Part shown: positions 1-64,000 of the stretch, in pieces
Layout of the letters: every line of letters begins with the position of its first letter
How positions within the stretch are numbered: position 1 is the first letter of the stretch
DNA from: Crocinitomix sp.
GTDB lineage: Bacteria; Bacteroidota; Bacteroidia; Flavobacteriales_D; Crocinitomicaceae
DNA: 64,000 nt
Assembly: GCA_013138735.1 (NCBI GenBank)
Contig: WTCE01000044.1
Coordinates: forward strand, 1-64,000
Direction of reading: 5' to 3'
Notes under the pieces: model-generated
What the model saw: the letters and a program-made list of their open reading frames with translations, nothing else
Told to the model about the DNA's origin: nothing
Database searches by the model: none
Position numbers and translations under genes: made by a program

Positions 1-1
1 A

Positions 2-142
2 CATGATAAAGAAGAACCGAAACATTATGACTTTTATGGATATATTTACTATTCTGTGACATCTAGTCACAAAATAGTAAAATTTGACGAGGCAAGCCTC
101 GAGGTATTAAACCTGAAAGCGAATAAACGTGAAAATTTATAA
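2..142 (+). CDS. C-terminal 46 residues of an unidentified protein (5' end outside window)
   Basis: An open frame runs from the window edge to a TAA at 140-142 and gives a mixed, plausible protein tail that includes HYDFYGYIYYSVTS and VLNLKANKREN. It overlaps the next gene, which starts with GTG at 129, by 14 bases. Such an overlap is typical of co-transcribed, translationally coupled genes. Too little is present to assign a family. That the frame is coding is an inference from its position and composition. Confidence 0.5.
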   Translation, partial: HDKEEPKHYDFYGYIYYSVTSSHKIVKFDEASLEVLNLKANKRENL

Positions 143-650
143 TGCCACTGAAAAAGATCGCGTCATTTTTGAGGCAAATGATTTTAAAGAAGTTTCGCGT
201 AGATTAATTCAAAATGGTGATTATGCAAGCTATGAAGAACTTAGCATGCGAAAACTTTTGACCACTCAACCTGGCAGGGAGATCATGAAATTGCAAGGTG
301 AAGCGGTTTATTTAAAAACTACAACCCGCGAAAAAAAGCACATCATCAGCTACACCATATATCTGAATAACACAGTTATTAGCACATTAAACCTTTCGAA
401 AGAGGGGAGAAAGAAAGCTCGTGTAGATTATATGTTGAATTCTAATTTTGACAATTTCGGATTAGGAGAAATACTGTTAAAAGAGCTTACGCAATGGGTA
501 ACGAATAAGAGTTCTTTAAAGGAGTTAGAAATATCTATTTTTCCAGAGGATGAAACGAAACGTATTTTATTTCAAAATTTTGGGTTTTGGAGAACAGATA
601 ATTATCTAACGAATAATTCAATACCAATGCAATTTATCAAACGTTTTTAG
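129..650 (+). CDS. GNAT-like (acyltransferase-fold) protein, 173 aa
   Basis: The C-terminal half has the look of a GNAT acyl-CoA-binding core. A beta strand around VDYML is followed by NFGLGEILLKELTQWV, which resembles the Q/RxxGxG/A pyrophosphate loop and its helix. After that come LKELEISIFPEDE, then ILFQNFGFWR, where GNAT proteins usually have an N..a...Y.k.GF segment. The N-terminal 60 residues are not recognisable. The start is GTG and overlaps the preceding gene; the next gene begins 3 bases after the stop. These three look like one operon. The substrate is unknown, and the fold call rests on pattern only. Confidence 0.45.
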   Translation: MKIYNATEKDRVIFEANDFKEVSRRLIQNGDYASYEELSMRKLLTTQPGREIMKLQGEAVYLKTTTREKKHIISYTIYLNNTVISTLNLSKEGRKKARVDYMLNSNFDNFGLGEILLKELTQWVTNKSSLKELEISIFPEDETKRILFQNFGFWRTDNYLTNNSIPMQFIKRF

Positions 651-653
651 TAA

Positions 654-1214
654 ATGATTGAAATATTAAATAATCTCCATTCACTCTTTTCATTTTATGT
701 TTTGCGGCATCTTGCGCTCATTATTCTGTTTTTAATTGTTATTGATTTCTTTTGGAAGAAGCAAAATTTTAAATTTTCATATGCAGTAATTCGCTATATC
801 ATCTTAATTAATTGGGCGCTTAATTTTATGTTACTAATTTTTAGCCTTGATGTACATCTCACCTTTTTAAATCGTGCTACTGGTCTTTATTGGTGGGCTT
901 ATCAGTTTATGTTATTTGGATCCTTTGTTTTACCAGTATTACTGTTCCATAAAAAAATGGGACGCAATAAATGGATTTTATTGACAGTTGGATTTCTATC
1001 GACTTTTGGCTTATCATTCGAGCTATTTGTGAATCTCATCACGTCCTTTCATCAGGACTATTTACCCAGCTCTACAGTACCGTTTTATGTCAGCCATTTA
1101 TTTTTACGAGCGATTATGATGGCTAGTTTTTTAGTAGGAATTGATGTGCTTGTGCACAAGTTTCGAACTGATAAAAAAGAATTAGTAAACCAGGATGTTT
1201 TGGATGGTGATTGA
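654..1214 (+). CDS. Polytopic membrane protein of unknown function, 186 aa
   Basis: About five hydrophobic segments are visible: residues ~17-33, ~43-63, ~80-98, ~106-127 and ~143-165. They are linked by short charged loops such as FFWKKQNFKF and HKKMGRNKW. There is no signal peptide and I recognise no family motif. The gene starts 3 bases after the GNAT-like gene and ends 2 bases before the stop of the convergent WG-repeat gene. It is probably the last gene of a three-gene operon. Confidence 0.6.
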   Translation: MIEILNNLHSLFSFYVLRHLALIILFLIVIDFFWKKQNFKFSYAVIRYIILINWALNFMLLIFSLDVHLTFLNRATGLYWWAYQFMLFGSFVLPVLLFHKKMGRNKWILLTVGFLSTFGLSFELFVNLITSFHQDYLPSSTVPFYVSHLFLRAIMMASFLVGIDVLVHKFRTDKKELVNQDVLDGD

Positions 1215-1216
1215 GC

Positions 1217-2407
1217 CTAATGCCTAACCCAAGCCAAGCCCTCATGAAAAGTTTTTGCTTTAGCAAATAAGGGCGGAATTACAATTTGAAAATCACGATC
1301 CAAATAACCTTTTCCATCTTCGAGGTTGGAAAACGCAATACGCTTGCCATTGTTTGCCCCCATTAAATATTTAACATTTTCTAATGGAATCTTTTTTAAG
1401 TCAGCATCAAAATAATCCTTTTGCGCATTGGCTAAAGAAGTAACTCTTACACTTGGATAAACACCGCAATAATATCCGTCTTTGCTAATATCGCAATAAA
1501 TGGTTTCATATTTCATAGGTAGAATCATCTTACCTGTTGTGTCGATCATCCCTTTTAAGTCGCCTTTTTCAACTACGGCATAGCCATCCTCATTAAAGTT
1601 GATGGCATGATCGTAAATAGGGTCAATAACAAATTCATCTTTAAAATTCACCCATCCCCAGCCTTGGCGATTTGCTTTTGTAATGACTGAAACTAAACCA
1701 TAATTGGCCCCTTGAATGTTTCCCTTTGTCGTTTTAAAGACAACGTTTCCTTTTTTATCAATTAGCACTGTTTTACCAGCCACTGTTGCACGCGCTAAGC
1801 CATTCTTGAACGAACTTGTTCCAGCTTGTATGAACGCCAACGGAATCACTACTTCGCCATCTCTATTGATAAAACCATATTCGCCTTTAACGGAACTGGC
1901 TAAAGCAACTGAAGCTAAACCCTCATTAAAAGAGGATGATCCAATATATTTGCAAGGAATTACTTCATTTCCCAATTCATCCACAAAGCCCATTTTACCA
2001 TCTTTATAAACGGCGCAACGTTTTAAATCGGATTCAAAAAATGTTCCCACTTTTTCGTACTGCTGTGTTGGAATAACTTTACCGGTTTTATCAATTAAAC
2101 GATAAAAACTTTCTCCGTCACGCTTAATCCAGGCCACATTTGCCTTAAAATCTTGTGCTTTCAACAAATCGCATGGAATGACAATTTCCCCTTTTGTGTT
2201 CACATAACCGTCACCCGTTACCCAAGCGTTATTGACCAAGGTGTTCTTATGAACCACGGCCAAACCATTGTAAAAGTCTGAAACATAAATGGCGTCAATT
2301 GTAAAAACGGTTTCCCCATCTTCGTTAATGCAAGTCCATGTTTTATTTTTTGCCTGACTTGAAAGTCCTGCAAATAGTAGAATTATTAATATTGCTATTT
2401 TTCTCAT
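1217..2407 (-). CDS. Secreted WG-repeat protein, 396 aa
   Basis: A Sec signal peptide (MRKIAILIILLFAGLSSQA) is followed almost entirely by WG-type repeats of about 40-50 residues. The recurring pattern is G-[YF]-[VI]-N/D-x-x-G-[EK]-x-V-[IV]-P-x-x-[YF]-D, for example GYVNTKGEIVIPC, GFVDELGNEVIPCKY, GFINRDGEVVIPL, GWVNFKDEFVIDPIY and GYLDRDFQIVIPPLF. WG (KWG) repeats are common in Bacteroidota, probably form beta-rich surface-exposed domains, and have no enzymatic role known to me. No lipobox or T9SS sorting domain is present, so the likely location is the periplasm. A second, shorter WG protein lies at 4431-5048. Confidence 0.75.
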   Translation of the reverse strand: MRKIAILIILLFAGLSSQAKNKTWTCINEDGETVFTIDAIYVSDFYNGLAVVHKNTLVNNAWVTGDGYVNTKGEIVIPCDLLKAQDFKANVAWIKRDGESFYRLIDKTGKVIPTQQYEKVGTFFESDLKRCAVYKDGKMGFVDELGNEVIPCKYIGSSSFNEGLASVALASSVKGEYGFINRDGEVVIPLAFIQAGTSSFKNGLARATVAGKTVLIDKKGNVVFKTTKGNIQGANYGLVSVITKANRQGWGWVNFKDEFVIDPIYDHAINFNEDGYAVVEKGDLKGMIDTTGKMILPMKYETIYCDISKDGYYCGVYPSVRVTSLANAQKDYFDADLKKIPLENVKYLMGANNGKRIAFSNLEDGKGYLDRDFQIVIPPLFAKAKTFHEGLAWVRH

Positions 2408-2494
2408 TCTGAAGGTTATAATCGTTCTTATTCAAAAGTAATGAGATTTAAGCAATTATTGAACCAAAAGTGTGCGTTCCAAGCAATAAATCAT

Positions 2495-3766
2495 TTACAC
2501 GAAACTTACAGGAACTAAAATAGGATGCAAAGCCTGCTCAATATCTGCTATTAAATCATCCGCATTTTCAACTCCAATTGACAAGCGTATGAGGCGATCA
2601 GTGATTTCATATTTCACTTTTTCGGCAGGATCAATTCCAACATGAGTCATTGAAGCTGGGTGCTCTGCCAAGGATTCTGTTCCGCCCAAACTTACAGCGA
2701 GCTTAATTAAACCTAGATTATTCAAAAATTGAAAAGCCTCTTTTTCTCCACCCCTAATATTAAATGAAACCATGGCTCCAGTACCTTCACATTGTTTCTC
2801 AAAAATTTCTGCTTGCCGTGTTTCTTTTTCAATATGGCCTAAATGATAGAGCTTTTCAACAAGTGGATGCTCGGATAAAAATGCAGCAACTTTAGTCGCA
2901 TTTTCTTCTTGCTTATCCATTCTCAATTTCAATGTTTCTAAACTTCGCATCAACAACCAACCTGTATTTGGACTGGTTTGATTACCTAAAAAAGTACGCA
3001 TTACTTTTACCTTTCCCATCAAATCAAAATTGCCTAAAACGGCACCTGCGATCACATCACTATGACCACCAATATATTTAGTTGCTGAATAAATCACAAG
3101 ATCCGCACCATGCTTTAAAGGATGTTGCCAAAGTGGCCCCATGTAGGTATTATCTACCGCAACAATAACGTCTTTATTCACTGTCCCGAATTGCTCTCCC
3201 AATTCCCGACACATTTGAATGTCAATTAAGGCATTTGTTGGATTCGCAGGAGTTTCAACATAGATTAACGTTAAATTATTCGCATGACCCGAATCAATAA
3301 TCCGATCTTCTATAGCCTCGCGAGAATCATTCGCGTCAAAACCCAAGACATGAATACCATAGCGGGTTAAAACATGTTGAATAAAATGAGCTGTTCCGCC
3401 ATAGGTTGGATTACTATACAACAACAAATCGCCTGGACTTAAAAACTCCATTAAGACTGTTGAAATGGCCGCCATTCCGCTTTCAAATACAGCACATTCC
3501 TCTGCTTCATCCCAAAGCGTTAAGCGATTCTCTAAAATTTCTAAATCAGGATTATTGATTCGGCTATAGATTAAACCAACTTCTTCTTCCGCCTCTTTTT
3601 CGCGCAATCCATAAGCTAATTCAAAAAACGATTTTCCTTCCTCTGCGTTTTTAAACACAAATGTTGATGTTTGAAAAATGGGACATTTTATAGCACCCTC
3701 TGATAATTCTGGCTTATAACCATAAGACATCATCAAACTTTCTGGTTTTAATTTTCGATTTTTCAT
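2495..3766 (-). CDS. PLP-dependent Cys/Met metabolism enzyme (probable gamma-lyase/gamma-synthase), 423 aa
   Basis: This is a member of the Cys/Met-metabolism PLP family (cystathionine gamma-synthase, cystathionine gamma-lyase, methionine gamma-lyase). The Schiff-base lysine lies in SATK (K230) within VIYSATKYIGGHSD. The phosphate-binding YSR (residues 67-69) and the PLP-stacking tyrosine in NPTYGGT (~120-125) are present. Methionine gamma-lyases usually have a cysteine in the YGC position, but this protein has YGG, so substrate specificity cannot be set. The protein is slightly longer than the usual ~400 residues. It is divergent from an Lrp/AsnC regulator 166 bp away, which suggests amino-acid-responsive control and fits a catabolic role. 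Confidence 0.85.
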   Translation of the reverse strand: MKNRKLKPESLMMSYGYKPELSEGAIKCPIFQTSTFVFKNAEEGKSFFELAYGLREKEAEEEVGLIYSRINNPDLEILENRLTLWDEAEECAVFESGMAAISTVLMEFLSPGDLLLYSNPTYGGTAHFIQHVLTRYGIHVLGFDANDSREAIEDRIIDSGHANNLTLIYVETPANPTNALIDIQMCRELGEQFGTVNKDVIVAVDNTYMGPLWQHPLKHGADLVIYSATKYIGGHSDVIAGAVLGNFDLMGKVKVMRTFLGNQTSPNTGWLLMRSLETLKLRMDKQEENATKVAAFLSEHPLVEKLYHLGHIEKETRQAEIFEKQCEGTGAMVSFNIRGGEKEAFQFLNNLGLIKLAVSLGGTESLAEHPASMTHVGIDPAEKVKYEITDRLIRLSIGVENADDLIADIEQALHPILVPVSFV

Positions 3767-3847
3767 TGCGTTATAGATTTAGAATCAGATTTAATTAGGA
3801 CAAAAATCAGACAATACAGAACATAAAACTATATTTTTTTATTAATT

Positions 3848-3862
3848 TAGATTAAAAATCTA
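3848..3862. promoter_or_regulatory. Inverted repeat TAGATT-AAA-AATCTA, candidate Lrp/AsnC operator
   Basis: A perfect 6-bp inverted repeat with a 3-bp centre sits in the 166-bp divergent region between the PLP enzyme and the Lrp/AsnC gene. Further TAGATT-like half sites occur at about 3775 and GGATTAGAAAT at about 3908. Lrp-family proteins bind such AT-rich dyads, so this is a reasonable operator guess. No binding evidence exists here. Confidence 0.4.
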
Positions 3863-3932
3863 TCAAAACTAAATAATAGCATAATAAATTCTTTTTATTT
3901 GCTAAATTGGATTAGAAATAGAAAAATTAGCC

Positions 3933-4397
3933 ATGGCACATTTAGATAAAATCGATCAACAACTCATTCTATTATTGCAAGCAGATTCTTCGCGCACGAT
4001 TAAACAATTGGCCGCCGAATTAAATTTAACCAACACGCCAGTTTATGAACGCATTAAACGTTTAGAAAAAACGGGTGTAATTGAAGGTTATCGTGCAGAG
4101 ATTAACGCCGCACAAGTTGGCAAGGAATTAATGATTTTTAGTCACGTCTCGCTCAAGGAGCATTCAAAAGAATTTTTGCTGAATTTTGAAACAAAAGTTA
4201 AAGGATTAACTGAAGTCATTGAATGTTATCACGTTTCTGGCGAGCATGATTATTTATTAAAAGTATTGGTTGCTAATATGAAAGGTTATCGCGAATTTCT
4301 GACCGAAAAATTGGCCAAAATAAAAAATATTGGTAATGTTCATTCCTCATTTGTGGTAGAAGAAATTAAGAAGGATAGAATTATTGATCCGAGATAA
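3933..4397 (+). CDS. Lrp/AsnC-family transcriptional regulator, 154 aa
   Basis: The length and domain order are standard for the family. An N-terminal winged helix-turn-helix (LDKIDQQLILLLQADSSRT, then IKQLAAELNLTNTPVYERIKRLEKTGVIEGYRA) occupies residues ~4-55. A RAM/AsnC ligand-binding domain follows, with the typical VIECYHVSGEHDYLLKVLV core around residues 95-113. Lrp-type proteins sense amino acids and act as octamers. Its divergent neighbour is a PLP enzyme of sulfur amino acid metabolism, the probable target. Confidence 0.92.
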   Translation: MAHLDKIDQQLILLLQADSSRTIKQLAAELNLTNTPVYERIKRLEKTGVIEGYRAEINAAQVGKELMIFSHVSLKEHSKEFLLNFETKVKGLTEVIECYHVSGEHDYLLKVLVANMKGYREFLTEKLAKIKNIGNVHSSFVVEEIKKDRIIDPR

Positions 4398-4430
4398 AAT
4401 AATGGGTGATTAAACGGATTTCGGTCAGAT

Positions 4431-5048
4431 TTATTCCGCTATTCCGGGTAAACGCTTTCCTGATTTATCTATATAAAACCATTCATCCGAATTCCATGAC
4501 CAATGTTCAGGATCGCTTTGGACTTGAATGCAATTAAATGCCACTTCAGCTACTCCGTTTTCAAAAGGCCATGCACAAGAATAGATTGGAGGGATCACTA
4601 TTTCTCCTAATTCGTTCGCATAGCCAATTTTGTCATCTGCCACAATCCTAAATAACCCATCCTTTACATAATCAGGCCCTTGCTCAAAAACAAAAATCTC
4701 GAATAACTCATTTTCAGCTTTGTCTATACCAATCCAGTCATATTCTTGATTCATCACTATAGCAAAATTTTTGAATGTATCGGTTCGAACTACTTGATAT
4801 GCCCCAATTGGAATGACAGTGTCATCCAAATAATCCACATATCCGCATTCATGATCCTCATTACAAAAACGATAAAGAAAATCTGAATCTCGTGGTTCCG
4901 TCTCAATCAAATTAGGGTTAGAATCCATGACCGAATCCAAGACGACAACTGTACTGTCAATAGTTGTATTTGAAACCTTTTCTGGAGTTCCATTGCAATT
5001 GAACAAAACAATACTGAACAAAATAAAAGAAGGCCAATTTGATTTCAT
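4431..5048 (-). CDS. WG-repeat lipoprotein, 205 aa
   Basis: The N-terminus is a lipoprotein signal peptide ending in the lipobox LFNC (C18), followed by a Thr/Ser/Asp-rich linker. The body holds three to four WG-like repeats: CGYVDYLDDTVIPIGAY, DWIGIDKAENELFEI, IGYANELGEIVIPPIYS and WFYIDKSGKRLPG. It is probably anchored in a membrane facing the periplasm or cell surface. It follows the small membrane protein at 5072-5251 by 23 bases and probably belongs to the hutI operon. The function is unknown, and it is related in architecture to the WG protein at 1217-2407. Confidence 0.7.
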   Translation of the reverse strand: MKSNWPSFILFSIVLFNCNGTPEKVSNTTIDSTVVVLDSVMDSNPNLIETEPRDSDFLYRFCNEDHECGYVDYLDDTVIPIGAYQVVRTDTFKNFAIVMNQEYDWIGIDKAENELFEIFVFEQGPDYVKDGLFRIVADDKIGYANELGEIVIPPIYSCAWPFENGVAEVAFNCIQVQSDPEHWSWNSDEWFYIDKSGKRLPGIAE

Positions 5049-5071
5049 AATCCACTTATTTCATCATCCAC

Positions 5072-5251
5072 TTATTTCTTTTTCCACTTATGTTCAAAAA
5101 TATAATAATAAACTGCCAGGGCGATACTTGATAAACTGGCAACCTTCATCCAAGAAAACTGAAATACATTCCCGTTTTGAAGCAAAATCAAAACCTGCAA
5201 TAGTATAATTGCAAATGCAATAGACAGGATAATTTTCCAAACCTTACGCAT
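5072..5251 (-). CDS. Small two-helix membrane protein, 59 aa, translationally coupled to hutI
   Basis: This short gene begins with an ATG that overlaps the hutI stop codon in a TAATG arrangement. The product has an N-terminal basic residue cluster (MRKVWK), a hydrophobic helix at residues ~7-25 and a second at ~36-51. It ends in a lysine-rich cytoplasmic tail (EHKWKKK). The one-base overlap, clean topology and downstream WG lipoprotein support a real gene. No family is recognised. Just after the stop, a 16-bp segment beginning GAAATAAGTGGAT is imperfectly duplicated in tandem (about 5047-5078), between this stop and the next start. Confidence 0.6.
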   Translation of the reverse strand: MRKVWKIILSIAFAIILLQVLILLQNGNVFQFSWMKVASLSSIALAVYYYIFEHKWKKK

Positions 5252-6486
5252 TAAAAAAGTAGCGTTTGCTCTACTATGTTTTCTCCAAAAGAATAAGGGA
5301 TATAATCCAAAGATGGGATTTCTTTTGTGATAATGATATTTGCTTTTTTGCCAATCGTTATTGAACCTAATTCTTTTCCTAATTCCATTGCAAAAGCCCC
5401 GTTAATTGTGGTAGCATTCAGTGCTTGACTCGGTGTCATGCGCATCTTAACGCAAGCCAAAGAAGTAACAAACTGCATATTTCCACTCGGCGTAGATCCC
5501 GGATTATAATCGGTCGCTAATGCAACAGCTATATTATTTTCCATCAGTTGCAATACGGGCGAATAAGGAATATTCAGAAAAAAGGAACAGCTTGGCAAAG
5601 CCGTGGCAATGGTTGTGCTATTCTTTAATTCATCAATATCGTTATTGTCCAATTCTTCTAAATGGTCAACAGAAACAGCCCCGTGCTTCACCCCAATACC
5701 TACTCCACCAATTATGGAAAATTGATTCACATGGATTTTAGGTTTTAGACCTACCGCTACTCCAGCTGCTAATATTCGATCTAATTGTTGGGGCGTAAAA
5801 TAATTACGCTCACAAAAAACGTCAATATAATCTGCCAAGTTTTCTTCAGCAATTTTAGGCAGCATTTCGTTGATGATTAAATCAACATAAGCGTCCTGAT
5901 TTTCTTTGTATTCTGTAGGAAAAGCATGGGCTCCCAAAAAGGTCGCTTTTATTGTTAAATCAGACTTTTCTTTTAAAGTTTTGATAACACGTAACATCTT
6001 TAACTCGGCTGCAACACTCAAACCGTAACCACTTTTAATCTCAACGGCACCTGTTCCGTGCGCTTTGATTAATTCAAGGCGTTTCATAGCGTCTGCCACC
6101 AGTTCTTCTTCTGGCATGTCGGCTAATTTTCTTGCAGAATTTAAAATTCCGCCGCCTTTTTTACCAATTTCTTCATAGGACAAACCTTTGATTCGGTCGA
6201 CAAATTCATCCTCACGGGTTTTGGCAAAAACAATATGTGTATGTGAATCGCAAAATGCAGGAATAACGTATTTTCCGTCAGCATCAATTACTTCCAAATT
6301 GTTCCAATCAATAACTCCTGCCAGTTCAGACATGGGTCCGTACATTGAAATTTTACCATCCTCAATTGCTAAAAAAGCATTTTCAAGACACTGGAATTCG
6401 GCCATTTCTTTTCCGCGAAGAGGAGCGCCAGTGGTTTCCAGAATTCCACCAAGTCCTTTAATGTTTTTGATTAAAATGTTTGCCAT
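5251..6486 (-). CDS. hutI: Imidazolonepropionase, 411 aa
   Basis: HutI hydrolyses 4-imidazolone-5-propionate to N-formimino-L-glutamate in histidine degradation. The amidohydrolase HxH metal site is in SHTHIVFAKTREDEF (H82, H84), with the family-specific R91-E92. The later histidines in FLGAHAFPTEY and KIHVNQFS and the aspartate in LATDYNPGSTPSGNMQ are all present. The length is normal. No hutH, hutU or hutG lies in the window, so the rest of the pathway must be elsewhere. Two small unrelated genes follow in the same direction and start on or just after its stop. Confidence 0.95.
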   Translation of the reverse strand: MANILIKNIKGLGGILETTGAPLRGKEMAEFQCLENAFLAIEDGKISMYGPMSELAGVIDWNNLEVIDADGKYVIPAFCDSHTHIVFAKTREDEFVDRIKGLSYEEIGKKGGGILNSARKLADMPEEELVADAMKRLELIKAHGTGAVEIKSGYGLSVAAELKMLRVIKTLKEKSDLTIKATFLGAHAFPTEYKENQDAYVDLIINEMLPKIAEENLADYIDVFCERNYFTPQQLDRILAAGVAVGLKPKIHVNQFSIIGGVGIGVKHGAVSVDHLEELDNNDIDELKNSTTIATALPSCSFFLNIPYSPVLQLMENNIAVALATDYNPGSTPSGNMQFVTSLACVKMRMTPSQALNATTINGAFAMELGKELGSITIGKKANIIITKEIPSLDYIPYSFGENIVEQTLLF

Positions 6487-6542
6487 GTCTTTATTCTAAT
6501 TTATCGTCAAAAATACTAAAAATAGAATGAAAGTAAATTCAA

Positions 6543-6572
6543 AAAAAAGAAACGTATTGCAGTTTCTTTTTT
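6543..6572. terminator. A/T-rich hairpin in the divergent hutI / 6778 region
   Basis: AAAAAAGAAAC (6543-6553) pairs perfectly with GTTTCTTTTTT (6562-6572) around an 8-nt loop. It resembles an intrinsic terminator in either direction, but both flanking genes point away from it. It could act as an attenuator or barrier, or it could simply be a structural repeat. The stem is mostly A-T. Confidence 0.3.
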
Positions 6573-6671
6573 AAGCAATTTAATTGAAAAATCATCTCTG
6601 GCTAAAAAAGACCTAAACACCTCTCTAAATCTTTTAGAACCTAAACCGTTTAAACATTCGATCCCTCAGTT

Positions 6672-6688
6672 TTGGCACAGCATTTGCA
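6672..6688 (+). promoter_or_regulatory. Sigma-54 (RpoN)-type -24/-12 promoter
   Basis: The sequence TTGGCACAGCATTTGCA matches the sigma-54 consensus TTGGCACG-N4-TTGCA with one substitution. The invariant GG and GC are separated by exactly 10 nt. It lies 90 bp upstream of the ATG at 6778 and in the same orientation, so transcription would begin near 6699. This places the small secreted protein, and probably the LpoB-like lipoprotein behind it, under an activator-dependent promoter. The match is seen in the sequence; its use is inferred. Confidence 0.6.
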
Positions 6689-6777
6689 CTTTGATTAGTG
6701 AACATAAAAAATAGACTTGAGTAGGGGGACGCAATTATCAACACGATTCTCTACCAACAACAATAAAAATTGAAGTT

Positions 6778-7173
6778 ATGAAAAAAGCAAAACACATATT
6801 AGCAGGATTTTTAATCTTATCATCAGTTGGATCAATAGCACAAGAGTTGGCTCCGGATCAAAATCCGAATTATCAAAACAGTGCAGAAAAATATGCAGAA
6901 AGATCAGCAGAGTTAACCGCTACACAAAGCGAAACCACACATGACACTTATAAAGCATATGACTATAGAGAAGCGAAAGCTGAGAAAAAACAAGAACGGA
7001 AAGACCGTCAACATGAGTTACGCAAATTAAGAATGCAAAACCGCTACAGATGTGGTTCTAACAGATATTATAATAACGGATATCCAAATGGGAATTACAA
7101 CAACCAATATTATAACAACAGTAATTACGGATTACCAAGTTGCGGAACAGGACTATTTTATCCATTTCACTAA
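6778..7173 (+). CDS. Small secreted protein with charged core and Tyr/Asn-rich tail, 131 aa
   Basis: A clear signal peptide (MKKAKHILAGFLILSSVGSIA) precedes a charged, probably helical middle (residues ~60-92, rich in K/E/R). The tail is low in complexity and rich in Asn, Tyr and Gly with two cysteines (residues ~95-131). No family is recognised. It is the first gene after the sigma-54-type promoter, 52 bp before the LpoB-like gene, so it probably shares a transcript and an envelope role with it. Confidence 0.6.
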   Translation: MKKAKHILAGFLILSSVGSIAQELAPDQNPNYQNSAEKYAERSAELTATQSETTHDTYKAYDYREAKAEKKQERKDRQHELRKLRMQNRYRCGSNRYYNNGYPNGNYNNQYYNNSNYGLPSCGTGLFYPFH

Positions 7174-7225
7174 ATTGCACTCCGAATAAACAGTAAAAAA
7201 AAATTAACGATAAAAACATAAGATC

Positions 7226-7813
7226 ATGAAAACTTTAAAATTTAACTTATTCTTTGCAGTCATACTTGCATTTTCTGTGCAAAGCTGTATGAGAAGCGTA
7301 TCGCGTGTTGATCCAGATAAAGAAATAGACCTCAGTGGAAGATGGAATGATGTAGATTCTAAACTTACGGCTGACGCCATGATTGATCAAGTTTTAGGTG
7401 AAATTTGGTTAAAGAAACACATGACTGAAAAGAAAGAAAAGCCAGTTGTGATTGTAGGATTCGTTAAAAATAAAAGTCACGAACACATAGATGCTGAAAC
7501 GTTTATGAAAGATATTGAAAAGGCTTTTATTATGTCGCAAAAAGTACGCTTAGTACAAGGCGGTGAGAAACGAGATGCTATTCGTGGCGAGCGTGCCGAT
7601 CAACAAGATAATTCGTCTGTTTCTACCATGAAAAAATGGGGATTAGAAGTTGGAGCGGATTATATGCTGCAAGGTTCTATCAATTCAATTGTAGATGCCA
7701 TAGATCGTAAAAAGGTCGTTTTTTACCAAATTGATTTAGAATTAACCAATATGCAAACGAATGAAATTGTTTGGATTGGCGACAAAAAAATCAAGAAGTT
7801 TGTTAAAAACTAG
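7226..7813 (+). CDS. LpoB-like lipoprotein (penicillin-binding protein activator family), 195 aa
   Basis: The signal peptide ends in a lipobox with C21 (VQSC). The remainder fits the LpoB family. It has the LSGRWND start of the domain, PVVIVGFVKNKSHEHIDAETFMKDIEKAF, the Gly-Ala-Asp-Tyr-hydrophobic segment (VGADYMLQGSINS), and the terminal ELTNMQTNEIVWIGDKKIKKF. In gammaproteobacteria LpoB activates PBP1b from the outer membrane. Bacteroidota homologues are common, but I know of no fixed function for them. It lies between a small secreted protein and a COG3014-type lipoprotein, and a terminator follows at 7933. Confidence 0.85.
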   Translation: MKTLKFNLFFAVILAFSVQSCMRSVSRVDPDKEIDLSGRWNDVDSKLTADAMIDQVLGEIWLKKHMTEKKEKPVVIVGFVKNKSHEHIDAETFMKDIEKAFIMSQKVRLVQGGEKRDAIRGERADQQDNSSVSTMKKWGLEVGADYMLQGSINSIVDAIDRKKVVFYQIDLELTNMQTNEIVWIGDKKIKKFVKN

Positions 7814-7826
7814 AGTAGCGCACTTC

Positions 7827-7890
7827 GATACTTCGACGGGCTCAGCAGACTAACCTCAGCAAGCTAAACTGAGAATTAGAGTTGAGCGAA
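7827..7890. repeat. Intergenic repeat-like element with CTTCGACGGGCTCAGC core
   Basis: The stretch after the LpoB-like gene holds CTTCGACGGGCTCAGC and an inverted CTCAG...CTGAG pair (7855-7873). From memory, similar CTTCGAC-GCTCAG elements are scattered between genes in many Bacteroidota. Only one copy is visible in this window, so its repeat status is not proven here. Confidence 0.3.
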
Positions 7891-7932
7891 AAGTTTTTAA
7901 GTGAAATAAAATTATAGAATTAATAAACATAG

Positions 7933-7980
7933 ATCTGCATTGGGTAAGTTAAAACAACATTACTCAATGCGGATTTTTTA
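7933..7980 (+). terminator. Strong intrinsic terminator after the LpoB-like gene
   Basis: ATCTGCATTGGGTAA (7933-7947) pairs with TTACTCAATGCGGAT (7960-7974) over 15 bp with two G-U pairs and a 12-nt loop, and a T run follows. It separates the LpoB-like gene from the COG3014 gene, so the latter probably has its own promoter. Confidence 0.85.
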
Positions 7981-8030
7981 TAAAAACAGAAGCCTTAAAA
8001 CATTAAAATTCATTACCATTCTCCAACACC

Positions 8031-9365
8031 ATGTTTGCGAAAAAAATCATCCATATCATATTAATACTGTTTGCTGTAGGGCACTTTAGCTCTTGCGGTA
8101 CATATTATGATAAATCGGTTGGGACGGAAAAAGCACTAATTCAACGTGATTATGTAAAGGCGGAAGATGCGATTGTTAAAAACAAATTTCTAACACGCAA
8201 AAGAAATGAATTGCTCTATTATTTAGAGCTTGGAAAAGTGCTGAACCTACAAGGTAAATTTGCTGAAAGCAATTACAACCTCAACAAGGCAGATTATATG
8301 ATGGAGGCGTATAGGAGTGTATTTGACATGGCGCTTGGTGTTACTGTCAACCCTGCTTTACAATCATACAAAGCAGAGCCACATGAAAGAATTCTAGTGC
8401 ATTATTATAAAGCACTCAATTATCTACAATTAGGCGATATTGAAGAAGCCATTGTTGAAGCACGTCGGATAGACTTGAGTGAAATGGTAAATAACAATGC
8501 CGTTAACGGTAAATTCAAAAAATACGGTAAAGATCCATTTGGACTCATACTCATGGGAATGATTTATGAAGCCGATCAGGATTATAATAACGCTTTTATT
8601 GCCTATAGAAATGCTAAAGACGTCTATAATAATGATGAAACAGGTTTGTACAATGGCAAGTTTCCTGAAAGTTTAGAGCGTGATTTAGTGCGCACTTCAG
8701 CTTATGCTGGAATGTCATATCAATCAGACTTAGAGAAAGTAGATTTGCCTCATGGTGAAGCCATTATTTTTTGGGAAAAAGGATTGGCGCCAATCAAAGC
8801 CGAAAAAAATATCTTTTTCTCATTAAATCAAAAGAACGGTTCATTCTTTTTCATGTCTGATAATTTATCAATTCCTATTGATTATAATTTCGCGAAAAAT
8901 GATCCCGATTTTGATCCAAGTGACATTGGGATGATTCGTTTAGCAATACCATATTATGTGCAACGTGTTGACAATAATCTAACTGCCAGTATTACAGTAA
9001 ATGATCAACAAAAAAAGTTCACTTTAATTGAGGATATTGACGCATTAGCTTTTCAAATTGAAAAAGACAATTATTTAAAAGAATTGGGTAAAAACTTACT
9101 CCGTCTCGCCTTAAAAAAAATTAGCGAGTTAGCCATTAATGAACGCAATCCATACGCCGGACTAGCTTTAAATATTGCAAATGTTGCAACTGAAAAAGCA
9201 GACACTAGAAACTGGCAGTCACTGCCAAGCCAAATTCATTATGCCCGCATTCCTTTGCAAGAAGGCTTAAATAAAATTACGGTGAATTGTAGCAACGGCC
9301 AAACGAAAACTTTTGAAATTCGCGGAAGCGGTAGAAAGGTGTTTCGAAATGTCGTTTCTTATTAG
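8031..9365 (+). CDS. COG3014-type TPR lipoprotein, 444 aa
   Basis: The N-terminus is a lipoprotein signal peptide with C22 (FSSC). TPR-like helical repeats follow (residues ~45-200): ELLYYLELGKVLNLQGKFAESNYNLNKAD, RILVHYYKALNYLQLGDIEEAIVEARRID, and DPFGLILMGMIYEADQDYNNAFIAYRNA. The C-terminal part is beta-rich. This matches the COG3014 family of uncharacterised lipoproteins, which in several proteobacteria sit next to LpoB genes. The same pairing here supports a joint envelope function. A terminator between the two genes argues against a single obligatory transcript. Confidence 0.75.
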   Translation: MFAKKIIHIILILFAVGHFSSCGTYYDKSVGTEKALIQRDYVKAEDAIVKNKFLTRKRNELLYYLELGKVLNLQGKFAESNYNLNKADYMMEAYRSVFDMALGVTVNPALQSYKAEPHERILVHYYKALNYLQLGDIEEAIVEARRIDLSEMVNNNAVNGKFKKYGKDPFGLILMGMIYEADQDYNNAFIAYRNAKDVYNNDETGLYNGKFPESLERDLVRTSAYAGMSYQSDLEKVDLPHGEAIIFWEKGLAPIKAEKNIFFSLNQKNGSFFFMSDNLSIPIDYNFAKNDPDFDPSDIGMIRLAIPYYVQRVDNNLTASITVNDQQKKFTLIEDIDALAFQIEKDNYLKELGKNLLRLALKKISELAINERNPYAGLALNIANVATEKADTRNWQSLPSQIHYARIPLQEGLNKITVNCSNGQTKTFEIRGSGRKVFRNVVSY

Positions 9366-9435
9366 TACTTAGACCGCTGCGCTGATAGATAAAAGATGTT
9401 AGATCGCTCTCCCCCTTAGGCGGATCGCTGTTAGA
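9366..9435 (-). repeat. Short interspersed motif AGCGCAGCGGTCTAAGTACT and relatives
   Basis: Read on the minus strand, this stretch contains TCTATCAGCGCAGCGGTC followed by TAAGTACT, and upstream of it CTAACAGCGATCCGCCTAAG. The first unit matches 23 of 26 bases at 61482-61507. A third related unit is at 61508-61527. These two places are unrelated gene contexts, so this is a dispersed short repeat family. Confidence 0.5.
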
Positions 9436-9460
9436 TGAATTTAGTTTTAAGACAATAAAA

Positions 9461-9516
9461 AAAGGAAAATGAGTTAAAAAGTAGTATACAAAACACTTCT
9501 TAAATCATTTTCCTTT
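9461..9516. terminator. Hairpin between convergent genes
   Basis: AAAGGAAAATGA (9461-9472) pairs perfectly with TCATTTTCCTTT (9505-9516). After one mismatch, four more pairs extend the stem. It lies between the convergent COG3014 and SDR genes and could stop transcription from either side. The rest of the 307-bp gap holds the AGCG motif before it and a heptamer tandem repeat after it. Confidence 0.5.
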
Positions 9517-9615
9517 ATAATAATCAATAATACCAAGTCAAATCGAATTGATCATTGTTAATTGACAATTGCACATTGGCTTTACAAAACACCCATTAAA
9601 TCATTGAACCATTGC

Positions 9616-9664
9616 CTTTTGTCTTTTGTCTTTTGTCTTTTGTCTTTTGTCTTTTGTCTTTTGT
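9616..9664. repeat. Seven tandem copies of the heptamer CTTTTGT
   Basis: Seven perfect 7-bp units run without interruption and end 8 bp before the stop codon of the SDR gene. The tract is outside coding sequence. A unit of this kind is prone to slippage, so copy number probably varies between strains. I see no coding role. Confidence 0.9.
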
Positions 9665-9672
9665 CTAAAAAA

Positions 9673-10728
9673 CTACTTTTTGTTAATAACCCCCTCTTCA
9701 ATCAAATGCGCAAAAAAGTCATTGATTGTTTCTTTCATTGGGCGATAATTCATCCCTAATTTTTCAACACTTTTGCTATTATCTGCTTTCCAAGGGTATC
9801 CTATATTTTTGGCCACCATTTTTCTTGGCATTCCTTGAGATGGTCCAACTAACCACACCAAAAACTTTGGTAATTTTTTAGCCGGTAATGGGTAATTTGG
9901 ATAATTAGGCTTAAGCATTCCTGCAAGACCCAAGAAGCTTGTGTTTTCTGCAGATACAATATGTCTTCCCTCGGCTTCTGGAGTGAATCCAGCCTGATAA
10001 TGTGCTGTTGCTAAATCACGGACATCAACTGCTCCAATATTAAACGCAGGTGCCCCCATTTTCATATCTCCGTTCCCCATCATTTTCATGATCTCAAACG
10101 TTTCTGAAGTACCATGCGGATTGATTCCAGGACCAACAACAAATGAAGGGTTAACAACAACTACATCCCAGTTCTCTTGTTCTTTCATCATTTTCCAAGC
10201 TTCTTTTTCAGCCAAGGTTTTTGAATAAGAATAAGGTTGATGTGCTAAAGTTGAAGTTGTATTCCAAACTGCTTCCGTTAAGGTTTGGTTTGGCAAGCTT
10301 AACGTATCTTTCGTGTCGCCATAAATAGCAGCACAGCTACTTGTAACAACTACTCTTTTAACTGAACCTGACTTTGTTGCTGCATTCAGAACATTGCGCG
10401 TTCCATTTAATGCCGGATCAACTAGATCCTTTTGAGGATCTTTAATAGCTAGTGTAAATGGCGAAGCTGTGTGAAAAATAAGTTCGCATCCTTGCGCAGC
10501 CTCATCAAATGATCCTTCTTCCAATAAATCGGCCTTGAAATATTTAATTTCACCTGGTGAATTGGCTGCAATTGCATCTAAATATTTTGTTTTATCCTTG
10601 TTCTCAGGACTTCGAACTGCGGCATGAACCGTCATTCCTTCCTGCAATAATTTTTCTACTAAACGTCCTGCAACATAACCTGTTGCTCCGGTTACCATTA
10701 CTGGTTTCGCTTGATCTATCTTTTTCAT
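9673..10728 (-). CDS. Extended SDR, NAD(P)-dependent epimerase/dihydroflavonol-reductase-like oxidoreductase, 351 aa
   Basis: The Rossmann motif is VTGATGYVAG (G14, G17, G21) near the N-terminus. The catalytic Tyr-x3-Lys is Y166/K170 in PYSYSKTLAEK, preceded by the serine-containing VVTSSCAAIYG. The overall pattern (ADLLEEGSFDEAAQGCELIFHTASP, VNPSFVVGPG) is that of the dihydroflavonol 4-reductase/aldehyde reductase subgroup. It uses NAD(P)H to reduce a carbonyl compound that cannot be named from sequence. It starts 12 bases after the tetR-like gene, so the two form an operon and the enzyme is probably induced by its own substrate or a related toxic compound. Confidence 0.88.
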   Translation of the reverse strand: MKKIDQAKPVMVTGATGYVAGRLVEKLLQEGMTVHAAVRSPENKDKTKYLDAIAANSPGEIKYFKADLLEEGSFDEAAQGCELIFHTASPFTLAIKDPQKDLVDPALNGTRNVLNAATKSGSVKRVVVTSSCAAIYGDTKDTLSLPNQTLTEAVWNTTSTLAHQPYSYSKTLAEKEAWKMMKEQENWDVVVVNPSFVVGPGINPHGTSETFEIMKMMGNGDMKMGAPAFNIGAVDVRDLATAHYQAGFTPEAEGRHIVSAENTSFLGLAGMLKPNYPNYPLPAKKLPKFLVWLVGPSQGMPRKMVAKNIGYPWKADNSKSVEKLGMNYRPMKETINDFFAHLIEEGVINKK

Positions 10729-10740
10729 AAAATATATGTG

Positions 10741-11268
10741 TTAAGCTAAGTTGTATTTGTTTTTGATTGCGTTAAGCGTTTTTAATTTATCGTATTGTTG
10801 GTCTTTTAATAGGATTACTGTTGCTGCACCATCCAATATCATTTCTAATATGACCACTTCTGCTTTTGGGTCCGAATAACCTAATTCTTTGAATGCTTGT
10901 GCAGCTTTTTCCAGCATAAAATCAAAAGAAATACTATTGTATTTTTGTTGCTGCCATTTTAATGTATAGATCAGCCTCCAAAATTTATGCTCAGTTTCAT
11001 TAATATGAAACGGAATTGAAATGATCGTACTCAAAATCGCTTTTGGGTCGGTCATTTCCGCCAAAGGAGCAAAATAAGCTACTGCCAATTCTTGACCTTG
11101 CTCCAAAATCGCATTTAATAAGCCTTCTTTATTCTTAAAATGCCGAAAGATTAAACCCTCCGAAACACCTGCCGCTTTTGCAATTTTATTTGTTGACGTT
11201 CCTTGAAACCCCTCTTCTGCGAATAGTTCAAGTGCTGTTGTTAATATCTTTTGTTGTTTTTCAGTCAC
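10741..11268 (-). CDS. TetR/AcrR-family transcriptional regulator, 175 aa
   Basis: The N-terminal DNA-binding domain shows the standard TetR pattern: ILTTALELFAEEGFQGTSTNKIAKAAGVSEGLIFRHF in short form, then KNKEGLLNAIL, at residues ~8-56. The C-terminal ligand domain is unclassified. A palindrome just upstream of the start is a natural autoregulatory operator. It is the first gene of a two-gene operon with the SDR oxidoreductase. Confidence 0.93.
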   Translation of the reverse strand: MTEKQQKILTTALELFAEEGFQGTSTNKIAKAAGVSEGLIFRHFKNKEGLLNAILEQGQELAVAYFAPLAEMTDPKAILSTIISIPFHINETEHKFWRLIYTLKWQQQKYNSISFDFMLEKAAQAFKELGYSDPKAEVVILEMILDGAATVILLKDQQYDKLKTLNAIKNKYNLA

Positions 11269-11273
11269 AATAA

Positions 11274-11291
11274 TGAGTGATTACTCACTCA
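11274..11291. promoter_or_regulatory. TetR operator palindrome TGAGTGA-N4-TCACTCA
   Basis: A perfect 7-bp inverted repeat with a TTAC centre begins 5 bp upstream of the tetR-like start codon. Operators of this form, close to the promoter of the regulator's own gene, are typical of the family. A bound protein would block the tetR-SDR transcript. Confidence 0.7.
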
Positions 11292-11368
11292 CAAATTTAA
11301 AGAAAAAATTGGTTTTACTTGGAAAAAATTTGAATTAGGACTATTCTTATCTTAAATAATCCTGCGAA

Positions 11369-11926
11369 ATGAAAAAAATCTTTTTTACATCTGATCACCA
11401 CTTTGGTCACGAAAATATTATCAAGTTTTCTAACCGCCCATTTAAAAATGTAGAAGAAATGAATGAGGTCATGATTGAACGGTGGAACGAAAAAGTTCAC
11501 CCAAGAGATGATGTTTATTATTTAGGAGATTTTAGTTTAGAAAAAGACCGAGAGAAAACTGCAGAAATTTTAAAGCGTTTAAACGGGTCGAAATTTTTAA
11601 TTAAAGGAAATCATGAGGGAGCCGCTTTAAACCATAGCAAAAAATTTGAGTGGGTAAAAGATTATTACGAACTCAAAATAAAAGATCCGGATTGTAAAAA
11701 TGGCACACGCAGAATCATGCTCTTTCATTATGCCATGCGTTCTTGGCGAGGAATAGGAAGAGGGAATTGGCATCTTTATGGTCATAGTCACGGGAATCTT
11801 CCAGATTTAGAAGATCAATTATGTTTTGACATAGGTGTTGATAACCACGATTTTTATCCTTTATCATATGAAGAAATTAAAGCAATCATGGCAAAAAAAA
11901 CATGGACACCCCCTTATTCTGATTGA
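11369..11926 (+). CDS. Calcineurin-like metallophosphoesterase, 185 aa
   Basis: The metal-binding motifs of the superfamily appear in order: SDHHFGH (D9, H11), YLGDFSL, KGNHE, FHYAMRSW, and YGHSHG near the end. Small cytosolic members of this type with an N-terminal FFTSDHHFGHENII are common and of unknown substrate. There is no signal peptide or membrane segment. It stands alone, divergent from the TetR operon, with a possible promoter ending in TATCTTAA at about 11349-11356. Confidence 0.85.
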   Translation: MKKIFFTSDHHFGHENIIKFSNRPFKNVEEMNEVMIERWNEKVHPRDDVYYLGDFSLEKDREKTAEILKRLNGSKFLIKGNHEGAALNHSKKFEWVKDYYELKIKDPDCKNGTRRIMLFHYAMRSWRGIGRGNWHLYGHSHGNLPDLEDQLCFDIGVDNHDFYPLSYEEIKAIMAKKTWTPPYSD

Positions 11927-11974
11927 TAAAAACCTCTCAATTTGAATTTTTTCTAAAAATATTTAATTTTTCAT

Positions 11975-12003
11975 GCAACGGTTTTGAAATAGCTTGCTCT
12001 ATA
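11975..12003 (+). promoter_or_regulatory. Candidate ECF-type promoter, GCAAC then CTATA
   Basis: GCAAC at 11975-11979 and CTATA at 11999-12003 are spaced 19 nt apart, upstream of the repeat-domain protein. From memory, promoters read by ECF sigma factors in this phylum often have a GCAAC/TGCAAC upstream element and a CTA-rich downstream element. An ECF sigma gene lies 4 kb downstream. This is a weak, pattern-based suggestion. Confidence 0.25.
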
Positions 12004-12021
12004 GAGATATAAACTAAAACT

Positions 12022-14715
12022 ATGAAAAATTTAAAGCACCTAGGATTGTTTTTGATTCTATTCATTTCAAGCTTTACAATTGCTCAAGATGCAACTTGTG
12101 ATGACTTTACTGATATAAGCTCCTATCCTGAAGCTTATATTGAAGCGGTAGCACTTGTTGGCTACAGTCAAGATGACACCTATGAAATTACATGCACAGT
12201 AGGACATGTTTGGCGAAATTACTTTGCCGAAAACGGAATTAGTATTGGAGAAGGCACTGTGGTATTCGAAATGAGTGGCGCCAATCAAGAGGCACGTTTC
12301 AAAATCTATCATAACGAAATAGGTGCAGAATTTTCATTTTCTGCAAACGGCGGAACTGCTACCAATATAGAAGCTACTTTCCCCGTTACGGTGGATGGAA
12401 TTACAATTGACTTAGAAGATTTACCAGACGATCCAGACGACGAAATCACATCAACTCTTGGTTATCTTACATTTACTGGCGCAATTTCTGAAATTGAATT
12501 TGACGCCGTTGAATGTGGAATACTTGAATTATGCGTTGAAGCAATTTTCGAAGACGGTGATTGTGATGATTTTTTAGACACTACTGAATGGTATACTGCA
12601 ACTAGTTTTTTTTCCGGAGATCTTTTAGGCTATACGCAAGGTGGAGCTTATGAGGTAAACTGCACAGAGGGTCATGGCTTAATTAACACCTATGCTGAAA
12701 TTGGAATCACTATGGGTGACGGCAATGTCGCATTTGACTTTAGTGGAGACAACCAAGAGGCACGTTTCACCATTTACTATAATGATATTGTAGATGAATT
12801 TGGTTTTTCTGTAAATGGCGGAACTTACAATTTTCTAGATGTGACCTTCCCTTTTGTAACAGATGGAATTACAGTTGATTTCGAATCATTACCAGACGAT
12901 CCAGATGATGACATTGATTCATACATGGGCTACCTCACATTTACCGGCGTAATTTCTGAAATTGAATTTGATGCCGTTGAATGTGGAATAACTGAATTGT
13001 GTGTTGGTCCACCAGATTACGAAGGTGGTTGTGATGACCTAACCGACCTTACAGACTGGCCAGAAACATCTTACTTCGGCGTTGAAATAGTTGAAGACGA
13101 TACGATTGGTTACACACAAGGTGGTACACAAACCGTTACTTTTGGACCCCCTTTGGGTCTTGCTACATGTAATATCAATTCAATTCTAGGAGGAATAATC
13201 TCGTATAGCGTTCCCATTAATTTTGCTTTCGACGGAACCGATCAATTCGCCCGTTTTCATATTGGAGAGAGCAGCATTGGGCCAGGTTCAGGCCGATCAT
13301 TTTCAGTAAACGGCTCCTCCTACACTTCATTAGGTGAAACTTTTCCAATGGTCGTAGACGGAATAATAATTGATTTAGACACAGCATCAGCTCCGGATCT
13401 TGTTCTAGGTTATTTTGACGCATATTTGACTTTTTCTGGAAATTTAAACGAAGTTTCAATACTTACAGAGGAATACCACGAATCCAATATTGTTGAACTT
13501 TGCGTTGAACCACTTTTTGAAGAGGATGAATGTGATAATTTCTTAGACACGGACTTATGGTATGAAGAAGAAGGTTTTGTTGAGGGAGATATTTTAGGTT
13601 ATTCACAAGACGATACTTACGCCATAACATGCACAGATGGTGGTGGGTTTTTAAACACTTTTTCGGGAGCAGGAATTGCGATTGGAGATGGAACTGTAGA
13701 ATTTGATTTTAGCGGCGCAAATCAAGAAGCACGCTTTACAATTTACTATACAGATTTTATAGAAGATTTTGGATTTTCAGTGAACGGAGGAAGCTCTAAT
13801 TTATTAGATGTTACCTTCCCATTTGTAACTGATGGCGTAACGGTTGATTTTTTATCATTACCTGATGATCCAGATGATGATATATCTGAAGACATGGCTT
13901 ATCTTAGTTTTATTGGAGAAATTTCTACTATTGCTTTTACATCTGTTGAAGGCGGAATAACTGAATTATGTGTTGAACCCATTTTTGAAGAAGGTGATTG
14001 TGATGATTTTACAATGGCGCCTTGGCCAGTGGATTATATTACATTTTACCCAGGAGAAATTCCAGGCTATACGCAAGGAGGAACACAAGCCATTACTGTA
14101 GAAGCAGGTGGTGTAGCAAGATTTGGCGGCGGTTTTTACCCTGGACTAGAGGTAGCCGGTCCAGTAAATTTTTCGTTTGATGGTTCATACCTAGACGCAA
14201 GGTTTAACATTTTTGGTCATCCTGATCAATATTTTGTGACAGGTTTTAGTGTGAACGGGTCAGCAGTTCATTATATGGATGAAACTTTTCCAATGACTGT
14301 TGATGGAATTACGATTGACATGGATACAAGTGCTACGGATGCTGACCCTATCTGGAACAATGATTACTTAATCTTCACAGGACATATTGATGAAATTACG
14401 ATTCATGGTTCTGAAACTGGAATTTCAGAGTTATGCGTGAGCCCTTCCGATTCTTCAGATGTAGGAATCACAACTAATTTGGAAAGCACGTTTACAGTGT
14501 ATCCAAATCCCGCTACAAATCATATTCAAATTGGATATTCAGAAATTATAAAAACTGTTGCCATATATGATTTATCTGGTCAACTAATCCTGATTGAAAA
14601 TGTTGGATCTAAAAACACAACTCTAAATATTACAGACCTCGTTAAAGGAATGTATCTCGTTCAAGTTACCCTGCAAAGCGGAGATCAGATCATGAAAAAA
14701 CTGATCAAAGAATAG
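12022..14715 (+). CDS. T9SS-secreted surface protein with five ~155-aa repeats, 897 aa
   Basis: After a signal peptide (residues 1-21) come five repeats beginning with Cys-Asp-[DN]-[FL] at residues 26, 181, 337, 504 and 660. Each has GY[ST]Q near the start, a central ARFxI strand, [SG]FS[VA]NG, FPxxxDGI/V-T-[IV]-D, a YLTFTGxISEI strand and a closing ELCV[EGS]. Repeats 1, 2 and 4 form one subtype (EITC/EVNC, SGxNQEARF, LPDDPDDxI). Repeats 3 and 5 form another (QGGTQ, DGS/DGT). The C-terminus (from ~822) is a T9SS type A sorting domain (VYPNPATNHIQI, IYDLSGQLI, GMYLVQV). The repeats are probably beta-sandwich adhesion or binding domains, but I recognise no named family. The protein is very acidic. 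Confidence 0.8.
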   Translation: MKNLKHLGLFLILFISSFTIAQDATCDDFTDISSYPEAYIEAVALVGYSQDDTYEITCTVGHVWRNYFAENGISIGEGTVVFEMSGANQEARFKIYHNEIGAEFSFSANGGTATNIEATFPVTVDGITIDLEDLPDDPDDEITSTLGYLTFTGAISEIEFDAVECGILELCVEAIFEDGDCDDFLDTTEWYTATSFFSGDLLGYTQGGAYEVNCTEGHGLINTYAEIGITMGDGNVAFDFSGDNQEARFTIYYNDIVDEFGFSVNGGTYNFLDVTFPFVTDGITVDFESLPDDPDDDIDSYMGYLTFTGVISEIEFDAVECGITELCVGPPDYEGGCDDLTDLTDWPETSYFGVEIVEDDTIGYTQGGTQTVTFGPPLGLATCNINSILGGIISYSVPINFAFDGTDQFARFHIGESSIGPGSGRSFSVNGSSYTSLGETFPMVVDGIIIDLDTASAPDLVLGYFDAYLTFSGNLNEVSILTEEYHESNIVELCVEPLFEEDECDNFLDTDLWYEEEGFVEGDILGYSQDDTYAITCTDGGGFLNTFSGAGIAIGDGTVEFDFSGANQEARFTIYYTDFIEDFGFSVNGGSSNLLDVTFPFVTDGVTVDFLSLPDDPDDDISEDMAYLSFIGEISTIAFTSVEGGITELCVEPIFEEGDCDDFTMAPWPVDYITFYPGEIPGYTQGGTQAITVEAGGVARFGGGFYPGLEVAGPVNFSFDGSYLDARFNIFGHPDQYFVTGFSVNGSAVHYMDETFPMTVDGITIDMDTSATDADPIWNNDYLIFTGHIDEITIHGSETGISELCVSPSDSSDVGITTNLESTFTVYPNPATNHIQIGYSEIIKTVAIYDLSGQLILIENVGSKNTTLNITDLVKGMYLVQVTLQSGDQIMKKLIKE

Positions 14716-14734
14716 TCAAAATCAATGTTAAAAC

Positions 14735-14777
14735 AAAATAGGACGCATCCGAAATGCACTTGGATTCGTCCTATTTT
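14735..14777 (+). terminator. Intrinsic terminator after the five-repeat surface protein
   Basis: A 16-bp stem pairs AAAATAGGACGCATCC (14735-14750) with GGATTCGTCCTATTTT (14762-14777), with one mismatch and an 11-nt loop. The stem itself ends in a T run. It separates the surface protein from the lipoprotein gene at 14789. Confidence 0.8.
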
Positions 14778-14788
14778 AAAGTATTTAT

Positions 14789-15889
14789 ATGAATAGAATT
14801 ACTTCCTTCTTGTTTGTTTCGCTCCTCATTGTTTGGGGTTGCGAAAAAAGTACTTTAGAGACACCTGCCAATATTAGCGAAAATAATGTAGGATTGGATT
14901 GTGCTACCTGCCCATCTGTTCTTCATCCTTTCGCTTCAGTTGAACCAGGCGGAACAATTATAACATGTGATAATTTTCAGGGGGCACCTTGGCCAGAAGA
15001 TGGGAGCTTTAGTGGAGGTGCAATAGTCGGCTATACGCAAGAAGGAACTCAACCTGTAACGGTCCTAGGAGATGGCACTTGTGACTTTGGTGTACAACCT
15101 GGTATGTACCTTTTTGGTATGACCCAATTCGCCTTTGATGGTTCTGAACAAATTGCGCGTTTTAATATTTACGCATTTGATGGGGCCTTTGAAACAAGTG
15201 GATTTACTGTGAATGACGAAGAATATACTCCTTACGGCGATTTTTTCCCAATGGTCTTAGGCGGTGTTACAATAGATTTAGATTATAGCGCACCGGATGA
15301 CGATACATGGATTCATGCTTATCTTACTTTCACCGGGAATTTAACCGAAGTAAGACTAAATGGTTTTGAATCTGGAACAACGGAACTCTGCGTGACTAAG
15401 ACAATTGAACCGGGAGTTCCAACAATTGACAAAAGCCATTATATTTATTTTGACGATTTTTATAATCATTCAGGAGAAAGTGTTGGATACCACCCTAATT
15501 ACAAAACACCTTTAGGCTATTTTGGCTATCAGGGAACCAATGTAGTAATTGATTTTGAAGCCTTTTTAGGATATGCGCCAACACGATTAAGTTTTGTGCA
15601 TGCTTACTTAACAGGGTCTGACAACCTCATCAATGTGCAATTACCTAACACACCATTAATCGTAACAATTCCTGATTCTTTAGAATACTATTTAGCCCCC
15701 TACGGATACACCGTAGAATACTATGAAGATACAGATGGTTTGCAATGGCAAAACGCAACCGACCCTCCCTATAGTGATGCATTTGTAGACTCAATCGTAA
15801 TCTCGGGAAGCGAAATGAATCAAGTAACATTGGGCGCTATTTTGCAAGAATCAGAATTGAGGAGTATTTGCACTTATTATGAACAATAA
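14789..15889 (+). CDS. Lipoprotein carrying one copy of the same repeat domain, 366 aa
   Basis: A lipoprotein signal peptide ends at C18 (VWGC). Residues ~63-205 hold one domain of the type repeated in the upstream T9SS protein: TCDNFQGAPWPED, VGYTQEGTQPVTV, ARFNIYAF, FTVNDEEYTPYGDFFPM, YLTFTGNLTEV and TTELCV. It belongs to the same subtype as repeats 3 and 5 there. The C-terminal ~150 residues are a separate, beta-rich unknown domain. It ends 28 bases before the ECF sigma gene. The shared domain suggests that both proteins work on the same ligand or structure at the cell surface. Confidence 0.7.
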   Translation: MNRITSFLFVSLLIVWGCEKSTLETPANISENNVGLDCATCPSVLHPFASVEPGGTIITCDNFQGAPWPEDGSFSGGAIVGYTQEGTQPVTVLGDGTCDFGVQPGMYLFGMTQFAFDGSEQIARFNIYAFDGAFETSGFTVNDEEYTPYGDFFPMVLGGVTIDLDYSAPDDDTWIHAYLTFTGNLTEVRLNGFESGTTELCVTKTIEPGVPTIDKSHYIYFDDFYNHSGESVGYHPNYKTPLGYFGYQGTNVVIDFEAFLGYAPTRLSFVHAYLTGSDNLINVQLPNTPLIVTIPDSLEYYLAPYGYTVEYYEDTDGLQWQNATDPPYSDAFVDSIVISGSEMNQVTLGAILQESELRSICTYYEQ

Positions 15890-15917
15890 AAAACTATAGA
15901 ATTACCCATCCCCATAA

Positions 15918-16469
15918 ATGCAAGTGACCACAGCAGACAAGCTACTAGATGCCGTTTTAGAACTTCAGGAAAAATACAATTCTGAAACGTTCCGGTTCCT
16001 CTATGACGAATTATCGCCAAAGCTCTACTATTTGTGCTTAAGATATTTGAAGAATGAGGCTGAAGCGAAAGACGCATTGCAAGAAACGTTTGTCATTATT
16101 CATGAAAAAATAAGCCTTTTTAAGGGGCTTGGGAGTTTTGAAGGATGGGCTAAAAAAATAGCCGTACGGCATTGTATCTACTGTTTAAAAAAGAAAAAAA
16201 TTAGCACTAAATTAATGGAGCATCAAACCCCATTTACGGTACAAAAAGAATTTGATATCGATTTGCAAGAAGCGCATATCAAAACACAGTTAAAAGCAGC
16301 ATTACAGCAATTACCAGATGGGTTTAGGACGATAATTAACCTTTATATCTTGGAAGGGTATACGCATCCAGAAATTGCAGAAATGTTGAATATCAACGAG
16401 GGAACATCTCGTTCGCAACTGAATAGAGCAAAAGCTGCTCTGAGGAAACTAATTTCGGCAAGGAAATGA
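15918..16469 (+). CDS. ECF-type RNA polymerase sigma-70 factor, 183 aa
   Basis: Sigma region 2 is at residues ~20-85 (FLYDELSPKLYYLCLRYLKNEAEAKDALQETFVIIHE, read in two parts). Region 4 is at ~125-178 (LQQLPDGFRTIINLYILEGYTHPEIAEMLNINEGTSRSQL, read in two parts), with the usual helix-turn-helix. There is no region 1.1 or 3, as expected for ECF factors. Its stop overlaps the start of the next gene by 4 bases (ATGA), the standard layout for a sigma factor and its membrane partner. Its targets are unknown; the upstream surface-protein genes are candidates by position. Confidence 0.92.
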   Translation: MQVTTADKLLDAVLELQEKYNSETFRFLYDELSPKLYYLCLRYLKNEAEAKDALQETFVIIHEKISLFKGLGSFEGWAKKIAVRHCIYCLKKKKISTKLMEHQTPFTVQKEFDIDLQEAHIKTQLKAALQQLPDGFRTIINLYILEGYTHPEIAEMLNINEGTSRSQLNRAKAALRKLISARK

Positions 16470-18076
16470 GTGAAAAATTTGACATAGAAGAACTATTACG
16501 GGAGCATCTGCTAGACGCAACCGAACCTAGTCCGCCTGATTTGTTTGCGAAGATTGAGGCGCAAGTGACTGGAACTGGAAAACCCAAAAGGCGTTCTTTC
16601 CTATGGTTTTGGTTTGGTACCGGTTTGGCGCTTATAACTACGGGGATTTTGTTCGCATCTTATTATGGAAACGAGCGTGTAAATGATCGCACGGCTTTGC
16701 ATGAATACTCGAATGAAACAAGTGGTCATGATTTAAGTGAAACGGCTTCAAAAAATTATTCGAATGAGAGATCGACTTTAAATGAGACTGATCTCTTAGT
16801 CGATCAATCGGATTCAATCAACGGCAATGAGATTTCAAATTCCCATGAATCATCAGACAATACGACTGATGCTCATGCAAATTCATTGCAGACTGGAAGC
16901 AGTGATTTGGAGGATAAGGATAAAACTAACGCAACAAATATGCTCACCGCTTCTAACAATTCAGATAGCGGTAATAAGTTGAATAATACCAACGGAACAG
17001 CAAATGGAGATGCTGATGCAAATGCTGACCCAAAGAATGAAGATATTAAAGAACCGCTGAACAAGCCAATCAACAATACGACATTACAAGATCAAGACAT
17101 AGACCCCACCCAAAACCAGCTCGCTAACCAAATTGACAACAACAACAACAACATTGAAAACACCAATTCGGAAAACTCTGAGAATTTGGTGAAAAACGAA
17201 GGCAATGACACAAATAACCTCTCTAATTCAACAACAATTGACACAACACTTATTGACTCCCACAACGCAGACATTAACAACGATTCCACTTTAATAACAG
17301 AACAAAATACGACCGACAGTATTCCCAATCCCACAGAGGATTTAGCAACTGAAAAAGATTCAATTCCGACTGCTGATATAACAGCATTGCCAATGGCAAA
17401 ACCTAAAACCAACTCTTTTGGATTATTGGCTTATGGCGGATATTTAGCTTTTGATCAGGCAGTATTTAAATCCTATTTTCGATCTGGAGTCTTAAGCGAG
17501 TCTAACTTCCCTTCCAAGGGTTCCGAATTTGCTTTGGGCGTCTATTATCGTTTGAAAAATCGCTTCGAATTTTCAATGATTGGGACTTACGGTCAACGCC
17601 ACAGCAATTTCAATTACGACTTAATGATCAGCGAAAGTGACTTTTTCGATCTTTATGAAAACGACATAGAAATTCCACTTGAAAATTTAGATGACCCTAC
17701 CTCATGCAATTGCTTTTTGGCTCAAGATGCTAGTCTAGATTATTCAATTCAGACCCTTGGAATTTCTTTCAATGCCTCTTATGACCTCATCAAAAAACCA
17801 AAATATAGTTTTGGACCGCTCCTAGCATTTGGAACTGTTGCTAGTACAAAATTCACCAATAATGGTAGTTCAGTTATCGGCTTTTCGCCAGAATTAAAAG
17901 AGCGTTTTACAGGTGCAACACTTAGAATGGGCTTGAATTTTCATTACCAAATAACACCAAGAATGCAACTGGGTTTAGCGCCTAGTTTTAATCTTCAATT
18001 TGCAAAACAGTCGAACATTTACGCGAGAAAAAGTCAATTATTGTTAGTGCCACTTCAGCTTAAATGGGCTTTATAA
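16466..18076 (+). CDS. Anti-sigma-like membrane protein fused to an outer-membrane barrel-like domain, 536 aa
   Basis: Three parts are visible. Residues 1-45 are a cytoplasmic segment (FDIEELLREHLLDATEPSPPDLF) of the type found at the start of ECF partner proteins. Residues ~46-66 are a single transmembrane helix. Residues ~67-305 are a very long, low-complexity linker rich in Asn, Asp, Ser, Thr and Glu. The last ~230 residues alternate hydrophobic and polar positions and look like an outer-membrane beta-barrel (FGLLAYGGYLAFDQ, FALGVYYRLKNRFEFSMIG). The gene overlaps the sigma gene by 4 bases. The layout suggests one chain crossing the inner membrane and periplasm and ending in the outer membrane. 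The family call is inferred from position and topology. Confidence 0.65.
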   Translation: MSEKFDIEELLREHLLDATEPSPPDLFAKIEAQVTGTGKPKRRSFLWFWFGTGLALITTGILFASYYGNERVNDRTALHEYSNETSGHDLSETASKNYSNERSTLNETDLLVDQSDSINGNEISNSHESSDNTTDAHANSLQTGSSDLEDKDKTNATNMLTASNNSDSGNKLNNTNGTANGDADANADPKNEDIKEPLNKPINNTTLQDQDIDPTQNQLANQIDNNNNNIENTNSENSENLVKNEGNDTNNLSNSTTIDTTLIDSHNADINNDSTLITEQNTTDSIPNPTEDLATEKDSIPTADITALPMAKPKTNSFGLLAYGGYLAFDQAVFKSYFRSGVLSESNFPSKGSEFALGVYYRLKNRFEFSMIGTYGQRHSNFNYDLMISESDFFDLYENDIEIPLENLDDPTSCNCFLAQDASLDYSIQTLGISFNASYDLIKKPKYSFGPLLAFGTVASTKFTNNGSSVIGFSPELKERFTGATLRMGLNFHYQITPRMQLGLAPSFNLQFAKQSNIYARKSQLLLVPLQLKWAL

Positions 18077-18077
18077 A

Positions 18078-18977
18078 CTAGCGCCCAAAACCATCATAAT
18101 ACTCTTCAAGATAGCTTTCATACTCATAAATCAACTCAATATTTTCGACCTCAACATCTGTTAATTTACCCCGAATATCAGTTCCCATTGGCATATACCA
18201 ATCATAGCCTTCAAAAACACTGCGCCATTCTTTATTCTTAAAACAATAACCATGACGCGCATAAATCTCGTTCCGCATTTCTGTTAATTCGTATTCTCCT
18301 AGGTTATTTAAATCATCATCCGTTAACACCCGTTGCGAAGCTTCTGGATATGTTCCTAAATCCGTCTTATACTCGAATTTGCGCTTTTTCAATTCGTAAG
18401 TCTTAGCAGAATTTCCCTTTTCTTTATATGGCGTCCAACTACCTTTCACCATTTCGTCAGAAGCATCTAAATTAAATTCAAAAATCCCATCATATTGATC
18501 GTCTCCTGGTTCTTTTAAGGAAAAGGTATAGTGATCCTCTTCCATCAAATCAAATGTCCCAGTCACTTTTCTGAAATTACCAGCACAAACAGAATAGCCT
18601 TCAGCATTTCCGTTCTTCGTTTCATAAATCGTTAGGTTAATTTTATTCTTTCCAAAACCTCCAACATAGCACCCTAAAATCTGATCAACTGTATTGTCTT
18701 CCAAAGGAAACATATCATCAATAAAGGATTGATTTACATCCTTATCACCACCAATACTTCTCGGACTACTCGCATCAGATAAAGTGGAAGCTAAGGACTC
18801 ATCTAAAACATCAGTCCCAGAGTTTGTTACGTCTTCAGTCACCAATAAATTATCATTGCCGTCAATTTCGGGTTCTGGATCAGATCCTCCGCAGGAAGTT
18901 AAGAATAGGACGCTTGCAGTCATTACAACTGTCATTAATTTTTGAGGGATTTTGCTTCTTTTCATTTCAATTGTCAT
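18078..18977 (-). CDS. YARHG-domain lipoprotein, 299 aa
   Basis: The lipobox is LTSC (C29 from the first ATG, C25 from the ATG at 18965). The C-terminal ~85 residues form a YARHG domain with the signature NEIYARHGYCFKNKEW followed by FEGYDWYMP. The family is thought to be extracellular, with no known activity. The middle (residues ~85-200) is beta-rich and resembles the lipocalin-like parts seen in other such lipoproteins (GCYVGGFGKNKINLTIYE). The gene ends 1 base after the convergent barrel protein gene. Confidence 0.78.
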   Translation of the reverse strand: MTIEMKRSKIPQKLMTVVMTASVLFLTSCGGSDPEPEIDGNDNLLVTEDVTNSGTDVLDESLASTLSDASSPRSIGGDKDVNQSFIDDMFPLEDNTVDQILGCYVGGFGKNKINLTIYETKNGNAEGYSVCAGNFRKVTGTFDLMEEDHYTFSLKEPGDDQYDGIFEFNLDASDEMVKGSWTPYKEKGNSAKTYELKKRKFEYKTDLGTYPEASQRVLTDDDLNNLGEYELTEMRNEIYARHGYCFKNKEWRSVFEGYDWYMPMGTDIRGKLTDVEVENIELIYEYESYLEEYYDGFGR

Positions 18978-19027
18978 TCATTTAACTTATTTTGGTTTCT
19001 TCAACCGAATGTAAATTACAGATTATT

Positions 19028-19693
19028 TTGAAAAAGCTTAAAGGAATCATCCTAATTCTATTATTCGCATTCTTTACGCTATTAATGGTCGCCATTTCCA
19101 TACCCTATTTAACATTTGAAACAGATGTCGCTTTTTTACGCATTAAACAATGGGTATTTCGAGAATATCCAACTTGGCTTTCGTCCCTTTGGATTGTTGC
19201 GTTTTACATTCATGTTTTAACCAGTATTTTTGCGCTAATTGCTGGATTCACGCAATTTACAAAGCGATTTTTATGGAAAAAAACACACCGCGTGATGGGC
19301 GCCGTCTATATCATCACCGTTTTACTACTCACTGGGCCCTCAGGATTAATTATGGGATTTTTTGCCAATGGCGGAGTTTTATCGATAATCGCATTTAGTA
19401 CATTAGCACTATTATGGTGGTGGTTCACCTTTAAGGCCTATACCGCTATTCGAGCGAAAAATTATGAAGCGCATGCCAAATTTATGTATCGCAGTTATGC
19501 CTTAACACTCTCTGCAATTACCTTGCGGCTTTGGAAATATCTCATTGTAAATTATTTATACGAAATGCCACCTATGGATCTTTACCGTTTAGTAGCTTGG
19601 TTAGGATGGGTTCCGAATTTAATTCTAGCCGAAATAATGATCTACAAAGGGATGCACTTGAAATTATTAGCGAAACATATAACAGGTAGGTAG
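19028..19693 (+). CDS. DUF2306-type membrane protein, 221-233 aa
   Basis: Six or so hydrophobic segments carry the DUF2306 pattern: a histidine in FYIHVLTSIFALIAG, FTQFTKR, then KKTHRVMGAVYII, and AKNYEAHAKFMYRSYALTL. The conserved histidines may bind haem or metal, but the function of the family is unknown. The frame has no ATG. Two TTG codons are possible starts, at 18992 and 19028. The later one puts the basic residues KKLK directly before the first membrane segment and is chosen here. The gene is divergent from the YARHG lipoprotein. Confidence 0.75.
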   Translation: MKKLKGIILILLFAFFTLLMVAISIPYLTFETDVAFLRIKQWVFREYPTWLSSLWIVAFYIHVLTSIFALIAGFTQFTKRFLWKKTHRVMGAVYIITVLLLTGPSGLIMGFFANGGVLSIIAFSTLALLWWWFTFKAYTAIRAKNYEAHAKFMYRSYALTLSAITLRLWKYLIVNYLYEMPPMDLYRLVAWLGWVPNLILAEIMIYKGMHLKLLAKHITGR

Positions 19694-19771
19694 ATAGTAT
19701 CAACCTATGAATCAATTGGTCTGCACTTTGTCAATGATATTTTTAATCTTTAGGTGTATCAATCGGCGCTT

Positions 19772-22123
19772 ATGATAAAATCTTACCTCACTATCCTTTC
19801 TATTATTGCCATTTCGGCATACGGGCAACTCAATATAACGGAAATTGGCTATCTCGATATTCCTGACGAACACAGCACCATTTGCAATGACATTTGGGGT
19901 TATACGGATGAAGTTGGTAACGAATATGCATTAATCGGCACAGAAACTGGTTTATCAGTTGTGGACGTAACAGAACCAACTACACCAACGGAAGTGTTTT
20001 GGACGGATGGTTTATATTCAGTTTGGAGAGATGTAAAAGTATATGAAGATTATGCCTATGTTACGACTGAGGCTGAACAAGGATTGATGATTGTTGATTT
20101 GAGCGGACTTCCAGGCGACACAGATTTACCAGTCACGCTTTACACAGGGCCAGAAGATGCCAGTTGGCAATCTGCCCACAATCTTTTTCAGGCAGATGGA
20201 TACATCTATATTTTTGGAGCCAATCGAGGAGCTGGCGGTGTAATTATTTTAGACGTGCATACAGATCCATTGAATCCGATTGAAGTAGGCGTTTTTGATG
20301 ATTGGTATGTCCATGACGGCTTTGTTAGAGACGATATAGCCTATTTTGGGCACATTTATGAAGGCATTTTTAGTATTGTTGATCTGACAGATAAAACAAG
20401 TCCCGTATTATTAGGGTCCTCCTCTACTCCTTCCATTTTCACGCATAACGTATGGGTTTCGGAAGATGGGAACTCTGCTTATACAACAGATGAAGTTTCA
20501 AACGGTTTCATTGGTTCCTTTGATGTCTCTGATCCAACTAACATTAAATATCTCGATAAAATTCAATCCTCACCTGGTAATGATATTGTGCCACACAATG
20601 CGCATGTCAAAGGCAATTATTTGTACACCTCTTATTATACAGATGGCCTTGTGATACACGACGTAACGCATCCTGATAATATGGTCGAAGTTGGCAATTT
20701 TGACACCTCCCCATTTGGCACACCTGATACTAAAGGATGTTGGGGTGTATATCCTTTTTTCGAATCAGGAAATATTATTGCTAGTGATAGACAAAAAGGT
20801 TTATTCGTACTTGGATTTGATGCCCAACAGGGTGCTTATTTAAAAGGCAATATCACAGAATTAGGAACTGGATTTAATTTGAATGATGTGGAAGTGACGA
20901 TTGAAGGAACTGAAACGACTGATTATTCAAATGTAATAGGAGATTATGCAACTGGAACGGTTGATGAAGGTGTTTTGGAGGTTACCTATTTTAAAACATC
21001 TTATCAGCCTCAAACAATTCCAATCACTTTTGAGCAAGGTGAAATGGTAGTACAGGATGTAGTTTTAGAAAAATTACCAGAATTTGATCTTAGAATCCGA
21101 GTGCGAGATGCTGAAACTATGTCTAACATTCCTGATGCTTGGGTTTTATTAGAACATACCTATACAGAAGTAGAAGAACAAACTGGGATCACTGGGATTC
21201 TGACAACGGACTTATATTATGAAGACAATTATCAACTAACAATTGGCAAATGGGGCTACGAAACCATTTGCATAATTGACACGCTTATTACGGCAGATAC
21301 AGAGGAAATAGAAATCTATTTAGAGGAAGGTTATTTTGACGATTTTACGTTTGATTTTGAATGGATGCCCAGTGGTTGGGCTGCAGTTGGAAACTGGGAA
21401 CGAGAAATTCCGATTGGTGTTACTGGTCCAGAAGGTGATATAGAAAACCCTTATACTGACGTTCCTTTTGATTGTGGAGATAAGGCTTACCTCACTGGAA
21501 ATGGATCTATCGTTTCTAATACGGATCAAATTGATAACGGATCAGTTTTCTTAATGTCCCCAACTTTTGACTTAACGGATTATGATAATCCGCACGTAAA
21601 TTTTTCTTTATGGTATTATAATACTGGTGGCGAAACTGCGCCAAATGATACGCTCGAAATCCATTTATTAAATGGAACAGGTTCGGTTGTTTTAGTGGAT
21701 AAAGTTTATAATGAAAATATTACCATGAGCACATGGACTGGTTTTTCAATTGATATAAATGAACATTTGCCTATTACAGCCACTATGCGACTGAGAATTA
21801 AAATTGGTGACGAACTTGATTCTGATCACATTACTGAAGCGGGAGTTGATGCTTTTTCAATTACAGATTATTCTATCGCGGCAACTAGCAATCTAGAAAC
21901 GGAAGAAATCGCATTATACCCCAATCCATTCAATGATAATTTAACTTTAAATGGTGTTGTTGATGGCAATCTTGCTATTTATGATATTTCCGGACGGTAT
22001 ATCACCTCAGTACTTGCTAAAACTACAATTAATACAGCATTTTTGGATAAAGGAACCTATCTTTTTGTTTTGTCAGATTCAGAAGGAAATCCAATTAAAA
22101 CGTTCCGCCAAGTAAAACTTTAA
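19772..22123 (+). CDS. Choice-of-anchor B / LVIVD-repeat protein with T9SS sorting domain, 783 aa
   Basis: An ATG at 19772 gives a clean signal peptide (MIKSYLTILSIIAISAYGQ); an in-frame GTG 18 bases upstream is less likely. Residues ~20-355 form a beta-propeller of the choice-of-anchor B/LVIVD type (LSVVDVTEPTTPTEV, LMIVDLSG, VIILDVHTDPLNPIEVG, FSIVDLTDKTSPVLLG, GSFDVSDPTNIKYL). A carboxypeptidase-regulatory-like beta-sandwich (~360-440) and a second such domain (~445-515) follow. Next is a region resembling choice-of-anchor J domains (EWMPSGWAAVGNWERE, VFLMSPTFDLTDYDNPHVNFSLWYY read in parts). The C-terminus is a T9SS type A sorting domain (LYPNPFNDNLTL, GTYLFVLSD). It is probably a surface or secreted binding protein. 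Confidence 0.82.
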   Translation: MIKSYLTILSIIAISAYGQLNITEIGYLDIPDEHSTICNDIWGYTDEVGNEYALIGTETGLSVVDVTEPTTPTEVFWTDGLYSVWRDVKVYEDYAYVTTEAEQGLMIVDLSGLPGDTDLPVTLYTGPEDASWQSAHNLFQADGYIYIFGANRGAGGVIILDVHTDPLNPIEVGVFDDWYVHDGFVRDDIAYFGHIYEGIFSIVDLTDKTSPVLLGSSSTPSIFTHNVWVSEDGNSAYTTDEVSNGFIGSFDVSDPTNIKYLDKIQSSPGNDIVPHNAHVKGNYLYTSYYTDGLVIHDVTHPDNMVEVGNFDTSPFGTPDTKGCWGVYPFFESGNIIASDRQKGLFVLGFDAQQGAYLKGNITELGTGFNLNDVEVTIEGTETTDYSNVIGDYATGTVDEGVLEVTYFKTSYQPQTIPITFEQGEMVVQDVVLEKLPEFDLRIRVRDAETMSNIPDAWVLLEHTYTEVEEQTGITGILTTDLYYEDNYQLTIGKWGYETICIIDTLITADTEEIEIYLEEGYFDDFTFDFEWMPSGWAAVGNWEREIPIGVTGPEGDIENPYTDVPFDCGDKAYLTGNGSIVSNTDQIDNGSVFLMSPTFDLTDYDNPHVNFSLWYYNTGGETAPNDTLEIHLLNGTGSVVLVDKVYNENITMSTWTGFSIDINEHLPITATMRLRIKIGDELDSDHITEAGVDAFSITDYSIAATSNLETEEIALYPNPFNDNLTLNGVVDGNLAIYDISGRYITSVLAKTTINTAFLDKGTYLFVLSDSEGNPIKTFRQVKL

Positions 22124-22227
22124 GCTAGAAAAAATCCATCTTAAACTTATTCAAAAGAGCGGATAAAACGCCTAAAATTGCTTATATTTAAAGTTACAGC
22201 GTTAATTACCCAAAACAAGTTGATTTC

Positions 22228-23652
22228 ATGAAAAAAATTATCCTTTTAATATTCTTAAGCGGTCTTTTTAACACCATAAGCATTGCCCAAGCCACATGGC
22301 AAAAAGTGGTATGTGGTGCAAATTTTTCGCTTGGATTAAGATCTGATGGAGCATTATGGTCGTGGGGAGAAAATGCAAGTGGGCAATTAGGACTCAGTCA
22401 TTTTGATTCCCAATCAGAAGCTGTACGAATAGGAGACGGGAATGATTGGAACGAGATTGCCGCTGGTAGTTTTCATTGTTTAGCGATTAAAGATGATGGC
22501 ACCCTTTGGGCATGGGGAGCAGGAGACCATGGTCAAATTGGAAATGATGATATATTTAATGAAAAGACGCCATTTCAAGTAGGAGATGATACAGACTGGG
22601 AGAAAGTTGAAGCGGGCTTTGGACATTCCTTAGCGATAAAAACTGATGGAACATTATGGTCTTGGGGTTATAACGTGCACGGGCAATTGGGAGATGGTAC
22701 TTTGACTAATTCAGGGACTCCTAGCCAAATTGGTGACGCCAATGATTGGCTCTCGGTTGAAGCTGGCGGTGCGCATACAATTGGGTTAAAAACAAGTGGC
22801 GAAATATGGGCTTGGGGCTTTAATGGGAATGGGCAATATGGAGATGGCACTACAACTGATTCTACCGTTCCTCTTTACATAGGAATTGGCAATGATTGGA
22901 TTGTGATAAGTACAGGATTTGAATTTACTTTAGGGCTTAAATTGGACGGTACAATTTGGGGCTGGGGATACAACTCAAATGGACAATTAGGAATAGGCAC
23001 AACTTCTTCAGTTACTGAACCCGTTCAAATTGGAGAAGATAGCGACTGGTTGACTATTGAAGCTGGAGGCGGTTATTCTTTTGGAATAAAAACAGATGGC
23101 ACGTTACACGGTTGGGGTTACAATGGGTCTGGACGATTAGGTACGGGAGATTTTTTACAAAAAGTCAGTCCAACTCAAATAGATGATTCGGATACTTGGT
23201 TTTCTATTTCCGCAGCAGATGGTGAGGCATACCCAGGAGTAACTGCAGGAGGACATAGTTTGGGTTTACATGACGATATGGAAACTATTTGTGTTAGCGG
23301 TGAAAATGGAATGGGGCAATTGGGTGACGGAACGCTCATTGATCGGAAGGTTTTTAATTGTGCAAATTCCTTTTCTAATGTGAGTAAAATTAATGCGGAG
23401 ATTGTGATTCCGCTAATTTATCCAAATCCATTTAGCACGTTTACAACAATTGAATTTGGGCAAGAATTAAGTCAAAATCATTCGATAATTATTTATAATA
23501 TTCTAGGACGTCCAATTTACCGCATTGATGCCATAACTGGCACTTCCGTAAGAATCGAAAGTGATCAATTAACCAAAGGCGTTTATTTCCTAAGGCTTGT
23601 CGATAATTCAAATCAAGTAGAGATATTTACTGCTAAACTAAATGTGAAATAA
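22228..23652 (+). CDS. RCC1-repeat protein with T9SS sorting domain, 474 aa
   Basis: A signal peptide (residues 1-20) is followed by about seven RCC1-type repeats. Each is built on GxLWxWGxNxxGQLG and a trailing HSLAIKxDG or similar (GALWSWGENASGQLG, GTLWAWGAGDHGQIG, GTLWSWGYNVHGQLG, GEIWAWGFNGNGQYG, GTIWGWGYNSNGQLG). These fold into a seven-bladed propeller. The C-terminal ~75 residues are a T9SS type A sorting domain (LIYPNPFSTFTTIEF, IYNILGRPIY, GVYFLRLVD). It is an exported propeller of unknown ligand. It lies 105 bp after the choice-of-anchor B gene in the same direction. Confidence 0.88.
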   Translation: MKKIILLIFLSGLFNTISIAQATWQKVVCGANFSLGLRSDGALWSWGENASGQLGLSHFDSQSEAVRIGDGNDWNEIAAGSFHCLAIKDDGTLWAWGAGDHGQIGNDDIFNEKTPFQVGDDTDWEKVEAGFGHSLAIKTDGTLWSWGYNVHGQLGDGTLTNSGTPSQIGDANDWLSVEAGGAHTIGLKTSGEIWAWGFNGNGQYGDGTTTDSTVPLYIGIGNDWIVISTGFEFTLGLKLDGTIWGWGYNSNGQLGIGTTSSVTEPVQIGEDSDWLTIEAGGGYSFGIKTDGTLHGWGYNGSGRLGTGDFLQKVSPTQIDDSDTWFSISAADGEAYPGVTAGGHSLGLHDDMETICVSGENGMGQLGDGTLIDRKVFNCANSFSNVSKINAEIVIPLIYPNPFSTFTTIEFGQELSQNHSIIIYNILGRPIYRIDAITGTSVRIESDQLTKGVYFLRLVDNSNQVEIFTAKLNVK

Positions 23653-23661
23653 GTCAGGTTC

Positions 23662-25383
23662 TTAATCAAATCGAATGTCCTTAATCATAAGTTGCAGTGT
23701 GGTTTTTCCTTGCCAATAATTTTCTCCAATGGTATAAACAATGTCAAAAGGCTCTTTTAGAATACGGTTAATCAAGTGTCCAAAACCAAAAGCAATCGCC
23801 TCAACAATTATCTCAGGATATTCAGCCTGGCGAATGGAAAGTTTAACATGCTCATCCTTTAACAATCTAGAATAACCCGTGTCCTTTACCTGTCGACTAA
23901 CAAAAACTGGCGCCATATTATCAGGACCAAAAGGTGCCAATTGTTTTAATACGCGATAAAATTTAGGAATCCCGCCCAATTGATTTTCAAAAATATCACG
24001 AAATTCAATTTCTGTATCAATCTCAATTTCGGGTATTAACATGTCATCTGTCAATAACCGTTGCGCCACCTCATTAAATCTTAATTTAAAAGCTGCAACA
24101 TTATCCAATGGCATGGTTAAACCGGCCGCAAAATAATGCCCTCCAAATTGTGTTAATAAACCTGCACATTGGGCTATCGCATCATGAATGTTAAAGCCCT
24201 TCACGCTTCGTGCCGAACCAACAGCCTCACCATTCGATTCTGTTAATACAATTGTTGGTCGATAATGCTTTTCAATTAACCTTGAAGCCACAATCCCAAC
24301 AACACCCTTATGCCAATTCGGATTAAAAATCACTGTAGATTTTGCATTCAATAACCAATCATCTGCTTGAATTGATTGCAAGGCCTCTTCTGTAATCGAA
24401 CGATCTAGACCTTTGCGTGTTTCGTTGTTCGTATGAATTAAATTACTCACGGCTTCAACCTCCTCAAATGTTTGCGCTAATAATAATTCCACAGCCTTGT
24501 TGCCAGATGAAATTCTGCCGGCCGCATTAATTCTTGGCGCAATTGAAAAAACAACATCCATTATGGATAAGTCTCCTTTAGTATTGGACATATCTAAGAT
24601 GCGTTTAAAACCAATTCGGGGAGAATGGTTGAGCAATTCTAAACCAAAAAAGGCCAACAAACGATTTTCTCCTGTCATGGAAACAATATCTGCTCCAATG
24701 CTAACTACCACCAAATCTAATAAAGGCAATATTTCATCCAAAGGTTGATTCGCTGTTTCGTTGAGTGCTTGAACTAATTTAAATCCCACACCACAACCCG
24801 AAAGTTCTTTAAAAGGATAGTGACAATCGTTTTGTTTCGGATTTAAAACAATTGCGGGCGGAATTTCAGCTCCAGGTAAATGATGATCGCAAACAATAAA
24901 ATCTACCCCATTTTCTTGGGCGTAGGTAATTACTTCCACGGCCTTAATACCACAATCCAATGCAATAACTAATGTAAAACTATTATCTATAGCAAAGTCA
25001 ACTCCAGCTTTGGAAATTCCATACCCTTCTTTATAACGGTCTGGAATATAATATTCAACCTGCTCATAATCTCGGGTGATGTATTCATACATCAAGGCTA
25101 CAGCAGTAGTTCCATCCACATCATAATCGCCATAAATCAAAATATTTTCTTGATTTACGATTGCGGTTGAAATGCGTTCAACTGCCCTTTGCATATTCAA
25201 CATTTCAAAAGGATCATGCAATTCTTCGATACTTGGTCGAAAAAATGTTTTCGCGGCTTCAAAATCGTGAATGTCGCGTTGTCCTAAAATTGTTGCAATT
25301 GGTTTTGTAACACCGAGTTGCTCAATTAAACGAACAATCGTGTCTTGATCTGTGTTTTTTTTAAAGACCCATTTTTTATCCAT
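23662..25383 (-). CDS. recJ: Single-stranded-DNA-specific 5'-3' exonuclease RecJ, 573 aa
   Basis: The DHH phosphoesterase motifs are in order: IYGDYDVDGTTA (~80-91), ALDCGI, the signature VCDHHLPG, and the later DHHA1 part with RINAAGRISSG and FGGHYFAAGLTM. The length is normal for RecJ. It degrades single-stranded DNA in recombination and repair. No truncation or missing catalytic residue is seen. Confidence 0.95.
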   Translation of the reverse strand: MDKKWVFKKNTDQDTIVRLIEQLGVTKPIATILGQRDIHDFEAAKTFFRPSIEELHDPFEMLNMQRAVERISTAIVNQENILIYGDYDVDGTTAVALMYEYITRDYEQVEYYIPDRYKEGYGISKAGVDFAIDNSFTLVIALDCGIKAVEVITYAQENGVDFIVCDHHLPGAEIPPAIVLNPKQNDCHYPFKELSGCGVGFKLVQALNETANQPLDEILPLLDLVVVSIGADIVSMTGENRLLAFFGLELLNHSPRIGFKRILDMSNTKGDLSIMDVVFSIAPRINAAGRISSGNKAVELLLAQTFEEVEAVSNLIHTNNETRKGLDRSITEEALQSIQADDWLLNAKSTVIFNPNWHKGVVGIVASRLIEKHYRPTIVLTESNGEAVGSARSVKGFNIHDAIAQCAGLLTQFGGHYFAAGLTMPLDNVAAFKLRFNEVAQRLLTDDMLIPEIEIDTEIEFRDIFENQLGGIPKFYRVLKQLAPFGPDNMAPVFVSRQVKDTGYSRLLKDEHVKLSIRQAEYPEIIVEAIAFGFGHLINRILKEPFDIVYTIGENYWQGKTTLQLMIKDIRFD

Positions 25384-25583
25384 GAATTTTTAGTTTTTAT
25401 AAGAAACTGTCCGCATTAAATCCTTTTGTTTGATTCAGCCTTTTAGATTCCTTAAAAGAATCGAATGAATTCCAAAAGCCAAATTTAAACAGTTTATAAT
25501 TGGGGTCGAGTGTTAAAGATAATTTAAAAGTCGATTCGATATTGCTTTCAGAAACATTTTTCTTTATTTTTAAGAAAAAAACT

Positions 25584-26285
25584 ATGGGCAACCTCTTCAA
25601 AATTCTATTGCTCTTAATCTTGACCCCTGTTTTTGGTCAAGATAATGATGCGGTATATTCCATTTATTTTGATGCGAGTACAGATCCGGGAACGAAAAAG
25701 CTAAGCGGTGTTGCCCCAAAACATTTCGGAACTTATAGTGTTGTTCCAAAAGCAGAATATGACATGCGCGGTGCAGCTGGTCACCAATTGGTTTTGGACG
25801 AAAGTGGCATTTATTTATTGAAAAACCGCCTGCTTTCAATTAGTCGTGAAGAGATTCGAGAAAACTCGCAATACTCCATCAGCAATGGATATTTGCACGG
25901 GGTGGTTGCCAATGACTCTGTTCTTGTTGCATTAGAGGATGAATTGTATTATTTTTTGATACCGAGAAAAATCTATCTCTTTGAATTGGCAAATGGGCAT
26001 TCTAGAATATATGAAGGTTTAACTCCAAATGAAATGTTAGTACTTACCCGAGAAGATAACACGCATTACTCGGCATTGTACATTATAATAAAAGGGGGAG
26101 AAATTATTTTGAAAGAACTCAATTTCGACCAAAAAGAGTTGGATTTTAGAACCGTTACGGGGATGAAAACGACTTTGGATCAGATAACCACTTACATTTT
26201 AGATCCGTCAAAAGCGGAATGGAAAACGTTAATGAATCATTTTTTAGAATACGACCGCTTTAAAGTGATCACTAGCGAAGACTAA
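25584..26285 (+). CDS. Secreted protein of unknown function, 233 aa
   Basis: The ATG at 25584 gives a signal peptide (MGNLFKILLLLILTPVFGQ). The frame is open further upstream but without another good start. The mature part has mixed alpha/beta composition with no motif I recognise. The stretch YDMRGAAGHQLVLDESGIYLLKNRL reads like a small beta domain. The stop overlaps the stop region of the convergent STAS-like gene by 4 bases. Confidence 0.6.
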   Translation: MGNLFKILLLLILTPVFGQDNDAVYSIYFDASTDPGTKKLSGVAPKHFGTYSVVPKAEYDMRGAAGHQLVLDESGIYLLKNRLLSISREEIRENSQYSISNGYLHGVVANDSVLVALEDELYYFLIPRKIYLFELANGHSRIYEGLTPNEMLVLTREDNTHYSALYIIIKGGEIILKELNFDQKELDFRTVTGMKTTLDQITTYILDPSKAEWKTLMNHFLEYDRFKVITSED

Positions 26286-26686
26286 TTTTGTTGCAAGCTC
26301 ATTACATCTAAATCATTCTTTATTTTACCTAACCAAGCTTTGGCTTTGTCAATATTCGTGAATAATTTAACTGGAATATGTTTCTTTTTCTGTTTTAAGA
26401 TATGCCGCGCAACAATTCGCTGGCCCAAAGAATGAACAATAATCGCTTCTGCTTTTACACAACCGTCACCTGTTTCTTTAGTGCATGCCTCTCTTGCCTC
26501 TTTATCTGGTATGGTTTTATCCCCCAAATTAATGAGATTAAAAACAGCTTTCTTATTTGCAAGGCGAATAGAAGCTAATTTAATTTCTTTATAGTCTCGT
26601 AAGCTAAACTCCTGATCTCCTCCAACATTAATAAAGAGGATACTATTCTCTAACAAACTCACTGTCGATTTTTCACATTCAATCAT
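26282..26686 (-). CDS. Small STAS/SpoIIAA-like protein, 134 aa
   Basis: This protein and the one at 26941-27363 are paralogues. Both have an acidic N-terminal strand pair, a helix with KEAREAC or KEAREFC, and a conserved core AIIVHSLGQRIVARHILKQ (here) versus AIVVHGLGQMIITRHTLKQ. Both end in an IPVKLFTNIDKAKAWL-type strand-helix. The alternating strands and helices and final Ala-x-x-Trp helix resemble SpoIIAA-like/STAS domains found in Bacteroidota. It has no signal peptide, so it is cytosolic. The function is unknown. Confidence 0.55.
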   Translation of the reverse strand: MIECEKSTVSLLENSILFINVGGDQEFSLRDYKEIKLASIRLANKKAVFNLINLGDKTIPDKEAREACTKETGDGCVKAEAIIVHSLGQRIVARHILKQKKKHIPVKLFTNIDKAKAWLGKIKNDLDVMSLQQN

Positions 26687-26940
26687 TCAACTCTCTTTTT
26701 TTTAAACCTCTATTTTAGGTGCGCTAATTATCATTTTTAAGTCATTAAAAAACATAACATTTATTAATAAACAGAAACTAAAAGGATAATTAGTTTAGAG
26801 CCTTTTTGCATGGTAATCGATTAACTTGAACTTTCGTTTAAGCAGAATCGTAGCGTTATTCGTGGTAACAACTATTGTTTTTATCTAACCACTAATATAT
26901 AAATTCAGTAGACTATACACTAATTATGATAAATAAACTT

Positions 26941-27363
26941 TTAAATAACATCATGAATCAATTGATAATCATTGTTTTTTGAGCGAAGATTATTCACCCA
27001 AATTTTTGCGTTTTTTGCATCAGAAAAGATGCGCGTTGGAACCTTCGATTTCCGTTGTTTTAATGTGTGTCGCGTAATTATCATCTGTCCTAATCCGTGC
27101 ACGACTATTGCTCTTCCTAGAATATACTTATCGTTAAACCTATCACGCCCGCAGAATTCACGCGCCTCCTTAGTTGGCATTGAATAGGCACCATAACTGA
27201 CAATTGAATACAATTTCTTGTGCGCATTCACTAAATCAATCGCAGCATTCTGAAATTCATAAATATGTTCAATTCCAATTTCTGTTCCTGATTCGATATC
27301 CACCATTATGATATCATTGTCAATTAATGCTACTTTTCCTATTTGACATTGGGTCATTTTCAT
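26941..27363 (-). CDS. Paralogous STAS/SpoIIAA-like protein, 140 aa
   Basis: It has the same architecture as the protein at 26282-26686 and shares KEARE-C, the HGLGQMIITRHTLKQ core and the RIFSDAKNAKIWV end. The 254-bp gap between the two is AT-rich (about 70% or more) and holds no other gene that I can see, so each copy probably has its own promoter. Duplication with divergence of the N-terminus suggests separate inputs for a shared partner. Confidence 0.55.
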   Translation of the reverse strand: MKMTQCQIGKVALIDNDIIMVDIESGTEIGIEHIYEFQNAAIDLVNAHKKLYSIVSYGAYSMPTKEAREFCGRDRFNDKYILGRAIVVHGLGQMIITRHTLKQRKSKVPTRIFSDAKNAKIWVNNLRSKNNDYQLIHDVI

Positions 27364-27511
27364 AGTCTAACAATTTGATACAAATTTACATCAATCTAGG
27401 CAAAGAGTATGCCAATTTAGATATGCACGCATAATAAATCGTTAAAGCGTCCTTTAAATGTTATTAATGTAACTATTTGTTAATGAATACATAAAAGCAC
27501 GTTAAAAATCA

Positions 27512-28087
27512 TCAACCTTCTACCCTGATTTTAAATTCATGCAAAAGTCCCATGAGGCCATCTTTAGAAAAACGTGCACCTCTTAACCGATTTATGCTTG
27601 GGTTTATCGTGTAATTTTCACTTAATCTAAAATCTGCTTCTATCAAGTTAGTTTGCTCAAAAAGCGCATTAGTTAGGTCTGAATTCGTGAAATCGGCCTT
27701 CTGTAATTGGGCCTTAGTAAAATCACACTCCTTTAAAGAACAACCAACCATTTTTAAGTTGACCAATTTCAATCCTTGAAAGGTAGCATAGTCTAAAATT
27801 GATTCTTTAAAATTAATCTTGAGACGAAAAGTGTTAATGCCTTCGAAATTCATCCCGATCATTTTGCATCCTAAAAAGGTTGCGTCCCTGAAAGCTGTTT
27901 CATTCAATTTGGCGCCTGTAAAGTCACAATTGATAAATTCACATTCTTCGAATGTCAAATCGATAAAATTGATTTGTGCAAAGCTGCAATTTTCAAAAAT
28001 GCAGGATTCGTAAATAGCATTTCTGATATTTTCAGTACCAAAATTTTTCTGCTTATAATTTTCCTCGAAAAAACTAGTTACTGGCAT
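27512..28087 (-). CDS. Pentapeptide-repeat protein (Qnr-like size), 191 aa
   Basis: Residues ~28-160 are made of pentapeptide repeats of the A(D/N)LxX type, with central Phe/Leu every five residues (FENCSFAQINF, CEFINCDFTGAKL, TAFRDATFLGCKM, CDFTKAQLQKADFTNSDL, ALFEQTNLIEADF). These make a right-handed quadrilateral beta-helix. The C-terminal LMGLLHEFKIRVEG resembles the dimerisation tail of Qnr/MfpA-type DNA mimics, which protect DNA gyrase. Length and ending fit that group. A role in quinolone tolerance is only a possibility. Confidence 0.8.
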   Translation of the reverse strand: MPVTSFFEENYKQKNFGTENIRNAIYESCIFENCSFAQINFIDLTFEECEFINCDFTGAKLNETAFRDATFLGCKMIGMNFEGINTFRLKINFKESILDYATFQGLKLVNLKMVGCSLKECDFTKAQLQKADFTNSDLTNALFEQTNLIEADFRLSENYTINPSINRLRGARFSKDGLMGLLHEFKIRVEG

Positions 28088-28170
28088 AATGAGGCTGCTT
28101 GAATATTTGAGTAAATATAGCCATTTTCAAATCGTGTTGGATGCATAAATATCTCATAACATGAGTTCGA

Positions 28171-28566
28171 TTAAAGTTCTCTTGCGATATATTCATAAGC
28201 CTTTCTATCCTCAACTGGAATAACAAATTTAATCATGTCAGGTTCACATGCACCAAATTTTTCAAAGTTTAACCGCCCCTCCCTTAAAGTGCAATGATTG
28301 GGGCCGGATAAAACATCTAATTGATCCACATCTATCCCATCATCCTCCCAAAAGCAGATGGGACAAATTAAATAATTACCTCGCTCTGGTAACGACACAT
28401 AATCGCAACAAGGACATTGTTCTCTCGGCGTTGAATCTTCTGGGGCGTACCATTCGACTTCTTCGTTCATATTTGAATCAGTATGTGATGACTTTTTCTT
28501 ATTTCCGCATGAATACAAAACGTTTATTGATAGCAGGACGATTAGAATAAAATTAAAATGTTTCAT
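28171..28566 (-). CDS. CPCC-type cysteine-rich domain in a lipoprotein, 131 aa
   Basis: The C-terminal half matches the cysteine-rich CPCC family: CPCCDYVSLPERGNYLICPICFWEDDGID, read in parts, followed by GPNHCTLREGRLNFEKFGAC. Two C-x2-C or C-P-x-C pairs would bind one zinc. The unusual feature is an N-terminal lipoprotein signal peptide with C20 (LYSC) and a charged linker. In my experience the domain is usually cytosolic and often turns up near toxin-immunity loci. Here it would face the periplasm or surface. Confidence 0.7.
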   Translation of the reverse strand: MKHFNFILIVLLSINVLYSCGNKKKSSHTDSNMNEEVEWYAPEDSTPREQCPCCDYVSLPERGNYLICPICFWEDDGIDVDQLDVLSGPNHCTLREGRLNFEKFGACEPDMIKFVIPVEDRKAYEYIAREL

Positions 28567-28596
28567 TTGAAATTGAGCTGTGTCAAATTTATAAAA

Positions 28597-29790
28597 TCAA
28601 TTGTACTGTTTATTTAAGCATTCTCCTACAAGATAACCTGTAGAAAAACAACCTTGCAATAAAAAGCCACCTGTTGGCGCATCCCAATCTAACATTTCTC
28701 CAACAATGGAGATATGCGGATGTTTAATGAGTCTGAATTGTACATCAACGTCATCCATATTAATTCCACCGACTGTTGAAATAGCTTCAGCGACGGGTCT
28801 TAAACTACTAATTGTCATTGGGACATTTTTTAAATAATTGGCAAAGGTATGTGGGTTCAAATACTGCTCTTTAGTCAATGCTCGTTTTGCAATTTCCTGA
28901 ACCGCCTTAGTAATCTTAAACGTAAAGGCATAATTTTTTGGTTTTATTGCGCCAGTAATTTTCGCCTGCAACATTTCAAGGCTGCTGTTTGGTTTAAAAT
29001 CAATCGTAATTTCCGCCGTGTTCTGTTCTGTCAATACTTTTCTAATTGTCGGCACCAATGGATAAATTGCATTTCCCTCCAATCCGTATTCGGTGAGCAC
29101 GGCTTCTCCTTTTAGGATTTGGCCATAAGCATGTATCGCAATATTTTTCAGGGGGGTTCCCGCATATTTTTCTTTAAAATCACTCCCCCATTCAACGTTT
29201 ACACCACAATTTGATGCGCGAAAAGGGATTGTTTTTACACCGATCTCATTAAACGGTTCTAGCCAAGCACTATTCGATCCTGTTTTGGGCCATGATCCGC
29301 CACCTAAGCCAAATATATAATGATCGGCTTCAATGGTAGTTTCTGTTTCATTAAACAGCACACGCGGCTTAAAAGCAGTATCAAAACTAATAAAGGCGTG
29401 ATTTAAATGAATTTGAACACCCTTTTTTTCTAAAGTATCCACAATTTTTTTGAGCACATCAGTCGGCTTGACATCCTTCTTAGGGAAAACACGCCCGCTT
29501 GAACCAATAAAGGTTTCAATTCCAATTTCTGACAACCATTGACGTGTATTGCCTGTGCTAAATTGATTTAATGCATTGTGTAGTTTTGAATCGTCAGAAT
29601 AGGCTTTTAGCAATGCAGTTCCTTCAACCTCATTCGTGAGATTAAAACCCCCATTTCCTGCAACTAAGAATTTACGCCCAAGTCGTTTCCCTTTTTCAAA
29701 AATATGGACTTCATGTCTTTCGCTCAGTTGATAGGCCGCCATTAAACAAGCCGGCCCGCCTCCGAATAAGGCCACCTTAGTTGTAGGCAT
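28597..29790 (-). CDS. NAD(P)/FAD-dependent oxidoreductase, HI0933/TIGR03862-type flavoprotein, 397 aa
   Basis: The N-terminal dinucleotide-binding motif is ALFGGGPACLMAAYQLSERHEVHIFEK in short form (GGGPA at residues ~10-14). Then comes RKFLVAGNGGFNLTN, the family's conserved GNGRCN-like segment. The later FGLGGGSWPKTGSNS (~160) and the C-terminal GEMLDWDAPTGGFLLQGCFSTG are characteristic of this flavoprotein group, whose substrate is not known. The start overlaps the stop of the 121-aa gene upstream (TAATG), so the two are co-translated. Confidence 0.85.
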   Translation of the reverse strand: MPTTKVALFGGGPACLMAAYQLSERHEVHIFEKGKRLGRKFLVAGNGGFNLTNEVEGTALLKAYSDDSKLHNALNQFSTGNTRQWLSEIGIETFIGSSGRVFPKKDVKPTDVLKKIVDTLEKKGVQIHLNHAFISFDTAFKPRVLFNETETTIEADHYIFGLGGGSWPKTGSNSAWLEPFNEIGVKTIPFRASNCGVNVEWGSDFKEKYAGTPLKNIAIHAYGQILKGEAVLTEYGLEGNAIYPLVPTIRKVLTEQNTAEITIDFKPNSSLEMLQAKITGAIKPKNYAFTFKITKAVQEIAKRALTKEQYLNPHTFANYLKNVPMTISSLRPVAEAISTVGGINMDDVDVQFRLIKHPHISIVGEMLDWDAPTGGFLLQGCFSTGYLVGECLNKQYN

Positions 29791-30155
29791 TATTGCACTT
29801 CTAGTTTAGCACGTTCGAACGAAATTTCACCCGAAACATATTCATCATCCCAGGTTAAAAATCTAAAAATAATTCCACCTTCAACCGTTTCAAATTCACT
29901 CCAATGCTCATCAAAAGCCAAATGACGTTGCCAAGTATGTGCCACCATAATTTTAAAAATAGGATCTTGCATGGTGCTTAAACATGCAGCCGCAATCATT
30001 TGATCAGCATTACCTGTTTGTTCCACCTTAAGCACCTCAAATTGATCTAGCTCGGTAAAATAATAGTAGATATCTTCTTGCATGTCACGCAAATCAGTTC
30101 CAAATGAAGGTTTAATGTCTGAAGGGAGTTCGGCTATTTTATCTTTGAGAGTCAT
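29790..30155 (-). CDS. Conserved-looking small cytosolic protein, 121 aa
   Basis: It has no signal peptide and no membrane segment. Features seen are QEDIYYYFTELDQFEVLKVEQTGN, AACLSTMQDPIFKIMVAHTWQRHLAF and a beta-rich C-terminus. I do not recognise the family. Its stop overlaps the start of the flavoprotein gene by one base, which suggests a shared pathway or complex. Confidence 0.55.
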   Translation of the reverse strand: MTLKDKIAELPSDIKPSFGTDLRDMQEDIYYYFTELDQFEVLKVEQTGNADQMIAAACLSTMQDPIFKIMVAHTWQRHLAFDEHWSEFETVEGGIIFRFLTWDDEYVSGEISFERAKLEVQ

Positions 30156-30320
30156 TTTTAGTGTTATGTGTACAGTATTATGAATGGAGCACTATTTCAA
30201 TTTAAAATTAGTATTGTGTATGGATGGCGAAGATAGTCAAATTGAAAAGTACATCACACGTTACACTTAAAACATAAAACTGCTTTAAACTTAACACTGT
30301 ATTTTTGCAAAGCAAAAATA

Positions 30321-30980
30321 CTAAGCTTTTTTGAAGCTAAATATTTTGGTACCAACATACTCGACTGGAACACCTGCTTTAACATTATAACGCATAGTTT
30401 TAGCTGCTTTAATTGCTTCGCGAATTAAATATTTACTCCCACTATTCGATTGATTAGGATCAAGCATTGTTTTGACAACAAAACCATTGGCATCTACCCA
30501 TAACTTTAAGGCAATTTCACCCTCAACTTGCATATTACTGTCAAAATTTGGCTTTTTAAGGATAGCACGATTTGCATTGCCATGTTCATTTGGCCCTAAA
30601 TCAATAATGTCGTCACCTTCCGTGTCTCCAAACGCTGGCCCGTCTACTTTTCCGTCAGATGGATTAAAATTAAACGCATTATCTACCTGAATTGAACTGC
30701 TTGGTTCAGCTCTTACACTTGGCTCGTTTTGAACCGCAATAGTTGAAACCATTTCTTTATTTGCATTATTCGGTGCATCACTCGTTGCTCCAGAAGAAGA
30801 CGATTCAATGAAACTAACTTCAACCAATGTTTCGATTGGTTCTTCAGCAACAACTTTCTTGACAGGAGAATCTAAACTCACTAGCAAAAAGAAAAGGATC
30901 GATAACATAATAAAGATTGCCACTGCATAAAACGCATGTTGGTGTTCTTTCTCTTTCAAATAAAGCAATGGATTTTTCAT
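30321..30980 (-). CDS. TonB-like energy-transducer-family protein, 219 aa
   Basis: A single N-terminal membrane helix (residues ~17-35) is followed by a disordered Ser/Asn/Glu linker. The C-terminal domain has the TonB fold pattern: VEGEIALKLWVDANGFVVKTML, then a helix with LIREAIKAAKTMRYNVKAG, then a closing strand. Classical TonB is proline-rich in the linker and contains a YP motif; both are weak here. It may serve a specific receptor or a non-transport envelope role. No exbB or exbD is near. It sits at the left edge of the repeat array. Confidence 0.7.
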   Translation of the reverse strand: MKNPLLYLKEKEHQHAFYAVAIFIMLSILFFLLVSLDSPVKKVVAEEPIETLVEVSFIESSSSGATSDAPNNANKEMVSTIAVQNEPSVRAEPSSSIQVDNAFNFNPSDGKVDGPAFGDTEGDDIIDLGPNEHGNANRAILKKPNFDSNMQVEGEIALKLWVDANGFVVKTMLDPNQSNSGSKYLIREAIKAAKTMRYNVKAGVPVEYVGTKIFSFKKA

Positions 30981-31079
30981 AATGATTTGTGTCTATATAA
31001 TCATTACGGTAGGTGGGGTTACAAAGTTACTTGTAGCTTGGTATTAAACACTTGTATCCATTCGGATCAAGAACTAGCT

Positions 31080-31277
31080 CCGCAGGGTTTGCAACCCTGC
31101 GTAACATTTCAAATAAAAAATTTGTAACTCCCTAAAAGCCCAAGTTACAATTTTCACTAAATTAGATCGAAGATGGCAGAAGACGAACAAAGGACTCTTA
31201 TTAATTCATAATGTTTTTAGAATTACATTTCCATATAATTTATGTTATTCCGCAGGGTTACAAACCCAGCGGAGCGG
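31080..31277 (+). repeat. Array repeat copy A (two hairpins)
   Basis: It starts with a perfect hairpin CGCAGGGTT-TGC-AACCCTGCG (31081-31101). Next comes a unit beginning CAAGTTACAATTTTCAC (31141), and it ends in a second hairpin at 31250-31272 and GGAGCGG. The part from 31141 on is closely similar to copies B and C. The upstream part matches only copy C. A promoter-like TAAATTAG lies at 31158-31165. Confidence 0.75.
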
Positions 31278-31332
31278 TTATAGATGCATACCTCCAGAGA
31301 ATAATCCTAAAACAATGGCTTAAATTTCTATT

Positions 31333-31693
31333 ATGAAAAAAAAAAAAAAAGGACTTATGCTTTCATGATTCAGGCTTAGAAAGGATTAATATTGATTTTG
31401 ATAAAAAAAGCATTGATTTTGAGATTGAAATGTATAATGAAGAAAAAGACGATTTTGATTATTTGAAATTGAACTGTATAAACCCTTATGATTTTGAAAT
31501 CATAAATAAGCTTAAAATAATAGATTATTCGGCTGTAATCAAAGATTTAACAATAGATCAAATAACTTTAGGTGGGGTGGAATTAGTATTGAATGTAAGC
31601 ACCGATAAGAATGGCTATATTGAAATAAGGTTGAAATCAGAGGAGGTTCTTTTGGAAGAAATAAGGACTTCACAAAATCCCACAGATAATTAA
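31333..31693 (+). pseudogene. Small orphan gene with frameshift in a 15-A tract
   Basis: ATG at 31333 is followed by 15 A (31336-31350). Read literally, the frame stops at a TGA after five lysines, Gly, Leu, Met, Leu, Ser. If the tract had 14 A, the same ATG would open a 119-residue acidic protein (DLCFHDSGLERINIDFD... ...TSQNPTDN) ending at 31693. The open part without a frameshift starts at ATG 31430 and gives 87 residues. The ATG at 31333 lies 61 nt after the hairpin, matching genes 2 and 3 of the array (54 and 59 nt), so it is the likely start. No family is recognised; the small, acidic, single-domain look would fit an immunity protein. Confidence 0.55.
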
Positions 31694-31705
31694 AAAAAAA
31701 AAAAC

Positions 31706-31848
31706 CAAGTTACAATTTTCACTAAATTTGATCAAAGGTCCCGTAACCCGAACAAAAAACTAACGGCTCTTATTAATTCATAATGTTTTTAGAATTACAT
31801 TTCAATATAATTTATGTTATTCCGCAGGGTTGCAAACCCAGCGGAGCG
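31706..31848 (+). repeat. Array repeat copy B
   Basis: It begins CAAGTTACAATTTTCACTAA, holds a promoter-like TAAATTTG box (31723-31730), and ends in the hairpin at 31822-31844. That hairpin is CCGC-A-GGGTT with AACCC-A-GCGG, with one A-A mismatch. It is nearly identical to copies A and C over about 140 bp. Unlike them, it lacks the upstream hairpin part and directly follows the T/A-rich tail of gene 1. Confidence 0.8.
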
Positions 31849-31897
31849 TGGGGTATCAAGAAGCAATTTCATCAGGAAATTAAACACAACAAGGCTT

Positions 31898-32569
31898 ATG
31901 ATTAAGAAACATTATATTTGCGAATTTAGCGATAATCCAAAGATTACCGGAGACATTTATTTATTTCAAGCTTCTGTAAATAATGATCAAACTTCTAAGC
32001 TTTTTATGTCATTAGAAAAGAATGTTGAATCCTCTATCATTGAGCCATTAACATGCTTTGAACTTAATGAAAACGCCATAATTACTGACTTTTTGTCCAT
32101 GAGTAGAATGAAGCCTGGGATGTTGATTTCAAATAAACTAAAAGAATTAATCACACAATTTACTTTACCTAAATGTGAGTTCATAGAATCTCTAATTTAT
32201 TTCGACAAGAGTCCCGAAAAAGCATTTTGGATGAACCTGTATGAAGAAATGTATAATTTCATTGACTACAATAAAACGGAATTTATAAAAAGTAAAAATT
32301 CAATTTTTGACAAAAACACAATTGAAAAGCTAGGTTTTTTATCAAAGAATGAGTTGATTAATCTTGTTAAAGAAAAGGATCTATTTGATCGCATATCACC
32401 ACTAAACGGTTACGTTTTTCAAGATGATTTCGTTACACAGACTGACATTTTTAGAATTGGGTTAATGGATCAAAATATTTATGTGTCCGAACGTCTAAAA
32501 GATAGAATTTTGCAAGAGAACCTTTCTGGGTTCCGTTTTATTGAAAAGTCACTCGTCAAGCCCCACTGA
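31898..32569 (+). CDS. Orphan immunity-like protein (DUF1629/Imm11-type ending), 223 aa
   Basis: The ATG at 31898 is chosen because the longer frame would translate through the repeat hairpin; it lies 54 nt after that hairpin. The protein has no signal peptide. The C-terminal TQTDIFRIGLMDQNIYVSERLKDRILQENLSGFRFIE (read in two parts) has the pattern Asp-[IV]-Phe-Arg ... [IV]-x-VSE-x-[LF]-K-x-x-[IL] ... G-[FL]-x-[FI]. I associate that pattern with DUF1629/Imm11-type immunity proteins of contact-dependent toxin systems. No toxin gene is near. The family assignment is from pattern memory and is moderate at best. Confidence 0.55.
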   Translation: MIKKHYICEFSDNPKITGDIYLFQASVNNDQTSKLFMSLEKNVESSIIEPLTCFELNENAIITDFLSMSRMKPGMLISNKLKELITQFTLPKCEFIESLIYFDKSPEKAFWMNLYEEMYNFIDYNKTEFIKSKNSIFDKNTIEKLGFLSKNELINLVKEKDLFDRISPLNGYVFQDDFVTQTDIFRIGLMDQNIYVSERLKDRILQENLSGFRFIEKSLVKPH

Positions 32570-32633
32570 TGAATAAAAAATCAAACGGAAATCCCACAAG
32601 GGCTTGGCATTTTGTTTTTTATTCACCCACTAG

Positions 32634-32841
32634 CTGCGTAAGGTTTGTAGCCCTATGTAACATCCCTAATAAAAGGAGTTTGTCATTCCTTAAAAGCCAA
32701 CTTACAATTTTTACTAAATTTGATCAAAGGTCCTGGAGCCCGAACAAAAAACTAATGACTCTCATTAAATGACAATGTTTTTAGAATTGCATTTCAATAT
32801 AATTTATGTTATTCCGCAGGGTTGCAAACCCAGCGGAGCGG
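32634..32841 (+). repeat. Array repeat copy C (full length, degenerate first hairpin)
   Basis: It starts with CTGCGTAAGGTTTGTAGCCC, a decayed version of the first hairpin of copy A. It continues with CTTAAAAGCCAACTTACAAT and a TAAATTTG box (32715-32722). It ends in the same hairpin as copy B (32814-32836) and GGAGCGG. With copy A it defines a full unit of about 200 bp. Confidence 0.75.
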
Positions 32842-32894
32842 AGAAGTTTAAGTTATAATTGACCCTACATATGTACCGTAATTAAAAATATTAG

Positions 32895-33107
32895 ATGAAA
32901 AATAAGTTTACAGAGAGATTAATAGAAATAGGGTGGGAAGAAATTAGATCAATGAATTTTTTGTTTAAAAAAAATAACGAATTCACACTATTTTTTTCAA
33001 GCTCTAGTTACATAGAACTATATCAAAATAACCAATTCAAGGATGAAAAATATTGTAAAGAAGTTGATGATTTAGATTCGTTCTTAAAAAAAAATGGATT
33101 ATTCTAA
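32895..33107 (+). CDS. Small orphan protein of the array, 70 aa
   Basis: The ATG lies 59 nt after the hairpin of copy C. The protein (MKNKFTERLIEIGWEEIRSM, then FLFKKNNEFTLFFSSSSYIELY and a final helix) has a helix-strand-strand-helix look and no signal peptide. No family is recognised. Its position and the CCCCACAGATAATTAAAA tail 24 bp after its stop, shared with gene 1, support it as a real cassette gene. After it, 33108-33279 holds only that tail and an imperfect CGCAG...CTGCG dyad at 33194-33214. Confidence 0.5.
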   Translation: MKNKFTERLIEIGWEEIRSMNFLFKKNNEFTLFFSSSSYIELYQNNQFKDEKYCKEVDDLDSFLKKNGLF

Positions 33108-33279
33108 ACTGTTCAAAAAGTCTTCATAAGACCCCACAGATAATTAAAATACTAAACACCAATTTCTACAATTTCATTTGAAAATCACAGCTTCGCAGTA
33201 GCTGTACTGCTGCGTTTGCTATTAGAAATAAAGGTTTTGAAAACAATAAGATTGTGATAAGACCTACTCAAAACCCCAC

Positions 33280-35775
33280 CTACCCATTCGGGTCCAAAAT
33301 CAAATCAATACGAACAATAGCATCTTGCAAATGATACTTACTCATCTTATCAGAAGTTCTACCAATCGCAGCTTTAATTTGTTTCTTCAACTCATTCAAT
33401 TCTGCACGAACAACTGAGCGGATGTCAGATTGACTCGCATCAACATTTGTACGAACGAAAAAACGACGGAACTGCGCAGGAATTTTCGTTTGTTCTTCTG
33501 TCATTAAAAAGGCCAAACGATCGATATGCGCCCGTTGCAAATTTCTGCGATATACGTCAATTGTACCGCCAGCTTTTAATTCAGTCCAAACGGAGGTTCT
33601 TAGATCTTCCATTAATTCAATAATAGAATAAGCCTGCGCTCCATTTACAGCTTCGTTTTCAATAGTTCGCGCTAGTCTTCCAAAATCTAAAAGGTTGGCT
33701 AATGTTTTCGCCTGCAACTTACGCATGCGCTCGATAGCTCCATCATATTCGATCTTATTAAAGATGTTTTGATCCAATAACCAAGTTGGTGTTTTAAATA
33801 ATTGCTCATCTAAGAATTGCATGGCACGTTCTTGCTTCTCTTTGGGAACATGTGTATAAACAGCACCTTCTTGCCCAAAGGCTTTGTAGTTTTCATAAAT
33901 ACCACCAACATTACCAGATACATGGCCCATATAGCGATTAAATTGTCCAACAACTTGATCATAGATTGCAGATAGATCCGCATAATTCTCGCCTTCTTTC
34001 CCAGTCCATTGAACTAAATTTGGCATAATCCGTTTTAAGTTTTTGATACCATATTCACTCGCTTTCATAGCGTCATCACCCAAATCTTCTGTTTGTGAAC
34101 TCGGATCAATTACACCAAATTGTTGTTTTCCAAAGCGGTATAAAGGATCGCCCGCATGTTCTAAAATCCATCCATCCAAGGTTGCTTTTTCATCCTTCGC
34201 ATTCTCTACATCTAAAATAGGACGGTATCCCCAATTGATTGAATACTTATCATAAATCCCAATATTCGGCATTAAAGCCACCCCTTTATCTTCGGGTTGC
34301 GCGATATAATTGAAACGGGCATAATCCATAATAGATGGCGCTGTTCCATAAACGTCTGTAAAGGTTGACGAGCGCAAAGAATCAACGGGATAAGCGACAC
34401 TGCTACCCATATTGTGCGGTAAACCTAAGGTATGTCCAACCTCATGGGCAGAAACAAATCGAATTAATCTACCCATTATTTCTTCTTCAAATTCCATCCC
34501 TCTAGCGTCCTCATTGATTGCTGCCGTTTGCACGAAAAACCAATTCTGTAACAAAGTCATTACATTATGATACCAGTTGATATCCGATTCAATAATCTCG
34601 CCACTTCGCGGATCACTTACATGTGGTCCATTTGCATTTGGAATTGGGGAAGCTAAATAACGTACGACAGAAAAACGCGCATCCTCAGGACTCCATTCTG
34701 GATCTTCTTCAGGTGTTGGTGCGTCCATTGCGATAATTGCATTTTTGAATCCTGCAGCTTCAAAAGCTACTTGCCAATCTTCAATTCCTAACTTCAAATA
34801 TTTGGCCCATTTCTTTGGTGTCGCTCTATCGATATAATAGATAATAGGTTTAACTGGCTCAACTAATTCGCCATTTTTAAATTTTTCCATATCCTCCGGC
34901 TTCACTTCTAATCGCCATCTGTCCAAATAGCGCACAGATTCACTTTTTTGAGCTTCTGAACCATAATCCGTTTGCGAAGAAGTAAACCAACCTACACGCT
35001 GATCAAAGTAACGGCGTTGCATAGGTACTTTTGGTAATAAAATCATTGAGTTACTAATTTCAACAGAAATAGAACCTAAACTTGAATTAGATGGAGGCGC
35101 ACTAGATGCATACGTTTTAACGTGGCGCGCTTCAATATTAATGGGGTAACTATTTACCTTTTCAATGTATGAACGATCGCCATCCAATCGTGATATTTTA
35201 TATCTTTTTCTTGTCCAAGAAGGTAAGCCGAGTGCGGCAATATCCGTAGAAAACAATTTTGTCACATTAATAACAACTGAACTTGAATCTTTGCTGTATG
35301 CTGCAACCGGAAACATATACATAATTGGCTCAAAATTCGAATTCATAACCGCCTCGTGAACGGGCAATGAATCTGCTGCTACTACGCGGTGAGAAACCAC
35401 CCGTAATAAGACATTGTCTTCTTTCCATTCCCAACGCAATACTTGCTCATTTTGCTTTCCGCCACCAAAACCTAGACCAGCGGCAGTTTTTGCAATTCGG
35501 GTTACCATTAGCATTTCTCTTCCAAACAAACTGTCCGGAATTTCATAGAAATAATCCTTGTCCACTTTATGAACACTAAACAAACCTTCATCTGTTTCAG
35601 CATCCTTTGTAATCACTTTAGAATAAGGCTTAATATCACCCTTTTTTGATGGTGGTGCTGCTTGTTCTGTGTCGTCTTTCTTTTTCTTCTTCTTATTTCT
35701 TTGCGCAAAACCGTCATTTGCAAATGAAACGACTGCTAATAGAATAAAAACTCGGATAATATGCTTCAACTTCAT
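33280..35775 (-). CDS. Zinc-dependent metalloprotease (DUF5117/DUF4953 type), 831 aa
   Basis: A signal peptide is followed by a lysine-rich linker (KKKKKDD). The N-terminal domain is of the DUF5117 type (GLFSVHKVDKDYFYEIPDS, FGREMLMVTRIAKT). The catalytic metzincin-like motif HEVGHTLGLPH is at residues 444-454, followed by a Met-turn in SIMDYARFNY (~477). The C-terminal part is of the DUF4953 type. Such ~800-residue proteases are widespread in Bacteroidota and are exported. Substrates are unknown. The stop codon lies in the inverted repeat that ends the cassette array. Confidence 0.88.
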   Translation of the reverse strand: MKLKHIIRVFILLAVVSFANDGFAQRNKKKKKKDDTEQAAPPSKKGDIKPYSKVITKDAETDEGLFSVHKVDKDYFYEIPDSLFGREMLMVTRIAKTAAGLGFGGGKQNEQVLRWEWKEDNVLLRVVSHRVVAADSLPVHEAVMNSNFEPIMYMFPVAAYSKDSSSVVINVTKLFSTDIAALGLPSWTRKRYKISRLDGDRSYIEKVNSYPINIEARHVKTYASSAPPSNSSLGSISVEISNSMILLPKVPMQRRYFDQRVGWFTSSQTDYGSEAQKSESVRYLDRWRLEVKPEDMEKFKNGELVEPVKPIIYYIDRATPKKWAKYLKLGIEDWQVAFEAAGFKNAIIAMDAPTPEEDPEWSPEDARFSVVRYLASPIPNANGPHVSDPRSGEIIESDINWYHNVMTLLQNWFFVQTAAINEDARGMEFEEEIMGRLIRFVSAHEVGHTLGLPHNMGSSVAYPVDSLRSSTFTDVYGTAPSIMDYARFNYIAQPEDKGVALMPNIGIYDKYSINWGYRPILDVENAKDEKATLDGWILEHAGDPLYRFGKQQFGVIDPSSQTEDLGDDAMKASEYGIKNLKRIMPNLVQWTGKEGENYADLSAIYDQVVGQFNRYMGHVSGNVGGIYENYKAFGQEGAVYTHVPKEKQERAMQFLDEQLFKTPTWLLDQNIFNKIEYDGAIERMRKLQAKTLANLLDFGRLARTIENEAVNGAQAYSIIELMEDLRTSVWTELKAGGTIDVYRRNLQRAHIDRLAFLMTEEQTKIPAQFRRFFVRTNVDASQSDIRSVVRAELNELKKQIKAAIGRTSDKMSKYHLQDAIVRIDLILDPNG

Positions 35776-35891
35776 TGGTTATTTTTTTCGTTTGGAATGA
35801 TAATAATACGGTTTTAATTTGATGTTGAATATAAGAATGTATGAATGCGCAATCCACTAGATGAATGGTTATAACCTAAGTACGATTAAAT

Positions 35892-37109
35892 CTAAAAATC
35901 AAACTCACTATCCAATTGTTCCGTTTTCTGTTCCTGAAACTTTTTTCGATTGAGATAAAACCCTATGAATACACCTGCAAGCGCTATCATGACGCCACTA
36001 ACAATTATAAGGTTCCAAGTAAAATCTGACAAGCCATCTGTTATTTGATACTTTTGAATCATTGCTGTAACAAAATAAAATCCAGCAAGGACGATTGGAC
36101 TATACCTTACATCTAATTTACGCACAATATAGGACGCGATTGGCGGTCCGACAAGCACCTCTGCTAAGCTTGCCAAGATAAAAAATGCAACTAAAGTCGT
36201 TTTTATAGTTGCCGCATCTGAGCTAGGAAAATCGATTCCTGCAATACTTAAATAAGCCAATGCGGCGAGTATAAAACCTACCCCAAATTGTAGAGCGGTT
36301 GACACTTTTTTAAAGGTAAAATAAATGGCCAGAGCTATACAGAAAACAAGAATTACCAATAAATTTATATTAGTGGAAATCTCGTATAACCAACCCATTA
36401 CACCGCTGTCCTGACCATCCATTAAATAATATAGATTACCAAAAACAAATTCATACGCCATCCAGAAAAGCGCCGATCCTACCACGGCAAGAGATACCAT
36501 TAAAGGAAAAATTTTATTGGATTTTTCAGGTGTCTCTATACTTTCGCTTTCAGTTGGTTTAGCAAAGAAAATTAATACCGCAGCGGCAACATAAAACACA
36601 CCACACAATAAAAAAGCGGCATTATAACCCTGTTTTACGGCAAATAAACCGACTACAATTGAACTCATAAATGCACCAATATTTACCATTATATAATTGA
36701 TCATCATTCCGCTATCCAAAAGTTTTGATCGCTGATAGAGTTGTCCTAAAAATGGCAATAAACTGGTGCGTGCAATTCCGGCACCTAAACCTATGGTAGC
36801 AAAACCTATCATAACCATATCAGCGGTTTGACTAACGGCTAATAAAAATGCGCCCATTGCTTGCAGTCCAATTCCAACGAGTGATAATAATTTCGGTTTC
36901 CCAATAAAACCAAGCGCGCCACCAATCAAATTGCTAATAGCCAATACGCTAATTCCAAAGCCATAAATAGCGAATGCTTCGGCGTTGGTGCAATTAATTG
37001 TTTCACCAATTAAAAAAAGAACTAAGATTGCGCGCAAGCCATAATAGCCCGCCCGTTCTATTGTAATGGCAGCAAAATAAGGAATCGTGGATATGGGATG
37101 GTTTGTCAT
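35892..37109 (-). CDS. POT/PTR-like major facilitator transporter, 405 aa
   Basis: Near the N-terminus is IERAGYYGLRAILVLFL, which matches the E-R-x-x-Y-Y-G motif of proton-coupled oligopeptide transporters (POT family). About 12 hydrophobic helices follow. The length is on the short side, as POT proteins are often 450-500 residues, with short loops and a brief C-terminal charged tail. It probably imports di- or tripeptides or a related solute with protons; the family assignment is firmer than the substrate. It may serve uptake of products of the neighbouring secreted protease, but the two genes are 116 bp apart and separately spaced. Confidence 0.7.
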   Translation of the reverse strand: MTNHPISTIPYFAAITIERAGYYGLRAILVLFLIGETINCTNAEAFAIYGFGISVLAISNLIGGALGFIGKPKLLSLVGIGLQAMGAFLLAVSQTADMVMIGFATIGLGAGIARTSLLPFLGQLYQRSKLLDSGMMINYIMVNIGAFMSSIVVGLFAVKQGYNAAFLLCGVFYVAAAVLIFFAKPTESESIETPEKSNKIFPLMVSLAVVGSALFWMAYEFVFGNLYYLMDGQDSGVMGWLYEISTNINLLVILVFCIALAIYFTFKKVSTALQFGVGFILAALAYLSIAGIDFPSSDAATIKTTLVAFFILASLAEVLVGPPIASYIVRKLDVRYSPIVLAGFYFVTAMIQKYQITDGLSDFTWNLIIVSGVMIALAGVFIGFYLNRKKFQEQKTEQLDSEFDF

Positions 37110-37179
37110 GGTTTTAAAAATAGCTAAAAGAATTTAAGCATGGGATGCTTTCAAATTAAATTGAGCTATTTTTAAATTC

Positions 37180-38928
37180 TTAGCGTTTGAAATATTCGAA
37201 TTCATAGACCTCATCATAGCCCACAATTTCCACACCAGAATTTGACATACTTAATGTTTTAGGTAGCCCTTCGGAATCATATTCTGCCATAACGGTTTTT
37301 GAAATCACTTTTTCTCCATCTTCCTTTCGGAATTCTTGATAGAATGTTGCCTGACCAGTGGCATTATATTCAACTTCAATATATTTCCGCTTTTTTCGAT
37401 CATTATGGCCCGAAATAACTTTACCAGATGACATAGCGTAACGTGGTCTGAATGTATGCTCTCTTAAAGTCCAATCAATTTTTAAGGAATCAGACGTTTG
37501 CTCAATTTCATAGTGATATTGATTTGGTATTTGATCAGATTCACCTGTTTCAAGCATATAGTTTTCAAATAAAGAATACCTTAAAGATCTTCGACTATTG
37601 TGCATACCTTTGATTGTGTGGTAATTACCATCCATGATTGCATAACCATTAAAATAGGTGAGGTATAATTCTAGAGCATAATATTGAATTGATTCACCGT
37701 CATAACTCTCAACATATGCTTTTCTAGAAATTATTGTTCCCTTTTCGTTATACTGCCAACTTTCACCTAACACTAAATATGGCACATAATTGGACGTCTC
37801 AAATACGTAAACTGATGAAAGGTGACCATCATCATATTCAAATTGCAAAGAATCTATTGCCTTTGAAAAATTCATACCTCTTTCGTACCGGACTATCGAG
37901 GTGATTTCACCGTCTTTCCTGTAGCGCATCTCAACTGATTTCTGCCGTTTGCCAAAAGGAGAGTTGTACCAAACAATAATTTTATCTGTTTTAGGAGCCT
38001 TTTGTACGCGAAAGGCAAAATCAAAGGCATATAACATATACTCATACTCGGCTTCATGAAATCTATTTGATTCCGCTAAGGGCAAATAACAAAACCCCTG
38101 AAATGTTGGCGCTTTTTCAACTAAATTTTTATACTCCCTTAGGCCTCCAGTATTACTCAGAAATGGTTGGATCTCGCGTAAACTAAATCGAATGTGCAAG
38201 TTTGGCAAACCATATTCAAAATCATTGCTATTCTCTAATAATATGGCATAAAAATTTGCGCCATTAAAAAGATAATTCGCATTGTCTAGCACCTCTTTTG
38301 TGACCAGCTCTTTAAATTTTTCTGGCACCTTATCTTGTATCAATTGATTAAATTCTTTCAGCTTTTTATGATCTATAAATTCAGAAGGAGAAAGCAGGCT
38401 GCCTGTATTTAAATCAAAATAGTATAATTTGCTAAACTTTAATTGGAACCACTTTCTTTGATTCTTTTTGTCCATGACATCATAATCGATTTCACATTGA
38501 AGAATAGCTACTTCATGGTTTAAGTGTGTGAAATAAAACCTTACGTCATCTAATTCTGGTTTAAACTTGGATGCTTGATCGCTTCGTGAACTCCCTAGAA
38601 GTTCTGAGTAATCCTGAGTGCTAAATTCATATTCGACTGAAGCATTAAAGTGTAGCATGAATTCCTCATAAACCTCTTCGCTTCTTAAAAAATCATGACT
38701 TAACAGTTCAACTTGCTCATTAATTTTTGGGATGCCTTTGTACTTATTCGGCTTTATGGTTCCATAATAAAATTCGACTTGTTCTTGTCCATACAAAGGG
38801 CAATCAACTGTAGTCTCTTGATCTTGGACTTGAAAAAAAGTGTTGTTCACTTGATCCTGGACGTAGTTATGTCCAAAAGAAATTTGAGCAAAAAAGGAAA
38901 CTAAAAAAAGGGTAAGAATGGATTTCAT
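37180..38928 (-). CDS. Secreted protein of unknown function, 582 aa
   Basis: A Sec signal peptide (MKSILTLFLVSFFAQISFG) precedes a mixed alpha/beta N-terminal half. The C-terminal half from about residue 315 consists of repeated short beta hairpins with the pattern Y-N/D-x-x-G-x-[IL]-x-x-[KR] (RYRKDGEITSIVRY, QYNEKGTIISRKAYV, EYNATGQATFYQEF, EYDSEGLPKTLSM). Such YD/MORN-like hairpins are common in Bacteroidota secreted proteins. There is no lipobox and no T9SS sorting domain. The function is not known. Confidence 0.6.
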   Translation of the reverse strand: MKSILTLFLVSFFAQISFGHNYVQDQVNNTFFQVQDQETTVDCPLYGQEQVEFYYGTIKPNKYKGIPKINEQVELLSHDFLRSEEVYEEFMLHFNASVEYEFSTQDYSELLGSSRSDQASKFKPELDDVRFYFTHLNHEVAILQCEIDYDVMDKKNQRKWFQLKFSKLYYFDLNTGSLLSPSEFIDHKKLKEFNQLIQDKVPEKFKELVTKEVLDNANYLFNGANFYAILLENSNDFEYGLPNLHIRFSLREIQPFLSNTGGLREYKNLVEKAPTFQGFCYLPLAESNRFHEAEYEYMLYAFDFAFRVQKAPKTDKIIVWYNSPFGKRQKSVEMRYRKDGEITSIVRYERGMNFSKAIDSLQFEYDDGHLSSVYVFETSNYVPYLVLGESWQYNEKGTIISRKAYVESYDGESIQYYALELYLTYFNGYAIMDGNYHTIKGMHNSRRSLRYSLFENYMLETGESDQIPNQYHYEIEQTSDSLKIDWTLREHTFRPRYAMSSGKVISGHNDRKKRKYIEVEYNATGQATFYQEFRKEDGEKVISKTVMAEYDSEGLPKTLSMSNSGVEIVGYDEVYEFEYFKR

Positions 38929-38992
38929 AATTAGATAAGGTCTGAAAATTAATTCGTTACAGCTGCAGCTTTAAAACAATATAAAATTTGAC

Positions 38993-39598
38993 CTAAATCA
39001 ACCTCCCCAATAAATCAGAAATTGAAAAGGCCGTGCTTTCTTGCTCCTCATTGAAACTAAAAACAATTTTTAACCCCATAATGCTATTAATTTTATTTTC
39101 TTCACTCAAAAGCGCCGTTAGAATTAAGTCTGTGGCAATCATTTGGGTGTCTTCATCTAGATATTCAATATTCGGAACTTCTAATTCGAGTTCATAACGA
39201 CCGTTATTACGAGGCTTCAGAACAGCACGCCATTTACTTGCATCAATATCCTGGATATCCATATTGTGATCATAGACTTGTAATTGAAGTTGACCTGTGG
39301 CTTGCGCACTATGATGAAATGACCATTCATTTATTGTTGCCGCTCCAGCGATAATCGATTTTGTAATCTTTAAAATTTCACGATCGTTATTGGGAGATAA
39401 AGTAAACGTAAATTGACCCGTTTCTGGATTGCCAATCTCCCATTTAATCTTCCCCATTCCCAAAATATGTTGATCAAGCGATTCAACAATATCATCTGTT
39501 TTAGGATGTCCATCCGATTCAATGACCGCTTCCAACAAAGGTTGGTTATTCTCAAACCATTCCCAAAAATCTTCAATCTGTTGCGATAGTTTAGCCAT
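38993..39598 (-). CDS. Cytosolic protein of unknown function, 201 aa
   Basis: The start ATG at 39598 overlaps the stop of the NTF2-like gene by 8 bases (ATGGCTAA); an in-frame ATG at 39616 is possible. The protein begins MAKLSQQIEDFWEWFENNQPLL and is mostly beta-rich afterwards, with a long acidic middle. No motif is recognised. The tight overlap implies co-translation with the NTF2-like protein and probably a shared task. Confidence 0.55.
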   Translation of the reverse strand: MAKLSQQIEDFWEWFENNQPLLEAVIESDGHPKTDDIVESLDQHILGMGKIKWEIGNPETGQFTFTLSPNNDREILKITKSIIAGAATINEWSFHHSAQATGQLQLQVYDHNMDIQDIDASKWRAVLKPRNNGRYELELEVPNIEYLDEDTQMIATDLILTALLSEENKINSIMGLKIVFSFNEEQESTAFSISDLLGRLI

Positions 39599-40058
39599 TC
39601 CCTTTTTCATTTTCAAATTTTGCCAACATGCGACTTGTTTGGCCGTTTAACTTCCGCTTAAAAAATCCAGTTCCGCCCAAAAGCATTCCTTTAAAACCCA
39701 AGGCTTGTTTGGCCCAGGTATGCAAATTAAAAGTATCTATATGTCGAATAATTTTGCCGTCTTTAAATATAAACTCAGCGTCAATTTTATTTAAAACTTT
39801 ACGACCCGTTTGACTAAAAGTATAATGTGCATCCCAATGCGCTTTTCCAGTATTTTCATCCGCAGCGACTTGAGAAAAATCCAGTTTCATATCAACGCTT
39901 TTTTCCAACAACAAGCGCCACATATTTTTGGCATGCTCTCCTTTCAAATCTCCAAAAGCAGGATCTGTAAATTCGATATCGTCATGATAATAAGACACCA
40001 TTTTTTCGGCGTCTTTATTTTGGAAGGCGGTATAAAACCCTTCTATTACTTCTTTCAT
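39591..40058 (-). CDS. NTF2-like / SnoaL-type protein, 155 aa
   Basis: The N-terminal FYTAFQNKDAEKMVSYYHDDIEFTDPAFGDLKG is the standard opening of the SnoaL-like NTF2 fold, a cone-shaped helix-sheet pocket. It continues with KAHWDAHYTFSQTGRKVLNKIDAEFIFKDGKIIRHIDTFNLHTWAKQALGF in short. The fold binds small molecules or catalyses isomerase or hydrolase steps; no specific activity can be told. It is the first gene of a two-gene unit with the 201-aa protein. Confidence 0.8.
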   Translation of the reverse strand: MKEVIEGFYTAFQNKDAEKMVSYYHDDIEFTDPAFGDLKGEHAKNMWRLLLEKSVDMKLDFSQVAADENTGKAHWDAHYTFSQTGRKVLNKIDAEFIFKDGKIIRHIDTFNLHTWAKQALGFKGMLLGGTGFFKRKLNGQTSRMLAKFENEKGNG

Positions 40059-40081
40059 ACTATATCAATTTAGGTTAGAAT

Positions 40082-41626
40082 TCATTCAGACTTTTTCTTT
40101 GGTACAAATCTATACTTTAAACCGAACAAAATCTGCAATCCAGTTCCATTAAGTTTAACAATAACATCATTTTCTATTGGCAGTGGCGTTGTTGAAACGG
40201 AATAAGATAATTCTTTTGTGGTGATGGGATAAAAGCCTAAATTATATTGGGCTGCCATTGAAAAATATAAATAGTTTTTAATTCTAAAATTTCGTGCTGT
40301 TTTCAGATAGATTAATGGAAAAAAATTATTCTTTACACTTTCCTTTGGTAAAATATGAATAGTCAAATCGTCGTTAGGAATCCCGTTAAAAGTGCTGCCA
40401 ATCTCTTGAATATATTCGTTGTAAAAAGAAAGAATATCATTTGAGAGCGTGTGCATTCCCAATTGGAGCCCTGCTGAAACATCAAAAAAGTTAAATCCTT
40501 TTTTATTGAATAAACGGACGCCATATCCTCCGTTTAATTCTAGCACTTGAAGAAAAGAAGACGAAGCATCAACCTTAAACGCGTCTCCTCCAACCTTATA
40601 TCCACTTGAATATCCTCCAAAATGCACCCCAAAATCAAGAAATCTATTCGATTGCAATCCAATTTCCCCAGAAACCCCTGCCCGCGAGGACCAATGATAA
40701 CTCGTTTTGATATAGGGGTCATCTTGCACACTATTCAACAAAGAAGTCCAACCCGCTGAAAATCCAATAAAAATACTTTTAGAATCAATTGCGCGTCTTT
40801 CTTTTTTGTATGACTTTTTAGCCTCTTTGAAAGAGGTGTTTTCCTTTTGAAAACGATCCTCAACATAAGCCCATTTTTTCGCTCTTGTAAAAGTGTATTT
40901 CAAATTTAAACTAGCAAAATGACCGGCATTTTCCATACGACCCTCTGAAATGACACCATTTTGATTAATCTCATAGTTTCCATAAAAAGTTTCACCAATA
41001 CCATAGGTATATCCTGCTGACAAGCCTATGAAATTCTGATTTTTCAAAAGTCTTTCAACACCAATTTCAATAGGGACATATAGTTTTGGCCGCTTGCCGT
41101 AAACATAAAAAAATGACCACCAATTACCCCCAATCTGACCCAAATTGTAAGCAACCTCATTCGAATGTGTTCTTATTCCAAATCCAATTCCTGCTTTTAA
41201 AATCCACTTTTTTTTTAGCCAATAATTATAATTTAGCATGGGCGTAAAACTTAAATAATTACTGTATTGTATTCGTTGAAAATAAGGTAAGAAATTGGCA
41301 TTATTCGGATCATTTTTTTCACCTAGACTATAGATGAAAGGGAAAAATCCATATCCCCCTTTTAGTGAAATATCAAAATGGTTTTTGAGTTTAAATGAGT
41401 AAGTAAAGTTCAGCTCTTGTAATAATCCAGCTGGAGCACCTGGAAGATCTATCCCCTCATAAAGCGCATACTCCGTTTTATTCAGTCCAAGTGAATAGCC
41501 AACAGAAAAATTATTGTTTAAAAAAACATATTTATTATCCGGTTTGCCAGTAGTTTGAGCGTTTGTGACGTTTACCATGACAATTAAAAAACAAAGTCCG
41601 ATAAATTTGTAGCAATACTTTAACAT
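40082..41626 (-). CDS. Outer-membrane barrel-like protein, paralogue 1, 514 aa
   Basis: After a signal peptide (residues 1-23), strands with alternating hydrophobic residues fill residues ~30-240 (SVGYSLGLNKTEYAL, ISLKGGYGFFPFIYSL, KAGIGFGIRTHS, FTRAKKWAYVEDRF). A basic, helical segment rich in Lys, Glu and Arg (KEAKKSYKKERRAIDSKS, ~268-285) follows, and then a second strand-rich half with a similar start (IFIGFSAGWTSLL). The final residues are strand-like but charged at the end. It is paralogous to the protein at 41721-43271. The location is probably the outer membrane and the function is unknown. Confidence 0.6.
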   Translation of the reverse strand: MLKYCYKFIGLCFLIVMVNVTNAQTTGKPDNKYVFLNNNFSVGYSLGLNKTEYALYEGIDLPGAPAGLLQELNFTYSFKLKNHFDISLKGGYGFFPFIYSLGEKNDPNNANFLPYFQRIQYSNYLSFTPMLNYNYWLKKKWILKAGIGFGIRTHSNEVAYNLGQIGGNWWSFFYVYGKRPKLYVPIEIGVERLLKNQNFIGLSAGYTYGIGETFYGNYEINQNGVISEGRMENAGHFASLNLKYTFTRAKKWAYVEDRFQKENTSFKEAKKSYKKERRAIDSKSIFIGFSAGWTSLLNSVQDDPYIKTSYHWSSRAGVSGEIGLQSNRFLDFGVHFGGYSSGYKVGGDAFKVDASSSFLQVLELNGGYGVRLFNKKGFNFFDVSAGLQLGMHTLSNDILSFYNEYIQEIGSTFNGIPNDDLTIHILPKESVKNNFFPLIYLKTARNFRIKNYLYFSMAAQYNLGFYPITTKELSYSVSTTPLPIENDVIVKLNGTGLQILFGLKYRFVPKKKSE

Positions 41627-41720
41627 GGGTTAATTAAATTCATTCTTCAGCATTGTTCATAACGTGTTCTTACAAAAATAGGCAATCCACTGAATATAAC
41701 TCTCTTGAGATTACGAACCT

Positions 41721-43271
41721 TTATTTTGAACGTGGTGCCAATTTATATTTAATGCCTAATTGAAAGGCGTTTGATGTACCTTTCATACCAATTTGATCAT
41801 ATTGCACATTGTTCAACTCTGGTTGCTCGCTAAATTCAACAACTCCTTCGACAACATCCATTACGCCCCAATTAAATCTATAATCTAAAGAAAGGTATAA
41901 GGACTTGGTCAATTGGAAATCACGACTTAAATTAGTGTAAAGAGTTGGGTAAATATTTCGTTTTGTAGTATAAGTCACTAAATATTGATACTGAATTTCA
42001 GAACCACTACCATTAGTCCCGCCCGAAGAACCACTTAGGCCTTTCTGACTGGCATTAACACCCACACTTAATCCGGCAGATACGTTTAAAAAATTAATAT
42101 TCGATTTCTTACTAATTAAGCGCGTACCAATACCTAATGACACCTGAGAGGAAACGAACGCATTGCTTGCACTCGACCAAAAAACACCTGGACGATTTAG
42201 CCTGAGATAAGACCAAGTTTCTGAAACAGAAAAACCTGCTTGCCAAAAATGATTTTTTTTAATTCCCTTCTCAAAATTCGCTGCAACGATCCAAGAAACA
42301 CTTCCACCTGGCTTTAATAAGTGATCTCCAAATCCAACTTGATTACGGGCATAAAATAAGCCGGAGGACAGACCAAAAAATGTGCTTTTTGGATCAATAT
42401 AACGTCGTTCTTTTTTAAATGATTTTTTCGCCTTTTTGAAAGTTACTTCTTCTTCATTTAAAAAAAAATCTTCGGCAAATTTAAATTTGCGTGCACGTGT
42501 AAAAGAGTAAACCAATGAGAGACTTAAATTGCTACCACGATTTACAAGTGTACCGTTAGATTGATTATTATATAGCGCATATTCACCGCTGTAAATTGAA
42601 CTAAAAAAGTGTTCATAAGATAATGAAAGTCCCAAGAGGTCATCACTTTTCAGAACGCGATCCACCTGTGCTGAAAGATACATATAAGGCTTAAAACTGC
42701 CGGTGAAATCATAATGAAAATAATACTCTGCTCCAACTTGACTTTGCGAACCAATTGTGGCGCCCAATTCACTCGTCCCCATTAATCCTCCACCTAGGCC
42801 AGTTTTTAATCCGAGCCGTTTTTTCAACCATACATTATAGTCTACCCCTGCTTTAAAATTGCTGAAAATCTCGTAACTCGCAATTTGCCAATACGCCCAA
42901 CCATCTGTCCCAGAAAAATCATCCTTAGCGTCTACTTTATACCTGAAAGGAAAAAATCCGAAACCAGTTCCTAACGACACACCTAGATGATCACCCAAAC
43001 TAAATCTATAATCAAAGTTTAAACGCGGGATTAACCCCAGACCTGGGAGCGGTTTATCATCACCTTTTAAGGAAGTAAACTGCGTTTGATTAAATCCACT
43101 ACCTAAAGAAATAGCAAAGCTGTTATTACTTAAGATGTATGGATTTCTCTCAAAAGTTTCGTCTTGAGCATAAGCCTGTGATATTGCAAATAGCATGACT
43201 AGTGTTGCGAATACTCTACTAAATAGAAAAACTTTTCTTTTGGAACTACTTGTGCGATCAATAATAGTCAT
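41721..43271 (-). CDS. Outer-membrane barrel-like protein, paralogue 2, 516 aa
   Basis: It has the same layout as its neighbour: a signal peptide, a strand-rich N-half (FAISLGSGFNQTQFTSL, VSLGTGFGFFPFRY), FTRARKFKFAEDFF, the basic helical bridge TFKKAKKSFKKERRYIDPKS, and a strand-rich C-half opening with FFGLSSGLFYARN. The two genes lie 94 bp apart on the same strand and arose by tandem duplication. The two halves of each protein also look alike, which hints at an older internal duplication. Confidence 0.6.
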   Translation of the reverse strand: MTIIDRTSSSKRKVFLFSRVFATLVMLFAISQAYAQDETFERNPYILSNNSFAISLGSGFNQTQFTSLKGDDKPLPGLGLIPRLNFDYRFSLGDHLGVSLGTGFGFFPFRYKVDAKDDFSGTDGWAYWQIASYEIFSNFKAGVDYNVWLKKRLGLKTGLGGGLMGTSELGATIGSQSQVGAEYYFHYDFTGSFKPYMYLSAQVDRVLKSDDLLGLSLSYEHFFSSIYSGEYALYNNQSNGTLVNRGSNLSLSLVYSFTRARKFKFAEDFFLNEEEVTFKKAKKSFKKERRYIDPKSTFFGLSSGLFYARNQVGFGDHLLKPGGSVSWIVAANFEKGIKKNHFWQAGFSVSETWSYLRLNRPGVFWSSASNAFVSSQVSLGIGTRLISKKSNINFLNVSAGLSVGVNASQKGLSGSSGGTNGSGSEIQYQYLVTYTTKRNIYPTLYTNLSRDFQLTKSLYLSLDYRFNWGVMDVVEGVVEFSEQPELNNVQYDQIGMKGTSNAFQLGIKYKLAPRSK

Positions 43272-43488
43272 TAGAATTAAGTTTGGGTTTGAGTTTATTT
43301 ATATGAACGAAAAATTAATAGTCTTATTATTTAATAGCTCTTTATCATAGTAAACAGTTTTAAGGATAAATGATAAGAAAATCATTTTGACGCACTTAAT
43401 TTAAGGAAATTTTATCTCGATAAAATATTAAACCATAAATTTTTCTTACATTCACTTAAAACCCTAAAAACCCAAAAATCAACCGCTT

Positions 43489-44898
43489 ATGGCTTGGAAA
43501 GTGAATATAACCGTTCGTGTTAAAAATGACCTATTTGTAAAAAACCCTGGAATTGATTCAGTAATAGAACCACTTGTAGGAGTGCGTGTAATTTTATCTG
43601 CATCAACAGTACAAAGTGGTGGATGGGTTCCGTGGGGATCAGGAGTTACTGACGCTAACGGCACTGTTCGAATAATTAAAAGCCCGATTGATAGCGGTAG
43701 AATTGGCTATAAAAAACCGAGAAGATTTAAATATATTGTCCAGTTTTCTAATAGTAAAGCAAAAATTGTTGATGGCGGTTTAGGCTTGCGAAAATCAACT
43801 ATTATTACTGGTGGAAAGAATGGCGACGAAGTAAACTTAACACATACGTTTGATGAAGTTGAAGATGGCAGGTGGACTGTAAACATGACCACGGGTTATA
43901 AAGACACGCGCAGCGCTCAAATGCTTGTTGGTTATACTAAAGTCAACAATTTGCTGCGTGTATGGAATGCGGGCGCAATTAGATTTCAATTGGTTTGGCC
44001 TGATGGTAAAGGCACAGCTACTTATAGCGGATGGTCTCCACCAGGTGGATTTGTGCGGATTGCGCGGAGTTGGTTTTGCGCCTATTCAGATAAAAAATGG
44101 GTCAATCCATTTAAAAACAAGAGTATCGATCCATCCGGAGATAAAAAATATGAGCGTGATTGGATTTTGAGAGAACTCACGCATGAAGCGGTGCATCAAT
44201 GGTTTTATGCACGCATATTTACCCCTGCTTGGAAAGTTCATAATACGGGTAATACACACGATTTTTTAGAGGATCCCGCTTTGGCATTTTTTCAAGCTGT
44301 TGCAGAGTTTATGGCCATTCAAATTAATGATGAATTATTCGATATTGACCCAACGCTATTTAGAAGGGTTAGAACTAGGCATAATATTTATGAAAAGTTC
44401 AAGGATGCGCGTAAAGCATCTGGAACAGCCTATTTTATGGATTCGCGAGAACTTGTTCCAATGATTGAAGGACGTGGGCGAAAGTATACAGATATTCGCG
44501 TGTGGCACAAACAGTTTTACAGAGCTGAACTAGTTGCTAATAATTATTTAAACCTCTTACTGTTGAAGGATTGGTTTAAACATGATTTTGGCGACGATTT
44601 TAAAACTGGAGATAATTATGTATCAATTAAAAGGAGTAAAACTGCTTACAACGAAACTTTAAGCCGGGTTTTATTCAGACCCAAAGACATTGCCCATGCA
44701 ATTGTGCGGTGGCGAGATCAATACCCTAAAAAAAAGATACCTGCAAGTGAAAGAGGGATTGAAGGTTTTTATAGGTATTTGGCTAGCAAACAGCGGACAT
44801 ATCGCAATAATTTTGGACGATACAAGCAGTTACTTTTAAATTTGGGCGACCCACATTACGCTGGCAAGCTTAACGGTAAAGACGCAAATAATTTATAA
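43489..44898 (+). CDS. Putative zinc metallopeptidase without signal peptide, 469 aa
   Basis: The central ELTHEAVHQWFYARIF holds a HEXXH motif (H232-E233-x-x-H236). A glutamate in AVAEFMA (E273) lies at a gluzincin-like distance. The N-terminal ~125 residues look like an Ig/transthyretin-type beta-sandwich (ITVRVKNDLFVKNPG, VGVRVILSAS, SGVTDANGTVRI). The C-terminus is basic and helical. There is no Sec signal, lipobox or T9SS sorting domain, although the sandwich domain is of a kind often found outside the cell. It stands alone between divergent and convergent genes. Activity and family are not established. Confidence 0.6.
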   Translation: MAWKVNITVRVKNDLFVKNPGIDSVIEPLVGVRVILSASTVQSGGWVPWGSGVTDANGTVRIIKSPIDSGRIGYKKPRRFKYIVQFSNSKAKIVDGGLGLRKSTIITGGKNGDEVNLTHTFDEVEDGRWTVNMTTGYKDTRSAQMLVGYTKVNNLLRVWNAGAIRFQLVWPDGKGTATYSGWSPPGGFVRIARSWFCAYSDKKWVNPFKNKSIDPSGDKKYERDWILRELTHEAVHQWFYARIFTPAWKVHNTGNTHDFLEDPALAFFQAVAEFMAIQINDELFDIDPTLFRRVRTRHNIYEKFKDARKASGTAYFMDSRELVPMIEGRGRKYTDIRVWHKQFYRAELVANNYLNLLLLKDWFKHDFGDDFKTGDNYVSIKRSKTAYNETLSRVLFRPKDIAHAIVRWRDQYPKKKIPASERGIEGFYRYLASKQRTYRNNFGRYKQLLLNLGDPHYAGKLNGKDANNL

Positions 44899-44904
44899 AC
44901 CTGC

Positions 44905-46116
44905 TTAACCCGCGGTTAGTTTTATAACAGAAACTTCAGGCCAAATCCCTAATCGACCGGGGTAACCTAGAAAGCCAAAACCGCGATTTATATACATATA
45001 CTGATCTTTGAGCTGGTATAAACCTGCCCATTTTTTATAGCGTAGTGTAATTGGGCTCCACTTATATTTACCAATTTCAAATCCCATCTGTGCACCGTGA
45101 GTATGTCCACTAAAAGTAACGTCTATGTCCTGATAAGCTTTTGTAACCTCTTCGTCCCAATGGGTTGGGTCATGCGAAAGCAATAATTTTACAGGCGCTT
45201 GGCATCCTTCATGGGCTTTAGGTAAATCTCCAACTTTGTGAAAACCTACACCCCAATTTTCAACACCAATGAGTCCTATTCGTTCGTTATTTTTTTCTAA
45301 ATAAAGATGCTCATTTAATAAAAGGCGCCAACCTAACTCCCCGTGAACAGCTTTTAGCGCGTCTAAATTTTCGGCCTTGGCTGCTTCATTCGGCCATTGT
45401 ACATAATCACCATAATCATGATTGCCCAAAATTGAAAAAACGCCTAATGGCGCTTGAATTCGAGAAAAAATTGCTTTATAGGGATCCATTTCTGTCGCAT
45501 CATCATTGACTAAATCACCTGTAAAAAAGACAACATCTGGTTTTTGATCCAAGACCAAATCAACCCCTTTATTCACTGCTTTTTTATTGTAAAAACTTCC
45601 AGAGTGAATATCCGAAATTTGAACAATCTTTAGCCCCTCAAAGGCTAGTGGTAAATTGGGCAATTGGATGGTCGTTTCTTTTACGCGATAACGATATGGC
45701 CCAATGAACATGCCCAATAAAAATAATACATTTGGAATTGCTGCCACCACCAATCCAATAGAAATAAGAAGGGATGAACGTGTTAAATCAGTAGATTGAA
45801 ATATAGCATAACCAAGTCTTCTGACATCATCTAACAATACAAATAAGTCGAAAAACAGCAGTGAAAACAAATTTATGAAAACACCTGCGAATAGGAAATT
45901 TCGGAATGATTTTGAAAGCTTGTTTCCGCCAGCAAAAATCACCACTAATGAAATGACTGAAACAGCCATAAAAAAGAAATAGACTCCATAAACCGCATTT
46001 GTTAAGCCATCAGGATAAGCTTGGACTGTGCTCTTAAATCCGAAATAAGCATAAACTTCTAACAAAGCGATTAAGCCCAAAATAATGAATGGTAATATTC
46101 TAAGACGTCCGTGCAT
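44905..46116 (-). CDS. Membrane-anchored metallophosphoesterase (YkuE/YaeI-like), copy 1, 403 aa
   Basis: The start is placed at ATG 46116 because the longer frame overlaps the upstream gene. About four N-terminal membrane helices are followed by a calcineurin-like domain: IVQISDIHSGSFYN, VVFFTGDLVNDDATE, VFSILGNHDYGDY, LLSHDPTHW, and VTFSGHTHGAQMG. All metal ligands are present. Relatives of this shape (YkuE/YaeI) act on phospholipid pyrophosphates such as UDP-diacylglucosamine, but that is not shown here. It is the downstream member of a tandem duplicated pair, 5 bases after copy 2. Confidence 0.85.
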   Translation of the reverse strand: MHGRLRILPFIILGLIALLEVYAYFGFKSTVQAYPDGLTNAVYGVYFFFMAVSVISLVVIFAGGNKLSKSFRNFLFAGVFINLFSLLFFDLFVLLDDVRRLGYAIFQSTDLTRSSLLISIGLVVAAIPNVLFLLGMFIGPYRYRVKETTIQLPNLPLAFEGLKIVQISDIHSGSFYNKKAVNKGVDLVLDQKPDVVFFTGDLVNDDATEMDPYKAIFSRIQAPLGVFSILGNHDYGDYVQWPNEAAKAENLDALKAVHGELGWRLLLNEHLYLEKNNERIGLIGVENWGVGFHKVGDLPKAHEGCQAPVKLLLSHDPTHWDEEVTKAYQDIDVTFSGHTHGAQMGFEIGKYKWSPITLRYKKWAGLYQLKDQYMYINRGFGFLGYPGRLGIWPEVSVIKLTAG

Positions 46117-46121
46117 TTGAA

Positions 46122-47369
46122 CTAAGTATTTGTTGTGGTTAATGTCATTACAGTAATCTCGGGCCAAATTCCTATTCGACCAGGGTAACCTAAAAATCCA
46201 TACCCTCTGTTTACATATAAATATTGCTGCTCTTCTTGGTATAAGCCCGCCCATTTATCATAGCGTAAACTAATTGGACTCCATTTAAATCCGCCTGTTT
46301 CAATTCCCATTTGTGCGCCATGTGTATGACCACTAAATGTGATATCAATGTCTTTGTATTCTTTTCGAACTTCTTCATCCCAATGGGTTGGGTCATGTGA
46401 AAGCAATAGTTTAACTGGAGCCTCGCATCCATAATAAGCCGCAGATAAATCACCAATTTGATGAAACCCTGCACCCCAATTCTCTACACCAATCAATGCT
46501 ATTTTGTCGGCACCACGTTCTATATAAACATGCTCATCTAATAATAAACGCCAACCTAGTTCTGCATGAATTGCTTTTATTCGATTAAAATTGGCCAGTT
46601 TAGCGGCGTCACTTTCCCAATCTCCGTAATCGCCATAATCATGGTTTCCTAAAATTGAAAAAACGCCCATTGGTGCTGAAACACGTGAAAAAACATCCAT
46701 ATAATTGGTCATTTCTTCAGCTGAATCATTGACTAAATCTCCAGTAAATAATATAACATCTGGTTTCTGCGCTAATAAAAGATCAATGCCTTTATTTACA
46801 GCTTCTTTATTATAAAAACTGCCTGTATGAATGTCTGAAATTTGTACAATTTTAAGTCCGTTAAAACTGGCTGGCAAATTTGGTAAATTGACTGTTGGTT
46901 GATGTAAGGTGTATTTATAGGGCCCGATAATCATTCCTGTTGAAAGCGTGATGACAGGAACAGCAGCTGCCAAAATACCAGATTTCAAAATAAAATCTGA
47001 TCGGCTGATTCCCTCATTAGATTCGTTTTGAACTGATTTAGTTGGTCCAATTCTTTTATAAACCCAACGTCCCAAACGGATAACATCATCCAAAACTAAA
47101 AAAACGGCAAAAACAGCTTTTACAATTAAATTGATGACAACGAATGCAAAAAAGAAATTGAAGATCCAAAAGGGTAACTTACCAGATATGGAGAGCAGTG
47201 TCAAGAAGCCAATAATTGACAATGACATTAAGGTTAAATGGGTTATTTTCAAAGTCTTTTTAAACCACAAATTATACGTGTCCCATCTTGATTTTAATGC
47301 ACGATAGGTATACCACTCGAGCAAAGCTATAAATCCAATTAAAATACTGCTGACAATTAGTAATCTCAT
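46122..47369 (-). CDS. Membrane-anchored metallophosphoesterase, copy 2, 415 aa
   Basis: This is a paralogue of the gene at 44905-46116, with near-identical motifs (IVQISDIHTGSFYN, VILFTGDLVND, VFSILGNHDYGDYGDW, LLSHDPTHWDEEV, ITFSGHTHGAQMG) and the same membrane-helix N-terminus. Divergence is highest in the membrane part. The pair is an operon with 5 bp between stop and start. The tight conservation of active-site loops argues that both are active. Confidence 0.85.
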   Translation of the reverse strand: MRLLIVSSILIGFIALLEWYTYRALKSRWDTYNLWFKKTLKITHLTLMSLSIIGFLTLLSISGKLPFWIFNFFFAFVVINLIVKAVFAVFLVLDDVIRLGRWVYKRIGPTKSVQNESNEGISRSDFILKSGILAAAVPVITLSTGMIIGPYKYTLHQPTVNLPNLPASFNGLKIVQISDIHTGSFYNKEAVNKGIDLLLAQKPDVILFTGDLVNDSAEEMTNYMDVFSRVSAPMGVFSILGNHDYGDYGDWESDAAKLANFNRIKAIHAELGWRLLLDEHVYIERGADKIALIGVENWGAGFHQIGDLSAAYYGCEAPVKLLLSHDPTHWDEEVRKEYKDIDITFSGHTHGAQMGIETGGFKWSPISLRYDKWAGLYQEEQQYLYVNRGYGFLGYPGRIGIWPEITVMTLTTTNT

Positions 47370-47650
47370 AGTTAAGTCAAATCATGCGCGTATGCTTGTT
47401 GTAACATCTAAAAACACAAAGGGTTCAACGTTCTTATAATTAGTGTTGACGAATTAACATACAATATATTTCAAGCGGAATGGTAATTTCTTCATGAAAA
47501 ATAAGTCTAAAATTACTATTGTCTTAAAATCAACAATTTAAATAATTCAATTATTGTCAAAAATTTTGAGTTTTGCTCCAAAATTGAACGCCAAAAGATG
47601 ATTTTAATCGATTAAGGTTGAGATCATTATAATATTTTCAACAAAGTGTA

Positions 47651-47680
47651 TTGAGATTAAAAAAAAAGGATGCATCTTTG
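47651..47680 (+). promoter_or_regulatory. Bacteroidota-type promoter TTG-N19-CATCTTTG
   Basis: TTG at 47651-47653 and CATCTTTG at 47673-47680 fit the flavobacterial consensus TTG-N17-23-TAnnTTTG with one mismatch, about 50 bp upstream of the acidic lipoprotein. The rest of the 358-bp gap 47370-47727 is AT-rich and I see no gene in it. Confidence 0.4.
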
Positions 47681-47727
47681 TTTATTGTAATCGTCTGGTT
47701 AGGCGATAAAAATTTTAAAAACATAAG

Positions 47728-48396
47728 ATGAAAAGAGTTTATTTAGTAGGTGTAGCTGCAACAGTTTTTTTATTAGGTTCATGTGTTGACCGTTCTTCAG
47801 ACCTTGCAGATGCGTTAGGTGACATTGATATGAGCGAAATCTTAACGGATGATGCTGGTACTGACGAAATCCATGATGCAGCAGCGGGCTTTGCAGAAGG
47901 ATTATCTTCAACAGGGCAAGGGTATTTTTCTGGTTTATTAGCAGAAGTAATTGAAGTTGACGTAAAGTTCAAAGAAGTTGAGCGCATGGATGACATGGAC
48001 GCTGAAGCTGAAAAAATTGAAGAAACGTTAGATGCTACTTTAGAAAAAATTGATGAAGCTAGAACAGCAATTGATTTATATGAAGATAAAACTTGGCCAA
48101 AAAGAGCTGAATTCCATACATTAAGTGTAGAATGGTTTGACGCTGTAGAAGATTTGGTGAATGATTATTTATTTGATCTTACAGATCAAATGTCTAGACC
48201 AGAAGAAGATTGGTCTGATGATGAGTGGACTGCTTACGAAGATTATTTAGTAGCACTTGATTCTTATTATGAAGTTGATCAACGTTGGGTAGAATTCCAA
48301 TATGTATATGCTGAAGCGAATGATTTTGAAATTGGTGGAACTATTGACGAAGAGGCAATGGTTGATGAAGCTATTTCTGAAGATGGCGTAGAGTAA
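47728..48396 (+). CDS. Acidic lipoprotein of unknown function, 222 aa
   Basis: The signal peptide ends with lipobox C19 (LGSC). The mature part is strongly acidic and helical, with a probable coiled coil (EVDVKFKEVERMDDMDAEAEK, IEETLDATLEKIDEARTAIDLYEDK) between residues ~75 and 120. The tail is very acidic. No family is recognised. A clear terminator follows. Confidence 0.65.
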   Translation: MKRVYLVGVAATVFLLGSCVDRSSDLADALGDIDMSEILTDDAGTDEIHDAAAGFAEGLSSTGQGYFSGLLAEVIEVDVKFKEVERMDDMDAEAEKIEETLDATLEKIDEARTAIDLYEDKTWPKRAEFHTLSVEWFDAVEDLVNDYLFDLTDQMSRPEEDWSDDEWTAYEDYLVALDSYYEVDQRWVEFQYVYAEANDFEIGGTIDEEAMVDEAISEDGVE

Positions 48397-48417
48397 TTCA
48401 ACTCAATAAAAACATTT

Positions 48418-48451
48418 AAAAGGTCTGTCGATAATCGCCAGGCCTTTTTTT
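48418..48451 (+). terminator. Intrinsic terminator after the acidic lipoprotein
   Basis: AAAAGGTCTG (48418-48427) pairs with CAGGCCTTTT (from 48439), with one G-U pair and an 11-nt loop, and then runs into a T tract. It lies 22 bp after the stop codon. Confidence 0.85.
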
Positions 48452-48601
48452 GTGCCCTTACCATAGATCACTCGACCTAATGCACGAATTGTTGGTTGGG
48501 ATTGTGAAATTGGCTGTGCAGTCCCGATAGATCTCAGAACGAGTCTGCTTAAAATTTAGCCCATTGAATTTGCCCCACTACTTAAATAGACATATTATGG
48601 T

Positions 48602-48622
48602 CGAAGGATTACAAATCCTTCG
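48602..48622. repeat. REP-like hairpin CGAAGGATT-ACA-AATCCTTCG
   Basis: A perfect 9-bp stem with a 3-nt loop is followed by AAGCCGTTA. An identical hairpin is at 49911-49931, and the array hairpins at 31-33 kb share the core GGrTTrCAAAyCC and the GAGC/GAAGC tail. The 48452-48794 stretch holds this element and no other recognisable feature apart from the possible 5' end of the next gene. Confidence 0.7.
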
Positions 48623-48794
48623 AAGCCGTTAATCCAAATAATGACTGAGGATTAGGTTATTGACAATTAATTAAGATCTTTATCAAATCAGCAAATCAAT
48701 AATTACAAACGAACCTCATGGGCTACGATCAAATAAAGAAAGTATTATCCTCTCATTTATAAAAACTTCAATAATAGGCTTAATAGTACTCTCC

Positions 48795-49241
48795 ATGGGC
48801 ACAGCAATGGTAATCTATAGTTTCTCCGATTCTTTCAGAGGAAGCGTCATAGGCCTTAATATATTTGGTGGATTATTTTTGCTACTTGGTTTATTCGTTT
48901 GCTACAAACTGCTGCCTACTTTAATAAAGACACTCACTGGTTCGCATCCCCTTTTGAAAGCAATTAAAAACAACCAAAGTGATTATATTCTATGGATGTT
49001 CATCAAACAAATAGATACAACTTTAGGGAATGGAGGGGCCACTGTTGGAAGCAGTAATAATATTACAATTTATAGTAAAGATGGCGATATGTTTGATTTA
49101 ATTCTCTCACGAAAAAAGTCTACGGAAGAATATATGGACTATTTGGTCAATACCTTTGATATTCCTTACAAGGGATATTCGGAAGAAACGCGGGAACAGG
49201 TGAACAATCGTGCTGGAAGAACAAAATGGAATAGGATGTAA
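48795..49241 (+). CDS. Small membrane protein, possibly 5'-frameshifted, 148 aa as read
   Basis: The ATG at 48795 lies inside the first predicted membrane helix (IIGLIVLSMGTAMVIYSF). A second helix (IGLNIFGGLFLLLGLFVCY) and a soluble domain (SDYILWMFIKQIDTTLGNG, NNITIYSKDGDMFDL) follow. The frame is open upstream to 48675 without a normal start. An ATG at 48718 opens a short frame (MGYDQIKKVLSSHL) that would join it after a single-base change near 48757. Either the gene has a frameshift there or it starts at an unusual codon. The function is unknown. Confidence 0.5.
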   Translation: MGTAMVIYSFSDSFRGSVIGLNIFGGLFLLLGLFVCYKLLPTLIKTLTGSHPLLKAIKNNQSDYILWMFIKQIDTTLGNGGATVGSSNNITIYSKDGDMFDLILSRKKSTEEYMDYLVNTFDIPYKGYSEETREQVNNRAGRTKWNRM

Positions 49242-49272
49242 ATCTATTTGTTAAACTAAATTTAAGAAGATC

Positions 49273-49845
49273 ATGATCAATACAGTTTTTAGCCTAAATA
49301 GTCAACTTTCTAAATCTATTGGGTTTGACAATGCCAATCTATATATCAGCCATTTACAGTTTTCTGAAATGGAAAACCTTCAACATGAATGTCTTAATTC
49401 CGGTAAACGTGCTTCTCCTACGATTGCGCTGAATAAAATTCAAAAACTTAGCTATACGGAAGAAGATCAGGCAGTAACTATTTCATTCGAAAAGGATTCA
49501 GGAAAGGTTAAAAGCATTTTTCTTGAAGGGTTCGATTTAAATGAGAGAGCTTCTTTTGTAGCGATATTGGCTGAGACTGCTGGAATCAATAGTAGTGCAC
49601 CCGAAAGCTCGAAGAGTTATACGGATATTTATCTCTCCATCTTTGGTACCGTATTTTTCACGTCAGGAATAGCATGGATAGCGAGTTGGCCCAGAACTGG
49701 GGTAAGATCTAGATTGGTCAAGACAATGCAGGACATTGGCCCTATGGGGGTTAGTATTGTTGGTGGAATTATTCTGCTGATTTTTTTATACAAACTGTAT
49801 AAACGCAGTAAAGAACCCACAAATCAAATTATATACGCGCGTTAA
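49273..49845 (+). CDS. Small membrane protein with N-terminal PH-like domain, 190 aa
   Basis: Residues ~1-110 are soluble and beta-rich (KIQKLSYTEEDQAVTISFEK, SGKVKSIFLEGFDLNERASFVAILAE) and resemble bacterial PH-like domains. Two membrane helices follow (~118-136 and ~155-172). The gene follows the small membrane protein at 48795 by 31 bp. The pair is bracketed by two identical REP-like hairpins. Neither gene has a recognised family; the PH-like call is weak. Confidence 0.5.
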   Translation: MINTVFSLNSQLSKSIGFDNANLYISHLQFSEMENLQHECLNSGKRASPTIALNKIQKLSYTEEDQAVTISFEKDSGKVKSIFLEGFDLNERASFVAILAETAGINSSAPESSKSYTDIYLSIFGTVFFTSGIAWIASWPRTGVRSRLVKTMQDIGPMGVSIVGGIILLIFLYKLYKRSKEPTNQIIYAR

Positions 49846-49910
49846 ACTTAGTTTTAATAGTGTATGGCATAACGCGAATAGACGCTCGAAATACTGAATT
49901 ACATTCTTGT

Positions 49911-49931
49911 CGAAGGATTACAAATCCTTCG
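49911..49931. repeat. REP-like hairpin, identical to the one at 48602
   Basis: It has the same CGAAGGATT-ACA-AATCCTTCG stem-loop, followed by AAGCCATTA, in the same orientation as the first copy. The two copies bracket a 1.3-kb segment with two orphan membrane-protein genes. It lies 27 bp before the stop of polA. Confidence 0.7.
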
Positions 49932-49957
49932 AAGCCATTAGCACACTCAATAAACCA

Positions 49958-52768
49958 CTAATGCGCCGCCAACCAATTGTCTGCAAACTTATAATCAATA
50001 TCTAATGGAACGACTAAACTTACTGCAGACTCCATTTCTCTTTTCACAATTTCTTCCATTTGTTTTTCTTCTCCTTTTAGGATATCAAAAACCAATTCAT
50101 CATGAACCTGTAGCAACATTTTAGATTGCACTTGTTCTTTCTTCATCACTTTGTGAATGTTAATCATGGCAATTTTAATAACATCTGCTGCTGAACCTTG
50201 AATAGGCGCATTAACCGCATTTCTTTCGGCAAAAGCCCGAACAATTGCATTGGCAGACTGAATGTCTTTTAAGTAGCGTCTTCGTTTCATTATCGTTTCT
50301 ACGTATCCATGATCTCGCGCAAAATCCACTTGATCGCTCATGAAGGATTTCATTTTAGTATACTGCTCAAAATAGCTATCAATTAACCCCTTGGCTTCTT
50401 TTCTTGAAATTCCTAAATTTTGCGAAAGCCCGAATGCTGATTGACCGTAGATGATTCCAAAATTCACCGCTTTTGCAGAACTACGTTGGTCTCTTGTTAC
50501 GTCCTCAATATTATCCACATGGAATACCTTGGCAGCTGTTGCCGCGTGAATATCTAAGCCATCTTTAAAGGCTTTGATCATATTCTCATCTTGACTCAAT
50601 GCGGCAATTATTCTTAATTCGATTTGAGAATAATCTGCCGCAAGCAAGGTATGGTTTTCATCTCTCGCCAAAAATGCTTTTCTTATTTCTCGCCCTTTTT
50701 CTGTACGAATTGGAATGTTTTGCAAATTGGGATTAAGAGAGCTTAATCGACCTGTGGCTGCAACCGTCTGCCAATAACTCGTGTGAATTCTACCTGTAGT
50801 TTCATTCACCAATAAAGGCAAACTGTCTACATAAGTACTTTTTAATTTTTTGAGGGAACGATAATTCAGAATTAGCGGAATAATTTCATGCTTATGTTCC
50901 AATTTTGAAAGTACTTCTTCTCCTGTTTTATATTGGCCCGTCTTCGTTTTCTTGGCTTTAGGATCAATTTGCATGTGATCAAACAATACCTCACCTAATT
51001 GCTTAGGCGAATCTAAATTGAATTCTTCCACTCCTGCCAATCCTTTTATCTCTTTCTCCAATCGAATTAAATCAACTTCCAATTCTTTAGAAAAAGCCGC
51101 CAAACCTGGAACATCTAAATTAATGCCTTCTACTTCCATATCCTTCAGCACTCTTGCCAAAGGCATTTCCATATCGTAAAAAAGCGCTTTCAAATGGGGC
51201 TTCTCTATCTCAGGTTGAAAAATTTGTTTTAATTGCCAGGTAATATCTGAATCTTCACAAGCATAATCCGTTATTTGAGCGGGCTCAAGATCCGCCATAT
51301 TTCCTTGATTTTTACCTTTTTTACCAATCAACGTTTCAATTGAAATTGGGAGGTAATTCAAATACAATTCTGACAAATAATCCATTCCATGTTTTCCTTC
51401 AGGAGTAATCAAGTAATGAGCAATCATTGTGTCAAAAAGCGGCCCTAAAACCTGCACATCATATTTTTCAATAATCTTTAAATCATATTTAATATTATGT
51501 GCAATTTTTTCGATTGCTTCATTTTCAAAAAACGCACGGAACGCTTGAACCGTTGTAGCTCTTTCATCCGCAGCGCAAGAAACATAATACCCCGTTCCTG
51601 TTTTGAATGTAAATGACATTCCTACAATCTCAGCAGTCATTGCATCTATCCCTGTAGTTTCGGTGTCAAAACAAACTGATTTTTCTTTTAGCAAAGCATT
51701 TAACAGTTCTTTTCGCTTCGTTTCCGTATCAACCAATTCGTATGTAGGTTTCGTATCTGCAATGGATTTAACAGTTGTTTCTGCAGCCGCAACTTCTACT
51801 GCTTGTGATTCAATTGCAGGACCACCGAACAAATCTAACTGCCCTTCTGAAGGTTGTGAAAGTTGAGCGGTTGGAATAACAATCTCCTCGCCCAAAACTC
51901 TCTTCGCCATGGTTTTGAATTCCAATTCCGTAAAAATGGCTCTAATTTTATCTGAATCTGGCTCTTCCATTACCAGACTCGCTTCATCAAATTTTACATC
52001 AACGAAAAGATCAATCGTTGCTAACCTTTTTGAATCTCGTCCTTGTTGCGCAAATTCAATTACATTTTCTTTTTGTTTTCCTTTTAATTGATCTGCATTT
52101 TCAATAATTCCTTCAACCGATCCATATAGACCCAATAGTTTTTTAGCTGCCACTGGTCCAATTCCTGGAATCCCCGGAATATTGTCTGCACTATCTCCAC
52201 ACAAACCTAAAAAGTCAATCACTTGTTCAGGATTTTCTATGCCAAAGTTTTCTTTCACTTCGGGCACCCCCCAAATCTCCACCGGCTTTTTACCGCGACT
52301 TGGCTTATACATGAAGATGTTTTCGGAAACCAATTGCGCAAAATCTTTATCGGGCGTCATCATATACGTAGTAAAGCCTACTTTCTCTGCCTGCTTTGCA
52401 ATCGTCCCAATTATATCATCCGCCTCATCACCAGGGCTAATTAAAATTGGAATATTAAATGCCCGCACAATTTCCTTAATCGGTTCAATCATGCTAGCAA
52501 TATCCTCTGGCATTGCTTCACGGTGCGCCTTATAATCCTTAAATTCTTCTGCCCGTTTAGTTTTGCCAGGTGAATCAAAAACAACTGATAAATGCGTTGG
52601 CTTTTCTTTTCGAATCAAATCCAATAAAGCATTTGTAAATCCAAAAGCAGCAGAAGTATTTTGCCCCTTGCTATTCACTCTCGGATTTTTAATAAATGCG
52701 TAATACGCTCTATAAATTAAAGCAAAGGCATCTAATAGAAATAGTTTTTTATCGTGTTGTGGCGTCAT
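49958..52768 (-). CDS. polA: DNA polymerase I, 936 aa
   Basis: All three activities appear intact. The N-terminal 5'-3' nuclease is at residues ~1-290 (LFLLDAFALIYRAYYA, SPGDEADDIIG, GDSADNIPGIPGIGPVAAKKLL). The 3'-5' proofreading domain starts with CFDTETTGIDA. The polymerase has motif A LLAADYSQIELRIIAAL, motif B RSSAKAVNFGIIYGQS and motif C QVHDELVFD. A low-complexity linker (PSEGQLDLFGGP) joins the first two domains. The length is normal. It fills gaps and removes primers during replication and repair. Confidence 0.97.
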   Translation of the reverse strand: MTPQHDKKLFLLDAFALIYRAYYAFIKNPRVNSKGQNTSAAFGFTNALLDLIRKEKPTHLSVVFDSPGKTKRAEEFKDYKAHREAMPEDIASMIEPIKEIVRAFNIPILISPGDEADDIIGTIAKQAEKVGFTTYMMTPDKDFAQLVSENIFMYKPSRGKKPVEIWGVPEVKENFGIENPEQVIDFLGLCGDSADNIPGIPGIGPVAAKKLLGLYGSVEGIIENADQLKGKQKENVIEFAQQGRDSKRLATIDLFVDVKFDEASLVMEEPDSDKIRAIFTELEFKTMAKRVLGEEIVIPTAQLSQPSEGQLDLFGGPAIESQAVEVAAAETTVKSIADTKPTYELVDTETKRKELLNALLKEKSVCFDTETTGIDAMTAEIVGMSFTFKTGTGYYVSCAADERATTVQAFRAFFENEAIEKIAHNIKYDLKIIEKYDVQVLGPLFDTMIAHYLITPEGKHGMDYLSELYLNYLPISIETLIGKKGKNQGNMADLEPAQITDYACEDSDITWQLKQIFQPEIEKPHLKALFYDMEMPLARVLKDMEVEGINLDVPGLAAFSKELEVDLIRLEKEIKGLAGVEEFNLDSPKQLGEVLFDHMQIDPKAKKTKTGQYKTGEEVLSKLEHKHEIIPLILNYRSLKKLKSTYVDSLPLLVNETTGRIHTSYWQTVAATGRLSSLNPNLQNIPIRTEKGREIRKAFLARDENHTLLAADYSQIELRIIAALSQDENMIKAFKDGLDIHAATAAKVFHVDNIEDVTRDQRSSAKAVNFGIIYGQSAFGLSQNLGISRKEAKGLIDSYFEQYTKMKSFMSDQVDFARDHGYVETIMKRRRYLKDIQSANAIVRAFAERNAVNAPIQGSAADVIKIAMINIHKVMKKEQVQSKMLLQVHDELVFDILKGEEKQMEEIVKREMESAVSLVVPLDIDYKFADNWLAAH

Positions 52769-52789
52769 CTTATCAAGTGTAATGTTGTG

Positions 52790-54340
52790 CTAGTTTAAAA
52801 CAGGTTTTGGAGCAGATTCTCCAGTATATTTTTTAACGTATTTCCAATTATTAATTATCTCAGTCATTGTTTGTGGATCTCCATCCTCAGCCATTCGCAT
52901 CAAATTATCGGTAGATAAATCATCAGGATGTTTGGCACCAGTTGCCGATAATAATTCAAGAAAAGCATGAATGGTGTTTTTATGGTAATTAGCCGCTCGA
53001 ACACTTTTAAGTGCAGGGTCTAATCCTTTCATCAAGTGCTTATTTTGTGTAGCAATGCCTACGGGGCAAGTGTTGGTATTACAGAGTTTCGCATGAATGC
53101 ATCCAATAGACAACATCATTGCGCGAGCAGATTGCGTCAAATCCGCACCCATTGAAATGGCTTTCAGTATTCCAAAACCACTGAAGACTTTACCAGAGGC
53201 AATTATTTTTAATTTATTACGAATGCCATGCTTAATCAATAATTTATCCACAAGTACCAGACCTATGTATAGTGGCATTCCAACCGAATCCGCAAATTCA
53301 AGAGGTGCCGCTCCTGTTCCCCCTTCTGCTCCATCTACTGAAATAAAATCTGGATAAATATCTGCCGCTACCATAGCCTTGCAAATTTCCTCAAACTCTT
53401 CTGCTTTACCTACGCATAATTTAAAACCTACTGGTTTCCCACCGCACAGTTCACGCAGTTCGGCTACAAATTTCACTAAGCCAACTGGCCCATCAAAGGC
53501 ACTATGTCCGGGAGGTGATAATACGGTTTCGCCTGGTTTAACACCTCGAATTCCTGCTATTTCAACTGTGTTTTTTTTACCTGGTAATACACCGCCATGC
53601 CCTGGTTTTGCCCCTTGCGATAATTTTAATTCGATCATTTTGACCTCAGATTTGGTTGCGTTTTCTTTAAACTTTTCACGCGAAAAAGTGCCGTCGTCAT
53701 TACGACAACCGAAATAACCTGTTCCTATTTGCCAAGATAAATCCCCACCTTGCAAATGATAAGAGGCGACACCACCTTCTCCAGTGTTTTGATAGAAACC
53801 TCCTAATTTTGCTCCAAGATTTAATGCCATAACGGCATTTTTAGACAAAGATCCAAAACTCATTGCGGATACATTATAGAGAGAAGCCGAATAGGGCTGC
53901 GTACAATCTTTTCCACCAATTTCTACGCGGGGCGGATCATGCAATACGGGTGATGGATATAAGGACTGCGTAATAAATTCATATCCTTCTTCATAAATAT
54001 TTTCTTCTGTTCCAAAGGGATGCGTAGCTCCTAAATTTTTTGAACGTTTATAAATTACGGCTCTTTTATTTTTATCAATTGGTGCTCCATCTGTACGGCG
54101 CTCCACAAAATATTGTTGAATTTCTGGCGAAATAGCCTCCATAATATACCGTAAATTTCCAATGACAGGGAAATTCTTTTTAATAGCGTGCTTATTTTGA
54201 AAAGCATCCCTTAACCCAACTAAGATCAATGGGGCAAATAAAATAAATAAGTAATAATAATTCGGATTTACGAAATATCCTAAGGCGATTATTCCAGCGG
54301 TAATTGCAACTGCTAAAATGTAAAAAATTGTCCTAACCAT
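52790..54340 (-). CDS. FMN-binding glutamate synthase-family protein, 516 aa
   Basis: The protein corresponds to the central FMN-binding domain of the large subunit of glutamate synthase. Typical stretches are SFGSLSKNAVMALNLGAKLGG, QGAKPGHGGVLPGKKN, ISVDGAEGGTGAAPLEF and the iron-sulfur cysteine cluster CIHAKLCNTNTCPVGIATQ. One or two N-terminal membrane helices (residues ~1-43) anchor it, which free glutamate synthase lacks. There is no glutaminase domain. Stand-alone proteins of this kind are frequent in Bacteroidota; their substrate is not established. Confidence 0.88.
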   Translation of the reverse strand: MVRTIFYILAVAITAGIIALGYFVNPNYYYLFILFAPLILVGLRDAFQNKHAIKKNFPVIGNLRYIMEAISPEIQQYFVERRTDGAPIDKNKRAVIYKRSKNLGATHPFGTEENIYEEGYEFITQSLYPSPVLHDPPRVEIGGKDCTQPYSASLYNVSAMSFGSLSKNAVMALNLGAKLGGFYQNTGEGGVASYHLQGGDLSWQIGTGYFGCRNDDGTFSREKFKENATKSEVKMIELKLSQGAKPGHGGVLPGKKNTVEIAGIRGVKPGETVLSPPGHSAFDGPVGLVKFVAELRELCGGKPVGFKLCVGKAEEFEEICKAMVAADIYPDFISVDGAEGGTGAAPLEFADSVGMPLYIGLVLVDKLLIKHGIRNKLKIIASGKVFSGFGILKAISMGADLTQSARAMMLSIGCIHAKLCNTNTCPVGIATQNKHLMKGLDPALKSVRAANYHKNTIHAFLELLSATGAKHPDDLSTDNLMRMAEDGDPQTMTEIINNWKYVKKYTGESAPKPVLN

Positions 54341-54516
54341 TTAAATAGATTTTGTTGTAAAGTCTCTAAAGAGGCTAGTTGGAATTAGACAATTTTCTAG
54401 AAAAAAATGTTCTTTTGATTTTGCAGTAATTCCGACCAGCGCCTATTTAACTCAAGTCATAAAAATAGGGAGATTTTTAGACTTTAGTCGGGATTTGAGT
54501 GGAAAAGAATTACCTA

Positions 54517-55842
54517 TTATTCAGCACCCGTTGGCGGCGGAATATTTGGATCTATACTTTCAGCATTTCTTGGGTTCAGATAGACATCTGTTTGCGTCGG
54601 AATATTTGGCTCTATAGTTTTACCCTTTCTCGGGTTAAGATGGATGTCTGTTTGCGGGTAAGGAATCGTAATTCCATGCTCACGCAAAGCACGGTCAATA
54701 TCAAATCGGATTTCACTCTTTAAAATTTCGATATAGAGATTTTGCTTGGCCCAAAAAACAAGGTCCATTTCAAGACCATTGTCGCCAAAATTCAATAAGC
54801 GCACCATTGGTTTTCTTGATTTAAGAACTTCTGCATGGCTTTCTGCGCATTCAACCAATAACTTTCGCACCAAATCTGTATCAACACCATAATGCAAAGT
54901 AATCGGAATCATAAAACGTGTGACACGTGAACCAGCACTCCAATTGATGACACTTTCATGTGTTAGCTTTGAATTTGGAATAACCAATACTTTTTCATCA
55001 CGGGTTTCAACCTTTGAAGTTCGCAGGTTAATTTGAACCATTTTGGCAACAAAATTTTCGTGCCCATTTAATGTTTCAATTTCCAATACATCTCCTACTT
55101 TAACTGTTCCTTCTAACAAGAGCAAAATTCCCGAAAAATAATCTCGAAATATCGTTTGTAATCCCAAACCAACACCTACTAGTAAAAAGGCTGAAGCGGT
55201 TAAGAAAAGATCGAGATTCATCCCGAAACTTCGCATGAGAATTATAGCTGCAGTACAATAGATTAAATATTTAATGAGTTGGATGTAGATATACTGTGTT
55301 CCACCATCAATTCGTTCGTTTTTCTTGCCTGCTCTAAGTATTAAAACTTTAATAAAATTGAGTGTAATTCGAGTAATCACTACAATAGCAACCGTTAAAA
55401 AGAGGTGATAAACGGCAATATGGAATTCGGTATTCGGAATCCGGAAAAACTCATAAGCAAAAATGCTTCCTAAATTTAAATGCGGATTATTAATTTTAAG
55501 GGTGAGAAAGAAAATGTAAAATGCAATTAAATAAATAAGCTGCCGCGTTAATTTCCAGACGGCAATTTCCTTTCCTTCAATTTTTAATTGTCTATCTGTA
55601 AGTTGATGCGCTTTAAAGTATCGTTTGATATATTTAATGAAAATTTTGGCAACCAAATATATCACTACAATTAGTATGATATTTACGGTTGAAAATTGAA
55701 AAATCAACTCAGAAGGAATCGCTTCAACTGCAGGTATTGCGTCAGCTGTAGCTGTTGCAGGAATAGCTTCCTGTGCTTCAACTGGCGCACTCCACCAATC
55801 AATTAATGGATAATTAAAAAAGTTTATAACGGCTTCCCACAT
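54517..55842 (-). CDS. MscS-family mechanosensitive channel, 441 aa
   Basis: Four to five membrane helices (~residues 48-230) end in the pore-lining LFLTASAFLLVGVGLGLQTIFRDYFSGILLLLEG. The cytoplasmic beta domain VKVGDVLEIETLNGHENFVAKMVQINLRTSKVETRDEKVLVIPN follows (both read in parts), both characteristic of MscS. The C-terminal domain ends in a 20-residue segment duplicated in tandem (QTDxxLNPRxxxxIxPNIP). The N-terminal ~40 residues are Ala/Glu/Pro-rich and unusual. It releases solutes under membrane tension. Confidence 0.9.
   Translation of the reverse strand: MWEAVINFFNYPLIDWWSAPVEAQEAIPATATADAIPAVEAIPSELIFQFSTVNIILIVVIYLVAKIFIKYIKRYFKAHQLTDRQLKIEGKEIAVWKLTRQLIYLIAFYIFFLTLKINNPHLNLGSIFAYEFFRIPNTEFHIAVYHLFLTVAIVVITRITLNFIKVLILRAGKKNERIDGGTQYIYIQLIKYLIYCTAAIILMRSFGMNLDLFLTASAFLLVGVGLGLQTIFRDYFSGILLLLEGTVKVGDVLEIETLNGHENFVAKMVQINLRTSKVETRDEKVLVIPNSKLTHESVINWSAGSRVTRFMIPITLHYGVDTDLVRKLLVECAESHAEVLKSRKPMVRLLNFGDNGLEMDLVFWAKQNLYIEILKSEIRFDIDRALREHGITIPYPQTDIHLNPRKGKTIEPNIPTQTDVYLNPRNAESIDPNIPPPTGAE
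54541..54660. repeat. Tandem 60-bp duplication at the end of the MscS gene
   Basis: 54541-54600 and 54601-54660 share AATATTTGG, CTATA, GGGTT, GATAGACATCTGTTTGCG or close variants at an exact 60-bp period. This adds a second 20-residue copy to the C-terminus of the channel. About three quarters of the positions match, so the duplication is not very recent. Confidence 0.7.
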
Positions 55843-55855
55843 AGTGACAACAATA

Positions 55856-57955
55856 TTAATTCATTCTTCCCAGTTTATTTGACAAAAGCCTGTTCAACTC
55901 GTCCAATTTTATTTTTTCCTTTATGAGTGACCTCTGTTCTTCAATGCTATCCACATCTTTATTACTATATAAAGAACCTAACCTAGTTTCTATTTCTTCA
56001 TTTCGCACTTTTATTCTTTTATCTTTAAATGCGTAAATAGAAGACATCACTGCTTGTTCCAGTTTATCAACCTCTCTTGTGGTTCGTATCTTTTTTTGAG
56101 TTAACCAATTGGCACTAATTGAATGCCTATCGGTTATAATATCTGCAACAACCTTGCAAACCTCAATATCTTCGTGTTGCGTAAAATGTTTAATAGGGTA
56201 AAGTATTCCACTCTTTTGTCCTTCATCATATTCGAATAAAATCTTATTGAAAACAACATCTGAGAACTCAATTTCATCTCTAAGTAATTCGTGTATAATC
56301 AGCTCGATTACTGGAACTTCTACTTCGGTAATTTCTTTCTTATCATTTTCGTCATATTTCACTTGCTCGGTAACCATAACGAAAGTGCCATAATTCAGTA
56401 AAATTCGAATTAAATCCAGCTCAAAATAGTAAAGTTCGTTTTCAACTCCTCGTGATGGAACAACACCAATCTCCTCCATAAAATCTGGAGGCAACATGGC
56501 CTCAAGAGGAATTTCATAATCCATTTCGCCTCCAACCGGCCCAACTTGTGGCTTTTGCGGGATTTGTTGTGTAGTAGGATTTTGGTTTGGTCTATTTCTA
56601 TTCTGTTCAGTTCTTATTTTACGGTTATCGATTTTAGCTTTTTCCGCAATTTTAAGTTGCCGAACTTTGTTCACTTCTTGAAGGATAGTTTGTTCAGCAA
56701 TGTCAAAAATAGTGGCACATTCTTTACTATAAACCTGACGTTTAATGGCGTTATCTATCACTGCCACGGAACCTACAATATCATTTATTAACTGGGCCTT
56801 TTTCAAGGGATCATTTCCAGCATCTTTCAATAAAACGTCCGACTTAAATACAATAAAATCTTTCGCGTTTTCGTTAACATATTCCTTTAGCTCCTCCGTT
56901 GTCGACTTCTTAGCGTATGAATCAGGATCCTCACCATCAGGAAAAAGCACCACCTTTACATTTAATCCTTCGGAAAGAATCATGTCAATTCCTCTAAAGG
57001 ACGCTTTTATTCCAGCCGCATCACCATCATATAAAATGGTAATGTTCTCAGTATATCGTTTTATTAATTTTATCTGATCAGTTGTAAGCGAGGTACCAGA
57101 AGATGAAACTACATTTTCAACCCCAGCTTGATACATTGAAATAACATCCGTATATCCTTCAACCAAAAAGCAATTATCATATTTAATAATTGCATTCTTG
57201 GCAAAATAAAGCCCGTATAGTATTTTACTTTTATTGTAAAGCTCACTTTCTGGTGAGTTAAAGTATTTGGCAATTTTCTTATCCGCTTTAAGCGTTCGAC
57301 CACCAAAACCAAGCACTTTCCCAGCAATGCTATGAATTGGAAACATAACCCGCCCACGATAAAAATCAAACGAACGGTTATCTTTTACTTTGGTTAAACC
57401 CGCCTTAACTAAAAAATCGAGTTTATAATTTTTCGCCAGTGCTACTTTTGTAAACCCTTCGGATTCATCTAAGCAATAACCCAACTGAAATTTCTCAATG
57501 ATATCTTCTCTAAAGCCACGCTCTACAAAATAAGAAAGTCCAATTGCTTTCCCCTGCGGGTGTTTGGTTAAATTATCATGAAACGTGTTTTTCGCAAACT
57601 CAAGGATGACACTTAAATTCTCACGAACGCTATACGCTTCAACCTCTTCGGGTGTTCGTTGGCGATCATCCTTAATTTCAATATTGTACTTATTGGCGAG
57701 CCATTTCAATGCTTCAACGTAGGAAAAATGTTCGGCTTCCATTAAAAAGGAAACCACATTCCCGCCTTTTGATGAACTAAAGCATTTCCAAATCTGCTTT
57801 GCAGGCGAAACCATGAACGAAGGTGTGCGCTCATCAACAAATGGGCTTTTTCCTTTATAATTTGAACCTGATTTTTTTAATTGTACAAACTCACCGATTA
57901 CCTCCTCTACTCGAGCAGTTTGATAAATCTCATCTATGGTTTGCTTTGGTATCAT
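55856..57955 (-). CDS. dnaG: DNA primase with degenerate CHC2 zinc motif, 699 aa
   Basis: DnaG makes RNA primers for replication. The start is ATG 57955 because the longer TTG frame lies inside the promoter. The N-terminal domain reads YKGKSPFVDERTPSFMVSP then KQIWKCFSSSKGGNVVSF. Compared with the usual C-P-F-H ... C-F-G-C pattern, only one of four zinc ligands remains. The toprim catalytic part (NCFLVEGYTDVISMYQAG, ILYDGDAAGIKASFRGIDM) is intact. A Gln/Pro/Asn-rich linker and the C-terminal helicase-binding domain follow. The loss is familiar to me from other flavobacterial primases. Confidence 0.94.
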   Translation of the reverse strand: MIPKQTIDEIYQTARVEEVIGEFVQLKKSGSNYKGKSPFVDERTPSFMVSPAKQIWKCFSSSKGGNVVSFLMEAEHFSYVEALKWLANKYNIEIKDDRQRTPEEVEAYSVRENLSVILEFAKNTFHDNLTKHPQGKAIGLSYFVERGFREDIIEKFQLGYCLDESEGFTKVALAKNYKLDFLVKAGLTKVKDNRSFDFYRGRVMFPIHSIAGKVLGFGGRTLKADKKIAKYFNSPESELYNKSKILYGLYFAKNAIIKYDNCFLVEGYTDVISMYQAGVENVVSSSGTSLTTDQIKLIKRYTENITILYDGDAAGIKASFRGIDMILSEGLNVKVVLFPDGEDPDSYAKKSTTEELKEYVNENAKDFIVFKSDVLLKDAGNDPLKKAQLINDIVGSVAVIDNAIKRQVYSKECATIFDIAEQTILQEVNKVRQLKIAEKAKIDNRKIRTEQNRNRPNQNPTTQQIPQKPQVGPVGGEMDYEIPLEAMLPPDFMEEIGVVPSRGVENELYYFELDLIRILLNYGTFVMVTEQVKYDENDKKEITEVEVPVIELIIHELLRDEIEFSDVVFNKILFEYDEGQKSGILYPIKHFTQHEDIEVCKVVADIITDRHSISANWLTQKKIRTTREVDKLEQAVMSSIYAFKDKRIKVRNEEIETRLGSLYSNKDVDSIEEQRSLIKEKIKLDELNRLLSNKLGRMN

Positions 57956-57979
57956 TAAAAGTATCTCTTTCGAAAGATA

Positions 57980-57987
57980 CAAAGTTA
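57980..57987 (-). promoter_or_regulatory. TAACTTTG box of the dnaG promoter
   Basis: Read on the minus strand, TAACTTTG matches the Bacteroidota TAnnTTTG -7 element exactly, 25 bp before the dnaG ATG at 57955. A near-palindrome around TTCGAA (57965-57980) follows it. The position makes an upstream TTG start for dnaG unlikely. Confidence 0.45.
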
Positions 57988-58398
57988 ATTAAAAGTGCTT
58001 GGCTTCTGAGTAGGATTAATTTTAATAATTGCACTTGCTCAATATCGCGCATTATCGCGAGCCATTTAACTCAATTACAAACACTTAACATGTTCCATTT
58101 TGACACAAACAATTTAAGGCTTTATCAATCACGTTATTATTGAAAGAATGGCTGCAAGAAATTGTTGCCATTTTCATTTTTATCCTATTTCAGATCTCAA
58201 TATTTATGATTGAACAGGGTACAATATATTGAACTGAGTTTTTATTTTGAAAATAAAATTAGCTGCATGAAACCTAATTATAGCTAATGATTGCGTCATG
58301 TAACTCATCCAAACAATAAAAATAAATCTAAAAACGAGACAACCTAAATTAAGTACAATTTGTATTGAGAGAAATAACACTTAATATAAAACTAAGAA
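57988..58398. other. 411-bp divergent AT-rich region without a gene
   Basis: This gap between dnaG and the PKD-like secreted protein is AT-rich throughout. I see only an imperfect dyad around CTCAATATCGCGC/ATTATCGCGAG (58037-58060) and no convincing open frame of useful length or RNA gene. It probably contains the promoter and 5' leader of the gene at 58399. Confidence 0.4.
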
Positions 58399-59559
58399 AT
58401 GAAAAATTTATTACTAATCTCAATTTTTGGACTCTTCGGACTCTCTGCCGGAGCGCAAGACTCACTTGGTTGTGACTTGATTGCCGACTTTACCTATACA
58501 GTATCAGGTGAAACACTTTATTTAACAAATACATCTACAGACGAACCCGTCTGGTCATTTTATGATTGGTCGGTTGATGGTTTGAGTTCTGGATTGGAAA
58601 ACCCCACTTTTCCAACCACAGATTTTGAGGCTAGCGAATTGGTTTGTTTAACCGTATTTGATTCGTTAGAAGATTGCATTGACACTTATTGTTTGACTAT
58701 TTATTTTGAAGATGACACCTTAGTAGAGGACAGCACGGAATGTGAATTAATTGCTGACTTTACATATACTGTATCAGGTGGAATGTTAAACTTGACGAAT
58801 ACTTCCACAGGCGAGCCTTTATGGCCTTATTACAGCTGGATGGTTGACGGTTTAAGTTCTGGTCTTGAAAACCCATCATTCTCTACTGCAGATTTTGAAG
58901 AAAGTGAAGAAGTTTGTTTAACCGTATACGATTCATTAGAAGATTGCATGGATACTTATTGTATGACGATTTACTTTGAAGGTGATACTTTAGATGATGA
59001 CACCACAACTGTGGAATGTGATTTGGAAGCTGACTTTACCTATAGCTATGAAGATGGCGTGTTGACTTTAACCAATACATCAACGGGAGAATTTGGTACA
59101 ACAACTTATAATTGGAATGTAGATGGGCTGTCGTCATCAGATGAAAATCCAACTTTCCCAACTGCAGATTTTGAAGAAAGCGAAGTGATATGCTTAACAG
59201 TTTATAGCATTGATTCGGCATTTGGCTGCATTGACACTGTCTGCTACACCTTCTTTTTTGATGATTCAACAGGAGTTGATTCAACTGCAAATATCATTAG
59301 TCTTGAAAAATTAGCTGTCGAAATTTATCCTAATCCAGCGCATGACGCTTTAAACATAAGTATTTCAAACGGGAACGGAAATCAACAAATTATAATTTAC
59401 AATACAATTGGAGAAATGGTACGCATGGATCAGGTTGGACTGAATAATTCACAAACCACTATTGATGTGAGCGACCTTCCAAAGGGATTATACATCATTA
59501 ACGTTATTGATGCGGAGAACCCAGCGAATAGCATTCAAGAGAAATTTATTAAAAACTAA
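58399..59559 (+). CDS. T9SS-secreted protein with three PKD-like repeats, 386 aa
   Basis: A signal peptide (residues 1-19) is followed by three ~90-residue repeats starting near residues 28, 117 and 209. The pattern is C-[DE]-L-[IE]-ADFTY, [YLV]-[LN]-LTNTST, YxWxVDGLSS, ENPxFxTxDFExSE, CLTVxDSLEDC and YCxTIYF. The fold is a PKD-like beta-sandwich. The C-terminus is a T9SS type A sorting domain (IYPNPAHDALNISI, IYNTIGEMVR, GLYIINVID). A terminator follows directly. The protein is very acidic and probably a surface or secreted adhesion module. Confidence 0.82.
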   Translation: MKNLLLISIFGLFGLSAGAQDSLGCDLIADFTYTVSGETLYLTNTSTDEPVWSFYDWSVDGLSSGLENPTFPTTDFEASELVCLTVFDSLEDCIDTYCLTIYFEDDTLVEDSTECELIADFTYTVSGGMLNLTNTSTGEPLWPYYSWMVDGLSSGLENPSFSTADFEESEEVCLTVYDSLEDCMDTYCMTIYFEGDTLDDDTTTVECDLEADFTYSYEDGVLTLTNTSTGEFGTTTYNWNVDGLSSSDENPTFPTADFEESEVICLTVYSIDSAFGCIDTVCYTFFFDDSTGVDSTANIISLEKLAVEIYPNPAHDALNISISNGNGNQQIIIYNTIGEMVRMDQVGLNNSQTTIDVSDLPKGLYIINVIDAENPANSIQEKFIKN

Positions 59560-59600
59560 ACGATAATTGGTTAAGTAGTATGGGGATACTATTTGGTAAA

Positions 59601-59640
59601 AGAGAAGGCGGCACTATTCGTAGACCGCCTTCTTTCTTTT
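59601..59640 (+). terminator. Intrinsic terminator after the PKD-like T9SS protein
   Basis: AGAAGGCGG (59603-59611) pairs with CCGCCTTCT (59625-59633) around a 13-nt loop and is followed by TTCTTTT. Confidence 0.85.
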
Positions 59641-59664
59641 TAGGCATATCCCAATATAATGCAG

Positions 59665-59672
59665 TATCTTAG
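59665..59672 (+). promoter_or_regulatory. TATCTTAG promoter box upstream of the SprT-like gene
   Basis: TATCTTAG matches TAnnTTTG except for one base, and it comes just after a terminator and just before an open frame without an ATG. It would put the transcript start near 59678, so the SprT-like start must be downstream of that. Confidence 0.35.
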
Positions 59673-59783
59673 ACGAAAAAAAATCTGATCACAGACGATA
59701 AAATACCGCAATTTGCCGCCCAACTTAAACCTTTTTTACCAGAAAATTCTGCGGACTATGTCGCCACATTTTTAATTGAGAAA

Positions 59784-60311
59784 GTGGTCCATTTTACGGT
59801 TAGTAAAAAAAGGAAAACGAAGCTGGGAGATTATCGTCATCCACATAATGGTAAACCACATAGAATTTCAGTGAATGGCGATTTAAATCCGTACAGTTTC
59901 CTAATTACAACGCTCCATGAAATGGCGCATTTAACCACTTTTGAAAAGTATGGGAACCGTGTAAAACCGCACGGTGTACATTGGAAAATCGAATTTAAAG
60001 CAATTGCAGATCCTATTCTAAATGAAATTGCATTACCAACGGATGTGAATCTCGCATTAAATAATTATTTGCGAAATGCGAAAGCTTCTTCTTGTTCAGA
60101 CGACAAACTATATCGTGTTCTAAAACGTTACGATAAATACAATGGTTTAACGCTTGAAGAGTTAGAAAGTGGCAGTTTATTTAAACTAAATGGTAAAACT
60201 TTCGTTAAAGGAAAGAAGTTACGCACCCGCTTTGAGTGCGCAGAGGTTAGTACACACAAGAAATATCGTGTTTTGGGCTTAGCCGAAATAGAAAAAATAG
60301 AAAGTAATTAA
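59784..60311 (+). CDS. SprT-like zinc metallopeptidase-fold protein, at least 175 aa
   Basis: The motif TTLHEMAHLTTFEKYGNRVKPHG contains HExxH and the third histidine region of SprT-like proteins, and VHWKIEFKAI follows. The C-terminal part has a short beta-rich tail. The GTG at 59784 is the first usual start, but the frame is open back to 59673. The extra residues (QFAAQLKPFLPENSADYVATFL) look like the natural N-terminus of the family, so the real start is probably an unusual codon such as the CTG at 59685. The cellular role is unknown; the gene sits 1 base before manC. Confidence 0.8.
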   Translation: MVHFTVSKKRKTKLGDYRHPHNGKPHRISVNGDLNPYSFLITTLHEMAHLTTFEKYGNRVKPHGVHWKIEFKAIADPILNEIALPTDVNLALNNYLRNAKASSCSDDKLYRVLKRYDKYNGLTLEELESGSLFKLNGKTFVKGKKLRTRFECAEVSTHKKYRVLGLAEIEKIESN

Positions 60312-60312
60312 G

Positions 60313-61395
60313 ATGAATAATAATTTTGCCGTTATAATGGCTGGAGGAATAGGAAGTAGATTTTGGCCCATGAGTCAAGAATCTCATCCGAAACAATTTT
60401 TGGATGTTTTAGGAATCGGCAAAACGCTGATTCAAATGACCTATGAACGTTTAACAAAACTAGTACCTGATTCCCAAATATACGTAGTAACAAACGAACG
60501 ATACGCGGATTTAGTAAAAGAACAAATTGGAATTCCGGACAATCAAATATTGACCGAACCAATGCGTAAAAATACAGCTGCTTGTATCGCCTATGCTTCG
60601 CATAAAATATATAACCTTAATCCTAAAGCGAATTTAATTGTCGCTCCGTCCGATCATCTGATCATGAAAGAGGATAAGTTTGTTGATATCGTTAATGTAG
60701 CTTTAGAGAAATCAATTTCTGAAGAATGTTTGGTAACGCTTGGAATTAAACCTTCTCGTCCTGATGAGGGTTATGGCTATATTCAATTTGAGGATGGCCG
60801 TGACATCTTAATGGGTGAAGTAAGAAAAGTACGCCAATTTACTGAAAAGCCAAATCGTGAACTCGCCGAAATATTTTTGAAGAGCGGCGATTATTATTGG
60901 AATTCAGGTATATTCATTTGGACCGCCAAAACGATTATTGATGCTTTACAAAAGTTTAAACCACAATTAAACGAGTTGTTTACTTCAAAAGGTAAAGACT
61001 ATAATACGGCTGATGAACAAGAATTCATTAATGAGGCCTTTTACAATTGCGAAGACATTTCAATTGATTTTGCTGTTTTAGAAAATGCGAAAAACGTTCA
61101 TGTTGTCTTGGCAAATTTCGGTTGGTCAGATTTAGGAACTTGGGGTTCTTTATACACACATTTAGAACAAGACGTTGAAGGCAACGCCGTTATAGGAGAA
61201 CATGTCCACATGTTTGAAAGCGAGAATTGCATTGTGAATATGCCGAAAGGTAAAATGGCAGTTTTGCAAGGACTAGATGACTATATTGTTGTAGAATCGC
61301 ACGGCATTTTAATGGTTGTTAAAAAGAATCATGAACAACGTATTAAAGGTTATTTGAAGGAGATTAAGAAGAAGGACCCTGGGTATTTTCAATGA
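60313..61395 (+). CDS. manC: Mannose-1-phosphate guanylyltransferase, 360 aa
   Basis: The enzyme makes GDP-mannose from mannose 1-phosphate and GTP for polysaccharide synthesis. The N-terminal signature is IMAGGIGSRFWPMSQESHPKQFLDVLG in short (MAGGIGSRFWP at residues ~9-19). EPMRKNTAACIAYA, FTEKPNRELAEIFL and GWSDLGTWGSL are all present. The length is that of the single-domain type without a phosphomannose isomerase domain. It directly follows the SprT-like gene and probably shares its transcript. Confidence 0.92.
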   Translation: MNNNFAVIMAGGIGSRFWPMSQESHPKQFLDVLGIGKTLIQMTYERLTKLVPDSQIYVVTNERYADLVKEQIGIPDNQILTEPMRKNTAACIAYASHKIYNLNPKANLIVAPSDHLIMKEDKFVDIVNVALEKSISEECLVTLGIKPSRPDEGYGYIQFEDGRDILMGEVRKVRQFTEKPNRELAEIFLKSGDYYWNSGIFIWTAKTIIDALQKFKPQLNELFTSKGKDYNTADEQEFINEAFYNCEDISIDFAVLENAKNVHVVLANFGWSDLGTWGSLYTHLEQDVEGNAVIGEHVHMFESENCIVNMPKGKMAVLQGLDDYIVVESHGILMVVKKNHEQRIKGYLKEIKKKDPGYFQ

Positions 61396-61481
61396 TCAAT
61401 GCTTTAATGCGATTTGACTGGGTTTTTGATGATTTGATAGGTTTTGACGCGGGTTTGAATGATTTAATAGCTAAAAGCATG

Positions 61482-61527
61482 TCTAACAGCGAAGCGGTCT
61501 AAATACTAGCAGCGCAGCGATCTAATA
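61482..61527 (+). repeat. Two units of the AGCG-GGTCTAA motif family
   Basis: The unit TCTAACAGCGAAGCGGTC (continuing TAAATACT) and a second unit AGCAGCGCAGCGATCTAATAG lie in tandem between manC and the bestrophin gene. The first unit matches the reverse complement of 9366-9391 at 23 of 26 positions. Upstream at 61420-61470 a loosely repeated GGGTTT...GATGATTT/AATGATTT pair is visible. Confidence 0.5.
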
Positions 61528-61545
61528 GATTTTTTCAAATGCCTT

Positions 61546-62487
61546 CTATTTTTTATAAATCACGCCAAAACGACCTTTAATTTCTTCCTCAGGATCAGGT
61601 AAATCAGATTCTTCTAACATCTGCAAGAGATCAATTTCGATACCGCGAACAATCGTGGTTATAGGTGTGTCAGCCGCGCGGCCTTCAAACGGATTTTCAG
61701 TTATTTGCCCCGATTTGTTTAGCATAGCAAAGGCAAAAGAAATTGCAACACTCACAGGTATCATCACCCATGTATGAATTTCACTTGCTAGCGCAAAAGG
61801 CAATGAAACGGTGAATAACCACAAAAATAAATTGGTGAAATAATTATAATAAAACGGAAAGACAGTGTTTTTAATTCGCTCACACTTGCCTTGGTTATCA
61901 TACATTTTTTTGAGCGTAACCATAAAGGCATTGAATCTAAATTGTTCTATCCAACCTTTTTCAAAAGCATAAGATACATCCTTGGCTTGGATCAATATTA
62001 TTTGCGCCGGTACATTTTTCGCACGTGATAAGACCTCTCCATCTTCCTTGCTCACCCAATCTTTTAACACTTCACAATGCGCCTCTTTTCGCAACAATGA
62101 ACGCAACGCATATAACCATCCAATATGACGGAAAGTGGTGCGTTTTTTCCATTGATCAAGCTCCTCTTCTTCACCAGGTTTCGGAATGCAATACGTATTG
62201 ATTTCCATCCCTAAAGATCGACTATCATTAACAATTGCTCCCCAAATTTTTCTAGCTTCCCACCAACGGTCATAGGCCGAGCTATTTTTAAATCCTAAAA
62301 ATATCGCTAAAGCCCCACCTAAAATACTAACTGGAATTGGCGGTAATTCAAAAAAATGGTATTCGTAAAAATGACATAAAACAAAAGCGATACATGCAAA
62401 TAAGGCATAGAAAAATAGGAGCCAAATATTCCAAAAGGCAATTCCAAAAAATTGAAGTATAGGGTTACTTGAAAATTTTACTATCAT
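61546..62487 (-). CDS. Bestrophin-family chloride channel-like protein, 313 aa
   Basis: The N-terminal FWNIWLLFFYALFACIAFVL, PPIPVSILGGALAIFLGFKNSSAYDRWWEARKIWG (both in parts) and the later FNAFMVTLKKMYDNQGKCERIKNTVFPFYY match bacterial bestrophin homologues (YneE/UPF0187). These form pentameric ion channels with a narrow neck. Four membrane segments are visible. The FKNSSAYDRWWEAR part is the most conserved. The end carries NPFEGRAADTPITTIVRGIEIDLLQML, typical of the family. Confidence 0.88.
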   Translation of the reverse strand: MIVKFSSNPILQFFGIAFWNIWLLFFYALFACIAFVLCHFYEYHFFELPPIPVSILGGALAIFLGFKNSSAYDRWWEARKIWGAIVNDSRSLGMEINTYCIPKPGEEEELDQWKKRTTFRHIGWLYALRSLLRKEAHCEVLKDWVSKEDGEVLSRAKNVPAQIILIQAKDVSYAFEKGWIEQFRFNAFMVTLKKMYDNQGKCERIKNTVFPFYYNYFTNLFLWLFTVSLPFALASEIHTWVMIPVSVAISFAFAMLNKSGQITENPFEGRAADTPITTIVRGIEIDLLQMLEESDLPDPEEEIKGRFGVIYKK

Positions 62488-62597
62488 TTGTAGAAATTAA
62501 TAAGAAGTATTGAAACTTAACTCCACAAATTAATCAATCCAACACAACATCAAGTCAAATTCTATTGATAATTGTACATTGCCTATTGATAATTGCC

Positions 62598-64000
62598 CTA
62601 ATCAATCCAATACAAATAAGGCATTCGTGCTTGAATTTGCGACGTTGTCCCAATCGTTTTTAGATAGTTGTACATATCTGTTAACTGCATCTCCAATTGA
62701 CTTACGGCAACATCTGATTCTTTTTGCTCTTCAAAGTTTTCTAAGAGTTCAAAAAGTTCAGAATTCTTCGCTTCTGGATAATACTTAATTGAAATCGCGT
62801 CTTGTTCAATACTTGCTTCTTCAGCCGCATAATTAATTGCGTCTTGCAATCCACCAAACTCATCAATCAATCCTATTTCCATGGCATCTTTACCAGCCCA
62901 AACTCTTCCTTGACCAATGCTATCTACTTGTACTTTCGTCATACCACGTCCTGCTCCAACCTTGCCAATAAAATCATCATAAATATCATCTACACCTTGT
63001 TGAATTAACTTTAACTCTGAATTCGTCAATCTTTTATTTAAAGACAATACAGCATGTTCATTTGTTTGTACACGATCAAACGTTACACCCAATTTATTCT
63101 TCAACATATCTCCTGTATATGGAATAATTCCAAAGACTCCGATAGAACCTGTTATGGTATTTTTTTGTGCAAAAATGCGGTTTGCCTCACAAGCAATATA
63201 ATATCCACCTGAAGCGGCTACATCTCCCATTGAAACTATAAATGGTTTTCCGGCTTCTTTAGTCTTTACAACCTCACGCCAAATGATATCACTTGCCAAA
63301 GCACTTCCGCCAGGAGAATTCACTCTTAAAACTACTGCTTGAATTGTAGTATCCAATCGTGCATCTCGAATTTGTGCTGAAAGGCTCGTTCCACCAATTT
63401 GGTTATCGCCACCAAAACCGTCAACAATTTCTCCTTCGGCAAAAATTACTGCAATATTCTTATCGTCTAATTTGGCCAAGGTGCGTTCTTCTTTCGTTTT
63501 TTTCATGGCATATTTCTGGAAAGACAAAAGCTTAACATCTGCGCCCGAATTAACACCACTTCTTATAGCCAATGAATCCAACACTTGGTCGTAGTAAAGA
63601 CTAGCATCTGCCATTTTATACTTTACGGCATCACTTGATTTACGGATATAAGCACTGTCAGCAATTTGATTCAAACGACTCACCTTTAAATTTCTAGAAG
63701 CTCCAATTTCGCTGGTCATTACACCCCATAAAGCATCCATATACTTTTGCGTTTGAAGACGATTAGCTTCACTCATCTGATCATAAATCAATGGTTCAAC
63801 AGCACTTTTAAAACGGTTGTTTGACCCGCGAATAATTTGCATTTCAACTTCCAATTTTTCCAAGGCGCCTTTTAAAAACATTATTTCAGATCCTAATCCT
63901 AAAAACTCTAGCATACCTGAAGGGTAGACATATAATTCTTCAGCCGCCGAAGCTAAATAGTATGCTTTTTTATCATAGTTTTCATGGTAAGAAACCACGA
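62598..64000 (-). CDS. sppA: Signal peptide peptidase SppA (5' end beyond window), 466+ aa
   Basis: This is the large (67K-type) SppA. The conserved AVVLRVNSPGGSALASDIIWREV and SMGDVAASGGYYIACEANRIFA (catalytic serine in AASGG) stand in the C-terminal half, with GSIGVFGIIPYTGD after it. The lysine of the dyad lies in the N-terminal half. The frame is open to the window edge, so the first part of the protein (roughly 120 residues by comparison with full-length proteins) is missing. It degrades signal peptides in the membrane. The stop lies after TATTGATAATTG-type simple repeats (62560-62597). Confidence 0.93.
   Translation of the reverse strand, partial: VVSYHENYDKKAYYLASAAEELYVYPSGMLEFLGLGSEIMFLKGALEKLEVEMQIIRGSNNRFKSAVEPLIYDQMSEANRLQTQKYMDALWGVMTSEIGASRNLKVSRLNQIADSAYIRKSSDAVKYKMADASLYYDQVLDSLAIRSGVNSGADVKLLSFQKYAMKKTKEERTLAKLDDKNIAVIFAEGEIVDGFGGDNQIGGTSLSAQIRDARLDTTIQAVVLRVNSPGGSALASDIIWREVVKTKEAGKPFIVSMGDVAASGGYYIACEANRIFAQKNTITGSIGVFGIIPYTGDMLKNKLGVTFDRVQTNEHAVLSLNKRLTNSELKLIQQGVDDIYDDFIGKVGAGRGMTKVQVDSIGQGRVWAGKDAMEIGLIDEFGGLQDAINYAAEEASIEQDAISIKYYPEAKNSELFELLENFEEQKESDVAVSQLEMQLTDMYNYLKTIGTTSQIQARMPYLYWID

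Follow-up and report, generated by a model that had tools for sequence, protein, structure and literature searches.

Hoarding of antidotes against toxins that a bacterium does not itself make is best described in gut Bacteroidales, in which a tyrosine recombinase is part of the cluster. In the published excerpts on rAID clusters, these are arrays of co-oriented short orphan immunity genes, given as 100-300 codons, with conserved intergenic sequence. Heterogeneous polyimmunity loci, according to excerpts of PMC3482391, hold co-oriented small immunity genes without toxin genes between them, typically with small gaps and probably on a single message, and their content varies among relatives; Imm11 is named there among the families of both homogeneous and heterogeneous loci. 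Rhs C-terminal modules parted from their core and kept as arrays have also been described (PMC2935791, in excerpt). Of a different nature are RAYT-associated elements and REPINs, which carry an inverted hairpin pair and whose hairpins lie scattered between genes, intergenic gaps being the usual location of REP elements (excerpts of PMC6006769 and PMC3733652); within Bacteroidetes, PMC6006769 also describes a subclass 2.6 with atypical secondary structures.

The island described here spans about 31077-33279 (2.2 kb) of the window, i.e., the whole 64,000-nt stretch of Crocinitomix DNA that was analysed, and lies on a 107-kb contig (C162) of a 6.84-Mb assembly. It is an array of three units in one orientation, each consisting of a repeat, a small gene and a tail, with genes of ~70-223 codons and gaps between genes of 204 and 325 nt. 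We consider it likely that the island is a small polyimmunity locus whose three immunity genes were detached from Rhs toxin-immunity modules; each gene would have kept its module tail and sits behind a deleted copy of a RAYT element. The features to which the text refers are as follows.

30321-30980, minus strand: left flanking host gene, 219 aa, no Pfam family; neighbour of the right flanking gene in G004, G006, G007 and G008.
31008-31020, no strand: left arm of a 13-bp inverted repeat, in native intergenic DNA outside the insert, alignable with the intergenic region of G007 and G008, and of G006 by eye.
31055-31076, minus strand: decayed duplicate of the 831-aa gene's 3' end, adjoining the left junction of the insert; match to 33281-33300.
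31077-31275, plus strand: repeat unit 1, a RAYT-type element with an internal deletion; hairpins at its left end (31077-31104) and right end (31249-31275).
31333-31693, plus strand: gene 1, with an interruption of the frame in the 15 A that follow its first ATG; open over 31352-31693.
31659-31698, plus strand: tail 1, Rhs-module 3' tail; profile score 40.5, rank 1 in the window.
31704-31847, plus strand: repeat unit 2, left end lost (joins tail 1 in an A run); right-end hairpin 31821-31847.
31898-32569, plus strand: gene 2, an Imm11 (PF07791) immunity protein; E 1.9e-10, 40.8 bits against a cut-off of 22.1.
32542-32626, plus strand: tail 2 with terminator-like inverted repeat (32570-32595 and 32600-32625); profile score 35.8, rank 3.
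32633-32839, plus strand: repeat unit 3; hairpin at the right end 32813-32839, that at the left end degenerate, near 32635-32657.
32895-33107, plus strand: gene 3, 70 aa, related to a small gene on contig C174 that immediately follows an Rhs fragment.
33113-33152, plus strand: tail 3; profile score 38.9, rank 2.
33255-33279, plus strand: tail 4, truncated, forming the right edge of the insert; half-tail profile score 19.7, rank 3 in the window.
33272-33284, no strand: right arm of the 13-bp inverted repeat, made up of the end of tail 4 and the host-gene stop codon.
33280-35775, minus strand: right flanking host gene, 831 aa, with Pfam matches to DUF5117, DUF5118 and DUF4953 (Met-zincin).

Compared to the heterogeneous polyimmunity loci, the island likewise has small genes in tandem and in one orientation with no toxin gene between them, includes Imm11, and varies in content among relatives, genes 1 and 3 counting as presumptive immunity genes; neither an Rhs motif nor a toxin-size ORF was seen between its genes. 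Its gaps, however, are wide enough to hold the repeats, each gene is framed by a long repeated leader and a module tail, and the terminator-like inverted repeat behind gene 2 is at odds with a single message. A search of 30000-34500 against Rfam gave one sub-threshold match only, to a microRNA family at this inverted repeat, which was rejected. Resembling rAID clusters in outline, the island is an array of co-oriented short genes, putatively orphan immunity genes, with conserved repeats and tails between them, but it falls outside their definition because there is no tyrosine recombinase gene on the 107-kb contig; moreover, its tails trace to Rhs modules and its repeats to a RAYT element, and gene 3 is shorter than the 100-300 codons given for them. 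The sequence-only reading, which had noted the lack of an integrase, was right in this respect: neither an integrase-family nor a Y1 transposase match is found on the contig, and no attC site of an integron was recognised by eye. Unlike Rhs-tip arrays, the island keeps only the immunity end of the modules, and by eye no Rhs gene was seen among the ORFs between 27 and 37 kb in the window. It resembles RAYT-associated elements and REPINs in its inverted hairpin pair, in a Y1 gene between such hairpins elsewhere in the genome and in hairpins scattered between genes, but differs in that the unit of 140-200 bp occurs in the island only, each copy preceding a gene at a near-fixed distance.

The two flanking genes lie side by side in four relatives of the same genus (G004, G006, G007 and G008), all of which lack the array; their spacing is 2299 bp here versus 96 (G008), 98 (G007), about 113 (G004) and 472 bp (G006). 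Judged by this comparison, which covered one genome per species, the island is an insertion between two host genes. The 831-aa gene is present in nine of nine genomes of the genus. The decayed copy of its 3' end is identical to the gene at 15 of 20 positions, and none of 5000 base shuffles of the 57-nt region was as good. Import of the 3' end of the host gene from one relative was also considered and rejected, as identity along the gene has no clear switch.

The strongest clue to the origin of the island is its tails, which on sequence grounds tie its genes to Rhs modules. CCCAC-type tails had been noticed behind the genes, two of them sharing 17 bases, and this holds: CCCACAGATAATTAAAA is identical at 31679-31695 and 33133-33149, with the related CCCACTGATGAATAAAA at 32562. 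In the island's own genome the tail pattern has 11 matches (reversed control, 0), of which 2 are in the island, 8 lie behind an Rhs protein followed by one or two small genes, and 1 is on contig C25, 646 bases from the contig start, where Rhs is not visible; 19 matches were found in the genus, two of them in G007. All eight proteins preceding tails outside the island reach the NCBIfam cut-off for Rhs_assc_core; they comprise fragments and one full-length gene. Rhs modules with toxin tips lie on contigs C174, C104, C85, C14, C111, C89 and C35. A tail profile trained without the window, on 11 tails of which 9 are distinct, placed the three island tails on top of the 64 kb, followed by a score of 6.8, while the best of 30 Markov controls reached 21.1. 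The island thus has module-flanking DNA in common with Rhs modules, as displaced Rhs immunity genes would. The half-tail at the right edge exceeded the best of the 2.3-kb controls (15.0 in 300); against 64-kb controls, whose best scores averaged 14.3, 1 of 40 was higher (20.7).

The three genes had been taken for orphans, which stands for genes 1 and 3, without a Pfam or NCBIfam family at cut-off, and not for gene 2, an Imm11 protein. Relatives of gene 2 occur in 5 of 150 genomes of the family, its own included, and a pattern-based scan of 84,980 genomes gave one, at 27% identity. Across 399 genomes of the order, again with its own included, gene 3 has matches in 3 and gene 1 in 2. Gene 3 and its relative on C174 are identical at 25 of 71 positions (E 4.0e-6 in the genome search). 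The Rhs link of gene 1 comes from a sole relative (E 2.2e-4), which sits in G074 among small genes and repeats arrayed downstream of a 2539-aa gene that carries Rhs motifs; gene 1 itself may be broken. From these Rhs-linked relatives and the tails, we infer that genes 1 and 3 are immunity genes. Structure models of the two were too weak for use (mean pLDDT, 45.4 and 68.9, respectively).

As the sequence-only reading had it, three related repeats each precede a small gene. The copies at 31128-31276, 31700-31848 and 32692-32840 are 81-91% identical with gaps, and the outer two match the middle one at 70% and 91% without; the full unit measures ~200 bp, as copies 1 and 3 reach left to a second, inverted hairpin, which in unit 2 is missing. 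The spacing from the hairpin foot (last base of GGAGC) to the ATG is 57, 50 and 55 nt for genes 1, 2 and 3, the same geometry as the 61, 54 and 59 nt given before, which were measured from 4 nt further upstream. The prediction of full repeats beside small genes elsewhere was not borne out: in the assembly, the full ~140-bp unit has three copies, all in the island, and the other 11 of 14 matches span 25-60 nt of the hairpin end, which is scattered at 23 genome sites in all. In the genus, repeat copy 2 is full length in its own genome only, with two short matches in G005, and the left-end hairpin was found in 4 of 150 genomes of the family. Nor did the repeats reveal the expression signals ascribed to them, the Bacteroidota-type promoter consensus being no better than shuffled controls in nine of nine leaders.

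The island repeats match a RAYT element on contig C123 and a deleted RAYT element on C96, and by this match are deleted relics of an IS200-like (RAYT) element. The same hairpins bracket a decayed Y1_Tnp gene on C123 (L025, about 6625-7525), in which 124 residues of open frame score 31.5 bits, but the 67-aa ORF within them, which stops inside the conserved region, scores 18.2 bits, below the cut-off of 23. Besides this copy, the genome has four Y1 matches. By eye, the hairpin foot reads GGAG(C) on one strand; the feature with which it was compared is the GT[AG]G tetranucleotide of REPIN-like elements.

Another species, G002, has two small-gene arrays led by a repeat of its own, both of which close with the tail. 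Seven copies of this repeat were found among nine genomes, all in G002; six lie 9-76 nt ahead of a small gene, and the seventh (on C8) has no gene-size ORF directly behind it. Each array has the repeat directly in front of 3 of its 5 genes only. None of the ten array genes reaches a Pfam cut-off, so their putative immunity role rests on tail and context. The island repeat and the G002 repeat are not similar (z at most 1.5 in 18 comparisons); hence the arrays have a common plan, not a common sequence. With this, the accumulating cassette system suggested earlier is retained as an array of repeat-gene-tail units, inserted without counterpart in four relatives and paralleled by repeat-led arrays in a second species, but without its border, its promoter and the full repeat beside genes elsewhere.

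Altogether, sequence comparison establishes the Imm11 assignment of gene 2, the link between tails and Rhs, the relatedness of gene 3 to a gene linked to Rhs, the derivation of the repeats from RAYT and the insertion. For the origin of the proposed polyimmunity locus, we envisage that Rhs tips were first displaced together with their immunity genes. The toxin part would then have been lost, up to its last codons, and immunity gene and tail would have been joined behind a RAYT-derived repeat. Units might be added or exchanged through homologous recombination, repeat with repeat and tail with tail, which is our best guess; no recombination event was observed. The block would have been inserted at the 3' end of a host gene, and its proteins would neutralise toxin tips delivered by neighbouring bacteria. 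So read, the island would represent a new form of the known hoarding of antidotes to neighbours' toxins, in which the same kind of collection appears to be built around parts of a different mobile element. The module tail could serve as a marker in this genus for orphan immunity genes that lack any known family, and the origin of such genes becomes testable, with candidate partners among Rhs toxin tips for the three small genes, two of them family-less.

Alternatively, the repeats might be bystanders, RAYT elements that were inserted in gaps of an existing immunity array and multiplied along with it. The intergenic position of hairpins at many genome places, usual for REP elements (PMC3733652, in part), agrees with this, and the restriction of the full unit to the island fits one insertion duplicated locally. 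We nevertheless hold it to be rather unlikely, as the repeat stands 50-57 nt ahead of all three genes, always in one orientation, and G002 repeats the plan with another element.

Less probable still is that the RAYT (Y1) transposase moves genes as single-stranded DNA, between left and right ends or behind a right end, the repeat-gene units then being cassettes that a REP system mobilises. On C123, left-end and right-end hairpins do enclose a 209-aa gene and no transposase gene, and two right ends enclose a 180-aa gene that lies 45 nt after the first of them, but neither gene has a Pfam family at cut-off or, by eye, an Rhs tail, and the transposase copy there looks decayed. Similarly, the left junction of the island coincides with a left-end hairpin, which favours such movement, whereas the right edge is a tail with no right end. 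G002 has a Y1 transposase gene (32.1 bits; cut-off, 23) ahead of a small gene, behind which a 33-nt piece of the Y1-gene region recurs at 94%, with an Rhs tail about 540 nt on. Against this, 12 of the 23 hairpin sites fall, on visual inspection of ORF tables, in gaps that adjoin other genes, and neither excision nor an empty repeat site was seen. The broader proposal that RAYT/REP ends are a gene-capture system, in which the Y1 transposase builds antidote arrays without an integron or tyrosine recombinase and the island, the bracketed C123 genes and the G002 transposase with its small gene and Rhs tail are stages of one process, is a shade more doubtful; among the literature matches listed, which are no proof of absence from print, no work linked a REP-associated tyrosine transposase with polyimmunity, orphan immunity or Rhs.

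That immunity cassettes are linked through the tails by a tyrosine recombinase encoded elsewhere in the genome, the mechanism proposed for rAID clusters, is very improbable: recombinase gene pairs do precede four Rhs modules (two on C174, one of these also by Pfam, one on C104 and one on C111), a further pair lies downstream of a full-length Rhs gene on C35, and the right edge of the island breaks within a tail at CCCCAC, but none of the 17 integrase-family (PF00589) matches of the genome is on the island's contig, the inner tails have no common cut base by eye, tail 2 is complete with its terminator, and the second C104 recombinase is interrupted by a stop.

Finally, the inverted repeat reported at the borders is perfect, but with 13 rather than 11 bp. 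As a recombination border it was rejected, since the left arm is native DNA alignable in relatives and the right arm consists of the truncated tail and the host stop codon, and the pair is probably a coincidence. Its length alone is not unusual, because two further perfect pairs, one of 13 and one of 12 bp, occur in the same 4.5 kb.

The insert at about 31077 to 33279, three units each of a repeat, a small gene and a CCCAC-type tail, is very probably an island of immunity genes. At the sequence level, gene 2 is a member of the Imm11 family of immunity proteins (E = 1.9e-10); genes 1 and 3, which matched no Pfam family, are putative immunity genes. A relative of gene 3 on contig C174 (E = 4.0e-6; 25/71 identical) follows an Rhs fragment and starts 16 nt beyond the stop codon of that fragment. 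For gene 1, a search of 399 genomes of the order found one relative outside its own genome, in G074 (E = 2.2e-4; 26/75 identical). Around that relative are small genes and 154-bp repeat copies; a 2,539-aa gene with Rhs motifs lies upstream of it, with an IS-type transposase gene between the two. The frame of gene 1 is interrupted in a run of 15 A after the first ATG (31336-31350), which could reflect a switch, an error of assembly or a gene that is broken. The G074 array itself (G074:C1:1030027-1047106; loci L161/L111) comprises a large Rhs-motif gene followed by some 16 same-strand small ORFs, with four repeat copies of 115 to 154 nt that are 95-98% alike; two of its genes encode a DUF4160 protein and a helix-turn-helix protein.

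The sequence-only reading was right that the tails are shared: 17 bases are identical after genes 1 and 3 and related after gene 2. With up to three mismatches allowed, the tail pattern matched 19 times in five of the nine genomes of the genus, and its reversed control once. The 11 matches in the own genome (control, 0) include the tails of genes 1 and 3 and one site on C25, 646 bases from the contig start, while the other eight follow an Rhs protein and one or two small genes. Each of these eight Rhs proteins reached or exceeded the curated cut-off for the Rhs_assc_core domain, and one of them is full-length at 2,534 aa. The tail of gene 2, too diverged for the pattern, was detected by a profile of 11 tails from outside the window (8 from the own genome, 1 from G001 and 2 from G008; 9 distinct). 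Over the 64 kb, this profile placed the island tails at ranks 1 to 3 with 40.5, 38.9 and 35.8 bits, followed by a site at 6.8 bits; the maximum in 30 random sequences of 64-kb length was 21.1 bits. A fourth, truncated tail lies precisely at the right edge (33255-33279) and scored 19.7 bits with a profile limited to its first 25 columns, ranking third in the window, with tail 2 at 17.3 and the next site at 12.0. Random sequences of 2.3 kb reached at best 15.0 in 300 trials, and those of 64 kb gave a mean best of 14.3, with 1 of 40 trials above the edge (20.7). The tails therefore connect the island genes with the immunity end of Rhs modules.

Elsewhere in the genome, modules of Rhs fragment, small gene and tail on C174 (two; locus L107), C104 (L143) and C111 (L140) have paired tyrosine recombinase genes in front of them, and these recombinase-preceded modules look like a tandem mobile unit with Rhs tips as its cargo. 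A protein of about 515 aa also precedes the modules on C174, C104 and C85 (L139); its C174 copy, the one examined, matched no Pfam family. Locus L138 on C35 was grouped with these Rhs-tip modules.

The three proposed repeats proved real, with the following extents:

31128-31276, repeat copy of unit 1
31700-31848, repeat copy of unit 2
32692-32840, repeat copy of unit 3

Identity between copies is 81-91% with gaps; ungapped, copies 1 and 3 match the middle copy at 70% and 91%. The reported spacing to the start codon is indeed near-constant, at 57, 50 and 55 nt from the hairpin foot for genes 1, 2 and 3 (gene 2 ATG at 31898) rather than 61, 54 and 59 nt. Between hairpin and ATG, the leaders may preserve the final codons of a toxin gene that has been lost, its stop lying 9-14 nt ahead of the start codon; this reading is no more than suggestive, since chance often produces short open stretches, and the leader of gene 3 has an additional stop within the presumed toxin frame.

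In the 6.84-Mb assembly, whose gene content suggests a member of the Bacteroidota, the full repeat unit has no copy outside the island, and 11 more places match its hairpin end over 25-60 nt, so the idea of copies elsewhere holds for that end only. The hairpin occurs at 23 sites in the own genome (44 matches with both strands counted; reversed control, 0): 4 in the island, 5 on C123, 2 around a relic on C96 and, as judged by eye from ORF tables, 12 in gaps next to other genes. On C123, an oppositely oriented hairpin pair encloses an IS200-like Y1 (RAYT) transposase gene, decayed by the look of its sequence, and the five sites there bracket, besides this single transposase copy, a 180-aa and a 209-aa gene. 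A relative on C96, which carries an internal deletion, has the hairpins of the window repeat and also, by eye in an alignment, the sequence beside the left hairpin. C96 and C98 match the repeat over ~60 nt in opposite orientation, so each end of the element is an inverted copy of the other. From the shared hairpins and the C123 and C96 elements, the window units are relics of such a RAYT element. Units 1 and 3 retain both ends, that on the left of unit 3 being degenerate, whereas the left end of unit 2 is missing, lost in an A run.

We give an even chance to the units having been added by recombination between repeats and between tails; the toxin parts of the modules would have been lost, and the island products would guard the cell against the toxin tips of neighbors. 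Two less favored rival accounts are that RAYT-driven capture built the island and that the repeats were inserted as bystanders. On C123 (G000:C123; L026 6591-7402, L025 6625-8222), the 209-aa gene has a left RAYT end on one side and a right end on the other, with no transposase gene in between, and the 180-aa gene is flanked by two right ends. Hairpins of another family (GCAGGATT...AATCCTGC type) are dispersed in the own genome (L028, L033, L034).

The 831-aa gene to the right of the insert is present in all nine genomes of the genus. The 219-aa left neighbor adjoins it in G004, G006, G007 and G008, and was not found in the 1.5 kb examined beside it in the other four relatives. The gap between the flanking genes is 96 bp in G008, 98 bp in G007, about 113 bp in G004 and 472 bp in G006, compared with 2,299 bp in the window. 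At the left edge, next to the left-end hairpin, the 3' end of the 831-aa gene (33280-33300) recurs as a decayed copy (31055-31076), with 15/20 positions identical, a value reached in 0 of 5,000 shuffles. Both flanks of the insert thus carry this 3' end, intact on the right, and the insert appears to have entered the last codons of the gene. The inverted repeat described at the borders is perfect and spans 13 bp, not 11, but its special role there did not hold up: the same 4.5 kb contains another perfect 13-bp inverted pair and a perfect 12-bp pair, the left arm aligns with native sequence of relatives, and the right arm is truncated tail plus stop codon. We take the match as a probable coincidence.

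In its working, the island would resemble rAID and polyimmunity loci; polyimmunity loci are regarded as shielding the cell against neighbors' toxin tips (PMC3482391), and some rAID genes reportedly give such protection in experiments (PMC12247911). It falls outside rAID as defined because its contig has no tyrosine recombinase match, a result that bears out the noted lack of a nearby integrase and would require a tyrosine recombinase, the weakest rival, to act from afar. Its long, repeat-filled gaps set it apart from the described polyimmunity locus, and it is similar to the arrays of displaced Rhs tips described in PMC2935791 but retains the immunity end only.

Two small-gene arrays in G002, another species of the genus, on C1 (L145) and C7 (L144), have a repeat of their own (100-210 bp) that shows no similarity to the window repeat. 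All seven of its copies among the nine genomes are in G002. Three are on C1 and three on C7, each 9-76 nt before a small gene. The repeat directly precedes only 3/5 genes of each array; none of the ten array genes reached a Pfam cut-off. The seventh, on C8, is behind an Rhs-motif ORF and another small gene, and no ORF of gene size follows it directly. Both arrays end in an Rhs tail. A third G002 locus, on C11 (L146 6041-7990), combines a Y1 transposase gene and a small gene with a recurring 33-nt piece derived from the transposase element and, ~540 nt further, an Rhs tail.
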